Shown here: piece after piece, positions 1 through 64,000 of the stretch
Layout: each line of letters opens with the position of its first letter
Position numbering within the stretch: position 1 is the stretch's first letter
Assembly (NCBI RefSeq): GCF_029338555.1
Contig: NZ_CP119989.1
Coordinates: forward strand, 2,108,001 to 2,172,000
DNA from: Halobaculum marinum
GTDB lineage: Archaea; Halobacteriota; Halobacteria; Halobacteriales; Haloferacaceae
Length of the DNA stretch: 64,000 nucleotides
Reading direction: 5' to 3'
The notes under the pieces: generated by a model
Database searches by the model: none
Seen by the model: only the letters and a program-made list of their open reading frames with translations
What the model was told of the DNA's origin: nothing
Program-made: the position numbers and the translations under genes

Positions 1-813
1 GCGGAGGCGCGCGTTCGAACAGCGCTTGCTCGTGCGGAGTCGTCGCTCCGCCGCCTCGGAGAGATCGCCCGCTGCGATTCGCTCCGCCGTCGTGCGTTTC
101 TCCGGGCGGTCGACGCCGCACTCGTCGGCCAACCAGTCTGCGAACACCCACTTGTCGACCGGTTCGTCGTCGACCACGAGCACCGCGTCGCCGCGCGCGT
201 GGTCTGCCTCCAACAGGAACCGGACGGCGCCGGCGGCGTCGTCGCGGTGCACCATGTTCAGGTACCCCTCGGTGACGGGGCCCTCGATGTAGCGCGTGAG
301 TCGGTAGCGGTCCGGACCGTACAGCCCAGCGAAGCGGGCCACAGTGCCGTCTATCCCGGCGTCGCTGGCCTCCTCCACCGCGACGCGTTCGGCCTCGGCG
401 AGCACGCGCGTCTTGTCGGTGGTCGGGTCGAGCGGGGTCGACTCGTCGACCCAGTCGCCGTCGTGGTCGCCGTGGACGCCGGTGCTGGAGGTGTACACGA
501 TGCGGTCGGGGGTGGCGGTACGCTCGCCGTACTCGCGAATCACGTTGCGTAACCCCTCGACGTACACCGCTCGCGCGGCGTCGGCGCCGCGCCCACCGGA
601 ACTGGCAGCGAACACGACCGCGTCGGTGTCGGGGAGCGCCGTCAGCGACTCCGGGTCGGTCGCGTCCGCGGCGACCGCCTCGGCGCCCGTGTCGGCGACG
701 GCGTCGAGTCCCACATCCGACCGGCGGACACCGACGACGCTGTGGCCGTCCGCAACGAGTTGGCGCGCGAGTTCGAGGCCGACGTAGCCGCAGCCGACGA
801 TCGTGACGTGCAT
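1..813 (-). CDS. NAD-dependent epimerase/dehydratase-like protein, C-terminus cut by window edge
   Basis: The reading frame starts at the ATG at 811-813 and stays open to base 1, so 271 codons are visible and the C-terminus lies outside the window. The N-terminus MHVTIVGCGYVGLELARQL is a Rossmann dinucleotide-binding motif (GxGYxG), and YTSSTGVHGD near residue 130 fits the catalytic Ser region of atypical short-chain dehydrogenases (the YeeZ/NAD(P)H-binding epimerase group). I expect a cytoplasmic NAD(P)-binding oxidoreductase or epimerase; the substrate cannot be read from the sequence. Its start is three bases downstream of the stop of the small gene at 817-1251, so the two probably share an mRNA. 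Confidence 0.85.
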   Translation of the reverse strand, partial: MHVTIVGCGYVGLELARQLVADGHSVVGVRRSDVGLDAVADTGAEAVAADATDPESLTALPDTDAVVFAASSGGRGADAARAVYVEGLRNVIREYGERTATPDRIVYTSSTGVHGDHDGDWVDESTPLDPTTDKTRVLAEAERVAVEEASDAGIDGTVARFAGLYGPDRYRLTRYIEGPVTEGYLNMVHRDDAAGAVRFLLEADHARGDAVLVVDDEPVDKWVFADWLADECGVDRPEKRTTAERIAAGDLSEAAERRLRTSKRCSNARLR

Positions 814-816
814 CAG

Positions 817-1251
817 TCAGGGGGCGCGCTCGACGATGAGCGCCTGGATCTCGGCGAGTTCGCCGAGCGTGAGTCTCGTTCGCCCCTCCAGCGCCTGTTG
901 GACCTCCTGGCCGGTGAGGTCCACGTCGATCTCGGCGGCGATCGTGTCCACGTCGAGGATCGCCGTCACCATCCCCATCATCAGGTGGTCGCGCACCTCG
1001 TAGGCGATGTCGTGTGCGGGGACGCCCTCGGCGGGTTCGAGCACCGCCGCCGCGTCCGCGAGTCGCACGTCCGCGACGGCGTCGGCCTCCCCGGTCGCCA
1101 GCGCCGCGACGACGGCCTCGTCGACGCCAGTCTCCTCGGCGAGCGTCGCCGGGTCGGCGCCGTCGACCGCCGCCGCCAGTTCCGTCGCGTACGCGGCCAG
1201 CAGGTCGCCCGCGGTCGCCCCCTCGGGGTCCGCGATGGCGTCGTAGAGCAT
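817..1251 (-). CDS. Small conserved haloarchaeal protein, possibly DUF5791
   Basis: This 144-residue acidic, Ala-rich protein begins MLYDAIADPEGATAGDLL. It is predicted helical, with no signal peptide, membrane span or catalytic motif. The frame is open farther upstream, but the ATG at 1249-1251 is preferred because a box A (GGTTTTGG on the minus strand, about 1272-1279) lies about 25 bases before it, as expected for a leaderless haloarchaeal mRNA. The central segment (DPATLAEETGVDEAVVAALATG) resembles a small helix-turn-helix-like fold. From memory it fits the haloarchaeal family DUF5791; that name is tentative and no function is known. It precedes the epimerase-like gene by three bases. Confidence 0.75.
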   Translation of the reverse strand: MLYDAIADPEGATAGDLLAAYATELAAAVDGADPATLAEETGVDEAVVAALATGEADAVADVRLADAAAVLEPAEGVPAHDIAYEVRDHLMMGMVTAILDVDTIAAEIDVDLTGQEVQQALEGRTRLTLGELAEIQALIVERAP

Positions 1252-1285
1252 ACCCGTGCTCGCCGCCCCGCCGCCAAAACCGTTG

Positions 1286-4200
1286 TCACTCCGGGGGTGC
1301 CGTCCGGCAGTCGGCGCGGTCAGACGGCGCACGCTCGGCACCGACGCTCCACGGACAGGGCCACCCACTCGACCGCTCGTCGGCGTTGCCGTCCACGTCG
1401 CCGACGCCCGCTGGACCAGCGGGCACGACGACGACCACGACGGTCCACGTTCGGAACGACACGCGCTCGTTCCGCCCGAGGCGCTCCCCCGTCCCGTCGT
1501 CGTCGACGTCGAGCGTGACGGTCGACCCGTCGCGGACGTACCGCACCCGTCCGTCGGCGCCGTCGGGGCCGGTCGCCGCGGGTGCCGTGAGCGCGAATCG
1601 CGGGTACGCGCCGGCGACTTCCACATCCCAGACGTTCGCGGTCGCGTACCAGTAGCCGGGGACCGGCGCGACCGGGACGCCCGCGAGCACCGGCCCGAGT
1701 TTCCCCTTTCCGTACTTGCGGTGGAGGCGAGCGGTGGCGTTCTCGCCTGCTGACTCGACTGCCTTTCGCAAGACTGCGCGGCGCTCCCGGCGCGTCTCGT
1801 CGACGGCGCCGGCCCGCACGTCGGCGGGGACCGCGACACTCGCGTCCGTCGCCGCAGCAGCGAGTTCAACCCGGAGTCGGACCGTGAGCCGGTCCCGCTC
1901 GACCGCGGAACGGTCGCCGACTGTCGCCGCGCTCCGCGCGAGCACCGCAGCGTACGAGCCGTTCACGACCGCTGCGACGCGATGCCCCGGGTGCGGCCAC
2001 TTGCTGTTCGTCTCGTCGACCACTCGGCGTCGTTCACTCGCCGAGAGACTCGTCCGCTCGGCCAACACGATGTGCGCGCGTCGGTCGATCACGCCGAGTT
2101 CACCCGCGACCCGGCGGCGGAGCTGCTGGCGACTCGACCGGTCCACGTCGCCGTTCGCCGACGGAACGGCGTCACCGGCGACCAGTACCCTCCCCGCCTC
2201 GGCGAGCGACGCGGTCCGCCGCGACGGCAAGACGGCGTCAGTGACGCTGTCGGCAGCGTCGCCGGTCGGTACCGCGAACAGGTTCGTGTTGCGCGCGACG
2301 AGCGGGGTGCCCGACTCGTTCGGCCCCAGCGTTGCGACGTGGTCGGCGCCGACGCTCGTCACCGGGAGGTAGCCCGGCGTCCCGGTGGGAGTGAACGTCA
2401 CCGACCCCGCGCGCCACCTGCCGACTGCCGATGGCTCGGGCGCGGTCCCCTCGGCGGCGATCCGAGCGAGGTCGTCGAGGCCGCCGTCGACACCCGCGCG
2501 GAGGTCGCCGACGCCGTCGAGGTACGCGTCGTTGCGCCGGTCGGCGCCGTCGGCCCGCTCCTCCAGCGCCCGGATCACGGCGTCGACGTAGGCAGCGCGC
2601 GCGGCAACGCGGGCCCGGTCGGCCACACCGTCGTAGGTCTCCGGTGCGTCGACGAGGTTGGCGCGCCGGTGCCGGAGTGCCGCCGCGAGTCGAGCGGGGG
2701 CGTTCGCCTCGCCGGCGGCGACGGCGTCGCGCGACACTGTCACCGAGACGTTCCGGACGCGCTCGCGGAGGCTGGCGAGGTCGCGAGCGACCCACGCACG
2801 GACCTGATCGCTCGGTTCCCCGGTCACGTTCGTCCGGTCCACGTGACTGCCGCGTCTGACCGCCCGAAGCGCGGCACGGTCAGCGGTGCCGTCGTCGGCC
2901 ATCGTCCGCTCGACCCGATCGATCACGTCGGCGAGGTTGGCCCCGTCGACGGCACCGCCGGAGACGAACACCGGTTCGGTCGGCGCAGGTGAGACGGGGC
3001 TCGGTGCACGCGGCGCGTGCGTTACCTCGACGACGACGCGGACGCGGTAGCGGTCGACGGCCACCGCGGTCGTCTCGCGGACACGACCCCCGCGCGTCCA
3101 GCGTCTCGTCGCCCGGTTGCGAACCTCGACCGTCCGTCGCTCGTCGGCGACGGTGGCCGCGCCGGGCGTGCGACGCGACTCCCGTGAGACGACCGCGACC
3201 TCGCGCTCCATCGTCGACGAGGCGAGCGTCCAGTTCGGCCCGGGTGGGTCCGGCTCCGGGAGCGTCGAACTGGTGGTCGAGAGCACGCTCGTCCGTCGGG
3301 TCGCAGTCGCGCGGTACGCACCCTCGATTGCGGCGTCGACGCCCCCGCCTGCCGTGCCGTCCACGACGGCGAGGAACGCCCGGTCTGCGGTGGCGTTCAC
3401 GCCGACCTCGAACACGTCGCTCGACGAACCAATCTGGGCTGCCGTCGACGGGCGCGGCGTCTCCGTCCCGCCGCGCGTCGTCCGCTCGGTGGCAGTGAGC
3501 ACCTGCCGAGTCCACGCCCCGCCCCGTGTCGTGGCGGGGGTGAGCAGGTCCGTCGCCGCCACCCGTCCCGTCGCACGAAGGAGCGCGGCACGACCGGCGG
3601 GGTCGCTCTGGCCGTAGACCGCACCCTGTGCGCGCAGCGCCGCGGCGTTGGTCGACAACTCCACGTGGCGGTTCGCGAGGACGTTCGTGATCGGTGCTCC
3701 GTAGTGTTGGGCGGTGCCCCGCGCCTGGGCGACGGCCCACAGCCGCCACGTCAGCGCACGACCCAGGCCTGGTCCTTCCAACGGCGAGCGGTTCAGCCGC
3801 CGTTCGTAGGCGCGCGTCCGCTGGTGCATAGCGAGCACCGGCACCGCGACGGCGACGCTGTAGTTCACACGGCGCGTGGCGACCGTCGTCGCGCCGCGGC
3901 GAGCCGTGAGCGTCACGTTCCGGACGACCACTCGCACGGCGGTCCCGTTCGCCAGCGGTTCGACCGACACTCGGTCGATGACGGCGGCGGCGTCAGCCGT
4001 GGAGTCGAGTGGTCGCGTCTGTAACGACCCGCTCGCGGTGACCCCGCCCACGCTCGCTGTCGACCGGTCGAGGGCGGCGTCCACCGCCAGTCCGATCCGG
4101 AGGCGGAGCGCGTCGCGGAAGGGGTGGTCCGGGTCGAGCGCCCGGCCAACGGTCGTGTTCGCCGGCGTCGTGACTGGGCTTCGTGCGGCCTCGTGTGCGG

Positions 4201-4405
4201 CGGCGGTCGCCGCCGACCGGACGGCGGGGCGCCCGGCGGACTCGGCGCGTTCGAGCGCGTCGTCTGCGGCGGTGTCGACGGCGACCGGGCCGCCGACCGC
4301 CGCCGTGTTCGCGTACACGACGCTCCCGAGGAGGAGGACGACGCCGACCAGCGCGAACGGGACGCGCCCGCGGTCGTCGCCGCCGACGAGAGCGCGCGCG
4401 CTCAC
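1286..4405 (-). CDS. Large exported protein of the Tad-like locus (DUF7286-like)
   Basis: This 1039-residue protein has one N-terminal membrane span at about residues 16-35 (RVPFALVGVVLLLGSVVYAN), preceded by DDRGR, and a very long extracytoplasmic part with many N-glycosylation sequons (NxT/S). This layout suits a minor-pilin or TadE-like surface component anchored by its N-terminus. I chose the GTG at 4403-4405 because it overlaps the stop of the upstream gene as GTGA; the frame stays open to 4468, but the extra residues are basic and unlike the family. It is the last gene of the minus-strand locus that starts at 10875. From memory it matches haloarchaeal DUF7286. No enzymatic motif is visible. 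Confidence 0.8.
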   Translation of the reverse strand: MSARALVGGDDRGRVPFALVGVVLLLGSVVYANTAAVGGPVAVDTAADDALERAESAGRPAVRSAATAAAHEAARSPVTTPANTTVGRALDPDHPFRDALRLRIGLAVDAALDRSTASVGGVTASGSLQTRPLDSTADAAAVIDRVSVEPLANGTAVRVVVRNVTLTARRGATTVATRRVNYSVAVAVPVLAMHQRTRAYERRLNRSPLEGPGLGRALTWRLWAVAQARGTAQHYGAPITNVLANRHVELSTNAAALRAQGAVYGQSDPAGRAALLRATGRVAATDLLTPATTRGGAWTRQVLTATERTTRGGTETPRPSTAAQIGSSSDVFEVGVNATADRAFLAVVDGTAGGGVDAAIEGAYRATATRRTSVLSTTSSTLPEPDPPGPNWTLASSTMEREVAVVSRESRRTPGAATVADERRTVEVRNRATRRWTRGGRVRETTAVAVDRYRVRVVVEVTHAPRAPSPVSPAPTEPVFVSGGAVDGANLADVIDRVERTMADDGTADRAALRAVRRGSHVDRTNVTGEPSDQVRAWVARDLASLRERVRNVSVTVSRDAVAAGEANAPARLAAALRHRRANLVDAPETYDGVADRARVAARAAYVDAVIRALEERADGADRRNDAYLDGVGDLRAGVDGGLDDLARIAAEGTAPEPSAVGRWRAGSVTFTPTGTPGYLPVTSVGADHVATLGPNESGTPLVARNTNLFAVPTGDAADSVTDAVLPSRRTASLAEAGRVLVAGDAVPSANGDVDRSSRQQLRRRVAGELGVIDRRAHIVLAERTSLSASERRRVVDETNSKWPHPGHRVAAVVNGSYAAVLARSAATVGDRSAVERDRLTVRLRVELAAAATDASVAVPADVRAGAVDETRRERRAVLRKAVESAGENATARLHRKYGKGKLGPVLAGVPVAPVPGYWYATANVWDVEVAGAYPRFALTAPAATGPDGADGRVRYVRDGSTVTLDVDDDGTGERLGRNERVSFRTWTVVVVVVPAGPAGVGDVDGNADERSSGWPCPWSVGAERAPSDRADCRTAPPE

Positions 4406-5235
4406 GGCGACCACGTCCTGACGACGACGACCACACGTCCGGGAGTCGCGCCCGGTTCCTGACCACACTGCTCGTCGAGTGACTGACCGCCCTCCACGCG
4501 GTCGGCCACGGCGGCGGCCAGTTCTCGGTTCGCCGCGGTCGGGCCGCCCCGTTCGAGTACCGCGACCGTGTCGACGCCGACGGCCTCGCCGGCGCGCCGG
4601 TAGCGTTCGACGACTGCATCGACGGCGGGGGAGTCGTCGCGTGCGGCCGCCGCGATTCGCTCGCTCGGGAACAGCACCTCGATGGTCGCCTCCGCAGCCG
4701 TCGTGCTCGGCGTCGTGTCCCCGTTCGACCCGTTCGCCGTGCGTCGCTCGGCCGGGTCACTGGAGCCGACAGGGACGGTGAATCGAGCGGCGGAGACCGT
4801 CGCGGTCGGCGGCGGAGTTGGACCGACCCGGACCTCCCCGCCGAGGTCGACGCCCGGAAGCGGTCGCCAGACCGCCCGGACCGCCGTCCGTGGTCCGATC
4901 GCGTCGGCGACCGCCGAGCGGACGGCGCGGCGATATCCGTCGAGCGCCGGCGACAACGGCTCGCCGTCGAACGTCGCCGAGCGCACCGCGGCGTGCGCGA
5001 GGTGCTCGGCGAGCGTGGCGTGTGCGACTCGGTCGGCCTCCGGCGACGGCGACGATCCATCGCGGGTGAGCGCGTACTCTACCGGCTCAGTCGTCGCCGC
5101 GAGCGTCTCCGCGACGCCCCCAGCGCGCACGCTCGCGGAGTGCGAGCCTCCAGGTGGGTCGACGCCGACGATGGTGACCGCTGCTCCGCTGACGAGCAGC
5201 AGCGCGAGACACACGTCGAGGAGCGACCCGGTCAT
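4402..5235 (-). CDS. Single-span exported protein of the Tad-like locus (DUF7284-like)
   Basis: This 277-residue protein starts MTGSLLDVCLALLLVSGAAV, an N-terminal membrane span with the rest outside the cytoplasm. I chose the ATG at 5233-5235 because it forms an ATGA overlap with the stop of the upstream gene; a GTG at 5239-5241 is also in frame. Its own stop overlaps the GTG of the large exported protein downstream. Such four-base overlaps imply translational coupling within one mRNA. The exported part is acidic and Thr/Ala-rich without a recognisable catalytic motif. By memory and position it fits haloarchaeal DUF7284. A structural role in a pilus-like or secretion apparatus is inferred from the neighbouring ATPase and F-type protein. 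Confidence 0.75.
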   Translation of the reverse strand: MTGSLLDVCLALLLVSGAAVTIVGVDPPGGSHSASVRAGGVAETLAATTEPVEYALTRDGSSPSPEADRVAHATLAEHLAHAAVRSATFDGEPLSPALDGYRRAVRSAVADAIGPRTAVRAVWRPLPGVDLGGEVRVGPTPPPTATVSAARFTVPVGSSDPAERRTANGSNGDTTPSTTAAEATIEVLFPSERIAAAARDDSPAVDAVVERYRRAGEAVGVDTVAVLERGGPTAANRELAAAVADRVEGGQSLDEQCGQEPGATPGRVVVVVRTWSP

Positions 5236-5660
5236 CGCCACACCACCACGCGGAGTTCACCCGGCCTGACACGACCGGGGCCGAGGGCGACGCCGACTCG
5301 TCGCGCGGCGACCGCTCGGTCGACTGCTCCCGTTGGGCCGCCGCCGTCGGCGCGATCAGGCGGTGTCGCACCCACCGACCACCGCCGTCCGGCGACAGCG
5401 AGGGTCGCATTTGCGTGCGCCTCGCCGGTGAGTGCGCCACCGCCGACGGTCACGAAGCGGTCGGGGTCGGCGACGCCGCCGACCGTCGTCCGGTCGTGGA
5501 CGCGTTCGAGCAGCGGTTCGGCTGCGGGACCGCCGCCCGTCGCAGCCCCGTCGAGCACCAGCGCGTACGCGGAGAGGCCCACCGAGACGGCGAGGACCGC
5601 AGCGAGCGCGGCGCTCGGCTCGGCCAGCCCTCGCTCACGCGACGAGGACGAGCGTGACAT
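5232..5660 (-). CDS. Small single-span exported protein of the Tad-like locus (DUF7285-like)
   Basis: The 142-residue product starts MSRSSSSRERGLAEPSAALA and continues into a hydrophobic helix (to about residue 35). The short basic leader, RG-AEP turn and hydrophobic stretch resemble the N-terminus of pseudopilins or TadE-like proteins. I chose the ATG at 5658-5660, which overlaps the end of the upstream gene by 26 bases; the frame stays open to 5876 but that extension is Arg/Ser-rich and looks like shadow translation. The stop is coupled to the next gene by an ATGA overlap. The likely family is haloarchaeal DUF7285, from memory. No enzymatic motif is visible. Confidence 0.7.
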   Translation of the reverse strand: MSRSSSSRERGLAEPSAALAAVLAVSVGLSAYALVLDGAATGGGPAAEPLLERVHDRTTVGGVADPDRFVTVGGGALTGEAHANATLAVAGRRWSVGATPPDRADGGGPTGAVDRAVAARRVGVALGPGRVRPGELRVVVWR

Positions 5661-6114
5661 CCGTCTCCCCCCACGAGACGTGCCGGACGTACAGCGTCCG
5701 GCCAGTGGTCCACGTCGGTTCGTCGGTGGCCTCCGAACGGGCCGTCGCGACCGCGCCGTCGAACGCTGCGGGCGTGTCGAACGGTCGCTCCGGCGGGTCG
5801 CCGAGCGCCACTCCCGCGAGCGACCCGCCTTCCTCGACCGGGACGACGTCGTCGCTCGCGAACGTCGCCGCCGCATCGCCGCCGTCCGAACGGAGCGCGA
5901 CGCCGACGGTGCTCACGCGGACACGATCGGCAGTCAGTCGGTACCGAGCGGTCGCGGGTGGGTCCGCGGCGGCGACGGTGTCCACGGTCGCGGCCACGTC
6001 GCTCGCGTTCGGCGGCGGAGCCGTGGGAAGGCCGACGGCGACACCGAGCGTCACTGTCGCGGCGGCAGCGAGGCCGAGCCACGCGTACCAGCCTTCGACG
6101 GGTGCGTCGAGCAT
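5635..6114 (-). CDS. Single-span exported protein of the Tad-like locus (DUF7283-like)
   Basis: The 159-residue product begins MLDAPVEGWYAWLGLAAAA, with a membrane helix at about residues 9-30 followed by an exported domain. The D-x-WYxW motif before the helix is, from memory, characteristic of haloarchaeal DUF7283, which sits next to secretion ATPase and F-protein genes. A promoter-like element at 6125-6148, shared with the ATPase gene, precedes the ATG by 10 bases, so this gene may head its own transcript with the three genes downstream. It lies 45 bases after the F-type protein gene. A minor pilin-like role is inferred. Confidence 0.75.
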   Translation of the reverse strand: MLDAPVEGWYAWLGLAAAATVTLGVAVGLPTAPPPNASDVAATVDTVAAADPPATARYRLTADRVRVSTVGVALRSDGGDAAATFASDDVVPVEEGGSLAGVALGDPPERPFDTPAAFDGAVATARSEATDEPTWTTGRTLYVRHVSWGETDVTLVLVA

Positions 6115-6124
6115 GGGGGGTGGT

Positions 6125-6148
6125 GGTCCCGTTTCCGTACTTCAACTC
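6125..6148 (-). promoter_or_regulatory. Promoter element shared with the ATPase gene (copy 1)
   Basis: On the minus strand this 24-base block carries a box A-like core TTGAAGTACG followed by CGGGACC. It ends 10 bases before the ATG at 6114 and matches 20 of 24 bases with the block at 9906-9929. Position and spacing suit a TFB/TBP-dependent promoter giving a nearly leaderless mRNA; the extra conservation beyond box A suggests a specific activator or operator. Confidence 0.55.
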
Positions 6149-6159
6149 TTGTCCGGCGC

Positions 6160-7962
6160 TCACCCGACCAGCGCGGCGACCGCGACGTGCCCGGCGACGA
6201 ACGCGCTGCTGGCCGTCACCAACGCGATACCGACGCGGTAGCCGACGACCGTCACGTCTAGGCCCCGCTCCAGCCCCGTCGCCAGCGCGGTGAGCACCGC
6301 CGCCAACGCGAGCACGTACCCGCCCACTGCGGGGCCGACGATACCCACCGAGAGAACCTCTCCTGCACCACCTGCACCGGCGAGGGCCGACGCCGCGCCA
6401 CCGGTCCCGGAGAGGCCGTCCAGCCGGCCAGCGAGCGCCACGCTCGCACCCCCGACGAGCGGGCCGTAGAGGGCGGCAGTGTCGCGGAGTGTGTTCGTCA
6501 CGGTCGCCAACTCCCGTTGCGCGGCGCGCTCGCACGCGGCCAGCGCGTCCAGTCGCTCGGCGTGGTCGACGAGCGCCGGCCCCGCCGTGCGACCCTCGCT
6601 CACTGCCGCACAGACGAACGCCACTGCCGCGGTCGAGCGCGGGCCGACAGCGCGACTTGGGCCGAACGGACCACCCTCGCCGGCGAGCGCGTCGCCGACG
6701 GTGCACCCGAGCGCGTCCCGTCGCCTGCTCGCGGCGGTGAGCGCGTCGCCGACGGGGCCCGAGAGGTCGGTGGCGACCTGCGGGAGCGCGTGCTCCACGG
6801 AGTCGCCGTCCCCGACGCGGCGCCCGAGCAGCGTCAACGCGTCGCCGAGTGCGCGCTCGCGCTCGTCCACCGCGCGCCGGACCTCCCGAGCGGGACGCAA
6901 GAGCACGAGCGCGCCGACTCCGAGTCCGGCCCCGCCCGCGAGCACGGGTGCCGCCCACGTCCCGAGGAGCGCCCTCGCGAGGAGCCACCCCACGGCGACC
7001 GCGAGGACACCCGCGGCGAGCGCGTGCGGGCGTCGGTCCGGAACGGCGGGGTGTGACCGACGGACCCGCGGCGCCGGGAACGACACCGGTCGACGCCGGA
7101 GGAGCGACACAGCGGCGACGACGAGGCCGCCCGGCAAGAGGAGGTCGTACACGACGACGAACGCGAGTGGCGGGACGCGGACCCCCGCGGCCGCCGCGGC
7201 GGGGACCGTCCCGACCAACGCCAACGGGAGGAGCACGCCGAACGCATACAGCCCCGTGACCGGTCCGCGGAGGTCGCCGGCGAACGACGCCGCCCTGTCG
7301 CGGAGTCGCTCCTCGACGACGTGGACCGCACGGTCGAGCAGACGCGCCCGGTCGGCTTCGGTGTCGGCGTCGAGCGCGTCGACGAGCAAAGCGAGTGAGC
7401 GGTCCAGTCCCGGGACCCACTCGGCCCACTCCGAACCGAACGCGCCGAGTCCGCCGTCAGTCCGCCCGGCGACGGCGGCGCGGTCACCGTGGCGACGGAG
7501 GCTCCGCTGGAGCGGCCCGTCGCCGACGGTCGCCGCGAACCGAACAGCGCGCTCGGGGACCGGCGACAGCCGAAGCGACAGGGCCAGCGAACTGACGACC
7601 GTCGCCGCGTCCGCCGCCGCCCGTCTGCGCCGTCCGGTCGCCACGAGCACCGGCAGTCGCCGACAGAGCACGTCGGTCGCCGACCCGAGCGCGACGGCGA
7701 CCGCACCGGCGAGTGCAACGACCCGGGTCGACGCGGTACCTGGAGCCACGAGGAGTGTCCCCGCGAACGCGACGACCCCGATGGCGATGCCGAGGACGGC
7801 AGCGGCGGTCGTGAGTTCCTGCGGGTCGACACGAGCGTCGAGCAGTCGACAGGCGTCGGCGAGGTCGTCGTCGACCGAGGGCGTCGGGAGGGTGGCGGGC
7901 CACGCCAGTGCAAGGCTCCGTATCCCGGCACGGACGAGGTCACGTCGACTCTGCCGACTCAT
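6160..7962 (-). CDS. Type II/IV secretion F-family (TadC/GspF-like) membrane protein
   Basis: The 600-residue protein has two hydrophobic blocks, each with several membrane helices separated by long cytoplasmic helical regions, as in archaeal double-length T2SSF/TadC platform proteins. The Arg/Ala-rich segments between spans would face the cytoplasmic ATPase. The start is the ATG at 7960-7962 (MSRQSRRDLVRAGIRS), overlapping the ATPase stop as ATGA, so the two are translated together. In related systems this protein is the inner-membrane platform on which the ATPase acts to assemble pilin-like subunits. About twice the usual bacterial GspF length, it matches the two-domain archaeal form. Confidence 0.88.
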   Translation of the reverse strand: MSRQSRRDLVRAGIRSLALAWPATLPTPSVDDDLADACRLLDARVDPQELTTAAAVLGIAIGVVAFAGTLLVAPGTASTRVVALAGAVAVALGSATDVLCRRLPVLVATGRRRRAAADAATVVSSLALSLRLSPVPERAVRFAATVGDGPLQRSLRRHGDRAAVAGRTDGGLGAFGSEWAEWVPGLDRSLALLVDALDADTEADRARLLDRAVHVVEERLRDRAASFAGDLRGPVTGLYAFGVLLPLALVGTVPAAAAAGVRVPPLAFVVVYDLLLPGGLVVAAVSLLRRRPVSFPAPRVRRSHPAVPDRRPHALAAGVLAVAVGWLLARALLGTWAAPVLAGGAGLGVGALVLLRPAREVRRAVDERERALGDALTLLGRRVGDGDSVEHALPQVATDLSGPVGDALTAASRRRDALGCTVGDALAGEGGPFGPSRAVGPRSTAAVAFVCAAVSEGRTAGPALVDHAERLDALAACERAAQRELATVTNTLRDTAALYGPLVGGASVALAGRLDGLSGTGGAASALAGAGGAGEVLSVGIVGPAVGGYVLALAAVLTALATGLERGLDVTVVGYRVGIALVTASSAFVAGHVAVAALVG

Positions 7963-9896
7963 CCGTCGAGTCCGTTCGCGACCGCGGCGACGCCGGTCCG
8001 TCCGGCGTCGGCGAGTTCTCGGATGCGCTCGCCACGCTCGGTCGCCGCCGCCCGCACGTCGGCGTACGTCTCGGTCGGGCGAGCGATTTCTGTTATCAGT
8101 CGGCTCTCGCCGCGGTCGAGTAGTCCCGTGACCGTGGCGGTCGACCCCTCGCACGTCGCCAGCGGCGCGAAGTCGTCCGGGCGACCGCCGTGCACCTCCT
8201 CGACGGCGTCGAGCGCCCGGTCGGGCCCGAGCGTCACCACCAGGTCCGTCGTCGCGAACGAACTGGCTGGTACGCCGAGGTCCGACACTACCCGCTCGCG
8301 GACCGACTGGCCGCCAGTTCCGTGGATCGTTCCGAGGACGGCGTCGGCGGCGGCGCCGACGCGCATCGCCTCGTACAGCGCGCGTGCCTCGCCGCCGCGG
8401 ACCTCGCCGACGACGAGCGCACCCTCGCCGAGACGGAGCGCGGTCCGCACCGCGTCCGTGGGTGACAACGCGGCGTCGTCGTCGGTCGCGACGCGCAGTG
8501 ACTGCACGTCACGGCCGGCCCGCGTCAACGACTCGACCGGGAGTTCCGGCGTGTCCTCGATGACGACCGACCGCGTCGCCCGGTCGAGAGCGAAACACAG
8601 CGCCCCGAGGAGCGAAGTCTTCCCCGCGCCGCGCGGCCCGGCGACCAGCACCGCCGCCCCCCGCTCGACCGCGACGGACAACAGCCCCGCGACCGGCGCG
8701 GGGAGCGACCCGACCGCGACCAGTCGGGGGAGCGTCCACGGCTCGTCGGCTCGCCGGCGGAACGCGAAGCCGGTCCCGTCGGTCGCGGGCGCTGCGACAG
8801 CGGCGACGCGCACCCCGTCCACCGCGGCGTCTGCCGTCGGCGACGACCGCGACAACGGTCTCCCGCTCCGTGCCCGGAGTCGCGCCGTGAGTGCGGCCAC
8901 GTCCGCCGCCGACAGTCGCACGTTCGTCGTCAACTGCTCGTCGTCGACGACGACGCGGACGGCCCCCTCGCAGGCGGGAGCCGACAACGACGCGTCAGTC
9001 ACGCGAGGGTCCGCGAACACCTCGTCCAACACCCCGAAGCCGCGGGTGTGACGGTCGAGAACGCTCGCGAGTAGTTCCAATGAGAGGTCTGCGCCGCCGT
9101 CGTCGACCGCCGTCGCGTCCGCGGAGACCACGTGTCGGACGGCGGCACTGGCGGCGCGGTCACTCGGCTCGACCTCGCCCGTTGCGAGCGCCTCTCGGGC
9201 CGCCACCAACACCGCGAGCGCGTCTGCAGAGAGGTCGCGCGTGGCCGGTCGGAGGTGGTACCGCGGCAGGCCGTCGGCGCGGTCGTACACGGTGACGCGA
9301 CCGCCGGTGTCGAGCGTCGTCGTCTCCCGGAGGGTACCGTCCTCCGGCGGTAGCGGCGCGGTTCGACCGAGCGCGACCGTCGGTGCGACACTCGGCGTCA
9401 GCACCCGGTCGTACCCGTCGACTCGCTCGGCGCACGCCGACAGCCCACATTCGGCGACCGTGCGCGCGACCGGCCCGGCACGACCGACCGCCTCGTGCGC
9501 GACGGCCAGCGGGTCCCGCTTCGCACGCTCGGCCAACGACGGTTCGCGGAGCGCGACGCCGTCGACGAACCGGCCCGCAGCCGAGAGGAGCGCGGCGCCG
9601 TCCCCGTCGTAGAAGTGGTCGATGCCGTCCGCACGGACGCGAATCGCGTCGGCGTCGCCGGCGGCCAGCGCGTCGACGACGGTCGCTCGACAGGCGGAGT
9701 CTGTAGCCAGGTCGCCGCCCGGGCAGTCCTCGGCGTCGACCCGGAGGAGGCGCCCCCCGGTCAACGATCCGCCGCCGACGGTCGTCGCGGCGTCGAACGT
9801 CGTCACACACCGACAGGCGTCTGCGGGTTCTCCGGGGTGAGCGTCGTCGCCGTCGTCGGCGTCGCTCCCGCCGCGGAGTCGGTCGAGGAGTCGCAT
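7959..9896 (-). CDS. Type II/IV secretion system ATPase (TadA/GspE/VirB11 family)
   Basis: This 645-residue cytoplasmic ATPase powers assembly or retraction in a pilus-like or secretion machine. Walker A is GPRGAGKTS at about residues 418-426; an Asp box follows (VVIEDTPELP), then Walker B-like ALVVGEVRGGEA and a His box (GTIHGTGG). The N-terminal third holds four cysteines (near residues 28, 30, 58 and 69), possibly a metal site. The start is the ATG at 9894-9896, whose promoter element (9906-9929) lies inside the upstream gene. The first 94 bases overlap that gene in another frame. It is coupled to the F-type protein by an ATGA overlap. The family is certain; the transported subunit is unknown. 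Confidence 0.92.
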   Translation of the reverse strand: MRLLDRLRGGSDADDGDDAHPGEPADACRCVTTFDAATTVGGGSLTGGRLLRVDAEDCPGGDLATDSACRATVVDALAAGDADAIRVRADGIDHFYDGDGAALLSAAGRFVDGVALREPSLAERAKRDPLAVAHEAVGRAGPVARTVAECGLSACAERVDGYDRVLTPSVAPTVALGRTAPLPPEDGTLRETTTLDTGGRVTVYDRADGLPRYHLRPATRDLSADALAVLVAAREALATGEVEPSDRAASAAVRHVVSADATAVDDGGADLSLELLASVLDRHTRGFGVLDEVFADPRVTDASLSAPACEGAVRVVVDDEQLTTNVRLSAADVAALTARLRARSGRPLSRSSPTADAAVDGVRVAAVAAPATDGTGFAFRRRADEPWTLPRLVAVGSLPAPVAGLLSVAVERGAAVLVAGPRGAGKTSLLGALCFALDRATRSVVIEDTPELPVESLTRAGRDVQSLRVATDDDAALSPTDAVRTALRLGEGALVVGEVRGGEARALYEAMRVGAAADAVLGTIHGTGGQSVRERVVSDLGVPASSFATTDLVVTLGPDRALDAVEEVHGGRPDDFAPLATCEGSTATVTGLLDRGESRLITEIARPTETYADVRAAATERGERIRELADAGRTGVAAVANGLDG

Positions 9897-10432
9897 GGGC
9901 CGTCTGGTCCCGGATTCGTACTTGAACTCCCGCCCGTCGACCCCGCAGATCCGACTCGGGAAATCCGAACCCGGCGCGCCCCGTCGACGCCGTCGTCGGC
10001 GCCGGCGACCCGCACCAGTTCGAGAACGAGTCGATGCGTCCCCGGACGACTGAGGACGACGCCGCCGTCCGGGATAGCGTAGCGGCCCGCGAGCGCCATC
10101 CGCGCCTCGTGGCCACCTTCGACCGCCGCGGCGACGACCGCACTGGACTGATCTGTCGGCCCGGGACACACGGCGAGAGACGAGACGCCGGCGGCGACGA
10201 GCGACCGGCGCGGAACGCCGACCGACACCACTCGTCGCCCCGTCGGTACCGAGGCCGCCCCCGGGCCGCGCGCCGGTTCGCCCGTGTGGAGCGCGCGTGC
10301 GGCCCGCTCGACCCGTTCGGCGACGCGCTCGGTCGCGGCGGTCGTCCGCTCGACGCGCGCCTGCTCGACCGCCGGCAGCGCCGCCGCGAACAGCACCGCC
10401 GCGACCGCGACCGCCAGCACGACGCGGATCAC
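9803..10432 (-). CDS. Single-span exported protein of the Tad-like locus (DUF7311-like)
   Basis: The 209-residue product starts with GTG at 10430-10432 (MIRVVLAVAVAAVLFAAALP), a classic N-terminal membrane span, then a helical stalk rich in Glu, Arg and Ala. A Ser/Thr/Gly/Pro-rich tail of about 60 residues covers the part of the gene that overlaps the ATPase gene. The GTG overlaps the upstream stop as GTGA. By memory and neighbourhood it fits haloarchaeal DUF7311. The 94-base overlap with the ATPase gene is unusually long, and the low-complexity tail may be tolerated coding sequence that also holds the ATPase promoter. Its role is probably structural. Confidence 0.75.
   Translation of the reverse strand: MIRVVLAVAVAAVLFAAALPAVEQARVERTTAATERVAERVERAARALHTGEPARGPGAASVPTGRRVVSVGVPRRSLVAAGVSSLAVCPGPTDQSSAVVAAAVEGGHEARMALAGRYAIPDGGVVLSRPGTHRLVLELVRVAGADDGVDGARRVRISRVGSAGSTGGSSSTNPGPDGPCDSSTDSAAGATPTTATTLTPENPQTPVGV
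9906..9929 (-). promoter_or_regulatory. Promoter element shared with the DUF7283-like gene (copy 2)
   Basis: The minus strand reads TTCAAGTACG as a box A-like core and then CGGGACC, ending 9 bases before the ATPase ATG at 9896. It shares 20 of 24 bases with 6125-6148 at almost the same distance from the start codon. It lies within the coding region at 9803-10432, so it would be an internal promoter. Confidence 0.55.
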
Positions 10433-10875
10433 GCGGCTCCGTCAGGCTGGCCGTCTCGGCCCACCTCGTCGCCGCCGGCGTCTTCGTCGGCCCGTCGGCT
10501 CTCGGGACCGGTTGGGGCGTCGGTCGCGACCGCGAGCGCACGGTCGGCACGCGCCCTGACGCGCTCGTTCACAGACCGAATCGACCCGACGTAGCCGCGC
10601 AGTGCCTGCGTTGCGGCGTCGAGTTCGGCGGTCGTCGCTTCGAGCGCGTCGAGGCGGTCTTCGAGTGCGTCCAGTCGTGCCGTCGTCTCGGCGGTCGTCG
10701 CAAGGTCGGTGTAGTCTGGCGACGACTCGTGCGTCCGGTCTGGGTCGCCCCCGCCGACCGCGCGTTCGAGCGCCGCGAGTCGGGCGTCGAGTGCGCGCGC
10801 GTCGGTCCCGGGTGCGTCGTCGGCTGGTCGGGTGTCGCCTGTCCGTTCGGCGTCGTCGTTCGGGAGTCGTGTCAC
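10429..10875 (-). CDS. Coiled-coil cytoplasmic protein of the Tad-like locus (DUF7310-like)
   Basis: This 148-residue, highly charged protein has a central heptad-like region (LDARLAALERAV, then ARLDALEDRLDALEATTAEL) predicted to form a coiled coil, with no signal or membrane span. The start is GTG at 10873-10875; a box A-like TTGAAACC at 10898-10905 lies 27 bases before it. The frame is open to 11064, but the extension runs under the divergent cetZ gene and is not credible. It is the first gene of the minus-strand locus and is coupled to the next by a GTGA overlap. It fits haloarchaeal DUF7310 from memory. A scaffold or ATPase-partner role is a guess. Confidence 0.75.
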   Translation of the reverse strand: MTRLPNDDAERTGDTRPADDAPGTDARALDARLAALERAVGGGDPDRTHESSPDYTDLATTAETTARLDALEDRLDALEATTAELDAATQALRGYVGSIRSVNERVRARADRALAVATDAPTGPESRRADEDAGGDEVGRDGQPDGAA

Positions 10876-10960
10876 GGGGACGGTGCTCCCGGCATCCGGT
10901 TTCAACCTCCGTTCTGGCGGGGGCCGTCGGCGAGCGAGTCGAGTGCTACCCGTGGGAAGA

Positions 10961-10966
10961 TTGAAG
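10961..10966 (+). promoter_or_regulatory. Putative box A of cetZ
   Basis: TTGAAG is centred about 29 bases before the cetZ ATG at 10993 and faces away from a similar TTGAAA of the divergent coiled-coil gene. The two promoters share a 117-base intergenic region. Confidence 0.4.
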
Positions 10967-10992
10967 CGGTGTGGTGCGCGAATGCAACTCGT

Positions 10993-12081
10993 ATGAAGAC
11001 GGTCCTCATCGGCGTCGGCCAGGCCGGCGGCAAGGTCACCTCCTCGCTGGTCGAGTTCGACCACGACATGGGCTTCAACGCGGTACGGGGGGCACTTGCG
11101 GTCAACAGCGCGAAGGCGGATCTCCAGTCGCTACCCATCGACACGGTCCTCGTGGGACAAGACCGGGTCAAAGGGCACGGCGTCGGCGGCGACAACGAGT
11201 TGGGAGCGGAGGTGATGCAGGCCGACGCGGGCGAGGTGATGGCCGCGCTCGACGGTCGCATCACGGCGGAGGCGGAAGCCATCGTCGTCGTCGCGGGGTT
11301 GGGCGGCGGCACCGGGTCGGGCGGCGCACCCGTGCTCGCGCGGGAACTCAGCAAGGTGTACAGCGTCCCGGTGTACGCGGTCGGCATTCTCCCCGGGCGC
11401 GGCGAGGGCGCGATGTACCAGGTGAACGCCGGGCGGTCGCTCAAGACGCTCGTTCGCGAGGCGGACGCGACGATCCTCATCGACAACGACGCGTGGCACT
11501 CCTCGGGCGAGAGTCTGGAGGAGGGGTTCGACAGCATCAATAACTCCATCGCCCGTCGCCTCGGCCTGCTGTTCGCCTCCGGCGAGAACGTCGAGGGCGT
11601 CGGCGAGTCCGTCGTCGACACCAGCGAGGTGATCAACACGCTACGCTCCGGTGGCGTCGCCGCGCTCGGCTACGCCAGCGCGCAGGCGGACGACGACCCG
11701 GACACGAACATCAACGTCGTCACCAGCGTCACGCGCAACGCGCTTCTCACCGGGACGAGCCTCCCGAACGCCACGAAGGCAGACTCGGCCCTCCTCGTCG
11801 TCGCAGGCAAGCCCGAGCGCATCTCCCGGAAGGGCGTCGAGCGGGCGCGCAAGTGGGTCGAGGAGGAGACGGGGTCGATGCAGGTGCGCGGCGGCGACTT
11901 CCCCCTCGACTCCGAGCGCCTCGCCGCACTGATCCTGTTGGGCGGCGTGGAACGCTCTTCCCGTATGGAGGAGTTCATGCGGCGCGCGAAGGAGGCTCGC
12001 GAGGAGGCGAAGCGCCAGCAAGAGGAGCGCGAGGACACGGACAAACTGTTCCAAAACGACGACCTCGACAGCCTGCTGTGA
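10993..12081 (+). CDS. cetZ: CetZ family tubulin/FtsZ-like GTPase
   Basis: The 362-residue product starts MKTVLIGVGQAGGKVTSSLV and carries the tubulin/FtsZ glycine-rich GTP loop GGGTGSGG at residues 105-112. It has NSAKADL in the N-terminal GTPase domain and an acidic tail ending DDLDSLL. CetZ proteins are archaeal cytoskeletal GTPases that polymerise beneath the membrane and affect cell shape and motility in Haloferax; they differ from FtsZ1 and FtsZ2 in this loop context and in lacking the FtsZ-type C-terminal peptide. The ATG at 10993 is chosen over a much longer upstream-open frame because alignment-like features begin there and a box A lies about 29 bases upstream. It is divergent from the Tad-like locus. 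Which CetZ subgroup it belongs to is unclear. Confidence 0.92.
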   Translation: MKTVLIGVGQAGGKVTSSLVEFDHDMGFNAVRGALAVNSAKADLQSLPIDTVLVGQDRVKGHGVGGDNELGAEVMQADAGEVMAALDGRITAEAEAIVVVAGLGGGTGSGGAPVLARELSKVYSVPVYAVGILPGRGEGAMYQVNAGRSLKTLVREADATILIDNDAWHSSGESLEEGFDSINNSIARRLGLLFASGENVEGVGESVVDTSEVINTLRSGGVAALGYASAQADDDPDTNINVVTSVTRNALLTGTSLPNATKADSALLVVAGKPERISRKGVERARKWVEEETGSMQVRGGDFPLDSERLAALILLGGVERSSRMEEFMRRAKEAREEAKRQQEEREDTDKLFQNDDLDSLL

Positions 12082-12102
12082 GCCGCTCGCGCCGAGGGGC
12101 AG

Positions 12103-12369
12103 TCACTCGGAGTCGAGGGGCGTCACGTCGACGTGGCCGTCGCCAGCGACGCGCACGTGGGTCTCCTCGTACCTGAACGAGAGACAGACCGTCTTCGAGC
12201 CGTCGACCGAGTAGAGCGTATCGATTGCGTCGGGGTCGACGACGTCGTGGAGCGGACTGAGGTCGTTGACGACGGTCTGTTTCTCGGCTGCGACGGCCCG
12301 TGGGATGCGGACACTCATCGGGGGTGCGTCGGGAGCAGACTGACCGCGACTGGGGACCTCGTCGGTCAT
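12103..12369 (-). CDS. HalOD1 output domain protein
   Basis: The 88-residue protein has the pattern DLSPLHDVVDPDAIDTLY followed by VCLSFRYEETHVRVAGDGHVDV, which matches the small haloarchaeal HalOD1 output domain often found at the ends of signalling proteins or alone. The ATG at 12367-12369 is seven bases beyond the stop of the winged-helix gene at 12376, so the pair probably forms an operon. A second Met at residue 18 is a possible alternative start. The role is likely regulatory; what it binds is unknown. Confidence 0.8.
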   Translation of the reverse strand: MTDEVPSRGQSAPDAPPMSVRIPRAVAAEKQTVVNDLSPLHDVVDPDAIDTLYSVDGSKTVCLSFRYEETHVRVAGDGHVDVTPLDSE

Positions 12370-12375
12370 CGTCGT

Positions 12376-12738
12376 TCAGCTCACTCCGCTTCGTCTCCCC
12401 GGATCCTTGTCGGGGGTGACTCCGGGCCCAGCCGGGGTCAGCGTCTCGAGCGGAATTCGGGTGAGCAACGGCGTCGACGACACCACGTCGTCGTCCCACT
12501 CGACGAGTCCGGCGGCCACGAGCTTCGGCAGGTGGACGTGGTTCAGCCCGACCGAGACACTCTCGATCACGTCGGTCGACCACGCCATCTCCGTGTCCGC
12601 CGCGACGTGGGTCGCGATGTCGAACACCGACACCGCTCCCCCGTTGGCGGCTAGGTACCGCACGACGACACGTCGTTGAGAACTGGCGAGCGCGTCGTAC
12701 ACTCGTGTCCAGTCGGGCGCATCATCTCCTACTCCCAT
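12376..12738 (-). CDS. Winged-helix domain protein (DUF7344-like)
   Basis: The 120-residue product reads DWTRVYDALASSQRRVVVRY near its start, then a winged-helix-like region (SVFDIATHVAA and NHVHLPKLVAAGLVEWDDD), which is the haloarchaeal DUF7344 pattern. It probably binds DNA or acts as a signalling partner. Two starts are plausible: the ATG at 12736-12738 used here, or a GTG at 12760-12762 that would give a leaderless mRNA from the strong box A at 12790-12799. A perfect 14-base palindrome at 12775-12788 sits between box A and the start, suggesting repression of its own mRNA. It is followed by the HalOD1 gene. Confidence 0.8.
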   Translation of the reverse strand: MGVGDDAPDWTRVYDALASSQRRVVVRYLAANGGAVSVFDIATHVAADTEMAWSTDVIESVSVGLNHVHLPKLVAAGLVEWDDDVVSSTPLLTRIPLETLTPAGPGVTPDKDPGRRSGVS

Positions 12739-12774
12739 GTTGAGGGGTACGCGTTCACCCACATCGAGATTCTA

Positions 12775-12788
12775 CCTGTTATAACAGG
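12775..12788. promoter_or_regulatory. Perfect 14-base palindrome, candidate operator
   Basis: CCTGTTATAACAGG is its own reverse complement. It lies between the box A at 12790-12799 and the start of the winged-helix gene, where bound protein would block transcription initiation. The winged-helix protein is a candidate ligand; this is inferred from position only. Confidence 0.55.
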
Positions 12789-12789
12789 C

Positions 12790-12799
12790 TATTTAAAAG
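12790..12799 (-). promoter_or_regulatory. Strong box A of the winged-helix/HalOD1 operon
   Basis: The minus strand reads CTTTTAAATA, the clearest TATA-like box in the window. It predicts a transcription start near 12765-12768, close to the alternative GTG start at 12762. Confidence 0.65.
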
Positions 12800-12838
12800 C
12801 ACCACGTTGCTCGACGCCGATCCATTCGTTCGGGCCCG

Positions 12839-13498
12839 TCACTGCTCGTCGCCGTTGCTGTCCAGCACAACTTGCTTGAGGACGGCGTCGGCGCCCCGAC
12901 GGACGCTCTCGGAGGCGGACTGTTCGGTGACGCCGAGTCGCTCTCCGATCTCTGTCAGCGTCGTGCGTCGGGGCACCTCGAAGTAGCCGCGCTCTACGGC
13001 GAGTGACAGCGCCTCGCGTTGCGGGTCCGTCAGTCCGAAGCGTCGGAGGCCGGTGTGCACCTCCGAGAGTGTGTACACGCGGTCGAGCGTGAACGAGATC
13101 GCACGCTCTTTGCAGAAGTTGTGGAACGCGGTCAACCCCCCGTGGTCTTCGAACCGGATGCGGAAGTGCCACACGTCGGCACCGCGGGCCGTGAGGACCG
13201 TCGCCCCCGTCTCCGCCAGTCCCGCGACGAGGCTCTCGTCGTGCTCCTCCCACGCGACACGGTAGAGTGCGCTCCCGCCGACAACGTCCAGTTGTGTCAG
13301 CGACCCGACTGAGTCGGCGGACCCGATCGCGGATTCGAACGCGGGGAAGTCGCCGCCGTGGACCCAAACGTACGGCATGACCAGCCCGGAGGACGGCACG
13401 ACGCGCTCCATTTCGACGTGCGTGTTCGGATCGCGCGCGAGTACCTGCCCGAGCGTGAACTCGGCGGCGGCGATCGTAAACTCTGCATAGACGGTCAT
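12839..13498 (-). CDS. Bacterio-opsin activator-like HTH regulator
   Basis: This 219-residue cytoplasmic regulator has an N-terminal sensory-like domain (residues 1-150) and a C-terminal HTH-10 domain that includes LTDPQREALSLAVERGYFEVPRR and LTEIGERLGVTEQSASE. These C-terminal motifs are typical of the haloarchaeal Bat/HTH-10 family. The ATG at 13496-13498 (MTVYAEFTIAAAEFTLGQ) is chosen because family members start with this 'AEF' strand; the frame is open to 13645. It is followed on the same strand by the winged-helix and HalOD1 genes after a 100-base gap. Two copies of a 9-base repeat (13521-13538) lie in its promoter region. Confidence 0.85.
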   Translation of the reverse strand: MTVYAEFTIAAAEFTLGQVLARDPNTHVEMERVVPSSGLVMPYVWVHGGDFPAFESAIGSADSVGSLTQLDVVGGSALYRVAWEEHDESLVAGLAETGATVLTARGADVWHFRIRFEDHGGLTAFHNFCKERAISFTLDRVYTLSEVHTGLRRFGLTDPQREALSLAVERGYFEVPRRTTLTEIGERLGVTEQSASESVRRGADAVLKQVVLDSNGDEQ

Positions 13499-13520
13499 AC
13501 CGTCCGTGACGACGTTCTCG

Positions 13521-13538
13521 GTAGTAGGTGTAGTAGGT
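13521..13538. repeat. Tandem 9-base repeat in promoter region
   Basis: GTAGTAGGT occurs twice in direct tandem, starting 23 bases before the ATG of the Bat-like regulator gene. This is where box A would sit (CTACTAC on the minus strand), so it may be a direct-repeat operator or a weak box A. Confidence 0.45.
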
Positions 13539-13706
13539 ACGCAGGGGGTCGGGAGGTCGGCGCGGACCGTCTCGGGGTTGTTACTCGCTCGGGTCGGTCC
13601 CCTCCAGTGATTCGACCACTGGTTCGAACCTCGTCGTTGGTGCACCGATGACGGGACGTGTCGCAGAAAATGGCCGACTCCGTGTCGGCTGGTCGCCTCA
13701 CGCAGT

Positions 13707-14024
13707 TCAGGCCGCTTTCATCGCGACGCCGGACTCAGGAGCGATGCCCGCGAGCGGGGTTCCGGGCACGAACACCTCACTCAGCGGGAGTTCGGCGCGC
13801 TCGCTGTGCTTGCGGACGACCTCCTCGGAGGTGGCGTCGTACTTGCACATGGTCCCGTGGGCGAGTCCGTCCGAGCCGTCGAGGACGTCGGATCCGAGGT
13901 AGGCGATGCTCGTCCCCTCCCCACGCATCTCCTCGACGGTCGCGCGAGATCGCTCGACAGCCGCGTCTAGTTCGTCTCTCGATACACCGTCACCGAACAG
14001 GCGGAGTACGTGGTAGTTCGTCAT
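13707..14024 (-). CDS. DUF4242-like small protein
   Basis: The 105-residue protein starts MTNYHVLRLFGDGVSRDELD and contains DGLAHGTMCKYDATSEEVVRKHSERAELP, which fits the DUF4242 pattern (T-x-C-x-Y-x-A-x-SEE-xx-xx-H-xx-A-x-LP). Solved relatives form small ferredoxin-like dimers, one of which binds nickel. The ATG at 14022-14024 begins the conserved strand. It stands alone: the gene upstream is divergent and the regulator gene downstream is 208 bases away. The function is unknown. Confidence 0.7.
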   Translation of the reverse strand: MTNYHVLRLFGDGVSRDELDAAVERSRATVEEMRGEGTSIAYLGSDVLDGSDGLAHGTMCKYDATSEEVVRKHSERAELPLSEVFVPGTPLAGIAPESGVAMKAA

Positions 14025-14192
14025 TAGTTGCTCAGAGAGCGGACGTTCGATCCGTCCCTACGTACTCGTACGCGCTCCAGCGACGGGTCGTTTGTGGCGA
14101 CATTCGTCACCGATCCGCGTCATTCGCTGTCCCGTTGCAGCGGACGGGCGCTCGCGGGGACGTGCTGACGGGCGCTCCCAACGAGACCGCCG

Positions 14193-14200
14193 TATCTAAG
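14193..14200 (+). promoter_or_regulatory. Box A of the heme A synthase gene
   Basis: TATCTAAG is centred about 29 bases before the ATG at 14226, predicting a nearly leaderless mRNA. Confidence 0.5.
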
Positions 14201-14225
14201 TGCGTCTGCGCCCGACTACAGACCA

Positions 14226-15101
14226 ATGTCACGCGGACCCGACTGGCTCTCGTTCCGTCGGTACGCGGCGTTCACGACCGGGATGGCGCTGACGCTCATC
14301 TCGCTCGGCATCTACACCGCCGCGACCGGCGCCGGACTGGCGTGTGCCCAACAGTGGCCGCTGTGCGACGGCGGCGTGCTCCCGCAGTCGATCCCGTCGT
14401 TCATCGAGTGGTTCCACCGGCTGTGGGCGATGATCACCGGGTTCTTCATCCTCGGCGCGGCGGTGTGGGCGTGGCTCGACCGCGACGTGCTCGCTCCCCG
14501 CACTCGCTACGCCGTGACGCTCGCGACCGTTCTCACGCCGATGCAGGCGATCTTCGGCGCGATCACCGTCACCCTGAACGGGGCGCTCCCCGGCGGCTAC
14601 TCCGCCCCGGTGCACGCGGCGCACTTCCTGACGGGGTTCTCCATCTTCGCGCTGTTGTCGTACACGACGCTGACGGCGTACCAGAACCGGTACTCCCGTG
14701 ACGCGCTCGCGCGGAGTCGGATCGCCGTCGGCGTCGCGCTGGCGGCGCTGCTCGTCGGGTGGGTGTTCTCCCGCATCGACCCCGTCTCTTCGTACAGCCC
14801 GCCCGAGCAGGCCGTGTTCTACGCCGTCACCCTGCTCGCGTTCGGGAGCCTGCTGGCGGCGACGATGTGGCTCGGCGAACTCGGGGAACTGCTGCCGCGG
14901 GCGGCGACCGGCGCCGCCGCCGCGTTGCTGTTCGTCGGCATGGTGCTCGGGCGCGACATCGTCGTCTACTCGGCGGGCGTGCGCTTCGTAAACTGGCTCG
15001 TCGTCGCGTTGGCGGTGCTGTCGACGGCTGGCGCCGCGTGGATGCTCCGGGGGGTCGAACCGGAGGTCGAACAGCCGGTGTACGGCTCCACCGACGACTG
15101 A
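14226..15101 (+). CDS. ctaA: Heme A synthase, COX15/CtaA family
   Basis: The 291-residue integral membrane protein has about eight hydrophobic helices and the family motifs GAGLACAQQWPLCDG near residue 38 (with the loop Cys pair), WFHRLWAMITGFF and VHAAHFLTGFS, whose histidines would ligate heme. The reaction is oxidation of the C8 methyl of heme O to give heme A for terminal oxidases. Length and architecture match the archaeal/Bacillus CtaA type. The start ATG at 14226 follows a box A at the leaderless distance. No cytochrome oxidase gene is next to it; the amino acid importer genes follow after 104 bases and have their own promoter-like signal. Confidence 0.93.
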   Translation: MSRGPDWLSFRRYAAFTTGMALTLISLGIYTAATGAGLACAQQWPLCDGGVLPQSIPSFIEWFHRLWAMITGFFILGAAVWAWLDRDVLAPRTRYAVTLATVLTPMQAIFGAITVTLNGALPGGYSAPVHAAHFLTGFSIFALLSYTTLTAYQNRYSRDALARSRIAVGVALAALLVGWVFSRIDPVSSYSPPEQAVFYAVTLLAFGSLLAATMWLGELGELLPRAATGAAAALLFVGMVLGRDIVVYSAGVRFVNWLVVALAVLSTAGAAWMLRGVEPEVEQPVYGSTDD

Positions 15102-15172
15102 ACGCCCCGACTGGGGTCTCGTCGCTGGTGGGCGATCGGCAAATTTTACGAGATTACAACCCACCGAAGGGG

Positions 15173-15180
15173 ACAAATAG
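15173..15180 (+). promoter_or_regulatory. Putative box A of the amino acid importer operon
   Basis: ACAAATAG is centred about 29 bases before the ATG at 15206. A second AT-rich block (AAATTTTACGAGATTA, 15141-15156) lies farther upstream and could bind a regulator. Confidence 0.4.
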
Positions 15181-15205
15181 CCGGGCGGGAGTACGATCCA
15201 TTGCC

Positions 15206-16018
15206 ATGGATAGACGTACCTACATCAAGTCCGCCGGCGCAGCAGGCGCCGGCCTCGCGCTCACCGGCTGCCTCGGCGGCGGTGGCGGCAGCGAGACCAT
15301 CACCATCGGCTCGGACATCCCGTACCGGCCGTTCGAGTACGAGACGACCGACGGCGAGCTCACCGGCTTCGACGTCGACATCGCGCAGGCGGTGTTCACC
15401 GACGAACTCGGCTACGAGCACGAGTTCGTCCAGACGTCGTTCGACACGATCATCCCGTCGCTGAACAACGGGAACTTCCGCGTCATCATGTCCGCGATGA
15501 CGATCAACGACGAGCGCGCCGAAGAGGTCGACTTCTCTGACCCGTACTTCACGGCGTACCAGACCATCGTCGTCCGCGAGGACTCGGACATCTCCGCGAA
15601 GGAGGACCTCGCAGGTGCCCGCGCGGGCGTCCAGAAGGGGACGACCGGCGCCGCCGCCGCCCAAGAGCTCAAGGAAGAGCTCGGCGGCGACCTGGAGATC
15701 AACGAGTACGACCAGATCCCCGACGCGTTCAGCGCCCTGCTGAACAACCAGGTCGACTGCGTCATCAACGACAACACCGTCAGCGCCGAGTTCGTCAACG
15801 GCGAGGGCGAGGGCCAGGTCCGCTTCGTCGAGGGCGAAGGCGCGGCCAGCGAGGCCGGCCAGGAGGCGCCGCCGTACCTCACGCTCACAGTCGAGAACTA
15901 CGGCATCGCGTTCCGCCAGGACGACGACGACCTCCGCGAAGAGGTCAACGGCGCGCTCGCGACGATCAAGGAGAACGGCACGTACGACGACATCTACAGC
16001 GACTACTTCGCCGGGTAA
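15206..16018 (+). CDS. Polar amino acid ABC transporter, substrate-binding lipoprotein
   Basis: The 270-residue precursor starts MDRRTYIKSAGAAGAGLAL and continues TGCLGGG: a Tat twin-Arg motif followed by a lipobox with Cys near residue 22, then a Gly linker. The mature part has the family-3 solute-binding fold (IPYRPFEYETTDGELTGFDVDI; INDERAEEVDFSDPYF; NDNTVSAEFV). It would capture a polar amino acid outside the membrane and deliver it to the permease encoded six bases downstream. The ligand cannot be read. It is the first gene of a three-gene operon. Confidence 0.93.
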   Translation: MDRRTYIKSAGAAGAGLALTGCLGGGGGSETITIGSDIPYRPFEYETTDGELTGFDVDIAQAVFTDELGYEHEFVQTSFDTIIPSLNNGNFRVIMSAMTINDERAEEVDFSDPYFTAYQTIVVREDSDISAKEDLAGARAGVQKGTTGAAAAQELKEELGGDLEINEYDQIPDAFSALLNNQVDCVINDNTVSAEFVNGEGEGQVRFVEGEGAASEAGQEAPPYLTLTVENYGIAFRQDDDDLREEVNGALATIKENGTYDDIYSDYFAG

Positions 16019-16024
16019 CCGTCG

Positions 16025-16861
16025 ATGGCGACAGACACCGGGCGCGCGGCCGAGCGGGACCGCGGCTTCCTCGAACAGCTGAACGACCGCACCTTCCGGC
16101 GGCTCGGTGTCGTCGGGACGTCGGTGTTCGCGCTCGGCGTCGCGCTGTTTATCGGGTACATCCTGTTCGTGCAGGTCGACTACGCGCTGCTGGTCAACAT
16201 CGTCTACCCGCAGTTCACGTTCGCGTTCCTGCGCGTCATCGGGATCGTCGTGATCTCGAGCGTGCTGTCGGTGATCGCTGGCGTCATGGTCGGCCTCGCG
16301 CGCGTCTCCCAGACGCGGGTGACGAGTTCGATCGCGAAGAGCTACATCGAGTTCTTCCGCGGGACGCCGTTACTGTTCCAACTGTTCGTCATCTACCTCG
16401 GCGTGCCACAGCTGTGGCCGCCGGGACAGTTCCCCATCCAGGGGTTCAACTACTACGCGGCGGTCATCGGCCTCACGCTGAACCACGCCGCGTACGTCGG
16501 CGAGGCGCTCCGGGGCGGCATCGAGTCGATCCCGGACGGCCAGATGGAGGCCGCCCGCTCGCTGGGGATGAGCTACATCCAGTCGATGCGTGAGGTCATC
16601 CTCCCACAGGCGTGGCGCAACTCGCTGGCGGCCATCGGGAACGACCAGGTGATCCTCGTGAAGGACACGTCGCTGCTGACGGTGCTGGCGATCCCCGAAC
16701 TCCTCTCCGCGTTCCGGCAGATCAACTCCGCGACGTTCGACGCGTGGACGCCCATCGTCCTCGTCGCAATCGCGTACCTGATGATCACCGTCCCGCTCGG
16801 GAAGGTGATCCGGACGCTGGAAGAGCGCGCCGACCCCGCGACCCACGGAGGTGACGACTGA
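16025..16861 (+). CDS. Polar amino acid ABC transporter, permease (HisM/GlnP family)
   Basis: The 278-residue membrane protein has an N-terminal extension of about 35 polar residues, then membrane helices and the His/Glu/Gln permease motif EALRGGIESIPDGQMEAARSLGMS with the EAA loop that contacts the ATPase. FFRGTPLLFQLFVIYLGVP is another hallmark. It starts six bases after the binding protein gene, and its stop overlaps the ATPase ATG by one base (TGATG), so the operon is translationally coupled. It probably acts as a homodimer because only one permease gene is present. Confidence 0.93.
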   Translation: MATDTGRAAERDRGFLEQLNDRTFRRLGVVGTSVFALGVALFIGYILFVQVDYALLVNIVYPQFTFAFLRVIGIVVISSVLSVIAGVMVGLARVSQTRVTSSIAKSYIEFFRGTPLLFQLFVIYLGVPQLWPPGQFPIQGFNYYAAVIGLTLNHAAYVGEALRGGIESIPDGQMEAARSLGMSYIQSMREVILPQAWRNSLAAIGNDQVILVKDTSLLTVLAIPELLSAFRQINSATFDAWTPIVLVAIAYLMITVPLGKVIRTLEERADPATHGGDD

Positions 16862-17589
16862 TGGCACTCCTCGAGTTCGAGCAGGTGAACAAGTACTTCG
16901 GCGAGACGCACGTGCTGAAGGACATCGACCTGGAGATCCAAGAACAGGAGGTGGCCGTCGTCATCGGTCCCTCCGGCTCCGGGAAGTCGACGCTGCTGCG
17001 TTGTACGAACCGACTGGAGGAGATCCAGTCCGGGGAGATCCGACTCGACGGCGTCCCGCTCACCGACCCGGACGCGGACATCAACCGCCTCCGTCAGCGC
17101 ATCGGGATGGTGTTCCAGTCGTTCAACCTCTTCCCGCACAAGACGGCGCTGGAGAACGTCTCGCTCGCCCCGATCAAGGTGAAGGGCGTGAAGCGCGAGC
17201 AGGCCGAAGCTGAGGCGCGCGACCTGTTGGAACGGGTCGGCCTCGGCAACCAGACCGGCTCGTATCCGAGTCAGCTCTCGGGCGGCCAACAACAGCGGGT
17301 CGCCATCGCCCGCGCGTTGGCGATGGACCCCGAGGTCATGCTGTTCGACGAGGTGACCAGCGCGCTCGACCCCGAACTCGTCGGGGAAGTGCTGGAGGTC
17401 ATGCGCGACCTCGCCGACGAGGGGATGACCATGATGGTCGTCACCCACGAGATGGGCTTCGCCCGCGAGGTCGCCGACACGATCACCCTGATGGCCGACG
17501 GCGAAATCGTCGAGCGGACGCCGCCCGCGCAGTTCTTCGAGCAGCCGACGACCGAGCGCGGTCAGCGGTTCCTCTCGAAGTTGCTGTAG
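16861..17589 (+). CDS. Polar amino acid ABC transporter, ATPase (GlnQ/HisP family)
   Basis: This 242-residue cytoplasmic ATPase has Walker A GPSGSGKSTLLR near residue 38, Q-loop MVFQSFNLFPH, signature LSGGQQQRVAIARAL, Walker B VMLFDEVTSALDPE and switch VVTHEMGFA. It energises the importer formed with the two genes upstream. The length and motif order match GlnQ-type ATPases closely. Its ATG shares a base with the permease stop. Confidence 0.95.
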   Translation: MALLEFEQVNKYFGETHVLKDIDLEIQEQEVAVVIGPSGSGKSTLLRCTNRLEEIQSGEIRLDGVPLTDPDADINRLRQRIGMVFQSFNLFPHKTALENVSLAPIKVKGVKREQAEAEARDLLERVGLGNQTGSYPSQLSGGQQQRVAIARALAMDPEVMLFDEVTSALDPELVGEVLEVMRDLADEGMTMMVVTHEMGFAREVADTITLMADGEIVERTPPAQFFEQPTTERGQRFLSKLL

Positions 17590-17781
17590 GCGACACCGGC
17601 GTCACTCCACGATTTTCTCCCGCAACTCCTGCCGAGCGGCATCGGACTCGTTCGGCGAACGGTGGGTCACTGCTGGCTCGACGTGCCCGACTGCACGGAA
17701 ACGACCGGACCGTGACCGTTCCGACGGCGCACCGGCCGTGGCCGCAGGCAGATTGAAGCCGGGTCCGGATAGATCCGTGAC

Positions 17782-18222
17782 ATGCGTCCGCATCGTCCCG
17801 GAGTCGTCGGCGAGTCGCTCTGGCGTCGACACGAGAGTCCGGTCAGCGTCTGGTGGCTCGTCCTCCTGTACCCCGTGTTCGTCTCGGCAGTGTATCGGCG
17901 GAGCCGCCCGTTGGGTGGGGTCGTCCTCCTCTCGCTCGTCGCGAACATCTTCGTCGTGCCACCGCCAGAGACCGACGACGCGTGGGCAACGCGAGTGGTT
18001 CGCGGTGAACGCGCGTGGCTGGATCGGGGGCTGTTCTCTTCGAGGGTCGACGTCGCGTGCGTCGGGGTCGGCGGGCTGGTGAACCTGTGGACGCTCCGGG
18101 CCGCCCTCCACCGCCGGCCAGTCGCCACGGCGGTCGGGACCGTTGCCTCGATAGCGCTGATGTTCCTGTTCTTCCACCGGATGGCCGCACGCTACGACGC
18201 GACGACGGACCCCCGAGCGTAG
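17782..18222 (+). CDS. Small membrane protein, possibly DUF6653-like
   Basis: The 146-residue protein has three to four hydrophobic helices and starts MRPHRPGVVGESLWRRHESP followed by VSVWWLVLLYPVF. The W-x-RHxxPxSVW motif followed by membrane spans fits, from memory, the haloarchaeal DUF6653 family. A box A-like ATTGAAG lies about 30 bases upstream. The 191 bases before it show no gene. No function is known. Confidence 0.65.
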   Translation: MRPHRPGVVGESLWRRHESPVSVWWLVLLYPVFVSAVYRRSRPLGGVVLLSLVANIFVVPPPETDDAWATRVVRGERAWLDRGLFSSRVDVACVGVGGLVNLWTLRAALHRRPVATAVGTVASIALMFLFFHRMAARYDATTDPRA

Positions 18223-18264
18223 CGCACCGTCGCCACGGACAGCCACCGTATCGCCGTGGTCACC

Positions 18265-19323
18265 TCAGAACGTCAGGACTTCGACACCCTCGGTGTCGTA
18301 CGTCGTCATCGCGGCCAGCCGCTCCGGCACCTCGTCGAGTCCGACCTCCCGACCGACGAGCGTACCCGGGTCCAGATCCCCGGCCTCCAACAGGCCCAGC
18401 AGTTCGTCGTAGCGTGTCGGCGGCATCCCACGCGATCCGAGGAAGTCGACCTCCCAGCGGGTCATCGCGTCCGTCGGGAGCGACACCACCCCTTGTTCGG
18501 CGTCGGTCGTCAGCCCCACCTGCACGTGGGTGCCGCGCTCGCGGAGGCAATCGACCGAGTTGCGGCACGTCTCCGCACGTCCGAGCGCGTCCAGCGAGAC
18601 GTGTGCGCCGCGACCGGTGATCGCTTCGATTGCGGTTGGTACGTCCACTCCCTCGTCCGCCCGGACAGTCTCGTCGGCGCCTGCGGCGCTCGCCCGCTCC
18701 AGCGCCCCGTCGTCGATGTCGACCGCGATCACACGGGCGCCGAGCGCGTCGGCCACGTGGACCGCCGAGAGGCCGACGCCGCCGCAGCCGTGGACGGCGA
18801 CCCACTCGCCCGCGCCGACGACGGCGCGATGTTCGAGCGCGTGGTACGCCGTCATGAACCGACAACCGAGCGCGGCCACGTCGCGGGCGGCGACCCCCTC
18901 CGGGAGACGCATGGCGTTGTAGTCAGCGTACGGCAGGTGGACGCGCTCTGCGAACGCTCCAGGTGCGGCGTGCTCGAAGCCGAGCGCCCGGCCGTCGAGA
19001 CAGGTGTTTCCGTGGCCGTTCGTGCACTCCGCGCAGGCGCCACAGCCGAGGTTGAACGGGACAGCGACGCGGTCGCCCTCGGCGACAGAGCGGACCCGTT
19101 CGCCGACCGCGACGACAGTGCCGGCGGGCTCGTGCCCGAGGACGAAGTCTGTGGGCACCTGGTCGTCGGCCCACTCGCCGTGGCCCATCCACGCGTGCCA
19201 GTCGGAGCGACAGATGCCGCACGCCTCGACGTCGACGACGACGCCGTGGGGTTCCAGATCCGGTTCCGGTACGTCGGTCACGTCGAGTGGCTCCCCGTAC
19301 TCGCGGAGGACGGCCGCTTGCAT
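18265..19323 (-). CDS. Zinc-dependent alcohol dehydrogenase (MDR family)
   Basis: The 352-residue protein has the catalytic zinc region CGICRSDWHAWMGHGEW and GHEPAGTVVAVG, a structural zinc cluster (CGACAECTNGHGNTC, four Cys) and the Rossmann motif VHGCGGVGLSAVHVADALG. It belongs to the medium-chain alcohol dehydrogenases and would oxidise an alcohol with NAD(P); the substrate is unknown. I chose the ATG at 19321-19323 (MQAAVLREYGEPLDV) rather than the open frame to 19350 because a box A (CATATGG, 19347-19354) lies 28 bases before it, inside the longer frame. Confidence 0.9.
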   Translation of the reverse strand: MQAAVLREYGEPLDVTDVPEPDLEPHGVVVDVEACGICRSDWHAWMGHGEWADDQVPTDFVLGHEPAGTVVAVGERVRSVAEGDRVAVPFNLGCGACAECTNGHGNTCLDGRALGFEHAAPGAFAERVHLPYADYNAMRLPEGVAARDVAALGCRFMTAYHALEHRAVVGAGEWVAVHGCGGVGLSAVHVADALGARVIAVDIDDGALERASAAGADETVRADEGVDVPTAIEAITGRGAHVSLDALGRAETCRNSVDCLRERGTHVQVGLTTDAEQGVVSLPTDAMTRWEVDFLGSRGMPPTRYDELLGLLEAGDLDPGTLVGREVGLDEVPERLAAMTTYDTEGVEVLTF

Positions 19324-19346
19324 GCGACCGGCGACGGTCGCCCGCG

Positions 19347-19354
19347 GCATATGG
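19347..19354 (-). promoter_or_regulatory. Box A of the alcohol dehydrogenase gene
   Basis: The minus strand reads CCATATGC, centred about 28 bases before the ATG at 19323; it supports the shorter start. Confidence 0.5.
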
Positions 19355-19371
19355 CTACCGCAGCGTGGGGA

Positions 19372-19818
19372 TCAGGTGGCGGTCACGGTGAACCGAACGG
19401 CGGGACCGTCCTCGACGACCGCCTCGACGCTGTACAGCCCACTTCCGGATACACTCCGTCGAAACGTCTCGCCGGCGACAGTCACGGCGAACTCGTACGT
19501 GTGGGTCGCCTCCGGAAGCGTGACCTCGTGTGTCGTCTCGGCGGTTCGTTCGAGCGTCCCCTCGACGGTGTCGACCTCGACACCGGTGTCGCTGTCGGAG
19601 ACGGTGACTGTGTACGTCAGCGATTCGTCGGAGTCGTTGACGACGGTCACGTCCACGGTGGGGGGACCGCCGCCGTTGCCGACGCAGCCAGCCAGCGACG
19701 ACCCCGTGGCAGCGACTCCCGTCGCGGCGGCGAGGCGGAGAACCGCCCGACGGCTCCGTGCGACACCAGCCGGTCCGGTGTGTGGACGGCGTCTTCTCGG
19801 ACGGGACGAGTCTCCCAT
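19372..19818 (-). CDS. Tat-exported lipoprotein of unknown function
   Basis: The 148-residue precursor has a basic leader with SRRAVLRLAAATG (twin Arg) and lipobox LAGC, then an all-beta domain with alternating Thr/Val (VDVTVVNDSDESLTYTVTVS), likely an immunoglobulin-like or FxLYD-like fold. The mature protein would be lipid-anchored on the outer face of the membrane. I chose the ATG at 19816-19818 because it shares a base with the rfcL stop (TGATG); a GTG immediately before it is also in frame. The coupling to rfcL is odd, since that protein is cytoplasmic and replicative. Confidence 0.75.
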   Translation of the reverse strand: MGDSSRPRRRRPHTGPAGVARSRRAVLRLAAATGVAATGSSLAGCVGNGGGPPTVDVTVVNDSDESLTYTVTVSDSDTGVEVDTVEGTLERTAETTHEVTLPEATHTYEFAVTVAGETFRRSVSGSGLYSVEAVVEDGPAVRFTVTAT

Positions 19819-21317
19819 CACATGAAGTCCGACAGGCCCGACTGCCCGTCGTCTTCCTCGGCGGCCTCCGGGTCTGCGACGCGCTCGTCCTCGTCACCGT
19901 CGTCGTCACCGTCACCGTCGCCCGCGGCGTCCGCGAGACTCGTCTGTCCGTCGTCGGACTCCGCACCGTCGTCACCGCCGTTCGCCTCGGCTTCGGTGCT
20001 CGGTGCGACGCCGGCGAACGCGCCGCCGGAGTGCGCCTCCATCTGTTCGGCGCGGAGTTCCTCCGCGTCCTCGACGATGGACTGCACCTTGTTCGTCGTC
20101 TCCCCCGACCCGGTGACGAGCGAGACGTGCGCCTCCTCGAACTCGTAGGCTGCGGCCATCGCGACCGTCAGATCGCGGGGCTTGCAGTGGTGGGTCATCG
20201 CCTGGAGGTACGGGAGGACGACACGGCGTGCGGTGTCCATCGAGAAGCCGCCACGCTCGGCGATGGCGCGCACGACATCGTCGCTCGTGTTCGAGGTGGA
20301 GTGGTAGAACTGGGGCCGGCCCCAGCGCGTCCACCCGCCTTTCGTGCCGTCGCGAGCGGCGGCGACGCCCGCCGAGAGGTTGTCGCCGGCGTAGCGCCAG
20401 TACGAGTAGTTCTGGGAGGCCCACACGCGCCCGAGCCACACGTCGGCGTCGGCGAGGTAGTCGTACGCGCGGGTGGCCTCCTCCGCGTCGTACACTTTCA
20501 GCATATTGTCCTCGATCCACTTCGTCAGGTCGTCGGGCGTCTCGTCCACGTCGTAGCTGGACTGGAGCGCCTCCTGCGCGGAGGTGCCCTCCTTGAGCAC
20601 GAGGTCGAGGAACGGGAAGATGTCCATCGAGCGGTCGCGGTCGCCGGTGATCACGTCCTCCAGCGTGAGGTGGTCTCTGCCGTCGGCGACCGCTTGGAGG
20701 TCGTTGACGGCGCCGCGGAGGTCGCCGCTGTTGCGCTCGGCGATGCGGTCGAGTGCGTCCGAATCGAACTCGATTCCCTCCTTGCGGCAGATGTCGCGCA
20801 GGACGGGGACGATGGAGCGCTTGCCCACGTCCCGGAACTCGATGTCCTGGGTCGCGTTGCGCAGCCCGCGACTCATGTCGTAGTACTGGTTCGCGATGAG
20901 GACCACCGGCTGGCCCGCGCTCTTCACGAGTGACGTGACGGCGCTCTTCCCGCCGCGGTCGTAGTTGCCGTGGATGTTGTCCGCCTCGTCGAGGATGACG
21001 AGTTGGCGCCCGCCGGTGTCGTCGCCGCCGGAGGACCCACCGAGGGTCGCGTTGTTCGCCGCGCGACCGGCGTAGCGTTCGATCACGTCCGCGGTCCGCT
21101 GGTCGGAGGCGTTCAACTCCACTGTCTCCCACCCCATGTCGGCCGCCAGCGCGTGCGCCGCGGAGGTCTTGCCGACGCCGGGCGAGCCGTGCAGGACGAG
21201 CGCCTCGCGGTGGTCGTCCCACGTGTCGGCCCACTCGCGGACCCCCTTCACCGCCTTGTCGTTGCCCCGGAGTTCCGAGAGCGAGGACGGGCGGTACGTC
21301 TCCGTCCAGTCGGTCAT
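19818..21317 (-). CDS. rfcL: Replication factor C large subunit
   Basis: The 499-residue clamp-loader ATPase carries Walker A HGSPGVGKTS at about residues 43-52, Walker B LVILDEAD at residues 106-113, then the lid and collar domains. RFC-L works with RFC-S to load the PCNA sliding clamp on primed DNA. The C-terminal 80 residues are an acidic linker (EDD, GDGDDD) ending in QSGLSDFM, which resembles a PCNA-interacting (PIP) peptide. The start is the ATG at 21315-21317 (MTDWTETYRPSSLSELRGND); a box A at 21341-21348 is 27 bases before it, which rules out the longer open frame. Confidence 0.95.
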   Translation of the reverse strand: MTDWTETYRPSSLSELRGNDKAVKGVREWADTWDDHREALVLHGSPGVGKTSAAHALAADMGWETVELNASDQRTADVIERYAGRAANNATLGGSSGGDDTGGRQLVILDEADNIHGNYDRGGKSAVTSLVKSAGQPVVLIANQYYDMSRGLRNATQDIEFRDVGKRSIVPVLRDICRKEGIEFDSDALDRIAERNSGDLRGAVNDLQAVADGRDHLTLEDVITGDRDRSMDIFPFLDLVLKEGTSAQEALQSSYDVDETPDDLTKWIEDNMLKVYDAEEATRAYDYLADADVWLGRVWASQNYSYWRYAGDNLSAGVAAARDGTKGGWTRWGRPQFYHSTSNTSDDVVRAIAERGGFSMDTARRVVLPYLQAMTHHCKPRDLTVAMAAAYEFEEAHVSLVTGSGETTNKVQSIVEDAEELRAEQMEAHSGGAFAGVAPSTEAEANGGDDGAESDDGQTSLADAAGDGDGDDDGDEDERVADPEAAEEDDGQSGLSDFM

Positions 21318-21340
21318 TACCGAAGGTGGGTGCGAGGCGC

Positions 21341-21348
21341 GTTTAGTG
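21341..21348 (-). promoter_or_regulatory. Box A of rfcL
   Basis: The minus strand reads CACTAAAC, centred 27 bases before the rfcL ATG, as in leaderless haloarchaeal mRNAs. Confidence 0.5.
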
Positions 21349-21377
21349 GTTGCGGACACCGGCCCGCGGGCGTCGGC

Positions 21378-22853
21378 TCAGTCGTCGTACTCCGACCACA
21401 CGTGGCGGAACTTCCCGCTCGTCGGAACCCGAGCCGGCGGATCCTCGGCGTGCTCGACCGTCAGGTCCGCGACGCCCTGGTCGGCGAAGAACGCCGTCAG
21501 GTCCGTGTCGACGCGCTCGCGAACCGCGCCGGGGTCGGCGTCCCCGGTCACGTCGAGATGGACCCGAAGTGTCCGCTCGCCCGTCCGAACGACCTGTGCC
21601 CGGCGGACGCCGGGAACCTCTTCGACTACCGTCGAGAGTGCCAGCGGGAACACCGGAACCGACGCGCCCGCGTCGGTCTCGAACTGCAGGACCGACCCCT
21701 GGCGCCCCTCGACTTCGAGCACGGGGAACCCACTCCCACACGGGCACTCCCAGTCGTGCATCGTCACGCTGTCGCCCAGGTCGTACCGCACGAGGGGCAT
21801 GATCCGGTTGCCGAGGTTCGTGACGAGCACCGTATCGGATGGCTCGCCCGCGGGAACCGGCTCGTAGTCGTCGTCGACGGGTTCGACCACGAACCAGTCG
21901 GTGTTGGCGTGGAGGTTCCCCCGCTCGCACTCCACGGCGAGCGGGAAGCACTCCGTGGACCCGTACAGTTCGCGGACGACACAGCCGAACGCCTCGCGGA
22001 GGTCGCGCTTCTGATCGTTCGTGATCGGTTCGGCGGTCGGGCCGACGAACGCCGGGTCGATGTGGAGACGACCCGCTCGCTGGGCGCGCGCGAGTTCCAC
22101 GAGGACTGTCGCGTAGCCGACGAGGATCGCGGGCTGGAACGCTTCTAACTCTTGGATCAACTCGTCGATGGGCCGGGTCGGCGACAGGAGACGACCACGG
22201 TTGTGAAGCAGCGTAGACTCCCGCTCCATCAGTGCCACCCCGGAGGCGCCAGCGAAGTGCCCACCGGTGACGGCGATCTCGGCGGCGCGAGCGCCGTTCC
22301 GGAGGAATCGCGTCAGGGCCGTCGGGCTCGCGGCGATCGACCCGACGATCCAGCGGTCCGGGAGGACGTTGATGAGCCGGAGCGACAGGTCGTCGTGGAG
22401 GAACACCCCGGGCTCGCCCGTCGTCCCCGAGGTGAGCCACACCGGGTAGCGACCGAGGAAGCGCTCGCCGATCGTCGACTCGTCGGCGACGAAGGCGTCG
22501 ACACCCGCCTTCGTCACCGCGGTGTCGGTCACCACGTCGTCGAAGTTCGCCATCAGCGTCGGCTTCGTCACCGGTGGGTACGCCCGGAGGTCCGTCGTCC
22601 CCTCCGGCACGTCCGCCCAGTGTCGTGCGTAGAACCGCGACTGGCGGCGAACGAACGCGAGGTGGCGGTCGAGTCGGCGGCGCCGCCGCGCGTCGATGGC
22701 CGCACGGCTGGCCCACTTCGCCCGCCACACGTCGAGCGTGGCGGCGACCTGCCCGAGTTCGGACCCGCCCACCGCGGTCGACGGCACTCCTTCTCGTCCG
22801 AGAACGTCGGTCGTGAATGCGGCCGAGGACGGCGGATCGGTCCGGTCACTCAT
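21378..22853 (-). CDS. Phenylacetate-CoA ligase (PaaK)-like adenylate-forming protein
   Basis: This 491-residue member of the ANL superfamily has the PaaK-type ATP loop LTSGTTGEPGVF, ELYGSTECFPLAVEC near the middle, RYDLGDSV, and a Cys-containing loop WECPCGSGFPVLE. The C-terminal domain ends with RVPTSGKFRHVWSEYDD, containing the catalytic Lys (SGK). It would adenylate a carboxylic acid and may transfer it to CoA or another acceptor; the N-terminal 80 Arg-rich residues resemble capsule-type PaaK homologues (CapK). The ATG at 22851-22853 overlaps the stop of the metallo-hydrolase gene as ATGA. The substrate is unknown. Confidence 0.85.
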   Translation of the reverse strand: MSDRTDPPSSAAFTTDVLGREGVPSTAVGGSELGQVAATLDVWRAKWASRAAIDARRRRRLDRHLAFVRRQSRFYARHWADVPEGTTDLRAYPPVTKPTLMANFDDVVTDTAVTKAGVDAFVADESTIGERFLGRYPVWLTSGTTGEPGVFLHDDLSLRLINVLPDRWIVGSIAASPTALTRFLRNGARAAEIAVTGGHFAGASGVALMERESTLLHNRGRLLSPTRPIDELIQELEAFQPAILVGYATVLVELARAQRAGRLHIDPAFVGPTAEPITNDQKRDLREAFGCVVRELYGSTECFPLAVECERGNLHANTDWFVVEPVDDDYEPVPAGEPSDTVLVTNLGNRIMPLVRYDLGDSVTMHDWECPCGSGFPVLEVEGRQGSVLQFETDAGASVPVFPLALSTVVEEVPGVRRAQVVRTGERTLRVHLDVTGDADPGAVRERVDTDLTAFFADQGVADLTVEHAEDPPARVPTSGKFRHVWSEYDD

Positions 22854-23629
22854 GTGGACCCCCGCGGCGTGGTCGGCCCTGGAATCGTCTCGGCGTCGGT
22901 GTCGGTGCGGCCCGCGGCCGACACGTCGCCCTCCCACGGGTCGCCGTGGCCGGGGAGGAGCACCGCGTCGCCGAACTCGGCGAGCGTCTGCACCGACCGT
23001 CTCGCCTGGGCAGCGTCGTAGTGAATCGGTGGGAGCACCCGTGGAGCGGTCTGCTCGCCGGTACGGACGTCCAGCGTGAACGCGGCGTCACCGCAGCAGA
23101 GCACCCCGTGGTCGGCGAAGTGGAACGCACACGACCCAGCGGTGTGGCCCGGCAGGTGGACGACGCGCGGGCGACCCGGGACGTCGAGCACGTCGCCGTC
23201 GGCGATCGGTTCGAACGTCCTCAGCGGTGGCACCCGCCGCACCCCCGACCGGATCACCTCGGCGACGTACGCGAGCGTGGCGGGGCGCCACAGCGACCGT
23301 AGCAGGGCCGTCGGTGGCAAACCGGGCGGCCCACCGCACGCCAGGTCGGCGTCCGCCGGGTGGAGGTACACGGGTGCGTCGACCGCTCGCCGGAGCCACT
23401 CCGCAATACCGACGTGGTCGGCGTCACCGTGGGTGAGCAGTACGGCTTCGACGGCCGTCAGTTCGTACCCCAGATCCGTAACGCCGTCCACCAACTGCCG
23501 CCAGTGGCCGGGGAGGCCAGCGTCGACGACGGTGAGCGCTTCGTCGTCCGCGACGACGTACCACCCGATTCGGGTCGTCCCGAAGCGGTAGACGTCCTCT
23601 GCCACCAGTCGATCGTCGAGGGAGATCAT
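22850..23629 (-). CDS. MBL-fold metallo-hydrolase
   Basis: The 259-residue protein has the metallo-beta-lactamase fold: DAGLPGHWRQLVDGV, the metal motif LLTHGDADHVG, LPGHTAGSCAFHF, CCGDAAFT and LLPGHGDPW. In the usual HxHxDH motif the second His is replaced by Asp (THGDADH), a variant seen in some glyoxalase II-like enzymes. It would hydrolyse an ester or thioester. Its stop overlaps the start of the PaaK-like ligase gene, so one may make and the other hydrolyse an activated acid; this is inference. A box A at 23653-23660 lies 28 bases before the ATG. Confidence 0.87.
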   Translation of the reverse strand: MISLDDRLVAEDVYRFGTTRIGWYVVADDEALTVVDAGLPGHWRQLVDGVTDLGYELTAVEAVLLTHGDADHVGIAEWLRRAVDAPVYLHPADADLACGGPPGLPPTALLRSLWRPATLAYVAEVIRSGVRRVPPLRTFEPIADGDVLDVPGRPRVVHLPGHTAGSCAFHFADHGVLCCGDAAFTLDVRTGEQTAPRVLPPIHYDAAQARRSVQTLAEFGDAVLLPGHGDPWEGDVSAAGRTDTDAETIPGPTTPRGST

Positions 23630-23652
23630 ATGAACGAGTCGTCGGATGGGGC

Positions 23653-23660
23653 GCTAAACG
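23653..23660 (-). promoter_or_regulatory. Box A of the metallo-hydrolase/ligase operon
   Basis: The minus strand reads CGTTTAGC, centred 28 bases before the ATG at 23629. Confidence 0.5.
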
Positions 23661-23736
23661 CACCTTCCGGTTCCAACGCCGCCGGAATCGAGCGACTGCA
23701 CCGATCGATATCACGCCTGAGAACGGCGCCGACGCG

Positions 23737-23745
23737 GTTAAGTTC
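23737..23745 (+). promoter_or_regulatory. Putative box A of the pilin gene at 23805
   Basis: GGTTAAGTT predicts transcription from about 23768, leaving an untranslated leader of about 35 bases. Confidence 0.4.
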
Positions 23746-23804
23746 GTGACCGGGACAGCATCGAACAGTCGGGAGGTCGCTGGGGGACCCGATCGACCAC
23801 ACCC

Positions 23805-24236
23805 ATGTCAGCGACACCACCGCACGACGACCGGCGAGACAGAGCGGTCACGCCTGTTATCGCGACGGTCACCATGGTCGCTATCGCGGTGTTGCTCGCG
23901 GCGGTGCTCGGTGCGGCGATGCTCGGGTTCTCGGGCGGTCTTGGGGCCGGACCGCCCGCGCTGTCGGTGGAGTTCACGTACATCCAGGACGGCAACGAGT
24001 ACGAGGTCGTCGCGACCATCTACGGCGGCCAGACGATCACCAAGCAGAACACCGAGAACGTCACGCTTGTCGCCGAAAGCGGCCAACAGGAGACCGCACT
24101 CAAGACCAGGTATCCGCTGACCGGCGGTGACGATATCATCGTCAAGGGCGTCCCGCCGGGGACGAACGTGCGACTGGTCTGGACCGGTCCCGACGGGGGG
24201 TCCGGCGTCGTCGCTCGCGGGCGAACGCCGTTCTGA
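23805..24236 (+). CDS. Type IV pilin-like protein (archaeal pilin/archaellin N-terminal domain)
   Basis: The 143-residue precursor begins with a 14-residue hydrophilic leader ending RDRA, then VTPVIATVTMVAIAVLLAAV, the conserved hydrophobic core of haloarchaeal pilins. The prepilin peptidase PibD would cut after RA (residue 14). The mature part ends with a beta-rich domain including NTENVTLVAESGQQ and VRLVWTGPDG, the same C-terminal pattern as the pilin at 46411. It is presumably a pilus or surface-structure subunit. It has no assembly genes next to it; the Tad-like ATPase and platform genes lie 14 kb away. Confidence 0.87.
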   Translation: MSATPPHDDRRDRAVTPVIATVTMVAIAVLLAAVLGAAMLGFSGGLGAGPPALSVEFTYIQDGNEYEVVATIYGGQTITKQNTENVTLVAESGQQETALKTRYPLTGGDDIIVKGVPPGTNVRLVWTGPDGGSGVVARGRTPF

Positions 24237-24351
24237 CTTCTGAGGGGCGCCGGCCAGTCGCGGTCGATGGGCGTCTCATCGTCGACTCCGTCACCCGTGG
24301 TGCCCCGCTGGGTGTCGCTGGCTTTTCGCCCCCGTCCGCCCAACGGTAGGT

Positions 24352-25209
24352 ATGAGCGAGGACCTCGGGACGCCGGTGCTGGACGACCACCTCCACCTCG
24401 ACCCCGACCACGGTCGCGGGATGGCCGCCGTCGACGACTTCGCCCGCCTCGGTGGCACCCACTTGATCGTCGTGAACAAGCCGTCGTGGCACCTCGGTCC
24501 CGTCCCGTCGGACCGCGAGGACTTCCGACCGGTGTTCGAGACGACCGTCGCCGCCGCCCGCGAGGCCACCGACCGCCTCCGCGGCCGTGCGTGGCCCGTG
24601 CTCGGCGTCCATCCAGGACTCGTCTCGCGACTCGTCGACGACGAGGGGTACGACCCGACCGAGGCGCGTGACCTGATGCAGGCCGGCATCGACGTCGCCG
24701 CCGAGTTCGTCGCCGAGGGGCGCGCGCTCGGCCTCAAGTCGGGGCGGCCACACTACGAGGTGTCGGACGCGGTGTGGGACGCCTCGAACGCGGTGATGCG
24801 TCACGCGTTCGACCACGGCGCCGACCTCGACTGTGCGGTCCAACTCCACACGGAAGCGAGCGAAGACCTCACCGACATCGCCGACTGGGCGAGCGACGCC
24901 GGGATGGACCCGGCGCGCGTCGTGAAACACTACGCCGCCGGGCGACTCGCCGGGCCGACGCCGAGCGTGATGAGCGAGAAGGACCGCCTGCGCCGCGCCG
25001 CCGAGGCGGGCGACCCGTTCCTCATGGAGACGGACTTCGTCGACGACCCCGAGAAGCCGGGGATGGTGATGGGGCCGAAGACGGTGCCCCGACGAGTGCG
25101 GTGGCTGTTGGACGAAGGGTACGACGAAGCGGTCGCCAACGCGCACGTCGAGACGCCGCGAGCAGTGTACGACATCGACACGGAGGCGACGCTGGTCGAC
25201 GCCGAGTGA
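24352..25209 (+). CDS. TatD-related metal-dependent hydrolase
   Basis: The 285-residue protein opens with LDDHLHLDPDHGRGMAAV, an HxH metal motif of TIM-barrel amidohydrolases, followed by GVHPGLV, QLHTEAS, VKHYAAG and FLMETDFVDDP, which supply the expected later His and Asp ligands. It groups with archaeal TatD-like hydrolases; classical TatD enzymes act on DNA 3' ends, but this branch is uncharacterised. A box A-like CTTTTCG at 24322-24328 lies about 27 bases before the ATG. It stands alone between a pilin gene and the DUF2150 gene. Confidence 0.88.
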   Translation: MSEDLGTPVLDDHLHLDPDHGRGMAAVDDFARLGGTHLIVVNKPSWHLGPVPSDREDFRPVFETTVAAAREATDRLRGRAWPVLGVHPGLVSRLVDDEGYDPTEARDLMQAGIDVAAEFVAEGRALGLKSGRPHYEVSDAVWDASNAVMRHAFDHGADLDCAVQLHTEASEDLTDIADWASDAGMDPARVVKHYAAGRLAGPTPSVMSEKDRLRRAAEAGDPFLMETDFVDDPEKPGMVMGPKTVPRRVRWLLDEGYDEAVANAHVETPRAVYDIDTEATLVDAE

Positions 25210-25373
25210 GAGTGACTCCCGGCCGCCGACTGTCCTCTGTCGACCGACGACCGACGACCGGCTGGCATCCAAGTGTCGGCAGCGGTCGCCGCGATCCCGT
25301 GACGCGTTGCCGCGGATCAGCCTCGAAAACCCGGAGAGGGGAGCGTGATTCGCCGCTGTTCGGGGAGAAGAAA

Positions 25374-25381
25374 GGCATATC
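25374..25381 (+). promoter_or_regulatory. Box A of the DUF2150 gene
   Basis: GGCATATC is centred about 28 bases before the ATG at 25405 and supports that start over the longer open frame. Confidence 0.5.
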
Positions 25382-25404
25382 AACACAGACCCAGACGTTG
25401 GGGT

Positions 25405-25983
25405 ATGAGCGAATCCGAGGAGACGTTCTACACCGACGATCGGTGGCAGAACTGGCTCGACCGCGTGGCAGAGGAGGACCTCGACCCCGAGAACGAGGAC
25501 TCCGCGCGGTTGTTGCTCAATCTTCAGGACGACACCGCGATCGCAGTCGCCAAGATCGTCGCCGCGTACGACGAGGACCGCCTCGGCGAGGAGGAGGCGA
25601 TCGACGAACTGGCGGAGATCCGCGACATCGTCCTCGCCGAAGTCGAGATGGACAGTGAGGAGAAGACGATGCTGATCGACGGCGTCCAGACCAGCCTCGT
25701 GTGCGTCTTCTACACCGCCGAGGAGTACGTGCTCGGTGGCCCCGTCGAGGAGGGGACCGTCGCCGAGTACGTGGAGGCCGCCGCCGCCGCGGAGGCCGAC
25801 GAAGACGTCGACGCCGCGCTCGGCTTCCTCGTCCAGGCCGGCACGCTGATCATCGACGGCGAGGAGCTGCCGATGGACGCCGTCGAGGACCTCGAGTACG
25901 GCCTCGTCTCGGAGTGGGTCAACGGACTCGACTCGCTCCAGTCGGCGATGGCCGACCCCGAGGTCGTCGAGGAAGACGAGTAA
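25405..25983 (+). CDS. DUF2150 family protein
   Basis: The 192-residue, very acidic, helical protein starts MSESEETFYTDDRWQNWLDR and matches the euryarchaeal family DUF2150, including LLLNLQDDTAIAVAKIVAAY and EMDSEEKTMLIDGVQTSL. It has no signal, membrane span or catalytic motif. The gene is single, with its own box A, and its broad conservation in Euryarchaeota suggests a housekeeping role that has not been assigned. Confidence 0.88.
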   Translation: MSESEETFYTDDRWQNWLDRVAEEDLDPENEDSARLLLNLQDDTAIAVAKIVAAYDEDRLGEEEAIDELAEIRDIVLAEVEMDSEEKTMLIDGVQTSLVCVFYTAEEYVLGGPVEEGTVAEYVEAAAAAEADEDVDAALGFLVQAGTLIIDGEELPMDAVEDLEYGLVSEWVNGLDSLQSAMADPEVVEEDE

Positions 25984-26027
25984 CGCCGCCCGCGTGGCGC
26001 CCTCCGATCTGATACCCGGTCCCGCAC

Positions 26028-26036
26028 GCTTATCAC
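26028..26036 (+). promoter_or_regulatory. Box A of the large surface protein gene
   Basis: GCTTATCAC is centred about 27 bases before the ATG at 26059. The identical decamer GCTTATCACG precedes the potassium channel gene at 57482. Confidence 0.55.
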
Positions 26037-26058
26037 GGGCCTGGGGCTACACGGTCGC

Positions 26059-28380
26059 ATGACGGATCGGGGGGACACAGCCGGGGGCCGCGACCGCGCC
26101 GTGACGGTCCAAATCGGCGCGGTGATCCTCTTCGGGTTCTTGATCGTCGCGCTCTCCACCTACCAGGCTGCCGTCGTCCCCGACCAGAACGCAGAGGTCG
26201 AGTTCCTCCACAACCAGGAGGTCCAGACCGACATGCTCCACCTGTCGAACAGCATCAGCGCCGCCGGTCGCGTCGGCGAGTCGGCGCCAACGTCGGTGGC
26301 ACTCGGGACGCGCTACCCGAGTCGGACGCTGTTCGTGAACCCGCCGCCGGCCAGCGGACGCCTCGCGACCAACAGGTCCGTCGGCGACGCCGCGCTCGAG
26401 AACGTCACCGTCCTGGCCCCCGGTGGCTCGGTCGACGACGAGGCCGCCGACTACTGGGACAGCGGCGTGGCCTTCGACACGGCGGTCCTCACGTACGAGC
26501 CGCGGTACAACGCCCACCGCGACGCACCGACGACGCGCTACGAGTCTGGCGTGCTGTTCAACGAGTTCCCGTCGGGCGCGACGCTCAATCTCTCTGGACA
26601 GCGTCTCGTCGACGGCGACCGGATCACGTTGGTCGTCATCGAGGGGAACCTCTCGGCCAGTGGCGTCACGACGGCGTCGGTCGACCCGACCGCGGTGAGT
26701 GTCGTCACCCGTCGCGAGCGGGTGAAGGGAACGATGAACGTCACGGTGCCGTCGACGCGCGGCCCCGCCGCCTGGCGCGGGGAGGAGCTGTTGGACGTCG
26801 ACGACAACCCCTTCGTCGAGGACGTGACGCCGGGCGCGTCGCCGGGAACGGTGACCATCCACCTCAACGACTCCCGGACGTACTCGCTCGGCGTCGCCGT
26901 GGTGTCGGTGGGATCGGGGACCGCCGCCGACGCCGACCCGGACCCCGCGTACGTCGCGGTCGAGCGCGCCCCGACGACCGTCTCCAACGGGACGACCCGC
27001 GAGGTGTTCGTCGAGGTGCGCGACCGGTTCGGCAACCCCGTCGAGGGCACGACGGTGACCGCCGAGACGAACGGCTCCGGGACGTTCGCGGCGACGTCGC
27101 TCGCGACCGACGCCGACGGCCTCGCCGTGTTCGAGTACACGCCCGGCGACACCGGAGAGGAGGAACTACGGTTCAGCTACGACGGCCTCGGTGGGTTCGA
27201 CGCGACGACGGCCGCCGACGCGAACGTCACCGTCGCAGTGAACGGTGGCGCGGGCGGTGCGGGCGATGCGGGCGGCGGGGGCAACCCGAACCCGTCTGAC
27301 TCGGTGGTGCTCGTCGACTCCTACCGCAAGCAAAGCGACGGCTCGGTCGCCGTGCTCGAACTGGAGAACCGCGGAGAGACGACGGTGGACGCCGACCAGG
27401 TCCGGATCAACTTCTACGCGGCGACGGGCGGCAACAACCCCACGGAGGCGGAGTTGACGACGGCCGCTGAGTCGCCGACGTTGGACATCGGCGGCCCCTT
27501 CCAGAACGCGACCATCGAGTTCACTCCGAATACGACGCGGTACGTCTGCTACAACTTCGACAACACGCTCGACCAAGACGAGTTCTTCGTGTCGACGTAC
27601 GAGTTCAGCGACTCGTCGAGCGAGCAGTACTTCGTGGGGTTGAACCGCCAGGAGTCGGCGACCTGTGACGTCGACGCCGGTGGCGGAGACGGCGGTGGAG
27701 GTGGCGACGGCGGTGGTGGCGGTGGAGCCACCCCGTCTATCGCGTTCCGACTGGACGACCTCTCGCACGCCGACCAGAGCCGCGTCGAGTACGTCGGGTC
27801 GTACGCGGTCACGAACACGAACGCCTCGTTCGACCGCGTGGAGGTCGTCTACGAGAACACCGACTCACCCAGCGCGTCACAGACGCTCCAGAAGGCCGGG
27901 ACGCGCGGCGGGCTGACGTACACGAGTACCTTCGGCGCCGGCGACAGCTACGACGTGACCGTCCGTGTCGTGTACGACGACGGGGCGGGCGGCGAGTACG
28001 TCGCGGCGTCGCGCACCGTCGGCGACCTCGCGGACGCCGCGAACCCCGCCGGCAACGACGACCTGAGCACGGGCACCACCGCGTCGTTGTCGAGTTCGAC
28101 GGTCGAAGACCGGAGTAACAACGGTCAGGGGCCACGCTACCGGTTCGACTACAGCGCCTCCGCGGGTGACTACCAGCAGACCAGACTCGTGGTCGTCTCG
28201 ACCGGGAACGGCGGCAAACTGAGCGTGACGCGGACCCAACGCACCGGGAGCAACGTCGACTTGGACGGCACGTACGGGTTCAACGAACCGTTCACGGTCG
28301 CAATCCTCGTTTACGGTCCCGACGGCGCGGTCGTCGACGCACGGATCCTCACCGACACCGCGGACGGGACCGGCCCGTAG
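26059..28380 (+). CDS. Large pilin-like-anchored surface protein with Ig-like domains
   Basis: The 773-residue protein begins with a polar leader ending GRDRA, then VTVQIGAVILFGFLIVALST, resembling the pilin-type anchor of haloarchaeal secreted proteins, so it may be a PibD substrate or an N-terminally anchored protein. After an N-terminal beta domain comes a Big_1/invasin-like Ig domain (about residues 295-395, VEVRDRFGNPVEGTTVTAETNG). Two Gly-rich linkers (near residues 396 and 538) separate further beta domains with several NxT/S sequons. It probably sits outside the cell, linked to the S-layer or to a pilus. No enzymatic motif is visible, and the gene is not in an operon. Confidence 0.8.
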   Translation: MTDRGDTAGGRDRAVTVQIGAVILFGFLIVALSTYQAAVVPDQNAEVEFLHNQEVQTDMLHLSNSISAAGRVGESAPTSVALGTRYPSRTLFVNPPPASGRLATNRSVGDAALENVTVLAPGGSVDDEAADYWDSGVAFDTAVLTYEPRYNAHRDAPTTRYESGVLFNEFPSGATLNLSGQRLVDGDRITLVVIEGNLSASGVTTASVDPTAVSVVTRRERVKGTMNVTVPSTRGPAAWRGEELLDVDDNPFVEDVTPGASPGTVTIHLNDSRTYSLGVAVVSVGSGTAADADPDPAYVAVERAPTTVSNGTTREVFVEVRDRFGNPVEGTTVTAETNGSGTFAATSLATDADGLAVFEYTPGDTGEEELRFSYDGLGGFDATTAADANVTVAVNGGAGGAGDAGGGGNPNPSDSVVLVDSYRKQSDGSVAVLELENRGETTVDADQVRINFYAATGGNNPTEAELTTAAESPTLDIGGPFQNATIEFTPNTTRYVCYNFDNTLDQDEFFVSTYEFSDSSSEQYFVGLNRQESATCDVDAGGGDGGGGGDGGGGGGATPSIAFRLDDLSHADQSRVEYVGSYAVTNTNASFDRVEVVYENTDSPSASQTLQKAGTRGGLTYTSTFGAGDSYDVTVRVVYDDGAGGEYVAASRTVGDLADAANPAGNDDLSTGTTASLSSSTVEDRSNNGQGPRYRFDYSASAGDYQQTRLVVVSTGNGGKLSVTRTQRTGSNVDLDGTYGFNEPFTVAILVYGPDGAVVDARILTDTADGTGP

Positions 28381-28480
28381 GAACACGGCTGGACGCCCCG
28401 TGACCGGGGGCCGATGGTTTCGACGATCGACGTACACGATCATCGACAGACTAACAACCCAGTTTCGCCTAGGCCCGCCC

Positions 28481-29818
28481 ATGACAGCAGTCGGCATCGA
28501 CGCGATCGAGATCTGGACCGGGAAGCTCCAACTGGACCTCCCGGAGACGTTCGCGCCGGCCAAGGGTGAGGACCCCGAGAAGTACACGAAGGGGCTCGGG
28601 TTGGAGACGTCCTCGTTCCCGGACGCGTACGAGGACATCGTCACGATGGGCGCCAACGCCGCCAAGCGCCTGATGGACCGCGAGGGGCTCGCGCCCGACG
28701 ACATCGGTCGTATCGACGTGGCGACCGAGTCGGCGTTCGACAACTCCAAGCCCGTCTCGACGTACATCGCCGGCTGCCTCGAACAGGTGTACGAGGGCGA
28801 CTTCCACCACGCGAACAAAGGCGAGCGGAAGTTCGCGTGCGTCGCCGGGACGCAGTCGATCGACGACGCGTACAACTGGATCAAGGCGGGGCGCCACCGC
28901 GGTCGCTCGGCGCTGGTCATCGCGACCGACACCGCCCTGTACGCCCGCGGCGACCCCGGTGAGGCGACGCAGGGCGCCGGCGCCGTGGCGATGCTCATCT
29001 CCGAGGACCCCTCGATCGTCGAACTGTCGACCGAGCAGGGGTACGGCAGCGCCGACGAGACGGACTTCCTCAAGCCGAACCAGCAGTTCCCCAGCGTCGA
29101 CGGCAAGCGCTCGATGCAGGTGTACCTCGCGCGGATGCGCGAGGCGCTGGAGGACTTCGAGTCCGTCGCGTGGGACACCCACCCCGAGGACTTCGCGTAC
29201 ATCCCGTACCACACGCCCTTCCCCGGAATGGTTCGCAAGGCGGGCCTGCTCGGCTACCGGCACATGATCCGCGACACCGAGATCGAAGACGCGCTGGAGG
29301 GGCGTATCGGGCGCCAACCCCGAGAGGACGACTTCGACTCCTGGGAGGAGTACGAGGAGGCCATCCGCGGGTACATGGACGACCTGAAGGGGACCGAGGA
29401 GTACCAGTCGTGGTACGCCGACACCATCGACCCGACGCTGAACATCTCTCGGCAGGTCGGTAACTGGTACACCGGCTCCGTCCACATCGCACGCGCCTCT
29501 GCGCTGCGTCACGCCGCGGAGAACGACGTCGACCTAGCGGGCCAGAAGCTGCTCGTCGCCTCCTACGGCTCGGGTGCGCAGGCGGAGATTCACGCCGAGA
29601 CGGTCGCCGACGGCTGGCGCGAGCAGATCGAGGCGCTCAACATCGACGACCAGATGGAGCGCCGCTACGACCTCTCGTACGACGAGTACGAGAAGGTCCA
29701 CGACCGCCACAACCACGACATGGACGTCGAACTGGAGGAGTTCACCCAGCCCGAGGGTGAGTTCGTGTTCACCGGCTGGGGCCGCATGAGCGAGCGCAAG
29801 TACGACTACGTCGAGTAA
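28481..29818 (+). CDS. hmgB: Hydroxymethylglutaryl-CoA synthase
   Basis: The 445-residue enzyme condenses acetyl-CoA and acetoacetyl-CoA to HMG-CoA for the mevalonate route to archaeal isoprenoid lipids. The catalytic Cys is at residue 120 (KFACVAGTQS), with Glu 83 in ATESAFDNSKP as the general base and YIPYHTPFPGMVRK containing the His region. NWYTGSVHIARASALRHA is also conserved. The length fits the haloarchaeal enzyme. The ATG at 28481 is chosen because MTAVGIDAIEIW matches family starts; a weak box A (ACTAACAAC) lies about 28 bases upstream. It is transcribed alone. Confidence 0.96.
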   Translation: MTAVGIDAIEIWTGKLQLDLPETFAPAKGEDPEKYTKGLGLETSSFPDAYEDIVTMGANAAKRLMDREGLAPDDIGRIDVATESAFDNSKPVSTYIAGCLEQVYEGDFHHANKGERKFACVAGTQSIDDAYNWIKAGRHRGRSALVIATDTALYARGDPGEATQGAGAVAMLISEDPSIVELSTEQGYGSADETDFLKPNQQFPSVDGKRSMQVYLARMREALEDFESVAWDTHPEDFAYIPYHTPFPGMVRKAGLLGYRHMIRDTEIEDALEGRIGRQPREDDFDSWEEYEEAIRGYMDDLKGTEEYQSWYADTIDPTLNISRQVGNWYTGSVHIARASALRHAAENDVDLAGQKLLVASYGSGAQAEIHAETVADGWREQIEALNIDDQMERRYDLSYDEYEKVHDRHNHDMDVELEEFTQPEGEFVFTGWGRMSERKYDYVE

Positions 29819-29905
29819 CGTCGCGCTCACGCCACCACTCGGGACCACTCGGGGACCACCCCGACGCGCCGCGGCGGTGCGCACCTCGCACACACGACTG
29901 CAACG

Positions 29906-29913
29906 CCTTTTGC
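29906..29913 (+). promoter_or_regulatory. Box A of the thioredoxin-fold gene
   Basis: CCTTTTGC is centred about 26 bases before the ATG at 29935. Confidence 0.45.
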
Positions 29914-29934
29914 TCGCGGTCGCGACTGCTCACT

Positions 29935-30318
29935 ATGAGCGACTCCGCTCCCACAGCAGACGACGCGCCAGCGACTCCGAAGCCGCGCGACGTCGACGCA
30001 CACGAGTTCCCCGAGACGCTTCGCGACGCCGTCGCCGAGTCGGACCTCGTCCTCGTCGACTTCTACACCGACGGCTGTTCGATCTGTCAGAGCATCGAGC
30101 CCGTCTTGGGCGGCGTCGCGCGCAACGCCGACGTGCCGATCCTGCTGGTGAACCCCCGCGACGACCCGCCGCTGGTCAGCGAGCACACGATCCGCTCGGT
30201 CCCGACGCTGGCGCTGTTCGAGGCTGGTGCCGACGGTGAGCCTGTCGAGGTCGACCGACTCGCGGAGGGGTTCGTCGGCGCCGACCAACTCGTCGAGTTC
30301 GTCGAGTCGAACCGCTGA
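29935..30318 (+). CDS. Thioredoxin-family protein with CSIC motif
   Basis: The 127-residue protein has the thioredoxin fold: VLVDFYTDGCSICQSIEPVLGG around residues 39-60 and IRSVPTLALFEAG with the cis-Pro. The active-site motif is CSIC rather than the usual CGPC, which should alter the redox potential. An acidic N-terminal tail of about 25 residues (Ala/Pro/Asp-rich) carries no signal peptide, so it acts in the cytoplasm. Its partner is unknown. It is followed by a convergent regulator gene. Confidence 0.9.
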   Translation: MSDSAPTADDAPATPKPRDVDAHEFPETLRDAVAESDLVLVDFYTDGCSICQSIEPVLGGVARNADVPILLVNPRDDPPLVSEHTIRSVPTLALFEAGADGEPVEVDRLAEGFVGADQLVEFVESNR

Positions 30319-30346
30319 GCCGCCGGGGCCGGTCGACAGCGGCGAC

Positions 30347-31066
30347 CTACAGCGTCCGGAGTTCTTCGAGCGCCGGCTCCAACGGTGCCGTCGAGACGGC
30401 CAGCGAGAAGCCGTCCACCTGCGCGAGCGCGGCGGCGTGGTCCCACAGCGCCTCCTCGTCGAGTCCGTGGAGGATCACCGCGTTCGGCGTGGGCGTGACG
30501 ACGCGCAGCGCCACGAGCGGCGACTCCCCGCGGGTGACGCCCGTGAACACGAGCGCGCGGTCGGTCGACTGGCCGTACAGCCGGTAGAACTCCTCGGACG
30601 AGAGGGAGGTGATCGCCTCGATGGAGTTGATCACGGTGTGGCCGTTCACCGTGTCGCGGTCGCCCGGCGTGATCTCGGTGGCGCCGAGCGCCTCGTACAC
30701 CCGCTCGGTCGGGATGGCCGTCGGGTACTCGCGGATGTCGCGGACGATATCGGACTCGAACCCCGCCGAGACGACGCGTGCGAACTGCCGGATGCGCGCG
30801 CCGCCGCGCGCCTCGTCGATGTCGAGCAGCGCCTCGACGACGCGTGAGACGAGGCCGATCCCCGGAGACTCGCGGCGCCCGCTCTCGTAGTCGGAGATCA
30901 CAGACGAGGAGACGCCCATCCGCCCGGCCAGGTCCGTCTGGGAGACGTCGAAGTCCGTCCGCCACTTGCGTAAGGTCGCGCCGGGGTCGTCTGAGAGGGT
31001 GATCTCCCCGGCGATACGGCGGGCGAGCTGTGCGCGCGTCTCTCCCGGTTCCTCGCCCACGGTCAT
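30347..31066 (-). CDS. HTH (Xre-type) transcriptional regulator, COG1709-like
   Basis: The 239-residue protein has a Cro/C1-type helix-turn-helix at about residues 30-85 (WRTDFDVSQTDLAGRMGVSS, VISDYESGRRESPG) and a C-terminal domain conserved in archaea (HTVINSIEAITSLSSEEFYRLYGQSTDRALVFTGVTRG). This architecture matches the archaeal regulator family COG1709. It presumably dimerises on DNA; the inducer and targets are unknown. The ATG at 31064-31066 has a box A (GCTTACAC) 28 bases upstream, which excludes the much longer open frame. Confidence 0.88.
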   Translation of the reverse strand: MTVGEEPGETRAQLARRIAGEITLSDDPGATLRKWRTDFDVSQTDLAGRMGVSSSVISDYESGRRESPGIGLVSRVVEALLDIDEARGGARIRQFARVVSAGFESDIVRDIREYPTAIPTERVYEALGATEITPGDRDTVNGHTVINSIEAITSLSSEEFYRLYGQSTDRALVFTGVTRGESPLVALRVVTPTPNAVILHGLDEEALWDHAAALAQVDGFSLAVSTAPLEPALEELRTL

Positions 31067-31089
31067 ACTCGCGAGGTGGACAGCGCCGT

Positions 31090-31097
31090 GTGTAAGC
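31090..31097 (-). promoter_or_regulatory. Box A of the COG1709-like regulator
   Basis: The minus strand reads GCTTACAC, centred 28 bases before the ATG at 31066. Confidence 0.5.
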
Positions 31098-31153
31098 GTG
31101 TCGGAGCGTGGAGGGGACGCTCGCACGCACCCAGCCCTCCGTGCGAAACGGCC

Positions 31154-31807
31154 ATGTCGCCGCCGCCCCTCACCACGACCGTGCCATCGACGCTCGTCCA
31201 CGTGGCGCTTGCCGCGCTGTTGGCCGCGGCCCTCCTGCGTGAGTCGGCGTTCTGTCGCCGTGCCGTCGCCGTCGTCCTCGTCGCCGCCGTCCTCCCGGAC
31301 CTGGACTCGTTCGTCTCGCCGTTCCTCGCCGGGGCGCACCGGTCGCTGGGACACAACGCCCTGCTGCCCGCGTTGGCGGTCGCCACACTCGTCTACGACA
31401 CGCGGGCCCGTGACGACTCGTGGCTCGCCGCGCGGTGGGGCGAGCACGCTCCCCACGTCGCGTGGGTGGCGCTCGTCGGCTTCGCGGTCGCCGGGGTCGG
31501 CCTCGACTACGTCGCCAACGGCGTGAACTTGTTCTGGCCGCTCCACGACCAGTTTTACACGCTCAACGGGCGGGCGGGGCTGTCGAACCAACGCGGCTTC
31601 TTCCAGACGTTCGTCACCCTCGCCCCGGAGGAAGTCCGCACGACCGAGACCCTCCACTACTCGACCGGCGTCGACCCGTCTCCGGGAGCCGAACCCGCAG
31701 ACGTCGAGCGCGTGTTCCCGCTGGTGTGGGCGGGCTGGCAACTCCTGCTCGTGGCGACGGGGGTGGGCGTGCTCGCGGCGCGGTTCGCCCGCGTCGCCCG
31801 CGAGTGA
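31154..31807 (+). CDS. Membrane-bound metal-dependent hydrolase-like protein (YdjM/DUF457)
   Basis: The 217-residue membrane protein has about five hydrophobic helices. The region LPDLDSFVSPFLAGAHRSLGHN holds the Asp-x-Asp and His residues typical of the YdjM/DUF457 family, which is annotated as metal-dependent hydrolase; biochemical activity is little known. I chose the ATG at 31154 (MSPPPLTTTVPSTLVHVALA) because the frame upstream to 31076 is Arg/Cys-rich and overlaps the divergent regulator promoter. It stands between a divergent regulator and an acetyltransferase gene 57 bases downstream, possibly co-transcribed. Confidence 0.8.
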   Translation: MSPPPLTTTVPSTLVHVALAALLAAALLRESAFCRRAVAVVLVAAVLPDLDSFVSPFLAGAHRSLGHNALLPALAVATLVYDTRARDDSWLAARWGEHAPHVAWVALVGFAVAGVGLDYVANGVNLFWPLHDQFYTLNGRAGLSNQRGFFQTFVTLAPEEVRTTETLHYSTGVDPSPGAEPADVERVFPLVWAGWQLLLVATGVGVLAARFARVARE

Positions 31808-31864
31808 CGCGGCCACCCGTGCCCCGACCGCGGGGTTGATTCGGCCGCGCGGGGAGGTGCGGGT

Positions 31865-32398
31865 ATGGACGACTCGACCGACGGCGCCCCCACGGTTCGG
31901 CCGTACGACTCCAGCGACGCAGACGCGCTGTGGGCGTTGAAGGGCGGCTTCGAGACGGGGCTGGGCGACGGCACCGGCGGCGACGAGAAGGCTGCGAAGT
32001 ACGAGGCGAAGTTGACCGACGAGTACCGCCGGCGGTGGCTCGCGTGGGTCGGTCGCTGCGTCGACGAGCAGGCGGCGACGGTGACGGTGGCGGAGACGGC
32101 AGGAGACGGCGACGGCGACGACGACCACGACCTCGCGGGCTACGTGTTCGTGCTCCCGGAGTCGCTGTCGTTCGTCTGGGACGCCGCCGTGTTGAACGAG
32201 GTGTACGTCCGCCCCGCGTACCGCGGCACCGGCGTCGCGGACGCCCTCATGGACGCGGCGCTCGATACGGCGCGTGCGCAGGACCTCCCGCTCGACAGAA
32301 TGGTGCTGGACGTGGACCGCGAGAACGACCGCGCGAAGGCGTTCTACGACCGCTACGGCTTCGAGCACTGGGGCGAGATGGTCGCCCGCGACCTCTGA
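31865..32398 (+). CDS. GNAT family acetyltransferase
   Basis: The 177-residue protein shows a GNAT fold: YVFVLPESLSFVWDAAVLNEVYV, the acetyl-CoA loop RPAYRGTGVADALMDAAL (R-x-x-G-x-G-x-A like) and FYDRYGFEHWGEMV at the end. It would move an acetyl group from acetyl-CoA to an amine on a protein or small molecule; the substrate is unknown. Lysines near residue 40 and a negative surface fit a halophilic protein. Its stop is followed six bases later by the end of a convergent membrane protein gene. Confidence 0.88.
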   Translation: MDDSTDGAPTVRPYDSSDADALWALKGGFETGLGDGTGGDEKAAKYEAKLTDEYRRRWLAWVGRCVDEQAATVTVAETAGDGDGDDDHDLAGYVFVLPESLSFVWDAAVLNEVYVRPAYRGTGVADALMDAALDTARAQDLPLDRMVLDVDRENDRAKAFYDRYGFEHWGEMVARDL

Positions 32399-32404
32399 GT
32401 CTGC

Positions 32405-33025
32405 TCAGTCGCCACCGACGACGCCACCGACGGCGCCGCCGATGCCACCGAAGACGACCGGGTAGACGAGTCCAGCCAGGAGCGCGGCGGTGACGTACTC
32501 CGGGTGGACGCTGCCGGCGTCGCCGGCGCCGTAGGCGAACAGGAACGCTCCCGCGAGTGCGAGCACGAAGTACGCCGGGACGACACCGAGCGCCGCGAGC
32601 GCGCCGTCGGTCGGGTCGCTCGCACCGTCGAGAAACGCGACCGCCGCGCCGGCGACGAACAGCGCGAGCGGCGGGAGTACGTACAGGTACCCGACGGACG
32701 CGTCGGCGCTCGCGATCAGATCGACCGTCCGCGTGCCGCCGAACGACGGCACGACCGTCGCGACGAAGTGGGCGTTGTAGAAGTACCACCCGACCCCCTG
32801 CCACGCGGCGACGGGGTCGCCGCCGAACAGACTGGCGAGGGCGTTCAGCCCCGCGAGGCGGTCGCGGACCGCCCCCGACTGCGTCACGTACGTCGCGAGG
32901 TAGCCGATGAGGTACGCGCCGACGCCGGCGACCGCGCCGCCTGCCAGCGAGACGCGCTCACCGATCCCCCTCACACGCTCGGTTTCGGTGACTGTGCCGC
33001 CGCTCCCGTCGGTGGTCTCTCCCAT
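32405..33025 (-). CDS. Multi-span membrane protein, haloarchaeal (possibly DUF7978)
   Basis: The 206-residue protein has five or six membrane helices starting with AGGAVAGVGAYLIGYLATYV and ending in a Gly/Val-rich segment (VFGGIGGAVGGVVGGD). Family membership in DUF7978 is a tentative recollection. No transport motif is recognisable. The ATG at 33023-33025 has a box A (GTTTATCTC, 33047-33055) 26 bases upstream, and this promoter region is shared with the divergent amidohydrolase gene at 33115. Confidence 0.7.
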   Translation of the reverse strand: MGETTDGSGGTVTETERVRGIGERVSLAGGAVAGVGAYLIGYLATYVTQSGAVRDRLAGLNALASLFGGDPVAAWQGVGWYFYNAHFVATVVPSFGGTRTVDLIASADASVGYLYVLPPLALFVAGAAVAFLDGASDPTDGALAALGVVPAYFVLALAGAFLFAYGAGDAGSVHPEYVTAALLAGLVYPVVFGGIGGAVGGVVGGD

Positions 33026-33046
33026 GCGTTCGGCGAGCGGAGCCCG

Positions 33047-33055
33047 AGATAAACT
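33047..33055 (-). promoter_or_regulatory. Box A of the DUF7978-like gene
   Basis: The minus strand reads GTTTATCTC, centred about 26 bases before the ATG at 33025. Confidence 0.5.
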
Positions 33056-33114
33056 CGTTGTGGCCGGGGCGACCGATTCGGAACGCTCTTTCGCCCCCGC
33101 TTCCACCGCCGGGT

Positions 33115-34311
33115 ATGCTTCTGCGGAACGCGACGCTCGTCGACGCGGCGGGCGTCAGAACCGGCGACCTCCGCGTCGCCGGCGAGCGGATCGACGACAC
33201 GGGTGACCTCGCCGCCCGCGACGGCGAGTCGGTCGTCGACCTCGACGGGACGGCGGTGCTCCCGGGCTTGGTCGACGCCCACGTGCACTACTCGCTGTCC
33301 GGCGAGCGCAGCGTCGAGGACGTGGTGGGCATGAGCGACGCCGAGTTGGCGCTGGTCGAGGCGCGCAACGCCCGCGCCACGCTCGAAGCGGGCGTCACGG
33401 GCGTCCGCGTGATGGGTGCACGCGACGTGGATGTTCACGTCCGCGACCGGATCGCTGCCGGCGACATCCCGGGCCCGCGGACGGTCGCGAACTGCCGGTC
33501 GATCACCGCGACCGGCGGCCACGGCCACCACCTCGGTCGGGAGATCACCGGCGCCGACGACGCCCGGAAGGCGGTGCGCGAACAGGCGAAACAGGGTGCG
33601 GACTTCATCAAGTTCATGGTGACCGGTGGGGTCACGACCCCCGGCAGCGACCCCGGCGCCGTCGCGCTCACGGACGCCGAGATTCACGCCATCATCGACG
33701 AGGCACACCGTCGGGGGATGCACACCGCCACCCACGCCCACGGGTCGGCGGGTGCGAAGGCTGCCATCGAGGCCGGCGTCGACACCGTCGAACACGGGAC
33801 GCTCCTCGACGAGGAGGGCACCGAGATGCTCGTCCGCGAGGACGTGACGCTCGTGCCGACGCTGTCGGCGCCCCACCACATCGTCCGCAACGTGGAGGCC
33901 GTGACCGAGGAGGACCACACGAAGACCGAAGCCGTGTACGAACAGCACCTCGACTCGTTCAGGCGGGCGGTCGAGGCGGGCATCCGAGTCGCCGGCGGTA
34001 CCGACGCCGGCACGCCGTTCAACATGCACGGCGGCAACGCCGCCGAGATTCAGTTCATGGCCGAGCACGCGATGGACCCGCTCGACGCAATCGTCGCGAT
34101 GACCGAGACGGCGGCGACGGCTGTGGGTCTCGCGGACCAGGGGACGCTCGAACCGGGAACGTACGCGGACCTGCTCCTCGTCGACGGCGACCCCACGGAC
34201 GACCTCACGCGGTTGAACGACCCGAGCGCCGTGGTGAAGGGCGGTGCGGTCGTCGCCGGCGGCGACCCGCAGATCCGACGCGCGGTCGGGGACGCGGCGG
34301 CGCAGGACTGA
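33115..34311 (+). CDS. Amidohydrolase family metal-dependent hydrolase (prolidase/imidazolonepropionase-like)
   Basis: This 398-residue TIM-barrel hydrolase has VDAHVHYSL (HxH ligands, about residue 59), DFIKFMVTGGV (a Lys that may be carboxylated to bridge two metals), HTATHAHG, VEHGTLLDEE and VAGGTDAGTPF (the catalytic Asp). These features match the Sgx/prolidase-like and imidazolonepropionase-like branch of the amidohydrolase superfamily; the substrate could be a cyclic amide or an N-acyl amino acid. The ATG at 33115 (MLLRNATLVDAAG) is the usual family start and follows a box A-like CTCTTTCG at about 33085-33092. Confidence 0.9.
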   Translation: MLLRNATLVDAAGVRTGDLRVAGERIDDTGDLAARDGESVVDLDGTAVLPGLVDAHVHYSLSGERSVEDVVGMSDAELALVEARNARATLEAGVTGVRVMGARDVDVHVRDRIAAGDIPGPRTVANCRSITATGGHGHHLGREITGADDARKAVREQAKQGADFIKFMVTGGVTTPGSDPGAVALTDAEIHAIIDEAHRRGMHTATHAHGSAGAKAAIEAGVDTVEHGTLLDEEGTEMLVREDVTLVPTLSAPHHIVRNVEAVTEEDHTKTEAVYEQHLDSFRRAVEAGIRVAGGTDAGTPFNMHGGNAAEIQFMAEHAMDPLDAIVAMTETAATAVGLADQGTLEPGTYADLLLVDGDPTDDLTRLNDPSAVVKGGAVVAGGDPQIRRAVGDAAAQD

Positions 34312-34325
34312 CTCACTCGGTCGAC

Positions 34326-34964
34326 TCAGTCCGTGAACTTGACGTCGTCGACGAACTCGACGCCGTCGGCGGTACCCACTGCGTCGGCGTACTCCTCGTG
34401 ACTCACCGAGTAGCGGCGCACGTCGCGGACGCCGTCCTCGGTCGGGACTCGGTTGCGAAACAGGCCCTCCTCGCGACCGCCGAGTGAGTCGACGTACTTC
34501 TCGATGGCGCGAATCGACTGGTCGTTGTCCGGCATCACGTCCACGGCAACGACCTCGAGGTCGAGGCGCTCGAACGCGAGGGCGGCGAGGGCTCGCGCCC
34601 GCTCGCCGGAGTAGCCGCGCCCCCAAAACGGCTTGCGCAGCCAGATGCCGAGCGTCGCCGTCCGGCGGTCCCAATCGATCGACACGCCGGTGTTACCGGC
34701 GAACTCGCCGGCACCGTCCTCACCCTCGCGGGGGAAGACGGCGTACGTCGCCGACTCGGCGTCTTCCCAGCCCTCGCGGAAACGGTCGAGCACGTCGGCA
34801 CTCGCCTTCGGGTGGGCGTGCGGCTCCCACGAGAGCCCCGTACACTCCTCACTGATCGTCTCCGAGCGCCGCGCTCCGGTGTGCTCGTAGAAGGCGAGCG
34901 CGTCCACGGCGGCGTCGTGGCGGTCCAATCTGAGGCGGTCGGTACGGATCCGGTCGGGGAACAC
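34326..34964 (-). CDS. GNAT (RimJ/RimL-like) acetyltransferase
   Basis: The 212-residue protein has the RimJ-type pattern IRTDRLRLDRHD near its start, ATLGIWLRKPFWGRGYSGERARALAALAF for acetyl-CoA binding, and DNDQSIRAIEKYVDSLGG. It would acetylate a protein N-terminus or another amine. The open frame extends to 35108, but the GTG at 34962-34964 is preferred: a box A (CTTATTC, 34987-34993) lies 26 bases before it and the conserved region begins within eight residues. It is convergent with the amidohydrolase gene. Confidence 0.82.
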   Translation of the reverse strand: MFPDRIRTDRLRLDRHDAAVDALAFYEHTGARRSETISEECTGLSWEPHAHPKASADVLDRFREGWEDAESATYAVFPREGEDGAGEFAGNTGVSIDWDRRTATLGIWLRKPFWGRGYSGERARALAALAFERLDLEVVAVDVMPDNDQSIRAIEKYVDSLGGREEGLFRNRVPTEDGVRDVRRYSVSHEEYADAVGTADGVEFVDDVKFTD

Positions 34965-34986
34965 GACTGGTCCGACGACAGGTACC

Positions 34987-34993
34987 GAATAAG
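34987..34993 (-). promoter_or_regulatory. Box A that fixes a GTG start for the RimJ-like gene
   Basis: The minus strand reads CTTATTC, 26 bases before the GTG at 34964; it lies inside the longer open frame and argues against it. Confidence 0.5.
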
Positions 34994-35067
34994 TCCTACT
35001 CCTGCCGTGTGACGAACTGTCACGATCGAGCGACGGCTCCGCAGACGAGGCGCACACCCCGCCGGAG

Positions 35068-35073
35068 TTTAAG
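35068..35073 (+). promoter_or_regulatory. Box A of the glutaredoxin gene
   Basis: TTTAAG is centred about 30 bases before the ATG at 35101. Confidence 0.5.
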
Positions 35074-35100
35074 ACGCCCGCGGCACTACAGCCGGGTGCA

Positions 35101-35361
35101 ATGTCCAACCTCGTCCTCTACGAACTGGAAGGCTGCCCGTACTGCGCGAAGGTGACGAACAAGCTGGCCGAACTCGGGCTCGAGTACGAGTCGATCACGG
35201 TGCCGCGCTCGCACGACGAGCGCACCGAGGTGAAGGAGGTGTCCGGCCAGACCGGCGTCCCCGTCCTCGTCGACGAGGAGCACGGCGTCGACGGGATGGC
35301 CGAATCCGACGACATCGTCGCGTACCTCGAAGAGACGTACGGCGGCGACGCTGCGGCGTAA
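35101..35361 (+). CDS. Glutaredoxin-like protein
   Basis: The 86-residue protein starts MSNLVLYELEGCPYCAKVTN with the glutaredoxin CPYC active site at residues 12-15 and continues GQTGVPVLVDEEHGVDGMAESDDIVAYLEETYG (TVP-type cis-Pro segment and glutathione-binding-like end). It probably reduces disulfides with a low-molecular-weight thiol, which in haloarchaea is gamma-glutamylcysteine rather than glutathione. It is a single cytoplasmic gene with its own box A. Confidence 0.92.
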   Translation: MSNLVLYELEGCPYCAKVTNKLAELGLEYESITVPRSHDERTEVKEVSGQTGVPVLVDEEHGVDGMAESDDIVAYLEETYGGDAAA

Positions 35362-35480
35362 CGGCTACTGGCGGGTTCGTTTTCCACGACCGAGCGCGTT
35401 CGGCAGCCGTGGCTGACGCACGACAAGTGGGAGCGTGTGAGCGTGAGCGGAGAGAAGGGAGAAGCGACCGACCGGGCGGC

Positions 35481-36464
35481 TCAGGCCTCGGCGGGTTCGT
35501 CCGAGCGCTCGCGGATCAACTCGCGGATACGCTCGGGGTCGTCCGCCCGCGACAACTCGACCATCGTGACGATGGCGGTGCCGTCGACGGATTCCCGCTT
35601 CGGTTCGTCCTCTCCCTCGGTGAAGTAGACGGCGCGGGTGCCGGTGACGCGCCCGAGCGAGCCCATCAACTTCGCGCGCTTCTGGGCGGTCCGGGTGAAC
35701 GGCGAGTGGCCGGTCAGCAGCGTGAACTCGACGCGCGGTTCGGCCTCGTCCTCGCTGACGGCGGTGAACGGCGCGCGCTGGGTGGGGTGGACCGCGAAGC
35801 CGGCGCGCGAGAGGACGCCGTACACGTGTTCGTCGTCCGGGGCGACCTCCGGGGGCTCGGGCGTCGGGTCCGCGTCGCGCACCTCGCCGGCGCCCTCCAA
35901 CACGCGCACAGGATCGGAGAACGGGCGGTCGAACAGATCCTCCAGTTGGACGGCGACCTCGACGGACGCGTTCATGCCGTCCTCGTACTTCGCGACGGTA
36001 CGCCGAGAGACGCCCAACTCCTCGGCGAGGCGACCGAGGCTCCAGCCGCGATCCTTGCGCTCGTCGGCGACGGTGTCGCCGTCGATGTTGACGTACAGGC
36101 CGCCGGGGGCCGCGTAGATGAGCGGCGGCACCTCCTCGATGACCAGGTCGTACAGCGTGTCGGGGTGGATCGCCGGGACGCCGTGCCGGAAGTACACCAC
36201 ACCCGGCTTCAGCTCCTCGTCGCGCGTTCGCAACCCGACCAGCATGGGTGTCGCCGAGAGGTACTCGCCGAGCCGACGCATCTCGGCACCCGTCTCCCGG
36301 TCGAAGGCGTCGACGTTGCCGAGCACCTTCACGAGGAGCAGGTCTTCTCCCCGTCGGGCGGCGACGTCGAAGCTCTTGGGTCGCACCGCACAGCGTTCGC
36401 TGACCAGGAAGTCGGCGTCCGCGAGCATGGCGGTCACGTTCCCGACCAGCGCCTTCCGCGACAT
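35481..36464 (-). CDS. Archaeal Xre-type transcriptional regulator, COG1395-like
   Basis: The 327-residue protein has an N-terminal domain beginning [19 protein letters not shown], a Xre-type HTH near residues 125-180 ([40 protein letters not shown]), and a C-terminal domain conserved in euryarchaea. This matches COG1395, an uncharacterised putative regulator. The ATG at 36462-36464 lies 26 bases after the clear box A at 36488-36495, giving a leaderless mRNA; the longer open frame would place that box inside the gene. It is divergent from tiaS, with 159 bases between starts. Confidence 0.88.
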
Positions 36465-36487
36465 ACCCGACAATAGGCCGCTCACGA

Positions 36488-36495
36488 CTTATATG
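36488..36495 (-). promoter_or_regulatory. Strong box A of the COG1395-like regulator
   Basis: The minus strand reads CATATAAG, centred 27 bases before the ATG at 36464. Confidence 0.6.
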
Positions 36496-36623
36496 GGTTG
36501 TGCCGTTCCCCGAGATCGGTACCCGGACGCCGTCAGGCGGTCGGGCCGCCCCACTGGCCGACAGAGCTATACGGGTATTGGCGACGCGAAAGGCACAATC
36601 CGTGTCGGATACTCCCCCCGAGC

Positions 36624-37949
36624 GTGACCGTCATCGGCCTCGACGACACCGACTCGCGGACCCGGGGGATGTGCAGCACGTACCTCGCGACGCTCGTCGC
36701 CGAGGCGCTCGCCGAGACCGGCGCGACGGTCGAACGACGCGTCCTCGTCCGACTCAACCCCGCCGTCGAGCACAAGACCCGCGGCAACGCCGCGCTCGCG
36801 CTCCACACCGACGCCGACCCGGACACCGCGCTGTCGGTCGCCTCGGAACTCGTCGAGCAGTACGCCGTCGGCGACGACCCACGGACCTCCCCCGGCGTCG
36901 TCGTCGCCGACTGCGACCCGGCTGCCGTGCCGGACCCTGTCGCGACGTTCGCCAGGGACGCACTCCGGGAGTTCCACACCCTCGACGACGCGCTCGCGCT
37001 TGCAGCCGAGTCGGGGTTCGAGACGCGGGGGTGGGGCGGTGGCGACGACCCAGCCTCCGCCGGGGGCGACACCGATGCCGTCGTCGGTCGGGGACGGATC
37101 GGAGCGCTCGCGGCGGTCGGCGCGTGGCGCGCGTTCGACGACTGGACGTACGAGCAGATCAGCTACCGCGAGTTCGAGCGGTGCGGCACGCCACGCGAGG
37201 TCGACGAGGCGAGTCTGTTCGCGGCCGCGGACGCCGGCTACCCGACCGTCTGGGACACGGTCGACCGCGAAGAGGGGGCCGCCGTCTGCGTGCCGCACGC
37301 GCCCGGGCCGATCCTCCACGGCATCCGCGGCGACGACGCCGAGGCGGTCCACCGGGTGGCGGCGGCAATCGAGAGCGAACCGGTCGAGCGGACGGCGACG
37401 TTCGTCACGAACCAGGGGACCGACGCCCATCTTCGGGACGGGCGCCTCGGCGCCCTCCGAGACGACCGCGCGTACCGCGTCGACGCGACCGTCGTCCACG
37501 CGCCCGAGACGCGCCGTGGCGGACACGTGTTCTTGGCCGTCGGCGACGAGGCGAGCGACCCGGCGACGACGCTGGACTGCGTCGCCTTCGAACCGACCAA
37601 GCGGTTCCGCGACCGCGTGCGCGCCCTCCGCGTCGGCGACCGACTCACCGTCTGCGGCGAGGTCGACGACGGCACCCTGAAACTGGAGAAGTTCGCCGTC
37701 CGCGACCTGGTAGCGACGGAACTCGCGGTCCCGACGTGTCCGGACTGCGACCGATCGATGGAGTCCGCCGGCGCGGGGCAGGGGTACCGCTGCCGCGACT
37801 GCGGGACGAACGAAGCCGGAAAAGTGTCGGTCGCGATCGATCGCGACCTCGACGTGGGCTGGTATGAGGTGCCGCCGTGTGCGCGGCGGCACGTGGCCAA
37901 GCCGCTCGTACGGGGCGGCTTCGACGCGCCGACCCACCCCGAGCGGTAG
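36624..37949 (+). CDS. tiaS: tRNA(Ile2) 2-agmatinylcytidine synthetase TiaS
   Basis: The 441-residue enzyme modifies cytidine 34 of tRNA-Ile(CAU) with agmatine using ATP, so that the tRNA reads AUA. It starts with GTG at 36624 (MTVIGLDDTDSRTRGMCSTY, where LDDTDS is the conserved nucleotide/metal site). It has an OB-fold-like region near residues 290-360 and a C-terminal zinc ribbon (CPDC ... CRDC, about residues 372-394). Agmatine-binding residues lie in the YPTVWDTVD region. It is conserved and essential in archaea. The downstream Nudix gene is convergent, three bases away. Confidence 0.95.
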   Translation: MTVIGLDDTDSRTRGMCSTYLATLVAEALAETGATVERRVLVRLNPAVEHKTRGNAALALHTDADPDTALSVASELVEQYAVGDDPRTSPGVVVADCDPAAVPDPVATFARDALREFHTLDDALALAAESGFETRGWGGGDDPASAGGDTDAVVGRGRIGALAAVGAWRAFDDWTYEQISYREFERCGTPREVDEASLFAAADAGYPTVWDTVDREEGAAVCVPHAPGPILHGIRGDDAEAVHRVAAAIESEPVERTATFVTNQGTDAHLRDGRLGALRDDRAYRVDATVVHAPETRRGGHVFLAVGDEASDPATTLDCVAFEPTKRFRDRVRALRVGDRLTVCGEVDDGTLKLEKFAVRDLVATELAVPTCPDCDRSMESAGAGQGYRCRDCGTNEAGKVSVAIDRDLDVGWYEVPPCARRHVAKPLVRGGFDAPTHPER

Positions 37950-37952
37950 CCG

Positions 37953-38492
37953 TCACCTCGCGTCTGCGTCGCCGTCGGCGTCACCGTCGACGACCGCCGC
38001 GAGCAGGTCGCGGTTCCACGGACTGATGCCGCCGTCGGCCTCGAACTCCGCGAGTGTGTCGAACCGCGCGGCGCTCGTCTCGTCGCGTGCCTCGGGGTCG
38101 CCCGTGGTGAGCGCGCGGTCGACGACGAAGCGGACCCCGACGACGGAGGTTCTGTCGGTCGTCACGTGGTCGACACGAACAAGTCGCAGGTCGGCGGGGT
38201 CGACGCGGACCCCCGTCTCCTCGCGGAGTTCACGGGCGGCGCCGGTTGCGGGGTGTTCGTCGTGTTCGAGGTTGCCGCCTGGCACACCCCACAGCCCGCG
38301 GTGTGGGTCCACGTCGCGGCGACCCAGCAGGACCCGGTCGCCGTCGCGGACGACGACGCTCGCGACGGGCTTGCTGTTGCGCCAGACGACGCGGTCGCAG
38401 GTTGGGCAGTACCGCCGCGTGCGACCCTCGACCGTGCGCCGGTCGAGTTCGGTGCCACACAGCGGACAGTAGTCGCCGTCGACGGTGATCAC
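37953..38492 (-). CDS. Nudix hydrolase with zinc ribbon
   Basis: The 179-residue protein begins with GTG at 38490-38492 and has an N-terminal zinc ribbon (CPLCGTE, CPTCD), then the Nudix box GGNLEHDEHPATGAARELRE followed by ETGV, in full agreement with Gx5Ex7REUxEExGU. It would hydrolyse a nucleoside diphosphate linked to another group (NADH, ADP-ribose or a similar compound); NudC-like enzymes share the zinc ribbon. It overlaps the stop of the threonine synthase-like gene as GTGA, so the two are co-translated. Confidence 0.92.
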   Translation of the reverse strand: MITVDGDYCPLCGTELDRRTVEGRTRRYCPTCDRVVWRNSKPVASVVVRDGDRVLLGRRDVDPHRGLWGVPGGNLEHDEHPATGAARELREETGVRVDPADLRLVRVDHVTTDRTSVVGVRFVVDRALTTGDPEARDETSAARFDTLAEFEADGGISPWNRDLLAAVVDGDADGDADAR

Positions 38493-39574
38493 GTCTTCAG
38501 CCCGCTGCCGGTCAGTGGGACGACCACGTCCTCGTCAGCGTCGATAGCGCCTCGCTCACGGAGGACGCGCAGGGCGGCGGGCGCGATGGCGCAGGTCGGT
38601 TCGGTGTAGAACCCCGCCGCGTGGAGGGCGGCGAGTTCGGTCTCGACGGCCGCTTCGTCGAGCGCGATCGCGTCGCCACCGGTGTCGGCGATGGCGTCGC
38701 GGATCTGGTGGCCGCGCGTCGGTTCCGGGATCTGGATGCCGTCGGCCACGTCGTTGGTGCCCGCGGCGGCGTCCGCGCCGTGGAGCGCCTCGACGATGGG
38801 TGCGTAGCCGGCGGCCTGCGCGCCGTAGAGGCGGGGGAGCGAGTCGATCCAGCCGGCCTCCTCCAGCGCACGGAAGCCGCGGTAGGCGCCGAGGAACAGC
38901 GTCCCGTGGCCGAGCGGGAGCACGACCGCGTCCGGGGCGTCCCAGTCGCGCTGGAGCGCCGTCTCGTAGGCGAACGTCGCGGTCCCGGCGAAGAACGCGG
39001 GGTTCCACGCGTGGCTGGCGTACCAGCCCGCGCCCGCGGTCACTGCGTCGACGCACGCGTCCGTCGTCGCCTGTCGGGGCCCCTCGGTCTTCACCGGCGT
39101 CGCGCCGGCGCGCCGGATCGCCCGCAGTTTCGCGTCTTTCACCGACGCGGGGACGTAGATTTCGGCGTCGATGCCCGCGCGGGCGGCGTACGTCGCGATG
39201 GCGGCGCCGGCGTTGCCCGAGGAGTCCTCGACGACGGTGTCGACGCCGAGAGCGGCGGCCCGAGAGACCGTCGTCGTCGCCCCGCGGTCCTTGAACGACC
39301 CCGTGGGGAACACGTACTCCAGCTTGAACTGTGCGTCCCAGTCGGCGGCGTCGACGAGCGGCGTCATCCCCTCGCCGAGCGTCACCAGCGGCGACTCGGG
39401 GAGGAACGCGTCGAACGACCAGAGGCCGTCGCGCGTGTCGACGCTGGCGGGGTCGGGCGCGGGGCCGTCGGGGAGCGGGCGCTCGGCGTAGTCGAGCGGG
39501 TGGCCGCACGCACAGCGCCAGCGGTCGGCGTAGGTGGCACCGCAGTCGCGACAGCGGAGCGAGGGAGCGGTCAT
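38489..39574 (-). CDS. thrC: Threonine synthase-like PLP enzyme
   Basis: The 361-residue protein has an N-terminal zinc-ribbon-like segment (CRDCGATYADRWRCACG), the PLP lysine in FPTGSFKDRGATTTVSRAA, the SSGNAGAA loop and a late VPLTGSGLKT glycine-rich segment. This is the pattern of archaeal threonine synthase, which converts O-phosphohomoserine to threonine. Haloarchaea often carry several paralogues, so a related beta-elimination function is possible. The ATG at 39572-39574 begins the zinc ribbon. The Nudix gene overlaps its stop. Confidence 0.87.
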   Translation of the reverse strand: MTAPSLRCRDCGATYADRWRCACGHPLDYAERPLPDGPAPDPASVDTRDGLWSFDAFLPESPLVTLGEGMTPLVDAADWDAQFKLEYVFPTGSFKDRGATTTVSRAAALGVDTVVEDSSGNAGAAIATYAARAGIDAEIYVPASVKDAKLRAIRRAGATPVKTEGPRQATTDACVDAVTAGAGWYASHAWNPAFFAGTATFAYETALQRDWDAPDAVVLPLGHGTLFLGAYRGFRALEEAGWIDSLPRLYGAQAAGYAPIVEALHGADAAAGTNDVADGIQIPEPTRGHQIRDAIADTGGDAIALDEAAVETELAALHAAGFYTEPTCAIAPAALRVLRERGAIDADEDVVVPLTGSGLKT

Positions 39575-39646
39575 GGCTCGACAGGGGCGAGCGAGGAACC
39601 AGTAGGTGACGGTTCGTCACCTTCGGCCACGCACACCGACCCCCGC

Positions 39647-39997
39647 TCAGTCCGCCGGCTGACCTTCCTCGACCCCCGGGCCGGGGGGAGCGTCCACCTC
39701 CCCTTCTACGGCGTCGATGTCCTCCGCAACACCATCGCAGTCGCCGTCGCCCGCCGCGTCGTCGGGAGTGTCCGTCCCGTCCGATCGGAGGTCGTTGAGC
39801 CGATCGATGCCGAGCGTCGCGAGGAAACAGATCCCCCCGAGATACAACAGCGACTGGGGGTTCGTGACGAGCGTGTTGCCGAAGCCGATTGCCGTCCCCA
39901 GATAGCCGAGGACGGACGCGGTCCAGCCGAAGCCGGTAACTCCGGCGAGTTGGTCGAGGGCTCCTCCGTCCGTCTCCGATTCCTGGTTCATCGACAT
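39647..39997 (-). CDS. Small membrane protein of unknown function
   Basis: The 116-residue protein has two hydrophobic helices (FGWTASVLGYLGTAIGFGNT and QSLLYLGGICFLATLGI) between a polar N-terminus and a long acidic tail (Asp/Glu/Gly/Pro). The ATG at 39995-39997 has a box A-like AGTAAGCA about 27 bases upstream (40020-40027). The acidic C-terminus would face the cytoplasm or the outside depending on topology. I do not recognise the family. Confidence 0.65.
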   Translation of the reverse strand: MSMNQESETDGGALDQLAGVTGFGWTASVLGYLGTAIGFGNTLVTNPQSLLYLGGICFLATLGIDRLNDLRSDGTDTPDDAAGDGDCDGVAEDIDAVEGEVDAPPGPGVEEGQPAD

Positions 39998-40152
39998 TGC
40001 CGGGTCACACTCGGGATAGGACGTGCTTACTGGAGACGGGGTATGAACGTGTTTTCAGCCTCGCATGGTATGCGTTCCATTCCGAGACGACTACCGGTCT
40101 GGACCCCACCGCTTGCGTACGTCGTCAGTTCGGACTACCTGTGTTCGGTGAT

Positions 40153-40206
40153 CGGCGTTGCTGGCGGTGTCGGCGAGCGCGAGAACTCACGGCGTTGCTG
40201 GCGGTG
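40153..40206. repeat. Pair of 17-base direct repeats
   Basis: CGGCGTTGCTGGCGGTG occurs at 40153-40169 and again at 40190-40206, with 20 bases between. The pair lies between the ends of two gene units, 26 bases past the end of the AstE-like gene, in a 233-base stretch (39998-40231) with no gene of its own. Confidence 0.6.
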
Positions 40207-40231
40207 GGTCGCGACCCGCGTCTGGACCCAG

Positions 40232-41191
40232 CTAGAACTCGTCGATGTCGGTACCGACCGAGCAGACGTACTCGCCGGTGGCGACCTGCGGGAGGCGACG
40301 CGAGCGCCAGAAGATGCCGTCGTTGTCGGCGGTGACCCGCGCCTTCAGTTCGCCGAACGCGTCGGTGACGCGGAACAGCGTGTCGCCGCGCGAGACGGGG
40401 TCGCCGAGGTCGACCTCGAAGGTGACGAGCCCACCCGACGGCGAGCCGTACTGGTCGAACCCGGAGGCGCGCGTCTGGAGGTCCCGTTCGACCTCGCCGT
40501 CGAGGAAGCCGTAGTAGCGCAGGACGCGGAACATCCCGTCGAGTCCGATCTGGATCGACTCCTCGTCCCAGCCGACGGCGCCGCCGAGCTCGGGGTCGAT
40601 AGTCGGGATGCCGTTGTCCGGCGCGGCGCGGGCGAGTTGGCCGTCCGGACCCTTCTGGTCGAGGACGTAGCCGGTGCCGAACACCTTCGCGAGTTCGAGA
40701 CACTCGCGGTGGAGGCGGTGGCGCGGGCCACACCGGACGCGCGTCTCGTTGATCATCCGTGAGGTGCGCCCTTGGTGGAGGTCGACGACGAGGTCGGCGC
40801 GCTTGGCCGCCTCGAACGTCGCGGCGGCGATACGCTCGGAGGAGGTGCCGTTGGCGTCGCCGGGGTACGCCCGGTTCATCTTCGTGTCGTCGATGGGGTT
40901 GCGGTGCTCGGCGACCTGGAACGCGTGGTAGTTGACGATCCCGACGAACAGGATCTGGCCGGCGACCTCCTCGGGGTCGAGTTGCGGGACGAGGCGGTTG
41001 ATCACGCCCAGTCCGTTCAACTCGTCCCCGTCGCTGACGGCCTGCACGTAGAGGGTCTTCCCGTCCGCGGCGCCGTTGAGCACGGCGACCGGCAGCCCCA
41101 CCGTGGAGCCGTCGCGAGTCTCGCCCACCTCGAGCCGACCGGTGTCGAACTCCCCGGGGGACGCGCTCGCGCTCCCGAGCGTCGTCATCAT
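40232..41191 (-). CDS. Succinylglutamate desuccinylase/aspartoacylase-family deacylase
   Basis: The 319-residue zinc hydrolase of the AstE/AspA family shows NYHAFQVAEHRNPIDDTKMN followed by RAYPGD (the N-x-x-DxNR-xPG motif) and DLHQGRTSR (zinc His), then a C-terminal barrel-like domain (VTFEVDLGDPVSRGDTLFRV). It would remove an acyl group from an N-acyl amino acid. I prefer the ATG at 41189-41191 because a box A (CCTAAAGAG, 41216-41224) lies 29 bases upstream; a GTG at 41195-41197 is alternative. The substrate is unknown. Confidence 0.88.
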   Translation of the reverse strand: MMTTLGSASASPGEFDTGRLEVGETRDGSTVGLPVAVLNGAADGKTLYVQAVSDGDELNGLGVINRLVPQLDPEEVAGQILFVGIVNYHAFQVAEHRNPIDDTKMNRAYPGDANGTSSERIAAATFEAAKRADLVVDLHQGRTSRMINETRVRCGPRHRLHRECLELAKVFGTGYVLDQKGPDGQLARAAPDNGIPTIDPELGGAVGWDEESIQIGLDGMFRVLRYYGFLDGEVERDLQTRASGFDQYGSPSGGLVTFEVDLGDPVSRGDTLFRVTDAFGELKARVTADNDGIFWRSRRLPQVATGEYVCSVGTDIDEF

Positions 41192-41215
41192 TGTCACACG
41201 CTTTCGGGTATCCCC

Positions 41216-41224
41216 TCTTTAGGG
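41216..41224 (-). promoter_or_regulatory. Box A of the AstE-like gene
   Basis: The minus strand reads CCTAAAGAG, centred 29 bases before the ATG at 41191. Confidence 0.45.
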
Positions 41225-41335
41225 GTTCGGTCCAGACACCCGTGCGACGTGTCCCGCCCGCTGGTTTGGCATCCGCTCGCGGCGCCCCGAACGCGATGCC
41301 ACGGGATTCAAGCCCGGCGAGTCGGACCGGCGAGT

Positions 41336-42433
41336 ATGGTCGACATCGACGACCGCGAGGGGCGTCTGGATCGGTTCCTCGCGGAGGGGGGGTACGAGGC
41401 GGTGTGGTTCGCGCGACCCAACGCGTTCGCGTGGCTCACCGGCGGGTCGAACCGCGTCGACGGCGACGCGTCAGTCGGTGACGCTGCCGCCGGCTACCTC
41501 GGCGACGGTGAGTGGACGGTCGTCACGAACAACATCGAGGCGGCCCGGATCGCTGCGGAGGAACTGCCCGCGGAGCTCTCGATGTCCGTCGCCGCGGACG
41601 ACTGGTACGAGGGCGACCTCGCGGCGTCGGTGGCCGCTCGCTCGCCGACGCACGCCGCCGCGGACTTCGACGTGCCGGGGCTCGACACGGTGGACCCGAC
41701 GCGACTGCGCCTGCGCCTCGGCGACGACGACCTCGCCGCGTACCGCGACCTCGGGCGCGAGGTGGCGCTGGCGGTCGAGACCGTCTGCCGTGAGCTCCAA
41801 CCGGGCGACACCGAACACGAGGTGGCCGCCGGACTGCGTATCTCGCTGGCGGGCCGCAACATCGAGGCACCGGTCGTGCTCGTCGGTGGGAGCGAACGCG
41901 CTCCCGAGTACCGCCACCCGACGCCGACGGACGCCGCGCTCGGCGACTACGCGCTCGTGATCGTGACCGCCCGTCGCGGCGGCCTCCACGCCTCGTGCAC
42001 GCGCACGGTCGCGTTCGACCCGCCCGAGTGGCTCGCCGAGCGCCACCGCGCCGCCCAGCGCGTGGAGACGGCGGCGCTGGCGGCGACCCGTGACGCCGCT
42101 GGCCGCGACGACGGCACGGCTGGCGACGTGTTCGACGCCATCCGCGAGGCGTACGCGGAGGAGGGGTACGACGGCGAGTGGCGCGAACACCACCAGGGCG
42201 GCGCGACCGGCTACGCCGGGCGAGAGTGGTTCGCGCGCCCCGACAGCGACGCCCCGGTCGCGAGCGAGGCGGCGTACGCGTGGAACCCGACGGTGCAGGG
42301 AGCCAAGAGCGAGGACACCGCCTACGTCACCGACGACGCCGTCGAGGTGCTCACCGACTCCGGTCGGTGGCCGACCGATACAGTCGATGCGGCGGGCCTG
42401 ACGCTCCAACGGCCGGCGATCCTGGAGAACTGA
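41336..42433 (+). CDS. M24 (Xaa-Pro peptidase/creatinase) fold protein lacking metal ligands
   Basis: The 365-residue protein has the two-domain layout of prolidase-type M24 proteins: an N-terminal creatinase-like domain (WFARPNAFAWLTGGSNRV) and a C-terminal pita-bread domain with HHQGGATGYAGREWF near residue 285. Metal peptidases need two Asp (DxG, SDxTRT), a His and two Glu. Here the corresponding segments read TARRGGLHASCTRT (about residues 210-223) and YAWNPTV (about 314-320), so both Asp and one Glu are missing; SEDT retains the last Glu. It may be a creatinase-like non-metal hydrolase or a binding protein. A box A-like ATTCAAG lies about 29 bases upstream. Confidence 0.85.
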   Translation: MVDIDDREGRLDRFLAEGGYEAVWFARPNAFAWLTGGSNRVDGDASVGDAAAGYLGDGEWTVVTNNIEAARIAAEELPAELSMSVAADDWYEGDLAASVAARSPTHAAADFDVPGLDTVDPTRLRLRLGDDDLAAYRDLGREVALAVETVCRELQPGDTEHEVAAGLRISLAGRNIEAPVVLVGGSERAPEYRHPTPTDAALGDYALVIVTARRGGLHASCTRTVAFDPPEWLAERHRAAQRVETAALAATRDAAGRDDGTAGDVFDAIREAYAEEGYDGEWREHHQGGATGYAGREWFARPDSDAPVASEAAYAWNPTVQGAKSEDTAYVTDDAVEVLTDSGRWPTDTVDAAGLTLQRPAILEN

Positions 42434-42463
42434 CGAGTCTCGACCGGCGACCGGCTGCCACGA

Positions 42464-42519
42464 GTCGGCGGGTCGGCGGGTCGGCGGGTCGGTGTGTCGG
42501 CGGATCGGTGGGCCGGCGT
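42464..42519. repeat. Tandem 8-base repeat, seven units
   Basis: Units of GTCGGCGG repeat head to tail seven times: three exact copies (42464-42487), then a diverged one, another exact copy, and two further diverged copies. It lies in the 135-base gap between two plus-strand genes. Its GC content exceeds that of the neighbours. Confidence 0.75.
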
Positions 42520-42568
42520 GTCGCAACGAGAGGAACAACTTCATGTAGCGTGACTATGACGTGCGGCC

Positions 42569-43918
42569 ATGAGTTGGCACGGCGTCGACGCGGTAGACGA
42601 CGCGATCGACGTGACGCGGGAGTTCCTCTTTCCCGCACGACTCGGCCGCTGGGCCCGAATGGCCGTCGTGAGCCTCTTCACGAGCGGCGGCGGCGGCACC
42701 GCACAAATCGCCTCCAACGCCGGTCGTCTCGGCGCGCAGTTCGCCGGGTCGGGCGGCGTCCCGAGCAGTCCCGGGTCGGCGGCCGCGGTGGCGTCGCTCC
42801 TCGTCGCCCTCCCAGCACTCGCGTTCGCTGCTGCACCGACGCTCGGTCCCCTCCCGGCACCGCTCCAACAGGGCGTCCCGACGCCCGGTCCCGGTGCGCT
42901 CGGCATTGTCGGGTTCCTCATCGCGGCGTTCCTCCTGTTGCTGGTGCTCGCATTAGTCCTCATCTCGCCGGCGTTCCAGTTCGTCCTCGTCGACGCCATC
43001 GCGCGCGACGACCTCAGACTCCGCCGGGACGTACGGGCGCACTTCGTCAACGGCCTGCGCCTGCTCGGCTTCCAGATCGGACTGGCCGCGGCGTTCATCG
43101 TCCCGCCGGCGGCCATCGTCGCCGGCGCCATCCTCTCGGGGACCAGCGCCGACGCGGTCGCCTCCAGTCCGCTCGCGCTCGTCGGGATCGCGGCGGTGGT
43201 CGTCGTGTACGTCCTCGCGTTCGCGTTCCTCTCGCGGTTCACCGTCGAGTTCGTCGTGCCGGCAATGGTCGCCGACGGCGGCGGCGTCATCGACGGCTGG
43301 CGCCGGATCTGGTCGCTCCTCCGGGGACAACTAATGCAGACGGTCGTCTACATCGTGATGCACTGGCTCGTCGGCATCGGCATCTCCATCGTGTCGCTCG
43401 TGTTGACCCTGCTGGGGATGGTCGTCGTGGGCGTCATCGCCGGCGTCGTCGGCCTCGCTGTCGGGGCGCTCGCCGGCGGTGCCACCGGGACGGACCTCGG
43501 TGTCGGCGTCGGCTTCCTCGCGGGCACACTCGTCGGGGTCCCACTGTTCGTCGTCGCGGTCGCGGCCCCCGTGAGCGTCCTCACGCTCACGGTCAAGCGC
43601 TCGTACGAACTCGCGGCCCTCGGGCGGTTCTCCGAGCGCCTCAACCTCGTCGACCGCTACCGTGAACACGGCGACGACGGCGGCGACGTCGAGTCGGCGC
43701 TGCGCACGGGTGCGGACGCTGACGACGAGAACGACGACCACGACGACGACGGCGGCAGTGCGAGCCTCGGTGACAGTGGCGAAGACGACGGCGACGACGG
43801 CGACGACGGTGACGACTTCGGCGGGTTCGTCGCCTCGGGAGTCGAGGACGACGACCCGGACGCTCCGACCGAGGACGACGGCGCCGCCGCCGACGACCGC
43901 GACCGTCGAAACGAGTAG
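42569..43918 (+). CDS. Multi-span membrane protein (DUF7544-like)
   Basis: The 449-residue protein starts MSWHGVDAVDDAIDVTREFL followed by FPARLGRWARMAVVSLF and contains about six membrane helices. The long cytoplasmic C-terminal tail (about residues 365-449) is almost entirely Asp, Glu, Gly and Ser. From memory the N-terminus matches the haloarchaeal family DUF7544; no transport or catalytic motif is visible. The regular Gly/Val-rich helix pattern with FxDAIARDDLRLRRDVRAHF between spans resembles uncharacterised glycerophosphoryl diester phosphodiesterase-type membrane domains, a weak similarity. Confidence 0.78.
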   Translation: MSWHGVDAVDDAIDVTREFLFPARLGRWARMAVVSLFTSGGGGTAQIASNAGRLGAQFAGSGGVPSSPGSAAAVASLLVALPALAFAAAPTLGPLPAPLQQGVPTPGPGALGIVGFLIAAFLLLLVLALVLISPAFQFVLVDAIARDDLRLRRDVRAHFVNGLRLLGFQIGLAAAFIVPPAAIVAGAILSGTSADAVASSPLALVGIAAVVVVYVLAFAFLSRFTVEFVVPAMVADGGGVIDGWRRIWSLLRGQLMQTVVYIVMHWLVGIGISIVSLVLTLLGMVVVGVIAGVVGLAVGALAGGATGTDLGVGVGFLAGTLVGVPLFVVAVAAPVSVLTLTVKRSYELAALGRFSERLNLVDRYREHGDDGGDVESALRTGADADDENDDHDDDGGSASLGDSGEDDGDDGDDGDDFGGFVASGVEDDDPDAPTEDDGAAADDRDRRNE

Positions 43919-43963
43919 CCGACGACGGCGCGGTGCGGCGGTCGCGTAGCTGTCCGCTCGGTA

Positions 43964-43972
43964 GCTTTTTCC
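43964..43972 (+). promoter_or_regulatory. Box A of the malic enzyme gene
   Basis: GCTTTTTCC is centred about 27 bases before the ATG at 43995. Confidence 0.5.
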
Positions 43973-43994
43973 CCGATCCTGCGGTCCGAGACGT

Positions 43995-46256
43995 ATGGGA
44001 CTGGACGACGACGCGCGGGAGTACCACCGATCGGACCCGCCCGGAAAGATCGAGATCTCGACGACGAAACCGACGAACACCCAGCGCGACCTCTCGCTCG
44101 CCTACTCGCCCGGCGTCGCGGCGCCGTGTCTCGACATCGACGAGGACGAGGAGCGGGCGTTCGAGTACACGGCGAAGGGGAACCTCGTCGGCGTCGTCTC
44201 CAACGGCTCGGCGGTCCTGGGCCTCGGCGACATCGGCGCGCAGGCGTCCAAGCCGGTCATGGAGGGGAAGGGCGTCCTGTTCAAGCGCTTCGCCGACATC
44301 GACGTGTTCGACATCGAGTTGGACCAGGAGGACCCCGAGGACATCATCCGGACGGTCGCGGCGATGGAGCCGACGTTCGGGGGGATCAACCTGGAGGACA
44401 TCAAGGCGCCCGAGTGCTTCGAGATCGAGGAGACGCTCCGTGAGAAGATGGACATCCCCGTGTTCCACGACGACCAGCACGGGACGGCGATCATCTCCGG
44501 CGCGGGGCTGATCAACGCCGCCGAAATCGTCGACAAGGACCTCTCGGACCTGGACATCGTGTTCTCGGGGGCGGGCGCCTCCGCCATCGCGACCGCGAAG
44601 TTCTACGTCGAACTCGGCGCGGACGCGAGCAACATCACGATGTGTGACTCCACCGGGATCATCACCGAGGAGCGCGCGGCGGCGGGCGAGGTGAACGAGT
44701 ACAAGGCGCAGTTCGCCAGTGAGGGTTCGGGCGGCGACCTCGCGGACGCGATGGAGGGGGCTGACGTGTTCGTCGGACTCTCCGTCGGCGGCATCGTCAG
44801 CCAGGAGATGGTGCAGTCGATGGCGTCGGATCCGGTCATCTTCGCGATGGCGAACCCCGACCCAGAGATCACCTACGAGGACGCCAAGAACGCCCGCGAC
44901 GACACGGTCATCATGGGGACGGGGCGCTCCGACTACCCGAACCAGGTAAACAACGTGCTCGGGTTCCCGTTCCTGTTCCGCGGCGCGCTCGACGTGCGCG
45001 CGACCGACATCAACGAGGAGATGAAGCGCGCCGCGGCGGAGGCGCTCGCCGAGTTGGCTCGTCAGGACGTGCCCGACGCCGTCGTGAAAGCGTACGGCGA
45101 CCAGCCGCTGAAGTTCGGGCCGGAGTACGTCATCCCGAAGCCGCTCGATCCGCGCGTCCTGTTCGAGGTCGCGCCCGCGGTCGCGCAGGCAGCGATGACC
45201 TCCGGCGTCGCCCGCTTCGACATCGACATCGAGGAGTACGCCGAGCGACTGGAGGCGCGCCTTGGCAAGAGCCGCGAGATGATGCGCGTCGTCCTGAACA
45301 AGGCTCGGTCGCAGCCAAAGCGCGTCGCGCTCGCGGAGGGCACCGACGAGAAGATGATCCGCGCGGCCTACCAGATGGCCGAACAGGGCATCGCTCACCC
45401 GGTCCTGCTGGGTGACCGCGACACCATCGAGTCCACGACCGCCCACCTCGGCTTAGAGTTCGACCCGGAGGTCGTCGACCCCGACGACGCCGAGGCCGCA
45501 GACGAGTACGCCGAGCGCCTCCACGAGATCCGCAAGCGCAAGGGGATCACCCGCTCTGAGGCCGGCGAACTCGTCCGCCGGGACACGAACTACCTCGGGA
45601 GCGTGATGGTCGAGCGCGGCGACGCCGACGCGCTGCTCACCGGGCTGACCCACCACTACCCGAGCGCCCTCCGCCCGCCGCTGCAGGTGATCGGCACCGC
45701 GCCGGACGCCGAGTACGTCGCCGGCGTGTACATGCTGACGTTCAAGAACCGCGTCGTGTTCTGCGCCGACACGACGGTGAACCAGGCGCCCGACGCCGAG
45801 GTGCTGGCAGAGGTGACCAAACACACCGCGAAGCTCGCACGCCGCTTCAACGTCGAGCCACGCGCGGCGATGCTGTCGTACTCCAACTTCGGCTCCGTCG
45901 ACAACGAGGGCACCCGCAAGCCCCGGGCAGCGGTCGAACTCCTGCACAACGACCCCGAAGTCGACTTCCCAGTCGACGGGGAGATGCAGGCCGACACCGC
46001 CGTCGTCGAGGACATCCTCGAGGACACGTACTCGTTCTCGGAACTCGACGGCCCGGCGAACGTGCTCGTGTTCCCGAACCTCGAAGCGGGGAACATCGGC
46101 TACAAACTGCTCCAGCGCCTCGGCGGCGCCGAGGCCATCGGCCCGATGCTCGTCGGGATGGACCAGCCCGTGCACGTGATGCAGCGCGGCGACGAGGTGA
46201 AAGACATCGTCAACCTCGCCGGCGTGGCGGTCGTCGACGCGCAAGACGACGAGTAG
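43995..46256 (+). CDS. maeB: NADP-dependent malic enzyme with C-terminal phosphotransacetylase domain
   Basis: The 753-residue protein combines a malic enzyme (residues 1 to about 430: [55 protein letters not shown]) with a phosphotransacetylase-like domain (about 435-753: [40 protein letters not shown]). It decarboxylates malate to pyruvate with NADP. In bacterial MaeB the second domain is catalytically inactive and regulates the enzyme by binding acetyl-CoA; whether that applies here is not known. This is the normal two-domain MaeB length. It has its own promoter. Confidence 0.94.
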
Positions 46257-46325
46257 GGCGTCCACCTGCACGTCGCCGTCACCCCGGCGATTCGACCTGT
46301 TGATTCAACGGAGTCTGCCGCGGGA

Positions 46326-46334
46326 TTTTTATAC
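46326..46334 (+). promoter_or_regulatory. Strong box A upstream of the pilin gene at 46411
   Basis: TTTTTATAC is one of the best boxes in the window. It predicts transcription from about 46357-46360, so the pilin mRNA would have a leader of about 50 bases, unlike most genes here. Confidence 0.6.
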
Positions 46335-46410
46335 ATTCCCGAAAGAGCCACTTCAGAGCCCGATCGCTGCGTGAGGGGGGATACCTCGTGTCTGCACGGG
46401 CCACACTACA

Positions 46411-46821
46411 ATGGACGTACACGAGCTACTCGCGGACGAGCGCGCAGTATCACCGGTCATCGGCGTCATCCTGATGGTCGCGATCACGGTCATCCTGGCG
46501 GCGGTCGTCGGATCGTTCGTCTTCGGGATCGGCGGACAGGTCCAGCCGTCGTCGCCGAACGCCAACTTCCAGTTCGACTACGAGGCGGACGGGAGCACCT
46601 ACAACGTGACCGCCAGACACAGCGGCGGCGACACGATTTCGGCGGACGAGACGGTTCAGCTGGCGACGCCCGCGGGAACCGAGAACTTCACCGGCGACGT
46701 GTCCGCTGGAAAGACGGCGATGGTGTCAGGTGTCGCACCGGAGACGACCGTCCGCGTGATCTGGGTGTCGGCCAACGGGGAGGACTCGTCGGTGCTTGCC
46801 GAAGAGCAGACGCCGGCGTAA
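46411..46821 (+). CDS. Type IV pilin, PilA-like
   Basis: The 136-residue precursor has a 12-residue leader ending DERA, then VSPVIGVILMVAITVILAAV, the PilA-type hydrophobic core of haloarchaeal adhesion pilins. PibD should cleave after Ala 12. The mature beta-rich domain ends VRVIWVSANGEDSS, similar to the pilin at 23805. PilA-type pilins mediate surface adhesion and biofilm formation in Haloferax. No assembly ATPase gene is adjacent; the peptide importer genes follow after 119 bases with their own promoter. Confidence 0.92.
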   Translation: MDVHELLADERAVSPVIGVILMVAITVILAAVVGSFVFGIGGQVQPSSPNANFQFDYEADGSTYNVTARHSGGDTISADETVQLATPAGTENFTGDVSAGKTAMVSGVAPETTVRVIWVSANGEDSSVLAEEQTPA

Positions 46822-46908
46822 GCGGCTTTAACTGTCAATGTGGGGCGTCTGAGCAGGTAGCGAATGCAGGCGCTCGCGAAAATGGCGGCACGCGATGACG
46901 TACCCCAG

Positions 46909-46916
46909 CATATAAG
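46909..46916 (+). promoter_or_regulatory. Box A of the peptide importer operon
   Basis: CATATAAG is centred 28 bases before the ATG at 46941, predicting a leaderless mRNA and excluding the ATG at 46929. Confidence 0.6.
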
Positions 46917-46940
46917 AGGGCAAGCGCCATGGTACCGCTC

Positions 46941-48590
46941 ATGGCTGATCAGAACACGAGCAGGCGTCGGTTCCTCCAAGCGGCGGGATCGGCGGCAGCC
47001 GCGACCGCGCTGGCTGGCTGTGCCGGCGGGAACGGAGACGGTGAATCGACCCCGACCGACGAACCGACCGAGACGGGCGGCGACGGGTCGACGCCGACTG
47101 CCGAGCCGACCGAGCGGCCGGAGCCGACGACGCGCGAGGGGTACCTCCAGCGCGCGAACCGACTGATCCACGACGAGGCGCCGTGGGTGTTCCTCCACCG
47201 CCAGTTCTCCGTGTACGGCCAGTCGGCCGACATCGAGTGGGAACCGCGCACGGACGAGCGCGTCGCAGCGTACGGCATCGAGCCGGCGTCGGACGCCGGC
47301 GAGGACGTCGTGATGACGCAGTCGCAGATGGACTCCGGGCTCGACCCGCACGACCACCGCGAGACGCCGACGGACAACATCGTCCTGCAGGCGTACGAGG
47401 GCGTGCTGGAGCGCGACGCGCAGGGTGCGATCGTCGCGACGCTCGCGACCGACTACCAGCGACTCGACGAGACGACCGTCCAGTTCACGGTCCGCGACGA
47501 CGTCTCGTTCCACTCCGGCGACTCGCTCTCGCCCGCGGACGTCGCCTACTCGATCAACCGCATCGTCCAGTCGGACGTCGGCATCGAGTCCCCGCAGGTC
47601 GACCAGCTCCTCGGCGTCGAGGGTGCAGAGGTCGCCTCCGAGGACGACCGCACGGTGAACGTGAGCCTCACGGGGCTCAACCCCATCGTGTTCGCGTCGT
47701 TCGCGACGTACTGCGACGTGATGAACCAGTCGTGGGTCGAGAGCAACGACAACGCGTACATCAACCAGAACATGGACGGGACCGGCCCGTTCCAGCTCTC
47801 GAACTACGAGCAGGGCGTCGAAGTCGCCTACGAGCGCTTCGAGGACTACTGGGACGAGCCCGCGGCCATCTCGACGTTCACCATCAACAACGCGTCGGAG
47901 GCGTCGACCCGCGTCAACCGTCTCCTCGCCGGCGAGTCCGACATCGCCGTGAACGTGCCGCCCCAGGAGGTCTCGCGCGTCGAGAACAACGACGGCACGT
48001 CCATCGCGGCGGTCCCGTCCACGCGCGTCATCTTCAACGCGATGCGCTACGACGTCGAGCCGTTCGACTCCCCGCAGTTCCGGCAGGCCGTCAACTACGC
48101 GGTCGACCTCGAGTCGATCATCGAGAACGTGCTCCAGACGTTCGGCTCGCCGACGGGTCAGCCGACGCTCGAGGGGTTCTTCGGCTACAACCCGGACGTC
48201 GACCCGTACCCGCGTGACCTCGAGCGCGCCGAGCAGCTCGTTGAGGAGTCCGGCTACGCCGGCGCCGAGATCGAGCTCGTGACGCCGATTGGTCGCTACC
48301 TGAAAGACGTGGAGATCGCGCAGGCGGTCGCCGCGCAGGTCGACGAACTGCCGAACGTGTCCGCGACAGCCCGACAGGTGGAGTTCTCCACGCTCGTCAG
48401 TCAGGTGACGACGGGCAACATCGAGGACAAGCCACCGTGGTACCTCCTCGGGTGGGGGAACGCCACGTTCGACGCGATCCAGACGATCCAGCCGCTCCTC
48501 GCGAGCGACGGGTCGCTGACGTCGTACAGTAACGATGAGCTGGACCGCCTCCTCGACGAGGCGCAGCAGCTGCCGAGCGAGTCGAACTAG
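46941..48590 (+). CDS. Peptide/nickel-type ABC transporter binding lipoprotein, apparently circularly permuted
   Basis: The 549-residue precursor has a Tat twin-Arg motif (SRRRFLQAAG), lipobox LAGC near residue 27 and a Ser/Thr/Pro linker. Residues 65-115 (REGYLQRANRLIHDEAPWVF, then HRQFSVYG and DERVAAYGIEP) match the segment that normally ends family-5 solute-binding proteins (the 'EAPWVFLH ... DERV' tail). The normal N-terminal core follows from about residue 120 (VVMTQSQMDSGLDPHDHRET), through FHSGDSLSPADVAYSINRIV, and the protein ends LDEAQQLPSESN, exactly before where that tail should start. Two hypotheses fit: a genuine circular permutation, or an artefact. It heads a five-gene importer operon. 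Confidence 0.88.
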   Translation: MADQNTSRRRFLQAAGSAAAATALAGCAGGNGDGESTPTDEPTETGGDGSTPTAEPTERPEPTTREGYLQRANRLIHDEAPWVFLHRQFSVYGQSADIEWEPRTDERVAAYGIEPASDAGEDVVMTQSQMDSGLDPHDHRETPTDNIVLQAYEGVLERDAQGAIVATLATDYQRLDETTVQFTVRDDVSFHSGDSLSPADVAYSINRIVQSDVGIESPQVDQLLGVEGAEVASEDDRTVNVSLTGLNPIVFASFATYCDVMNQSWVESNDNAYINQNMDGTGPFQLSNYEQGVEVAYERFEDYWDEPAAISTFTINNASEASTRVNRLLAGESDIAVNVPPQEVSRVENNDGTSIAAVPSTRVIFNAMRYDVEPFDSPQFRQAVNYAVDLESIIENVLQTFGSPTGQPTLEGFFGYNPDVDPYPRDLERAEQLVEESGYAGAEIELVTPIGRYLKDVEIAQAVAAQVDELPNVSATARQVEFSTLVSQVTTGNIEDKPPWYLLGWGNATFDAIQTIQPLLASDGSLTSYSNDELDRLLDEAQQLPSESN

Positions 48591-48597
48591 GCCGCCA

Positions 48598-49590
48598 ATG
48601 GGTTACGGCCGTTTTCTTCTGAAGCGGGGGGTACAGGGAGTGGGCGTCGTCTGGGGAGTGGTGACTGTCGTGTTCATCCTCCGGTTCATCACACCGGGGT
48701 CCCCCATCGACACCGTGGCACCGCTCGACGCGAGTCAAGAGACTCGCCAGCGGATCGCCGCAGAACTGGGACTGGATCAGCCGCTGTACGTCCAGTACCT
48801 CGACTACATCGTGGAGCTCCTGCAGGGCAACATGGGGTACTCGTACATCTCGAGCATCCCCGCGTCCGTGCAGGTGTTCCAGAAGCTGCCGGCGACGCTC
48901 GAACTCGCCGTCGCCGCCAGCATCGTCGCCGTGGTGCTGTCGATCCCACTGGGCGTGATCTCGGCGACGCGGCGCCACCAGCCGGCGGACTACGCGGCGA
49001 CGTCGTTCTCGCTGCTGGGCATCTCGACGCCCAACTTCTGGCTGGGTATCATGCTCGTGCTGGTGTTCGCCGTCGAACTGAACGTGTTCCCGACTAGCGG
49101 TCGGGCGTACGGGTTCGGCGAGGCGCTGGCTGCGATCACCGGGCCACAGCCGTTCGTCCCCGTGGTGACGGCGTGGCTCGCGTCGCTCGTGTTGCCGGCG
49201 ATCACGCTGGGGACGTACTTCACCGCGCTCATCACGCGCCTCGTCCGCTCGGGGATGCTCGACGAGCTGTCGGAGGGGTACGTCCGTGCGACGCGAGCGA
49301 AGGGGTTACCCGAGACGCTCGTCCGCTACAAGCACGTGCTCCGGAACACGCTCGTGCCCGTCGTGACCGTCCTCGGCCTCCAGTTGGGGACGCTCATCGG
49401 CGGCGCGGTCATCACGGAGGCGGTGTTCGCGTGGCCTGGCCTCGGGTCCGAGATCATCCGCGCGATCAACGCCCGTGACTGGCCCATCCTCCAAGGGAGC
49501 CTCATCGTGATCGGCTGTGGGTTCGTCCTGCTCAACATCGCGGTCGACGCGCTGTACGCGTACCTCGACCCGCGGGTGGTGGCAGAATGA
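48598..49590 (+). CDS. dppB: Peptide/nickel ABC transporter permease, DppB-like
   Basis: The 330-residue membrane protein has six helices, the DppB-type N-terminus RFLLKRGVQGVGVVWGVVTV and the EAA loop YVRATRAKGLPETLVRYKHV, where it meets the ATPases. It follows the binding protein gene by seven bases, and its stop overlaps the next permease as ATGA. It forms the membrane channel together with the DppC-like protein. Confidence 0.94.
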   Translation: MGYGRFLLKRGVQGVGVVWGVVTVVFILRFITPGSPIDTVAPLDASQETRQRIAAELGLDQPLYVQYLDYIVELLQGNMGYSYISSIPASVQVFQKLPATLELAVAASIVAVVLSIPLGVISATRRHQPADYAATSFSLLGISTPNFWLGIMLVLVFAVELNVFPTSGRAYGFGEALAAITGPQPFVPVVTAWLASLVLPAITLGTYFTALITRLVRSGMLDELSEGYVRATRAKGLPETLVRYKHVLRNTLVPVVTVLGLQLGTLIGGAVITEAVFAWPGLGSEIIRAINARDWPILQGSLIVIGCGFVLLNIAVDALYAYLDPRVVAE

Positions 49591-50660
49591 AGATCGGCCC
49601 GCTGTCGATCTCACCGCGGACGATCCGCAACCTCCGCAAGGAGTTCCGCTCGTCGGGGCTGGCCCGGATCGGCGTCGTGCTGGTCGTGCTCGTGCTGTTG
49701 GCGGCGGTGTTCGCGCCGATGATCGCGCCGCACAACCCCCGAACCCAGAACCTCGACCAGGCACAACTGCCGCCGCTGGGGTTCACCGACACCGAACAGC
49801 AGACCCGCTCGGAGATGGTCAACGGCAGCATCGAGACCGTCACCGAGAACGTGACCGTGAACGCGACGACGAAGTACCCGATGGGAACCAACTCGTTGGG
49901 GCAGGACATCCTCTCGCGGGCCATCTACGGCGCGCGAACGTCGCTGCTCGTCGGGTTCTTCGGGACGCTGTTGGCGGCGCTGTTGGGCGTCACCGTCGGC
50001 CTCACCGCGGGCTACTACCGCGGTCGCGTCGACGACGCGCTGATGCGCACGGCCGACGTGTCGCTGGCGTTCCCGTCGCTGGTGCTGGCGATCGCACTGA
50101 TCGGGCTGTTCAGCAGGTTCCAAGCGAGCGTGGCCATCAAGGTCACCGATCCGCTGGTGGCGACCGGGTTCGCGGGGTGGTTCCGCGAGTTGGTCGGCCT
50201 GCCGACGCCGATGCCCGAGACGTTCGTGTTGCCGACGGTCGTCATCTTGGTCGTCGGCTTCGTCAACTGGGTGTGGTTCGCCCGCATCGCGCGCGGCGAG
50301 GCGCTCTCGATCCGCGAGGAGGAGTACGTGAAGGCCGCCCGCGCACTGGGTGGCAGCGACACCCGGATCGTGTTCCGGCACGTCCTGCCCAACGCCATCA
50401 CGCCCATCCTCGTGCTCGCGACCATCCAGGTGGCCGCGATCATCCTGCTGGAATCTGCGCTGTCGTTCCTCGGCTTCTCGGGGACGACGCTCTCGTGGGG
50501 ATTCGACATTGCCCAAGGACGTGACTACCTCTCGTCGTCGTGGTGGATCGCTACCGTGCCCGGCCTCGCCATCGTGCTGTCGGTCATCGGCATCAACCTC
50601 GTGGGGGACTGGCTCCGCGACGCGCTCGATCCGGGTATCGAGGGCGAGGGGGGACTGTAG
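49587..50660 (+). CDS. dppC: Peptide/nickel ABC transporter permease, DppC-like
   Basis: The 357-residue membrane protein has the DppC layout: a first helix (IGVVLVVLVLLAAVFAPMI), an external loop with several NxT sequons, LGQDILSRAIYGARTSLLVG, and the EAA loop EEYVKAARALGGSDTRIVFR. It is coupled to dppB by an ATGA overlap and precedes the first ATPase gene with no gap. The external insert between residues 50 and 95 is longer than in bacterial DppC. Confidence 0.94.
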   Translation: MKIGPLSISPRTIRNLRKEFRSSGLARIGVVLVVLVLLAAVFAPMIAPHNPRTQNLDQAQLPPLGFTDTEQQTRSEMVNGSIETVTENVTVNATTKYPMGTNSLGQDILSRAIYGARTSLLVGFFGTLLAALLGVTVGLTAGYYRGRVDDALMRTADVSLAFPSLVLAIALIGLFSRFQASVAIKVTDPLVATGFAGWFRELVGLPTPMPETFVLPTVVILVVGFVNWVWFARIARGEALSIREEEYVKAARALGGSDTRIVFRHVLPNAITPILVLATIQVAAIILLESALSFLGFSGTTLSWGFDIAQGRDYLSSSWWIATVPGLAIVLSVIGINLVGDWLRDALDPGIEGEGGL

Positions 50661-51905
50661 ATGAGCGACGCAGCCACCCGCGCCGAGGAGACGGGCGCCC
50701 CCGAGGGGCACCCGGACGACGTGCTCCGGGTGCGGAACCTCTCGACGCGCTTCTTCACCGAAGAGGGGCAGATCAACGCCGTCGAGTCCGTCGACTTCAC
50801 CGTCCGCGACGGCGAGGTGTTCGGCATCGTCGGCGAGTCCGGATCCGGCAAGTCGGTGACGGCGCTGTCGCTCATCGACCTCGTCGACTCGCCCGGCCGC
50901 ATCACGCAAGGCGAGGTGTGGTACCGCGACGCCGACCTCGCAGACGAGTTCCGCGACAAGACGCCCGAGGCCGTCGACGGCGACTTCGTCGACACGCGTC
51001 GTCTCCCAAAGGGGGTGCGCCGCGCGCTGCGCGGTCCGGCGTTCTCGATGGTGTTCCAAGACCCGATGTCGTCGCTGAACCCGTCGGTCACCGTCGGCGA
51101 GCAGATCGCCGAGGCCGTCGAGGTGCAGCGCCGCGCGAAGGCGAACCCGCGACGGACGCGGTCGCGTTCGCAGGGGTACGGCATGGGCCGCCTCATCGCC
51201 GACACACTGCTCCCGAACCGGGGGTTCACCTCCGAGTCGAGCATGAACCGCGCGATCGAACTGCTCGAACAGGTCGGCATCCCCGACCCCGCAGAGCGCG
51301 CCCACGAGTACCCCCACCAGTTCTCCGGCGGGATGCTCCAGCGCGCGATGATCGCGCAGGCGCTGGCCGGCGAACCCGACATCCTAGTCGCCGACGAGCC
51401 GACGACCGCACTCGACGTGACGATCCAAGCGCAGATCCTCAACCTCCTGCGCGACCTGCAAGAACAACAGGGCACGTCCGTCGTGATGATCACCCACGAC
51501 CTGGGGGTCATCGCCCGGATGTGCAACCGCGTCGGCGTGATGTACGCCGGCCAGATCGTCGAACGCGGGACGCTGTCGGACGTGTTCGAGACGCCCGTCC
51601 ACCCGTACACGCAGGGACTGCTCGGGTCGATCCCCGATCTGGACGACCCCGCACCGCGCCTCCAACCCATCGAGGGGAACGTCCCCTCGCTGCTGGACGA
51701 GGAGATGGGCGGGCGGTGCTTCTTCGCCGACCGCTGTCCGAAGGCCATGACCGACTGTCTCCAGCCAATCTCCGAGTCCGCCGCCGAGCCAGGCTCCGAC
51801 GAGCACACCGCCCGGTGCGTCCTGACGCAACGGGAGTTCGCCGAGGCCGACGCGCTCGCGCCGGACCACTTCGACCGGAACACGGAGGTGCGCAGCGATG
51901 AGTGA
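50661..51905 (+). CDS. dppD: Peptide/nickel ABC transporter ATPase, DppD-like
   Basis: The 414-residue ATPase has Walker A GESGSGKSVTALS near residue 59, FSMVFQDPMSSLNP, signature FSGGMLQRAMIAQAL, Walker B ILVADEPTTALDV and the C-terminal oligopeptide-transport motif with paired Cys (GGRCFFADRCPKAMTDCLQP). It is longer than bacterial DppD (about 330) because of two haloarchaeal insertions after the Walker A helix and in the helical domain. It overlaps the next ATPase gene by eight bases. Confidence 0.94.
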   Translation: MSDAATRAEETGAPEGHPDDVLRVRNLSTRFFTEEGQINAVESVDFTVRDGEVFGIVGESGSGKSVTALSLIDLVDSPGRITQGEVWYRDADLADEFRDKTPEAVDGDFVDTRRLPKGVRRALRGPAFSMVFQDPMSSLNPSVTVGEQIAEAVEVQRRAKANPRRTRSRSQGYGMGRLIADTLLPNRGFTSESSMNRAIELLEQVGIPDPAERAHEYPHQFSGGMLQRAMIAQALAGEPDILVADEPTTALDVTIQAQILNLLRDLQEQQGTSVVMITHDLGVIARMCNRVGVMYAGQIVERGTLSDVFETPVHPYTQGLLGSIPDLDDPAPRLQPIEGNVPSLLDEEMGGRCFFADRCPKAMTDCLQPISESAAEPGSDEHTARCVLTQREFAEADALAPDHFDRNTEVRSDE

Positions 51906-53337
51906 GTCGCAGTCGAGCACCGACCGCACGGACGCCCGCGAGGGTGAGCCGTTGCTGAAGGTCCGTGGGCTCAAGAAGTACTACTTCGAGGACGACACGC
52001 TGTTCGACAAACTGCTCCGGAACGAGCCGACGAGCGTGAAGGCCGTCGACGGCGTCGACCTCGACGTCCACCGCGGCGAGACGCTCGGCGTCGTCGGCGA
52101 GTCCGGCTGTGGGAAGTCGACGACCGGTGAGACGCTGTTGCGACTGCGCGAGGCGACCGCCGGCACCGTCGAGTTCGACGGCGAGGACGTGATGGAGATG
52201 ACGGGCGACGAACTGACGCGCTTCCGCAAGCGCGCTGGCATCGTCTTCCAGGACCCGTTCTCCAGTCTCGACCCGCGCATGACGGTCGGGGACATCGTCA
52301 GCGAGGGGCTGAAGATCCACGACCTCCCCGAGGAGTCGCCCGACGACGGGCGCTCGAAGCGGGAGTGGCGCCGCGACCGCGCCAAGGACCTGCTCGAACG
52401 CGTCGGCCTGTCCGCCGACCAGATCGACCGCTACCCCCACGAGTTCTCCGGCGGCCAGCGCCAGCGCGTCGGCATCGCCCGCGCGCTCGCGCTCGACCCG
52501 GAGTTCGTCGTCCTCGACGAACCGGTGTCGGCGCTGGACGTGAGCGTCCAGGCACAGATCCTGAACCTGCTGGAAGACCTCCAGGAGGAGTTCGGACTGA
52601 CGTACCTGTTCATCGCGCACGACCTCAGCGTCGTCCGCCACATCTGCGACCGCGTCGCCGTGATGTACCTCGGCGAAGTGATCGAGACGGGCGCGACCGA
52701 CGACATCTTCGACTCGCCGAAGCACCCGTACACCGAGGCACTGTTGGAGTCGGTGCCACGAGCCGCCGTCGAAGAGCAAGGGCGGCGCGTCGAGGCGCTC
52801 TCGGGCGACGTGCCCTCGCCCCGTGACCCGCCATCCGGCTGCCACTTCCGGACGCGGTGTCCGAAGGTGATCCAGCCGCCGACCATCGACATCCCGCAGG
52901 CGCAGTATCGCGGCGTGATGGACCTGCGCGACCGCCTCGAACGCGAGGGGTTCTCCGCCGAGTCCGTCTGGGACACCCTCGAGAGCGAACACCACGGAGA
53001 CGAGCCGTTCGAGCGCGACCCGGTCGCGTTCAAAGAGGCGCTGCGCGACGAGTTCGACCTCCGCGGGCTGACGGGCGCCACGATGGACACCGTCGAGGAC
53101 GCCCTCGAAATCCTCGCAAACGGCCGTGAGGAGGAGGCCGCGAGTCGACTCCGCGACGGCTTCGCCTCTCCCTGCGAGCAGGAAGAGCCCGTGTTGACCG
53201 GCGGCACGCACGCCGTCTCCTGTCACCTGTACGCGGACGAGGACTACGAGACCGAGGTCGACCCGGACGACATCGGGAGTGCGATGGGCGGGATGCCCGA
53301 GGTCGATGGCGAACGCGCCAGCGTCGACGACCAGTAG
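51898..53337 (+). CDS. dppF: Peptide/nickel ABC transporter ATPase, DppF-like, with C-terminal insertion
   Basis: The 479-residue ATPase has Walker A GESGCGKSTTGET near residue 66, VFQDPFSSLDPRMTVG, signature FSGGQRQRVGIARAL, and Walker B FVVLDEPVSALDV. The C-terminal oligopeptide motif is split: GCHFRTRCPKVIQPP ends near residue 327 and its partner TGGTHAVSCHLY appears near residue 437. The roughly 110 intervening residues are acidic and helical (for example MDLRDRLEREGFSAESVWDT). This makes it much longer than bacterial DppF (about 330). It is the last gene of the operon. Confidence 0.93.
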   Translation: MSESQSSTDRTDAREGEPLLKVRGLKKYYFEDDTLFDKLLRNEPTSVKAVDGVDLDVHRGETLGVVGESGCGKSTTGETLLRLREATAGTVEFDGEDVMEMTGDELTRFRKRAGIVFQDPFSSLDPRMTVGDIVSEGLKIHDLPEESPDDGRSKREWRRDRAKDLLERVGLSADQIDRYPHEFSGGQRQRVGIARALALDPEFVVLDEPVSALDVSVQAQILNLLEDLQEEFGLTYLFIAHDLSVVRHICDRVAVMYLGEVIETGATDDIFDSPKHPYTEALLESVPRAAVEEQGRRVEALSGDVPSPRDPPSGCHFRTRCPKVIQPPTIDIPQAQYRGVMDLRDRLEREGFSAESVWDTLESEHHGDEPFERDPVAFKEALRDEFDLRGLTGATMDTVEDALEILANGREEEAASRLRDGFASPCEQEEPVLTGGTHAVSCHLYADEDYETEVDPDDIGSAMGGMPEVDGERASVDDQ

Positions 53338-53856
53338 CTCCCCCCACTCGCTCCGCGTTTCGGTTCAGTCACCCGCACGAGCCGCAGGACTCTCCAGGCA
53401 CGGTCTCCCCCGTGCCGTCGTCGCCACGTGCCACCGGCGCAGTCACCGGGAGCGGCGTGGCCGTGAGTAGCGTCGCCGTCGAGGTCGCCCAACCGCAACT
53501 CGCGCCACCGAGCGGCGCGACGAGCGAGGGCGCCCACGACCGGCGCGAGGCGATACGGAACCGACGCCATCGTGGTCGAACGCCGTATCGACGGCGAGGG
53601 CGTCCGGCGATCACCCGGAGCGATCCGGGGTCGGTTTACAACAATCGTGACGACACGATCGGGAGACAGCGGCGAGATGCCGTCTGAGCCGGTCACACAC
53701 CGGGCGTTCGCGGCACGAATCGACCTCCCCTGCCGCCGAGAGAAAAAGAGTCTGCGAGCGTTTTGAACGGTCTACCGAGCTCTCGTTCCGTCGTGAAACG
53801 TGTGTCTCACCCGAGGTGTCGGCGGTGAAAGGTCCGAACGGTCCCGAATGCTCGGC
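53338..53856. other. 519-base stretch without a clear gene
   Basis: No convincing intact gene was found between the importer operon and the small membrane protein gene at 53896. The stretch holds a coding-like but frameshifted minus-strand segment (53369-53570), an inverted repeat ATCGTG-ACGA-CACGAT at 53644-53659 and an AT-rich TTTACAA at 53635-53641. The minus-strand run CTTTTTCTC at 53740-53748 could be a weak terminator. Confidence 0.6.
53369..53570 (-). pseudogene. Possible small gene disrupted by one-base frameshift
   Basis: From the ATG at 53568-53570 one frame reads MASVPYRLAPVVGAL and then turns Arg-rich, while the adjacent frame from about 53525 reads VAPLGGASCGWATSTATLLT and ends SCGSCG before TGA at 53369-53371. 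The span is 202 bases, one more than a multiple of three. Joining the frames gives a plausible 67-residue membrane or lipoprotein-like product with GC-rich third positions. It could be a broken gene, a sequencing error or chance; I do not recognise a family. Confidence 0.25.
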
Positions 53857-53866
53857 ATACTATATG
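53857..53866 (+). promoter_or_regulatory. Box A of the small membrane protein gene
   Basis: ATACTATATG is centred about 34 bases before the ATG at 53896, so a short untranslated leader of a few bases is expected. Confidence 0.5.
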
Positions 53867-53895
53867 TGGGCCGGGGGTGTCCACTGAGGTGGACC

Positions 53896-54177
53896 ATGAC
53901 ACCCTCCACTCCCCTCCCATCCGTCGCCACCGTCCGCGACGCGATGCCCGATCCTACCACCGTGAAGAACACCCTCGGCGCACTCACCGGGACGGGCCGG
54001 ACCGTCGCCGTCGCCCCGGTGCGGGCGGCGTCGTTCTACGTCGCCATCGCGCTCCCGCTCGCGTACCTCCCACTCCTCGCGGGCGGCGTGACTGCCGACC
54101 GATTCGCGATCCTCCTCGGACTGCTGTTGGCCAACGCCGCGGCGTTGGTGCTCGGCCACGACTACGGCTCGAACTGA
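53896..54177 (+). CDS. Small two-span membrane protein of unknown function
   Basis: The 93-residue protein has a polar N-terminal half (TPSTPLPSVATVRDAMPDPT) and two hydrophobic helices (ASFYVAIALPLAYLPLLAGG and DRFAILLGLLLANAAALVLG). It ends HDYGSN. The ATG at 53896 is chosen because it follows the box A at 53857-53866 and the frame upstream is Arg/Cys-rich. I do not recognise the family. Confidence 0.6.
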   Translation: MTPSTPLPSVATVRDAMPDPTTVKNTLGALTGTGRTVAVAPVRAASFYVAIALPLAYLPLLAGGVTADRFAILLGLLLANAAALVLGHDYGSN

Positions 54178-54334
54178 GTCGCGTCAGCGGTTGGTCCCCG
54201 CGACGCGGTCCCCGTTTCTGTGCGAACTGTTTCGACGTCGAGCGTGTACACCGCACCAGCTCCGAACGTCTACTATCGGTGGACGGGGGCCGTGCTCCCG
54301 AGACGCGACTCTGAAGAAATTGGAGTCGAAGAAG

Positions 54335-54409
54335 TGGGTTGGGGCGGATTTGAACCGCCGGCCTCCTCCATGTCAAGGAGGTGTCATAACCGGACTAGAC
54401 TACCAACCC
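54335..54409 (-). tRNA. tRNA-Val with anticodon GAC
   Basis: The minus strand folds as a 75-base tRNA: acceptor GGGTTGG pairs with CCAACCC; D arm GTC...GAC; anticodon stem CCTCC/GGAGG with loop TTGACAT (anticodon GAC, reading GUC); T arm GGCGG/CCGCC with loop TTCAAAT; discriminator A. The CCA end is not encoded. A T-rich stretch downstream (about 54313-54322 on the minus strand) could end transcription. GUC is the expected preferred Val codon in a GC-rich genome. Confidence 0.95.
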
Positions 54410-54504
54410 GACCGGCGTTCGTCTGCATTCACGAGTATCGCAGGAACGCAATTAAGGCTTCCGAAAGGGCGGCGCCTCGTGGCGCCGTCCCACGGTTTCA
54501 CGGC

Positions 54505-54780
54505 TCACCCGCCGCTGACGGGGGGAAACAGCGCGAGTTCGTCGTCGTCGTCGACCGGCGTCTCCAGGCCCTCGCCCTCGCGAACGTCGCGACCGTTGCG
54601 GAGGAGATTGATGTGTCCCCGGAGGTCGCCGTCCTCGTCGAGGACCCGGACTGCAAGCGCGGGGTACGCCTCCAGCAGGGCGTCCAGCGCCTCGCCGACG
54701 GTGGCCGCGTCTGTGGCCTCGACCGACGGCTCCGACTCGCCGGCGGCCTCCGCGAGGTCCGCGAACAGCTTCCAGTTCAT
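54505..54780 (-). CDS. samp1: Ubiquitin-like small archaeal modifier protein, SAMP1-like
   Basis: The 91-residue protein has the beta-grasp MoaD/ubiquitin fold: MNWKLFADLAEAAGESEP at the start, VGEALDALLEAYPALAVRVL, GHINLLRNGRDV and the C-terminal LALFPPVSGG ending in the diglycine. In Haloferax SAMP1 is joined by its C-terminus to lysines of other proteins and also acts as a sulfur carrier for molybdopterin. The ATG at 54778-54780 is the family start. It is the gene next to tRNA-Val on the same strand; the ion-transport-type genes lie just upstream. Confidence 0.93.
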   Translation of the reverse strand: MNWKLFADLAEAAGESEPSVEATDAATVGEALDALLEAYPALAVRVLDEDGDLRGHINLLRNGRDVREGEGLETPVDDDDELALFPPVSGG

Positions 54781-54843
54781 ACCACACCCTCCCCGACGGG
54801 CGGGCAAGAGCGTTGCGCCGCCGGGTGGCGACCCGCTCGCCGC

Positions 54844-56157
54844 TCACGTCAGCGCGTCCGGTTCGCCATCGCCGCCGCCGTCCGTCGCCGCCCCGGTCGC
54901 ACGCCGCTCCAACTCGCGGATGGCCTCGGGTCTCGCGACGACGTACACGGTCTCGTCGACCGCGAGCGTCCGACCCCGCGGCGGGATCGGTTCCACCGAT
55001 CCGTCAGCGGCCTCGACCGCGGCGACGGCACCCGGGAGGTCGCCGACGGTGGCGCCGACTAACTCGCCGTCGGCGTGGACCGAGACGACCGCCATCGTCT
55101 CGTCGGCGACGCGCAACAGCGACGCGAACTCGCGGTCGGCGCGCTGACTCACGGGCATCGTCACCAGGCGGTACTCGCCGTCCGCGTCGAACACGTCGGT
55201 GTCGGACTCGTCGACCGCGAGCGTCACGACGTCGCCGACGACCGCTCGGAGTTCGGCCGTCGTGACACGCTCGAAGCGACTGTCGGCGGCGCTCCCCCCG
55301 TCGGCCTCCGGTGACACCGTCGCAGCGTCATCGGGCGCGTCGGTGGCGTCGGAGTGCGTCCCCGCCGGGCGACGCCACACCTGCACGGCGTCGCCGGGGC
55401 CAGCGCCCTGGGGTGGGTCCGCCCGAACCGCCACGGCGCACGTTCCCGGCCCGAGCGTCGGTCCGATGCCGGCCACCCGGCGACCGACGCCGAGGTGGAC
55501 GAGCTTCGTCCCGTCGAACTCCGCGTCGACGTGGCCCACTCCGTACTCCTCCTTCAGCCGAGTGACGAACCGGTCGCGCAGTTGCTGTTCGGAGAGGCGA
55601 CGCGGGAACAGCAGCGTCTCGCCGGCGAGTCGCTCCTTCGTGGCGTCGTCGACCGGGTCGTAGCCGTCTATGTCGGCGACGTCGTCGGGTACCTCGACCG
55701 TCCGGATACGACCGACCGTGCGCGCGAACCGACTCAACTCCCCCTCGACCCGGTCGGCGCCGGCGACCGCGGTGACGTTCGTCGCGAACCGGTCGCCCAC
55801 CCGGCGCCCCACCGGTGCCGCGGCGATGGCGACGAGGAGACTGACGACGTTCCGGAGGACGGTCGCGGGGGCGAACGGGTCGGCAGCCGCCAGCCCGTCG
55901 ACCGGGATAACCGTGGAGAACAGCCCGACCGTGTTGAGGTACACCGCGACCGTGGCAGTGCCGAGCAGCGTCGGCAGTCCGCGCGGGACGACCTCGCCGA
56001 CGTACCAGCGGTAGGTGGCCGCGCCGGCGGCGGCCACGAGGAACGACGCGAACGCGAAGCCGACCAGGCGGGGGACGTTCAGGAGCTCGATGACGTCGAC
56101 GACCGACTGCAGCGGGAGCGCGGCGACCGGGCCGCCGCCCGCGACGAACGGGCTCAC
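54844..56157 (-). CDS. Membrane protein with TrkA-C/RCK-like domains, paralogue 2
   Basis: The 437-residue protein has three membrane helices in its first 125 residues (VGFAFASFLVAAAGAATYRW, TATVAVYLNTVGLFSTVIP), then a cytoplasmic part with two RCK/TrkA-C-like regions (about residues 220-275 and 340-425, the latter reading GATVGDLPGAVAAVEAADGS, LAVDETVYVVARPEAIREL). It starts with GTG at 56155-56157, coupled as GTGA to the upstream gene. Both genes share the mark DIxGY between helices and first domain (DVADIDGYDP here). They probably regulate or form a cation transport system; ligands are unknown. Confidence 0.82.
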   Translation of the reverse strand: MSPFVAGGGPVAALPLQSVVDVIELLNVPRLVGFAFASFLVAAAGAATYRWYVGEVVPRGLPTLLGTATVAVYLNTVGLFSTVIPVDGLAAADPFAPATVLRNVVSLLVAIAAAPVGRRVGDRFATNVTAVAGADRVEGELSRFARTVGRIRTVEVPDDVADIDGYDPVDDATKERLAGETLLFPRRLSEQQLRDRFVTRLKEEYGVGHVDAEFDGTKLVHLGVGRRVAGIGPTLGPGTCAVAVRADPPQGAGPGDAVQVWRRPAGTHSDATDAPDDAATVSPEADGGSAADSRFERVTTAELRAVVGDVVTLAVDESDTDVFDADGEYRLVTMPVSQRADREFASLLRVADETMAVVSVHADGELVGATVGDLPGAVAAVEAADGSVEPIPPRGRTLAVDETVYVVARPEAIRELERRATGAATDGGGDGEPDALT

Positions 56158-57374
56158 ACGGCCACCTCTCGACCGAACCGGTCGAGGTCACCGCGGGTGC
56201 CGACGACGATGAGGTCCGCGCCCGCGGTCGGCGTCACCTCGCCGTCGGGGGCGAGTCGCCACCGCCCACCGTCTCGGACCGCCAACACGGCGACGCCGTA
56301 CTCGTCGCGCACGGCCGTCTCGCGGAGGCTCCGACCGTCGAGCGCGCTGTCCGCTCGGACGGCGACGCGGCGGAACCGTTTGCCGGCACGGCGCAGCAGC
56401 GACAGCAGTTCGAACTCGCGACGCGTCCCGCGCGACCGGACCGTCACCTGCCGGGCCGTCGCGTCGAGGAGGGTACTCGCCGCCTGCCGGTCGACCGCGA
56501 GCGTCAGCCGTCCGTCGCCGCCCGTCGTCGTAGGCGACGTCGGTGCGACTGGAGCGGCGTCGTCGTCGGGGTCCGGCTGGGGCGCCTCCTTCGGTGCCCC
56601 GGTCGTCTTGGCGGCGACGACCGTCCCCGAGACCGTCTCGCCAGCCTCGGTGTCGACGGACACCTCGTCTCCGCGTGCGAGCCCCGTCGGGAGCAGCGCC
56701 GCCACCGACACCGCGCGTTTCCCCTCGGGGACGCGCTTCGAGACGCCCGCCAGCGGCGGTGCGGCGGCGACGGTCGCCCGCGCCTGCGCGTCGAGCCTGA
56801 CCGTCGTCTCGGCGAGATCGAACTCCGAGCGGAGCCTGGCCGCGACCGCGTCCTCCAACTCGCTCAGTGGGAGGTCTGCGTCGAAGCTGTCCGAGAACGC
56901 GCGGATCGACGCCCGGAGGTCCGCCGGGAGCGCGGGGTACCCCTCGATGTCGGCGACCTCGCCGACCACGGTGACGGTGACCTTCCCGCGCCCGTTCGCG
57001 AGGTCGACCACGTCCGTCGAGAGCGTCCGTTCGGTGAGGCTCTTGAGCGTGATTCGCTTCGGGAGCGCCGCCCCCATCGCGTCGCCCTTCGCGTGCGCGT
57101 ACAGCGAGATCATGAGGACGACGATGATCGCGATGAGGAGCGCGGTGCCGTTGGCGGCGTCTTGGATCGACTGGTCGTTGAGCGCGAGGAGGCCGCCGTT
57201 GACGCCGGCGATGGCGAGCGACAGGACGACCACACCGAATCCGGGGATGGAGACGCCGGTGAAGTACTTGAACGCGAAGCCGAGCGTCCACGCGACGAGC
57301 GCGGGGACGATCCCGGTGAGCAGTCCCAGGTACAGTCCGAGGAGGACCTGCACCGGGAGTGAAGCGGCGGGCAT
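56154..57374 (-). CDS. Membrane protein with TrkA-C/RCK-like domains, paralogue 1
   Basis: The 406-residue protein begins MPAASLPVQVLLGLYLGLLT and has three membrane helices in its first 105 residues. The cytoplasmic part resembles that of the downstream gene: EVADIEGYPALP, then two TrkA-C-like domains (about residues 200-255 and 330-405, including VRADSALDGRSLRETAVRDE and LIVVGTRGDLDRFGREVAV). I chose the ATG at 57372-57374 over the open frame to 57401. It is coupled to its paralogue by a GTGA overlap. The divergent potassium channel gene begins 107 bases away, which supports a common role in cation homeostasis. Confidence 0.82.
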   Translation of the reverse strand: MPAASLPVQVLLGLYLGLLTGIVPALVAWTLGFAFKYFTGVSIPGFGVVVLSLAIAGVNGGLLALNDQSIQDAANGTALLIAIIVVLMISLYAHAKGDAMGAALPKRITLKSLTERTLSTDVVDLANGRGKVTVTVVGEVADIEGYPALPADLRASIRAFSDSFDADLPLSELEDAVAARLRSEFDLAETTVRLDAQARATVAAAPPLAGVSKRVPEGKRAVSVAALLPTGLARGDEVSVDTEAGETVSGTVVAAKTTGAPKEAPQPDPDDDAAPVAPTSPTTTGGDGRLTLAVDRQAASTLLDATARQVTVRSRGTRREFELLSLLRRAGKRFRRVAVRADSALDGRSLRETAVRDEYGVAVLAVRDGGRWRLAPDGEVTPTAGADLIVVGTRGDLDRFGREVAV

Positions 57375-57450
57375 GCCCTCACCCAGACACCGGTGACACA
57401 AGTCCGTACCGACGACGGCTCGGACGGTTGTGTGGTCCGGATGTCGGGTC

Positions 57451-57459
57451 GCTTATCAC
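57451..57459 (+). promoter_or_regulatory. Box A of the potassium channel gene
   Basis: GCTTATCAC is centred 27 bases before the ATG at 57482; the same decamer GCTTATCACG occurs at 26028-26037. Confidence 0.55.
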
Positions 57460-57481
57460 GTCGCGTAGACTGGTGGCGACA

Positions 57482-58654
57482 ATGGCAGGCTGGCGAGACC
57501 GCTTCGGCGGACGAATCGCGGTGCTCCTCGTCGGCGCGGCAGCGCTGTTGTCGATCGTCGCAGGGATCGGTGGGATCATCACCCAGCCAGCGAATCGGCT
57601 CCCGTTCGTCGCGATGTTGCCCGAGGGGGTCAGTGTGCTCGCGGGGTTCACCGGGGCGATCACCGGGTTCCTCCTGCTGATCGCCGCCTACGGACTCCGC
57701 CGAGGGCTGCGAGCCGGGTGGGCCGTGGCGATTGTCCTCCTCCCGCTGACGGCGGCACAGGGGCTCGTCGGGTCGACGGTGCTCGGACCGCCGCTGTTGG
57801 CGCTGTCGCTTGCGGCGCTGCTCGCGGTCACGATCAACCGTCGGGTGTTCGCCACCGAACTCGACCTCACGACGACCCAGTGGGCGTCGGTCGCCGGTCT
57901 CGTCGGTTCGCTCGGCTACTCGACGGCGGGCGCGTACGCGCTCGCGGACGACTTCAACAACATCGCGACCGTCACCGACGCGGTGTACTTCTCGGTCGTC
58001 ACCGCCTCGACCGTCGGCTACGGCGACGTGACGCCCACCTCTCCGGTCGCGAAGTGGTTCGCGATGTCGGCGCTCGTGCTCAACGTCGCCGCCTTCGCGG
58101 TCGCGCTCGGTGTCCTGTTCACCCCGCTCATCGAAGCCCGCCTCACCAACGCACTCGGACGCATGACAGACTCAGACATCGACCTGCTCACCGACCACGT
58201 GATCGTGCTCGGCTACGGCGAACTCACCGAACCGCTCATCGACGAACTGATCGACGCCGGCGCAGACTTCCTCGTCGTCACCCCCGACGAGGCCGTCGCA
58301 CGCGCGCTCCGCGAGCGCGACGGCGTCCGCGTGTTGACGGCAGATCCCTCCGACGAGGAACCGTTGCGCCGCGCCAAGGTCGGGAGCGCCCGCGCGGTCG
58401 TCGCCGCGACGAACAACGACGCCGAGGACGCGCTGTCGATCCTCACGGCGCGCCAACTCAACCCGGAGGTGACCATCGTCGCCGCCGCGACCGAGCGCGA
58501 GAATGTGAACAAACTGAAGCGCGCCGGCGCGAACACGGTCATCTCGCCGGCGACCATCGGCGGCCACCTCCTCGTCGAGTCTGCGCTCGGGGCGTCCGAC
58601 ACCGAGGCCGTGGCCGAGCGACTGCTCGACGACGGCGACGAGACAGAACGATAG
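57482..58654 (+). CDS. Potassium channel with RCK (TrkA-N/C) domain
   Basis: The 390-residue protein has four hydrophobic N-terminal helices, then a channel module with selectivity filter TVGYGD at residues 177-182 and flanking pore helices (AVYFSVVTAS; AMSALVLNVAAFAVALGVLF). The cytoplasmic RCK domain starts HVIVLGYGELTEPLIDELID (Rossmann GYG) and continues to AGANTVISPATIGGHLLVES. It should be a ligand-gated potassium channel in the cell membrane, gated by nucleotide or calcium; the extra N-terminal helices are longer than in MthK. It is divergent from the TrkA-C gene pair. Confidence 0.92.
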   Translation: MAGWRDRFGGRIAVLLVGAAALLSIVAGIGGIITQPANRLPFVAMLPEGVSVLAGFTGAITGFLLLIAAYGLRRGLRAGWAVAIVLLPLTAAQGLVGSTVLGPPLLALSLAALLAVTINRRVFATELDLTTTQWASVAGLVGSLGYSTAGAYALADDFNNIATVTDAVYFSVVTASTVGYGDVTPTSPVAKWFAMSALVLNVAAFAVALGVLFTPLIEARLTNALGRMTDSDIDLLTDHVIVLGYGELTEPLIDELIDAGADFLVVTPDEAVARALRERDGVRVLTADPSDEEPLRRAKVGSARAVVAATNNDAEDALSILTARQLNPEVTIVAAATERENVNKLKRAGANTVISPATIGGHLLVESALGASDTEAVAERLLDDGDETER

Positions 58655-58704
58655 CGACGGGCCCCCGTCCGCTCGCAACCCCTGCGGCCTCAGGTTCGTC
58701 GCCG

Positions 58705-60126
58705 TCAGTGCGGATCGCCGCGGTCGACGACGGCGACGTCGCAGTCGACGCCGCGGAGCCGTTCGAACGTCGGTGGCGACACGATCCGCGACACGCCCGA
58801 TCGGTCCCCGGACGAGCCCAGCATCACCACGTCGTAGGCACCGGCGTGAGCGTCGACGAACGACTCCACGTCAGAGCGGGCGACCCGCGTCTCGACGGGG
58901 CCGTCGACCGTCTCGACGACGTTCGCGAGGCGCGCCTCGGCGGCGCGACGCTCGCGCTCGCTGCCGATACACGTGCACACGGAGACGGCCCCCTTGTCAC
59001 GCGCGAGCCGGTTCGCGAAGTCGACCATCGCGTGGGCGGAGTCGCCCGGGCGCGCCATCAACACGAGTACCCGCCGCCAGCGGTCGCCCGTCGACACCGA
59101 CCGGAACGCGACGGCGTCCAACGGGCCCTCGAACACCGACCGGACGAACGCCGTGGCGCCGTCGTCGCCCGCCTCGTACGGCGTCGCGACCAGGTCACAG
59201 CCCGTCTCCTCGGCGGCCCGCCGGAGGGTGACGAGCGGGTCGCCGGCGGCGACGACCACCTCACAGGGGACGCCCACGTCCCGACGGATCCGGGCGGCCC
59301 GGTCCTCGAGGTGCTCGGCGACGGCGTCGGCGTCTGCCTCGTCGTCGACGACGTCGAGGAGCACCACCTTCCCGGCCTCGTGGGGGACGGCGAGTCTGGC
59401 GGCGAACAGCGCCGTCCGCTCGGCTCCCTCGCCGCGCATCGGCACGATCACGTTGTCGTCGCCCCGGATCGACTCGTACAGCAGCGAGGCGCGCCGGTCG
59501 TAGAACCAGTGCCGCCACGCGAGGAACACGCCCGCGACGAGCGTCGACCCCACGAGCGTGAACAGCACGTACAGCCCCGCCCGGTCGGGCGCCGCGAGCA
59601 CGAGCAGTGACGCCGAGTACGCCGACGGCTCCTCCACCCCGAGTGCCCACGTCGTGACCCCGGCGAGGAGGATGGAGAACGCCGCCGCCGTGGGATTGAT
59701 CGCCAGCCCAGAGCCCACCGAGACGACGTCGATCACACGCAACGCCGCCCAGCCACAGGCGGCGCCGACGGTCAGCCCGCCCACGAACCGTTTGGGGTCG
59801 GCGTACTCACCACCCGGGTTCGCGAACAGTGTGTAGGACCCGGACGCCAGTGGCGGGAACAGCAGGAACGAGAACAGCGTCAGCGAGTTCGACAGCTCCG
59901 TGACGAGCGCGACGACGAGCGGCACGACGAGCACCACGGTGAGGTGCAGCAGGTTCTCCGTGTTCTCGATCCAACGCCGGAACTCGACGAGTTCCCGCCG
60001 TTCGATCCGCCTCACACACCGGCCGGCACGTGCGACGGCGGCGAACGCGCGGTCGGCGATGCCGGGCGTCGCTGGGCCCGGTGTCTCGCCGTCGGAGTCG
60101 CCGTCCGGTGGAGCGTCGTCCGCCAT
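58705..60126 (-). CDS. HPP-family membrane protein fused to UspA domains
   Basis: The 473-residue protein has an HPP-type membrane domain of about five helices (residues 60-230, including LFSFLLFPPLASGSYTLFAN) and two C-terminal universal stress protein-like domains (about residues 240-345 and 355-465, with VIVPMRGEGAERTALFAARLA and VVMLGSSGDRSG). HPP proteins have been linked to nitrite transport in chloroplasts and cyanobacteria; the UspA domains may bind ATP and sense stress. It lies 25 bases upstream of the uridine phosphorylase gene end on the same strand. No substrate is known here. Confidence 0.87.
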   Translation of the reverse strand: MADDAPPDGDSDGETPGPATPGIADRAFAAVARAGRCVRRIERRELVEFRRWIENTENLLHLTVVLVVPLVVALVTELSNSLTLFSFLLFPPLASGSYTLFANPGGEYADPKRFVGGLTVGAACGWAALRVIDVVSVGSGLAINPTAAAFSILLAGVTTWALGVEEPSAYSASLLVLAAPDRAGLYVLFTLVGSTLVAGVFLAWRHWFYDRRASLLYESIRGDDNVIVPMRGEGAERTALFAARLAVPHEAGKVVLLDVVDDEADADAVAEHLEDRAARIRRDVGVPCEVVVAAGDPLVTLRRAAEETGCDLVATPYEAGDDGATAFVRSVFEGPLDAVAFRSVSTGDRWRRVLVLMARPGDSAHAMVDFANRLARDKGAVSVCTCIGSERERRAAEARLANVVETVDGPVETRVARSDVESFVDAHAGAYDVVMLGSSGDRSGVSRIVSPPTFERLRGVDCDVAVVDRGDPH

Positions 60127-60151
60127 GGCTGGGGTCGGGGTCTGCTCCCCG

Positions 60152-60877
60152 TTACAGCGACGCGACGGCGTCGAGCGCGATGTCGATGGCGCGCCCGACG
60201 TTGTTCTTCGCCTTCTCGGGCAGTTCCTCCTCGGAGTCGGCGCCCTTCTGGGTGCCGGCGACGAGGTTGCCGTCGGCGGTGCAGATGGCGCCGGCGTTCA
60301 TCCCGCGGCGGCGCGCCAGCGAGAACACGGCGGCGGCCTCCATCTCGATGGCGAGCAGGCCCGCCTCCTCCCAGTCGGCGACGTACTCGTCGGACTCGTT
60401 GTAGAACGCGTCGTCGGAGACGATGGGGCCGACGTGCACCTGTTCGTCGTTCGCCTCGGCGGCGTCGACGAGCGCGGTGAGCGTCTCGTAGTCCGGCACT
60501 GCGGGGTACGTCTCGGACTCGTAGCGCTTGCTCGTCCCCTCCTCCTTCGCGGCGCCGGTGGCGACGACCATGTCGCCGATCTCGACGTCCGTCTGGAGGC
60601 CGCCGCAGGTGCCGACGCGGATGACCGTCTCGACGCCGACGTTGCGGAGTTCCTCGATGGCGATGGCGGCGGAGGGGCAGCCGATCCCCGTCGAACAGAT
60701 CGTGAGGTCGACGCCGTCGTACGTCGCGTTGACGATGCGGTACTCGCGGTTCTCGGAGACGAGTTCCGACTCGTCGCAGTGGTTCGCGATCCGGTCGACG
60801 CGGTCGGGGTTGCCCGGGATGAGTGCGATGTCGTGAACGTCGCCCTCGTCGACGAGCAGGTGGGGCTGGTTGGCCAT
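60152..60877 (-). CDS. udp: Uridine phosphorylase-type nucleoside phosphorylase
   Basis: The 241-residue protein begins MANQPHLLVDEGDVHDIALI and continues PGNPDRVDRIA, then CSTGIGCPSAAIAIEEL and IRVGTCGGLQTDVEIGDMVV, and AIEMEAAAVFSLARRRG, the latter holding the Glu-Met-Glu that grips the ribose. It splits uridine or a related nucleoside with phosphate into base and ribose-1-phosphate. The ATG at 60875-60877 lies 27 bases after a box A at 60900-60907. The HPP-UspA gene follows on the same strand. Inosine or other nucleosides are possible substrates. Confidence 0.93.
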   Translation of the reverse strand: MANQPHLLVDEGDVHDIALIPGNPDRVDRIANHCDESELVSENREYRIVNATYDGVDLTICSTGIGCPSAAIAIEELRNVGVETVIRVGTCGGLQTDVEIGDMVVATGAAKEEGTSKRYESETYPAVPDYETLTALVDAAEANDEQVHVGPIVSDDAFYNESDEYVADWEEAGLLAIEMEAAAVFSLARRRGMNAGAICTADGNLVAGTQKGADSEEELPEKAKNNVGRAIDIALDAVASL

Positions 60878-60899
60878 ACGGTCGCTCCCCGCGCGCTCG

Positions 60900-60907
60900 C
60901 CAAAAGC
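60900..60907 (-). promoter_or_regulatory. Box A of the uridine phosphorylase gene
   Basis: The minus strand reads GCTTTTGG, centred 27 bases before the ATG at 60877. Confidence 0.5.
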
Positions 60908-60951
60908 CTCGCGGAAGTCGCCCACCCCAGGCGCCGTTCCGACGGTCGCGC

Positions 60952-63432
60952 CTACCGGTCGTCCATGTCGGTGTATATCTCGTCGAGGTCGACCTCCGGT
61001 TCTCGACCGGGGTCGCTCGACGAGGAGCGCGTGTCTGCCTCCGGGGCGGCCTGCCGGGCGCGCTCGGCGAGGCGCTCGTGGGTGTCCAGGGTCGGGTCGC
61101 CCTCGCCGGGGTCGAGTTGGACGTAGCTCCCGTCGGGACGCATCAGCCACCGCCGCCGGTTGTCGGCGAGCATGTGCGCAAGCACCGTCTCCAACTCCGC
61201 GCGGATCGCCGGGTCGTCGACGGGGGCGACCGCCTCGACGCGGCGGTCGAGGTTGCGCGTCATCCAGTCGGCCGAGCCGACGAAGTACGCCGGCGCCCCG
61301 TCGTCCTCGCCGTTGGCGAAGTAGTAGATCCGCGAGTGTTCGAGGAAGCGACCGACGACGCTGTGGACGCGGACAGTGCCGGAGAGCCCCTCGATCCCCG
61401 GGCGGAGCCGACAGATCCCGCGGACGATCAGGTCGATGTCGACCCCCGCGCGTGCCGCGCGGTACAGCTCTCGCACGATCTCGGGGTCTTCGAGCGCGTT
61501 CATCTTGGCGACGATGCGGGCGTCACCGCCGTCGCGGGCGACTGCGGCCTCGTTGCGGATCAACTCGGTGACGCGCGAGCGGAGGTTCTCCGGGGCGACG
61601 AGCAGGCGGTCGTACTCGCGGTGGCGCGCGTGGGTGGTGAAAGAGTTGAACAGGTTCACCAGGTCGCCGCCGATGGCCTCGTCGGCGGTGAACAGTCCGA
61701 GGTCGACGTACCCCTTCGCGGTGCCGGAGTGGTAGTTGCCGGTGCCGACGTGGGCGTACGTCGCCACGTCGCCGTCCTCCTCGCGGACGACGAGCGCGAC
61801 CTTCGAGTGGGTCTTGAGGCCGATGGTGCCGTAGGCGACGTGGATCCCCTCCTCCTCCAGTCGCTTCACCCACCGGAGGTTGTTCTCCTCGTCGAAGCGG
61901 GCCTTCAACTCGACCATCACCGCGACCTCCTTGCCGTTCTTGGCGGCGTCGATGAGGCTCCCGATCACCTTCGAGTCCGGCGCAGTCCGGTAGATGGCCG
62001 CCTTGATCGCGAGCACGTCCGGGTCGTGGGCGGCGGCGTCGAGGAACGTCTGGACGGTGCCGCCGAACGACTGGTACGGGTGGTGGACGAGCACGTCGTC
62101 GCGCCGCAGTTCCGCGAACAGGTCCTGCGGCCGGTCGGCGTCGATGCCGGCGAAGCGCGGGTGTCGCTGCGGGGTCCACGGGTCGGGCTTGAGGTCGGGA
62201 CGGTCGAGGTCGACCACCGTCTCGAAGCCGTCGAGTGCCAGCGGTTCGGGTCGGTCGAACACCTCTCGCCGGCTCACGTCGAGATGTTCGACGAGGAGGT
62301 CGCGCACCTCGTCGGGGGTGTCGTCGGCGACTTCGAGCCTGACGACCGTCGCGAAGCGGCGCTGGCGGAGCACGTCCTCGATCATCTCGATCAGCCCCTC
62401 GGCGACCTCCTCGTTGCGTCGAACCTCGGCGTTGCGCGTGACGCGGAACGTCGAGGCGGAGACGACCTCCGTGTCGGGGAACAGCGCGTCGAGGTTCGCC
62501 TCGATCAGCCGTTCGAGCGGGAGGAACCGAATCGGGTCGTCGTCGTCGGCCGTCTGCTCCACCGCCCCGGCGGTGCCGGGGTTCTCGCTTACGGCGCCGA
62601 CCGGAACGAGGCGTGGCCGATTCTGGGGCACCTTCACTCGCGAGAAACGGCGCTCGCCCTCCTCGTCGCGGGTGAGCACCGCAATCGACAGCGAGAGATT
62701 CGAGATGAACGGGAACGGGTGGGCCGGGTCGAACGTCAGCGGAGTGAGCGTTGGCATCACCTGGCGCTCGAAGTGCTCTCCCAGGCGGTCGCGCTCGTGG
62801 GCGGTCAACTCGTCCCACGAGACGATGTGAATGCCGGCCTCGCGCAGTGCGGGTTCGACCGACTCCGCGTAACACGTCGACTGCTGCTCGAAGATGTCGT
62901 GGGCGTGGTCGAGCACCGCCTCCCACTGTTCGCGGGGACTGCGCCCGTCGGGGGTCGTCTCCGTGACGCCCGCGGCGAGCTGTTGCTTCAGCCCGCCGAC
63001 GCGCTTCATGAAGAACTCGTCCATGTTCTTCGTCGTGATGCCGAGGAAGCGCAGGCGCTGGAGGAGGGGGTTCCGCTCGTCGACCGCCTCGTGGAGGACG
63101 CGACGCTGGAAGGCCAGTTCGCTCAGTTCGCGGCTGAGTTGGACTCGTGTGTCGTCCAGGTCGATCGCGGCACCGTCGTCTACCACGTCGTGGGTGATCG
63201 GCTCCGTCTCCGCCCCGTAGCGGGCCCACGGAACCGGTGGCTCGTCGAGGTCGCCCGGGTCCGCGTCGCCGACCCGTCGCTCGGCGGCGGGCGCGAGGTC
63301 GAGGTCCGCGATGCTGGCCGGCAACTGGCGAGCGTTCGCGACGCCGTCGGTCGACACGTCGCCCGGCTGCTCGTCCGGCCGTTCGTCCGCGTCGGCGTCG
63401 CGGTCGTGCTCGGGAGTGGGGTCGTCGGTCAT
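60952..63432 (-). CDS. ppk1: Polyphosphate kinase 1
   Basis: The 826-residue enzyme makes inorganic polyphosphate from ATP by a phosphohistidine intermediate. The catalytic His motifs are THSKVAL (His 542) and FLEHSRIYYF (His 699); GSADWMTRNLDRRVE is the family signature, and DEFFMKRVGG lies in the N-terminal region. An acidic extension of about 95 residues precedes the conserved ELSELAFQRRVL, longer than in E. coli PPK (688 residues), which is typical of halophilic proteins. The ATG at 63430-63432 begins the acidic tail. The gene is transcribed alone, with an AT-rich GTATAC at 63491 about 60 bases upstream. Confidence 0.95.
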   Translation of the reverse strand: MTDDPTPEHDRDADADERPDEQPGDVSTDGVANARQLPASIADLDLAPAAERRVGDADPGDLDEPPVPWARYGAETEPITHDVVDDGAAIDLDDTRVQLSRELSELAFQRRVLHEAVDERNPLLQRLRFLGITTKNMDEFFMKRVGGLKQQLAAGVTETTPDGRSPREQWEAVLDHAHDIFEQQSTCYAESVEPALREAGIHIVSWDELTAHERDRLGEHFERQVMPTLTPLTFDPAHPFPFISNLSLSIAVLTRDEEGERRFSRVKVPQNRPRLVPVGAVSENPGTAGAVEQTADDDDPIRFLPLERLIEANLDALFPDTEVVSASTFRVTRNAEVRRNEEVAEGLIEMIEDVLRQRRFATVVRLEVADDTPDEVRDLLVEHLDVSRREVFDRPEPLALDGFETVVDLDRPDLKPDPWTPQRHPRFAGIDADRPQDLFAELRRDDVLVHHPYQSFGGTVQTFLDAAAHDPDVLAIKAAIYRTAPDSKVIGSLIDAAKNGKEVAVMVELKARFDEENNLRWVKRLEEEGIHVAYGTIGLKTHSKVALVVREEDGDVATYAHVGTGNYHSGTAKGYVDLGLFTADEAIGGDLVNLFNSFTTHARHREYDRLLVAPENLRSRVTELIRNEAAVARDGGDARIVAKMNALEDPEIVRELYRAARAGVDIDLIVRGICRLRPGIEGLSGTVRVHSVVGRFLEHSRIYYFANGEDDGAPAYFVGSADWMTRNLDRRVEAVAPVDDPAIRAELETVLAHMLADNRRRWLMRPDGSYVQLDPGEGDPTLDTHERLAERARQAAPEADTRSSSSDPGREPEVDLDEIYTDMDDR

Positions 63433-63620
63433 CCGTTCGTCGTTGCACAAACGGAGACGGCGCCGGGGTGTAAGCGTTCCTGTCAGACCAGTATACACGG
63501 ATCCGTAGTCGTGGGGTGAACTCCGGAGGGCACCCAAACGGGAGACGCCGGCGCGGTCGACAGCGGCGGCTGACGGATCGGGGGAACGGACACAGCAGAG
63601 AATCCGCCGGAGGGTGCCGC

Positions 63621-64000
63621 TCAGTCCGACTCGCTCTCGACCGTCGTGAGGCGGGCGTCCGCGTTCGCGTCGCTGTGGAACGGTGGTTCAAGGATCTTCC
63701 GATCGGCGCGCTCTTCGGCGGTCTCCTCGGGAGCCACCGTGACGAACGCGTCCTCGCGCCAGTCGTACGCCGTCAACTCGCCGCCGTACACACAGCCGGT
63801 GTCGAGGCCGACGGCGAACTCCCGGACGACCGGCTGTGCGAGCACGGTGTGCCCGAAGAAGACCCGCTGGGGGCCGTCGTACTGCTCCCACCAGTACGGG
63901 CGGTCGCCGTAGGAGCCGCCGGGCAGCAGCGAGCGGTTGTTCTGGAGGTCGTCGACGGTGTGTTCGGCGAGCGGGACGCGGGGGTCGACGCCGCCGTGGA
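63621..64000 (-). CDS. Calcineurin-type metallophosphoesterase, N-terminus cut by window edge
   Basis: The frame is open to the right edge, so only the C-terminal 126 residues are visible. They include VHGGVDPRVPLAEHTVDDLQ (starting at the edge), SYGDRPYWWEQYDGPQRVFF, GHTV with metal-binding His, and VGLDTGCVYGGELTAYDW, the hallmark end of PrpE/ApaH-like phosphatases that split Ap4A or phosphoproteins. The N-terminal GDxHG metal motif lies outside the window. It is separated from ppk1 by 188 bases in which I see no gene. Confidence 0.88.
   Translation of the reverse strand, partial: HGGVDPRVPLAEHTVDDLQNNRSLLPGGSYGDRPYWWEQYDGPQRVFFGHTVLAQPVVREFAVGLDTGCVYGGELTAYDWREDAFVTVAPEETAEERADRKILEPPFHSDANADARLTTVESESD

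Follow-up and report, generated by a model that had tools for sequence, protein, structure and literature searches.

Conserved M24-fold proteins lacking most metal ligands: a clade linked to sugar gene clusters and a possible aldose mutarotase

The M24L locus of Halobaculum marinum and the fold of its product

The window analyzed here is a stretch of 64,000 nucleotides from the Halobaculum marinum genome. It contains an open reading frame at 41336..42433 (+ strand) that encodes a protein of 365 residues, and both this gene call of the initial annotation and its likeness to the M24 family were borne out: the protein matches Peptidase_M24 (PF00557) with an E-value of 1.2e-11 and 45 bits against a cut-off of 23. 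This weak match is its sole Pfam hit, a scan against NCBIfam gave zero matches, and public records label such genes as 'M24 family metallopeptidase'. We refer to this ligand-less M24-fold protein as M24L. Divergent from it lies a gene for an AstE/AspA-type deacylase (40232..41197, - strand), for which the best NCBIfam model is DoeB (E-value 2e-32, 112 bits, far under the cut-off of 402.7). Downstream are genes for a DUF7544 membrane protein (42569..43918, + strand) and a malic enzyme, presumably of the MaeB type (43995..46256, + strand). None of these window neighbors is a sugar gene. A promoter and terminator scan designed for bacterial promoters gave no result. ARAGORN placed a tRNA-Ser at 41433-41512 (- strand), within the M24L coding region; this call is doubtful and probably false, since Rfam gave no tRNA at the same position.

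An AlphaFold2 model of M24L, built from 41 family members, reached a pLDDT of 93.1 and a pTM of 0.90 and has the complete two-domain fold of the M24 superfamily, with a pita-bread C-domain and a creatinase-like N-domain. The closest structures were Xaa-Pro peptidases and prolidases (Foldseek E-value 6e-21; VIA Z-score 31 over 333 residues), followed by creatinase, the ectoine hydrolase DoeA and the DMSP lyase DddP (VIA Z-scores of about 29) and by Spt16 (25-27). This fold is similar to peptidases and non-peptidases alike and, therefore, cannot separate them. Indeed, creatinase, DoeA, DddP, Spt16 and Ebp1 are already known as non-peptidase M24 folds: creatinase and DoeA use the fold metal-free, and the Spt16 N-domain and Ebp1 (PA2G4) are eukaryotic and non-catalytic. 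A sequence search gave prolidases as the nearest solved structures, and all 15 matches of a profile search of the PDB are peptidases (best E-value 2.5e-14). Thus, the analogy with creatinase drawn in the initial annotation holds for the fold but not for the sequence, and no gene context points to the amidino compounds proposed there for assay.

The structural kinship bears on a scenario that makes M24L a C-N hydrolase of the creatinase or DoeA type, with the AstE/AspA deacylase of the window as its partner, as DoeB is that of DoeA. The Z-score of 29 to both enzymes and the DoeB-like divergent neighbor are consistent with this scenario, but the score of that neighbor is far from the DoeB cut-off, the deacylase adjoins M24L at only four Halobaculum-type loci, and the profiles retrieve peptidases rather than creatinase or DoeA. 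Elsewhere, the gene context of M24L differs from that of these enzymes and has no relation to nitrogen compounds. We consider such a C-N hydrolase quite improbable.

Metal ligands and fixed residues of the M24L family

We aligned 114 M24L members, including 83 haloarchaeal (query included) and 31 bacterial proteins, with six M24 paralogs from the same genome; some of the 114 rows represent the same species twice, and hence the counts are not independent. A frameshifted gene (L041), copies of the query (L060 and L061), repeats (L091-L095), a fragment (L128) and two canonical proteins (L129 and L130) were dropped. A second alignment set an M24L subset against 12 Clostridia-type M24 proteins. Canonical M24 proteins follow the pattern D...D, H-x-x-G-H-G, ...HE, E-P-G and R-x-E-D, with D, D and H at the ligand columns in 12 of 12 canonical controls. 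The M24L pattern is S/V/I..., S/N/T/A, H-H-Q-G-G, ...RE, W-N-P-T/S and K-S-E-D, in which V/I/S, S/N/T/A, G, N and E stand in place of the five-ligand set D-D-H-E-E. Four of the five ligands are missing in each of the 114 aligned members.

In the H. marinum protein, the segment of the two Asp ligands (residues 205-224, YALVIVTARRGGLHASCTRT) contains no acidic residue, as had been claimed; the place of the first Asp is occupied by I209-V210 (41960..41965; this and the following codon positions are on the + strand) and that of the second by S220 (41993..41995), which is S, N, T or A across the family. The claim was equally correct for the first-Glu segment (residues 312-325, AAYAWNPTVQGAKS), where the canonical Glu ligand of EPG corresponds to N317 of WNPT (42284..42286); the column of this Glu shifts between alignment programs, and the whole segment is still without acidic residues. 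The His region had been thought to remain, but the metal His is replaced by G289 in 114 of 114 members, with HHQGG (residues 285-289, 42188..42202) set against the canonical H-x-x-G-H-G. H285 aligns with the non-ligand His of this motif, not with the metal His, and it is not essential, since Leu, Phe or Asp replaces it in 5 of the 31 bacterial members, among them three encoded in gal clusters (L108, L111 and L113). The last Glu is retained as E326 in SEDT, in agreement with the initial annotation, and is the only ligand kept. The loss, therefore, comprises four ligands rather than the three implied earlier. It is common to all 83 aligned haloarchaeal proteins, and neither alignment brought acidic residues to the lost ligand positions.

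This ligand loss, found in all 114 members, contradicts the metal-dependent Xaa-Pro peptidase of the public annotation, a function to which we give almost no credence despite the PF00557 match above the cut-off. M24L shares with aminopeptidase P and prolidase (M24B) the whole fold, including the N-terminal creatinase-like domain, and retains their residues E326, R223, E160 and H194. Unlike these peptidases, it lacks two Asp, the metal His and one Glu, carries RE instead of HE, and is encoded next to sugar genes. The His of the HE motif is catalytic in PepP; its place is taken in M24L by R296 (42221..42223). Ten residues are invariant in all 114 members (E160, R188, H194, G216, R223, G288, G289, G322, K324 and E326), and five more are nearly so, namely R193 (110 of 114), R296 (113), N317 (112), H286 (111) and Q287 (112), with L126 as the single member departing at R296 and N317. 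The features that distinguish M24L from canonical M24 proteins are R188, R193, G289, R296, N317 and K324; two groups of the fixed residues are encoded close together, R188 with R193-H194 at 41897..41917 and K324-S-E326 at 42305..42313. A pattern common to two domains of life argues against ligand loss by chance. As judged from the alignments, M24L is a different fixed set of residues and not a product of decay, which disagrees with the earlier option of a pseudo-enzyme.

In the phylogenetic tree, 46 M24L rows lie on one side of a branch with support of 100/100, opposite 18 canonical M24 proteins, some of them on long branches; the midpoint root is no more than a drawing aid. The simplest reading of this sequence-based tree is that the metal would have been lost once, in the ancestor of M24L.

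Two further M24 genes of H. marinum lie beyond the window. The first of them, L057 (G000:C1:2797214-2797879), encodes a paralog with changed ligands, having TGA at the first Asp motif, Glu at the second Asp and HSD instead of RIED, and is perhaps a second non-canonical M24 protein. The second one, L058 (G000:C1:2172711-2173265), is situated about 700 bases beyond the window end and encodes an M24 protein with aligned Asp, Asp and His ligands, which we take to resemble methionine aminopeptidase.

Distribution and gene context in archaea and bacteria

Of 60 genomes sampled from the haloarchaeal family of H. marinum, 53 encode M24L, and those representing three genera do not. A strong match (E-value of 6.5e-29 or better) was obtained for 23 of the 199 genomes in the bacterial phylum of one Clostridia genome (G060), the next match having an E-value of 3.5e-9. 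A further 37 plasmid records with matches, for 18 of which the annotation was examined, extend the distribution to Thermus, Deinococcus, Pantoea, Nostoc and Gloeothece. The initial interpretation of a haloarchaeal non-metal hydrolase or pseudo-enzyme is supported in its core of a metal-free, non-peptidase M24 fold with conserved ligand loss, but not in its haloarchaeal scope or in a decay to a pseudo-enzyme. A possible gene fusion at L110 and L134 was set aside, as the evidence amounted to a long frame in GC-rich DNA.

Among the haloarchaeal plasmids, nine of ten loci have M24L among genes for arabinofuranosidases, sugar ABC transporters, XacR, the xylose dehydrogenase Gfo6 or similar proteins; the tenth, from Natrinema, has a chromosome-like setting. 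On a Haladaptatus salinisoli plasmid, an unannotated M24L copy matches in two pieces (L156:7001-8055) and may be a broken gene inside an arabinofuranosidase cluster. Nine chromosomal loci of Haloarcula have a GH13 alpha-glucosidase-like gene directly downstream of M24L on the same strand, and two genes sampled by Pfam immediately upstream of it encode a nucleoside hydrolase and a Gfo/Idh/MocA oxidoreductase. Among other haloarchaeal genera, M24L is followed by a malic enzyme gene on the same strand in 17 loci, which represent many genera (e.g., L016, L025 and L043). Divergent orientation to a CtaA-like gene was found in 22 haloarchaeal loci. In the main haloarchaeal context, that of the window included, M24L adjoins genes for malic enzyme, CtaA and AstE-like proteins rather than sugar genes, and any sugar role of the H. 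marinum protein is deduced from its relatives, because its own neighbors are of other kinds.

Bacterial M24L genes were found in a variety of sugar gene clusters. All three Thermus plasmids examined encode XylF, a permease, an ATPase, a ROK regulator, XylA and XylB, then M24L and a Gfo/Idh/MocA oxidoreductase, in the order xylFHG-ROK-xylA-xylB-M24L-Gfo/Idh/MocA. The xyl cluster of Thermus brockianus has been described, and the passages devoted to it do not name the M24L gene (PMC5292009). In Deinococcus, M24L has L-fucose isomerase, sugar ABC transport and ROK genes nearby, and in Pantoea it accompanies ROK, MFS, GMC oxidoreductase and SDR genes. The Nostoc gene is directly downstream of malQ, and in Gloeothece a gene for a glucan glucosidase lies some 2 kb away. 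Among the Clostridia-type bacteria, wide regions from 19 of the 23 M24L genomes provided 20 loci, of which five contain galT-galK-galE galactose clusters (L132, L135, L137, L140 and L144), four have fucose-isomerase-like genes (L136, L143, L145 and L147), two have uronate genes for altronate dehydratase, a mannitol-dehydrogenase-type protein and KduI (L133 and L141), and one has a phosphoglucomutase gene (L146).

Neighbor families were counted wherever the central gene was recovered, at 18 of 20 loci for M24L and 12 of 20 for the canonical control. The commonest families among the 105 neighboring ORFs of the 18 M24L loci include ABC transport (5), permease (5), ROK (4) and GalT (4), as well as GalK, GalE-like proteins and fucose isomerase (3 each). 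The 72 neighbors of 12 canonical M24 genes from the same phylum instead include EF-P (9), SpoIIIAA (6), dehydroquinase II (6) and TldD (5); one transport family is shared by both sets (permease, 2 in the control), and the first 25 control families include no sugar-enzyme or ROK family. The recurrence of sugar gene clusters in both archaea and bacteria suggests that M24L probably has a sugar-related role.

The frequent adjacency of ROK-type regulators would be compatible with M24L as a non-catalytic sugar-binding regulator or scaffold comparable to Spt16 and Ebp1, as would the lost ligands and the fold match to Spt16. However, most M24L clusters already hold a regulator, and the invariant polar set of R188, H194, K324 and E326, placed in the old active-site motifs, resembles a working pocket, so that a purely binding function appears unlikely to us.

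Predicted sugar role and the distribution of GalM

We propose that M24L is an old, conserved, metal-free and non-peptidase clade that may act as an enzyme of sugar catabolism, with an aldose mutarotase (1-epimerase) replacing GalM as the most likely activity, although for the combined proposal, as for the mutarotase role taken separately, we rate the chance at somewhat below even. The gene context suggests free sugars as the substrate. The M24L clusters already hold transporter, isomerase, kinase or dehydrogenase genes, and mutarotation is proposed because it would be common to xylose, galactose, fucose, uronate, arabinose and glucan clusters of differing chemistry; the context of sugar genes alone does not specify it. 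Under this proposal, M24L would act on a free reducing sugar, with H194 and E326, both invariant and assigned by their motifs to the former active-site cleft, possibly serving as an acid/base pair for opening the sugar ring and closing it again. R188, R193, R223, R296, K324 and N317 would hold the sugar hydroxyl groups; going by the positions of the M24 motifs, we assume that these residues share a pocket. The predicted effect is a faster supply of the required anomer, or of pyranose from furanose, for the next kinase, isomerase or dehydrogenase. No link between M24 proteins and sugars or mutarotases came up in searches of a literature collection that covers few subscription papers.

The same sugar-cluster context would accommodate another metal-free enzyme for sugar derivatives, be it a hydrolase, a lyase or an isomerase, whose substrate would be a glycosylamine, a lactone or a sugar acid and whose site would be the old cleft with its arginine cluster. 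The M24 fold hosts the non-peptidases creatinase, DoeA and DddP, and an anionic substrate would fit the several arginines and the lysine. On the other hand, the known pathways offer no sugar derivative common to the Leloir galactose, xylose, fucose and glucan clusters, which do have in common the need for the right anomer, and no missing step except mutarotation unites them. We regard this alternative as possible but rather doubtful.

GalM is the usual partner in galactose clusters. A mutarotase in the gal operon is, going by its title, the subject of a 1994 report by Bouffard. Passages of a more recent work place the xylose mutarotase XylM within the XylR regulon (PMC12285236). M24L shares with GalM (PF01263) and XylM the placement in gal and xyl operons and is unrelated to them in fold and sequence; a shared function is possible, that of M24L being a prediction. 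Consistent with a separate fold, M24L matches PF00557 only and not PF01263, the GalM-type aldose 1-epimerase family. GalM was not seen in the M24L galactose clusters. Among the 60 haloarchaeal genomes, two have a PF01263 match with an E-value of at most 0.001, both partial and one above the cut-off, and GalM was not found in the H. marinum genome or in the Haloferax volcanii and Thermus composti controls. That M24L forms a fold-unrelated class of sugar mutarotases, with the metal lost once in a single ancestor, and provides haloarchaea and GalM-less bacteria with their general mutarotase is a broader suggestion that we make tentatively and consider possible at best.

Within the Clostridia-type phylum, galactokinase is encoded in 54 of the 199 genomes. 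These GalK-positive genomes comprise three with both M24L and GalM, nine with M24L only, 33 with GalM only and nine with neither, a distribution indicating mutual exclusion (Fisher p 0.0011), whereas no anticorrelation was observed over all 199 genomes (p 0.42). After correction for relatedness, with an RpoB tree built for these 54 genomes, the exclusion was not significant (median p 0.5 and 1); the pairs on this tree, of which only four to six are independent, mostly showed the expected direction or no difference. Since three GalK-positive genomes have both genes and nine have neither, GalK can do without either.

If the proposed role is correct, many genes named metallopeptidases are misannotated, a fold of peptide chemistry has been turned to sugars in the absence of its metal, and haloarchaea and other GalM-less sugar users gain a testable mutarotase candidate. 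Should mutarotation prove wrong, M24L would still be a well-delimited family, marked by its fixed residues and recurrent neighbors, and ready for assay. A link between M24L and glucose dehydrogenase was also considered and rejected: strong PF16912 matches occur in six of the seven haloarchaeal genomes without M24L and in 49 of the 53 genomes with it.

Follow-up and report, generated by a model that had tools for sequence, protein, structure and literature searches.

Permuted Binding Proteins and Their Closest Relatives

The described protein that comes closest is TpMglB-2 (Tp0684) of Treponema pallidum, a circularly permuted glucose-binding lipoprotein of cluster B, whose authors suggest that the permutation is an adaptation to tethering (PMC4990184). 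The protein encoded at positions 46941-48590 of the window (the whole 64,000-nucleotide stretch of the Halobaculum marinum genome analysed here) resembles it in being an ABC solute-binding protein (SBP) with a lipid anchor that is naturally permuted, conserved in a lineage and with segments of one lobe reordered. The two nonetheless differ in fold class and breakpoints: TpMglB-2 is of cluster B (type I), whereas the haloarchaeal SBP falls in family 5 by its PF00496 match and its Foldseek neighbours. In TpMglB-2, the old N-terminal strands are found at the C-terminus, while in the haloarchaeal SBP the old C-terminal segment is found at the N-terminus. Moreover, TpMglB-2 matches its normal form at 13-26% of positions, whereas the haloarchaeal SBP has unpermuted homologues that are up to about 65% identical, which makes the permutation event far clearer here.

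The best structural neighbours are the SBPs of the DppA/OppA/NikA type (PF00496; 5u4o, 1uqw, 1dpp, and 4ra1), which are alike in core fold, operon, and transporter class; in these solved relatives, however, the tail is C-terminal. The unpermuted homologues of Haloferax, Halogranum, Halorussus, Haladaptatus, and Haloquadratum (L023-L037 and L101-L143) have the same downstream permease and the same type of linker but the normal order of segments; the core identity of the former set (L023-L037) to the Halobaculum protein is 47-67%. A search of open-licence papers found no permuted oligopeptide-binding, family-5, or haloarchaeal binding protein, and the CIRPIN preprint is silent on binding proteins. 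Within the open-licence literature, the protein may thus be the first described permuted member of family 5.

The Gene and the Layout of Its Product

Translation of the forward-strand open reading frame gives 549 residues (Table 1). R8, R9, and C27 of the signal region are invariant in an alignment of 14 permuted homologues; the Tat and lipoprotein reading of this signal follows what is established for haloarchaeal lipoproteins. The lipoprotein linker is separated from the core by a segment (residues 65-113) that reads REGYLQRANRLIHDEAPWVFLHRQFSVYGQSADIEWEPRTDERVAAYGI. The PF00496 match spans residues 164-524 (E 4.6e-65; 220.6 bits against a curated cut-off of 32.4) and covers the core alone, leaving residues 65-113 outside it. 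The new C-terminus, LPSESN, is in a loop whose two flanking helices directly follow one another in normal homologues, and the last helix of the 492-residue model stops at 485. The break point is, in other words, an inter-helix loop, and the acceptor site is a disordered linker. The SBP is a permuted variant of family 5 (cluster C) that stands outside the standard chain order. A sequence-only reading had proposed a circular permutation with the usual C-terminal segment at residues 65-115, the core from about residue 120, and the end at LPSESN; the alignment, the rotation, and the homologues described below bear out the permutation, and these coordinates are accurate to a few residues.

Table 1. 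Positions in the window of the parts of the permuted SBP gene and of the transporter genes behind it
Feature	Position	Strand	Basis
Twin-arginine-type signal peptide with lipobox (SRRRFLQ...LAGC; lipid-anchored Cys27)	46941..47021	+	Translation; homologue alignment
Low-complexity acidic/Thr/Pro linker, residues 28-64	47022..47132	+	Translation; fast evolving
Relocated C-terminal segment, residues 65-113 (helix, long strand, DERV tail), now N-terminal	47133..47279	+	Alignment to the L023 C-terminus; model; pN/pS
Short joint EPASDAG, residues 114-120, from old C-terminus to old N-terminus	47280..47300	+	Translation; break position
Family-5 solute-binding core, SBP_bac_5, residues 121-549	47301..48587	+	PF00496 match
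DppB/OppB-type permease	48598..49590	+	PF00528, PF19300; 7 nt past the SBP stop codon
DppC/OppC-type permease	49587..50660	+	PF00528, PF12911
DppD/OppD-type ATPase	50661..51905	+	PF00005, PF08352
DppF/OppF-type ATPase	51898..53337	+	PF00005, PF08352

Evidence for the Rotated Order of Segments

Sequence like that of residues 65-113 forms the C-terminal end of the unpermuted haloarchaeal homologues. Aligned without gaps to the C-terminus of one of these, L023, the tail is identical at 29 of 49 positions (59%), with a BLOSUM62 score of 165; 2000 shuffles gave a mean of 27.8, a standard deviation of 4.0, and a maximum of 55. When a 492-residue construct was rotated and compared with L023, the number of identities was at its maximum, 313, for a rotation near residue 60, as against 284 for the unrotated chain. 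A search of solved structures with a profile of the tail-core junction hit AccA in two separate pieces and in reversed order, with the core start at AccA chain residues 24-77 and the tail at 444-481; this search found no permuted relative. In the rest of the protein itself, the best match to the tail scores 31, which is the level expected by chance, so there is no second copy; the sequence-only reading had said as much of the C-terminus.

One could suppose that the N-terminal segment is an unrelated domain that was added while the C-terminal tail was simply lost, and the linker at this end is variable in all relatives, so that an insertion would be easy. The gapless identity to the homologue C-terminus and a score three times the shuffled maximum argue against this, as does the pattern of helices and strands, which is equal in the permuted and unpermuted models, and an added domain has next to no probability. 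The initial identification of this segment with the usual C-terminal one is what the homologues show.

The Predicted Fold

AlphaFold2, given 51 permuted sequences, returned a model of the permuted protein with a pLDDT of 91.5 and a pTM of 0.87, in which the helix (8-22) and the strand (25-38) of the tail are confidently predicted, the block having a pLDDT of about 85-95. The figure of 91.5 is that of the single best of five models, the others ranging from 85.5 to 71.9, and this wide spread calls for caution. For the unpermuted L023, the corresponding values are 93.6 and 0.88, with all models at 92.5-93.6. After rotation, the secondary-structure strings of the two proteins are equal at 95.6% of 478 aligned positions.

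In Foldseek, which aligns in chain order, the two models share their two best solved structures, 5u4o being the top one (E 1.7e-33 and probability 1.00 for the permuted model). The alignment to 5u4o extends over 494 columns with a target TM of 0.91 for the unpermuted model versus 443 columns and 0.75 for the permuted one; a loss of some 50 columns and a lower TM are as a permutation predicts. The predicted model has the two-lobed fold of DppA/OppA.

Distribution and Constraint

In 43 of the 394 class genomes searched, belonging to 13 genera and five family groups, the junction profile is matched across both halves, that is, tail and core are contiguous in the permuted order. About 100 further genomes of the class match it with the halves apart or with one half alone, which is the expectation for the normal order. 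Within Halobaculum, nine of the ten other genomes have the permuted form at full length and the tenth, G010, has the normal one. Genus members G008, G004, and G002 have loci equal to those of H. litoreum, H. saliterrae, and H. gomorrense, which points to Halobaculum as their genus. Scanning the named genomes yielded 80 loci, of which 35 are permuted and 45 are other; the permuted form occurs in Halobaculum, Halobonum, Halolamina, Halosimplex, Halobium, Halorarius, Halomarina, some species of Halorubrum, and Salinarchaeum, and also in uncultured Halobacteriales. In a sample covering the phylum, it was found in 8 of 394 genomes, every one in the taxonomic order of Halobaculum itself. The permutation is lineage-wide, a point on which the sequence-only reading had proposed a check, yet patchy over the haloarchaea.

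Across 156 locus entries (many of them repeats of the same gene), the tail is N-terminal in 89, C-terminal in 64, and absent from three, and no intermediate with tails at both ends was found among them; nor did any fetched locus carry two SBP genes. Both forms occur in genus g13 and in Halorubrum, permuted in some species and normal in others, which suggests replacement or transfer inside a genus. Six permuted loci from the Halomarina group and its relatives (L057, L058, L059, L080, L084, and L085) have an extension of about 20-30 residues, rich in Gly, Ser, Asn, and Thr, at the new C-terminus.

Constraint was estimated from ten sequences, nine of Halobaculum and one, L018, from a different genus in the same family. 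The linker has a pN/pS of 0.78, against 0.36 in the tail and 0.26 in the core; unlike the linker, the relocated tail experiences purifying selection close to that on the core.

A trivial explanation would be an error of assembly or sequencing, or a one-off rearrangement that left a broken gene. Nothing speaks for it beyond the oddity of the order itself, and it is contradicted by the same order in the 43 genomes and 35 named loci, under purifying selection, so that it hardly deserves belief. The occurrence of the identical order in dozens of other genomes excludes an assembly error, which would have undone the original proposal. The circular permutation is real and conserved, and the permuted protein is probably functional.

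The Operon and Its Substrate

The gene is followed by those of DppB-, DppC-, DppD-, and DppF-type transporter components (Table 1), and a permease family of the DppB type comes next in almost every haloarchaeal locus, permuted or normal, in which a downstream frame was found. None of the substrate-specific models of NCBIfam matches the SBP at its cut-off. The Dpp/Opp-type operon lends plausibility to the first description of the locus as a peptide importer and makes a peptide the likely substrate, but the description gains nothing from these models.

In one genome, G003, the position of the SBP stop codon (around L013:1500; locus L013, G003:C1:79502-81157, minus strand) is CAG and not TAG, and a single open frame of 915 residues runs through the permuted SBP and the DppB permease; this reflects a natural fusion or else a sequence difference of one base. 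On the other side of the SBP gene in the window, an archaeal type IV pilin N-terminal protein (PF07790) is encoded just upstream at 46411-46818, and a malic enzyme fused to a phosphate acetyl/butyryltransferase domain (753 residues) at 43995-46253.

Binding proteins are sometimes recruited for sensing. The permuted protein might then no longer work with the importer and might serve as a sensor or as another kind of binding protein, and the shift of the tether that the permutation brings about would fit such a change. The SBP gene is, however, still the first, before those of DppB and then DppC, DppD, and DppF, and a loss of the importer function is very unlikely. The gene very probably encodes a functional, naturally circularly permuted family-5 lipoprotein SBP (cluster C, DppA/OppA/NikA-like), a reading that rests on the order of the segments, conservation, constraint, the operon context, and a confident predicted fold. 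Such a protein would be exported and folded in the usual two-lobed shape, and it would bind a small peptide or similar solute and hand it over to its own DppBCDF-type transporter.

Origin of the Permutation

In an ancestor, the last 50 or so residues (one helix, one long strand, and the DERV tail) would have left the 3' end of the gene for the disordered linker behind the lipobox. The old end would have become fused to the old start, and the chain now finishes in the loop that connects the last two helices. The membrane tether, formerly ahead of the first strand of the core, would now be ahead of the relocated helix. The likeliest route would be the duplication of the gene or of the segment, after which the old copies would have been lost; with a flexible linker, and with old N- and C-termini in one lobe, the product would have been viable. 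Between the SBP stop codon and the permease, no remnant of the old tail scored above chance in 11 loci, and the breakpoints carry no informative repeats, short imperfect matches being the most that was found there.

Did this happen once or more than once? In the tree of the core, the label permuted or normal changes four times. A divergent permuted group from one genus, g56 (L148-L151, in G133, G307, G273, and G327), is about 45% identical to the Halobaculum protein. This group sits among unpermuted sequences in both the core and the permease trees, as if the permutation had occurred at the same loop in these four genomes independently of the main group (Halobaculum, Halolamina, Halosimplex, Halorubrum, and others). 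Against this, a single clade of all the permuted sequences, the divergent group included, is not rejected with either the core (p-AU 0.09) or the permease (p-AU 0.344); when the divergent group is left out, the one-clade tree beats the free tree for the core (p-AU 0.708) and is again preferred for core and permease together. Furthermore, the breakpoints are shared, and long branches are involved. Recurrence is the less likely course of events. A single origin is compatible with the core and permease trees, and the simplest reading is a single origin together with transfer or differential loss.

An adaptation to tethering, as suggested for TpMglB-2, could apply to the haloarchaeal SBP as well; tethering alone is no explanation, because a lipobox is also present in the unpermuted haloarchaeal homologues. 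A bolder proposal is that haloarchaea relocated the tail repeatedly at one and the same loop, and that selection favoured this because the lipid anchor shifts to a different point of lobe I and the docking of the tethered protein on its permease changes; this is rather unlikely.

Significance of the Permuted Form

Natural circular permutations have been recognised mostly between distant proteins. In the haloarchaea, permuted and unpermuted SBPs with up to about 65% identity precede the same permease family in sister genera and even in one genus, and such close pairs make the effect of a permutation on folding, tethering, and docking directly testable. The rearrangement is not flagged by Pfam, which matches the core alone.
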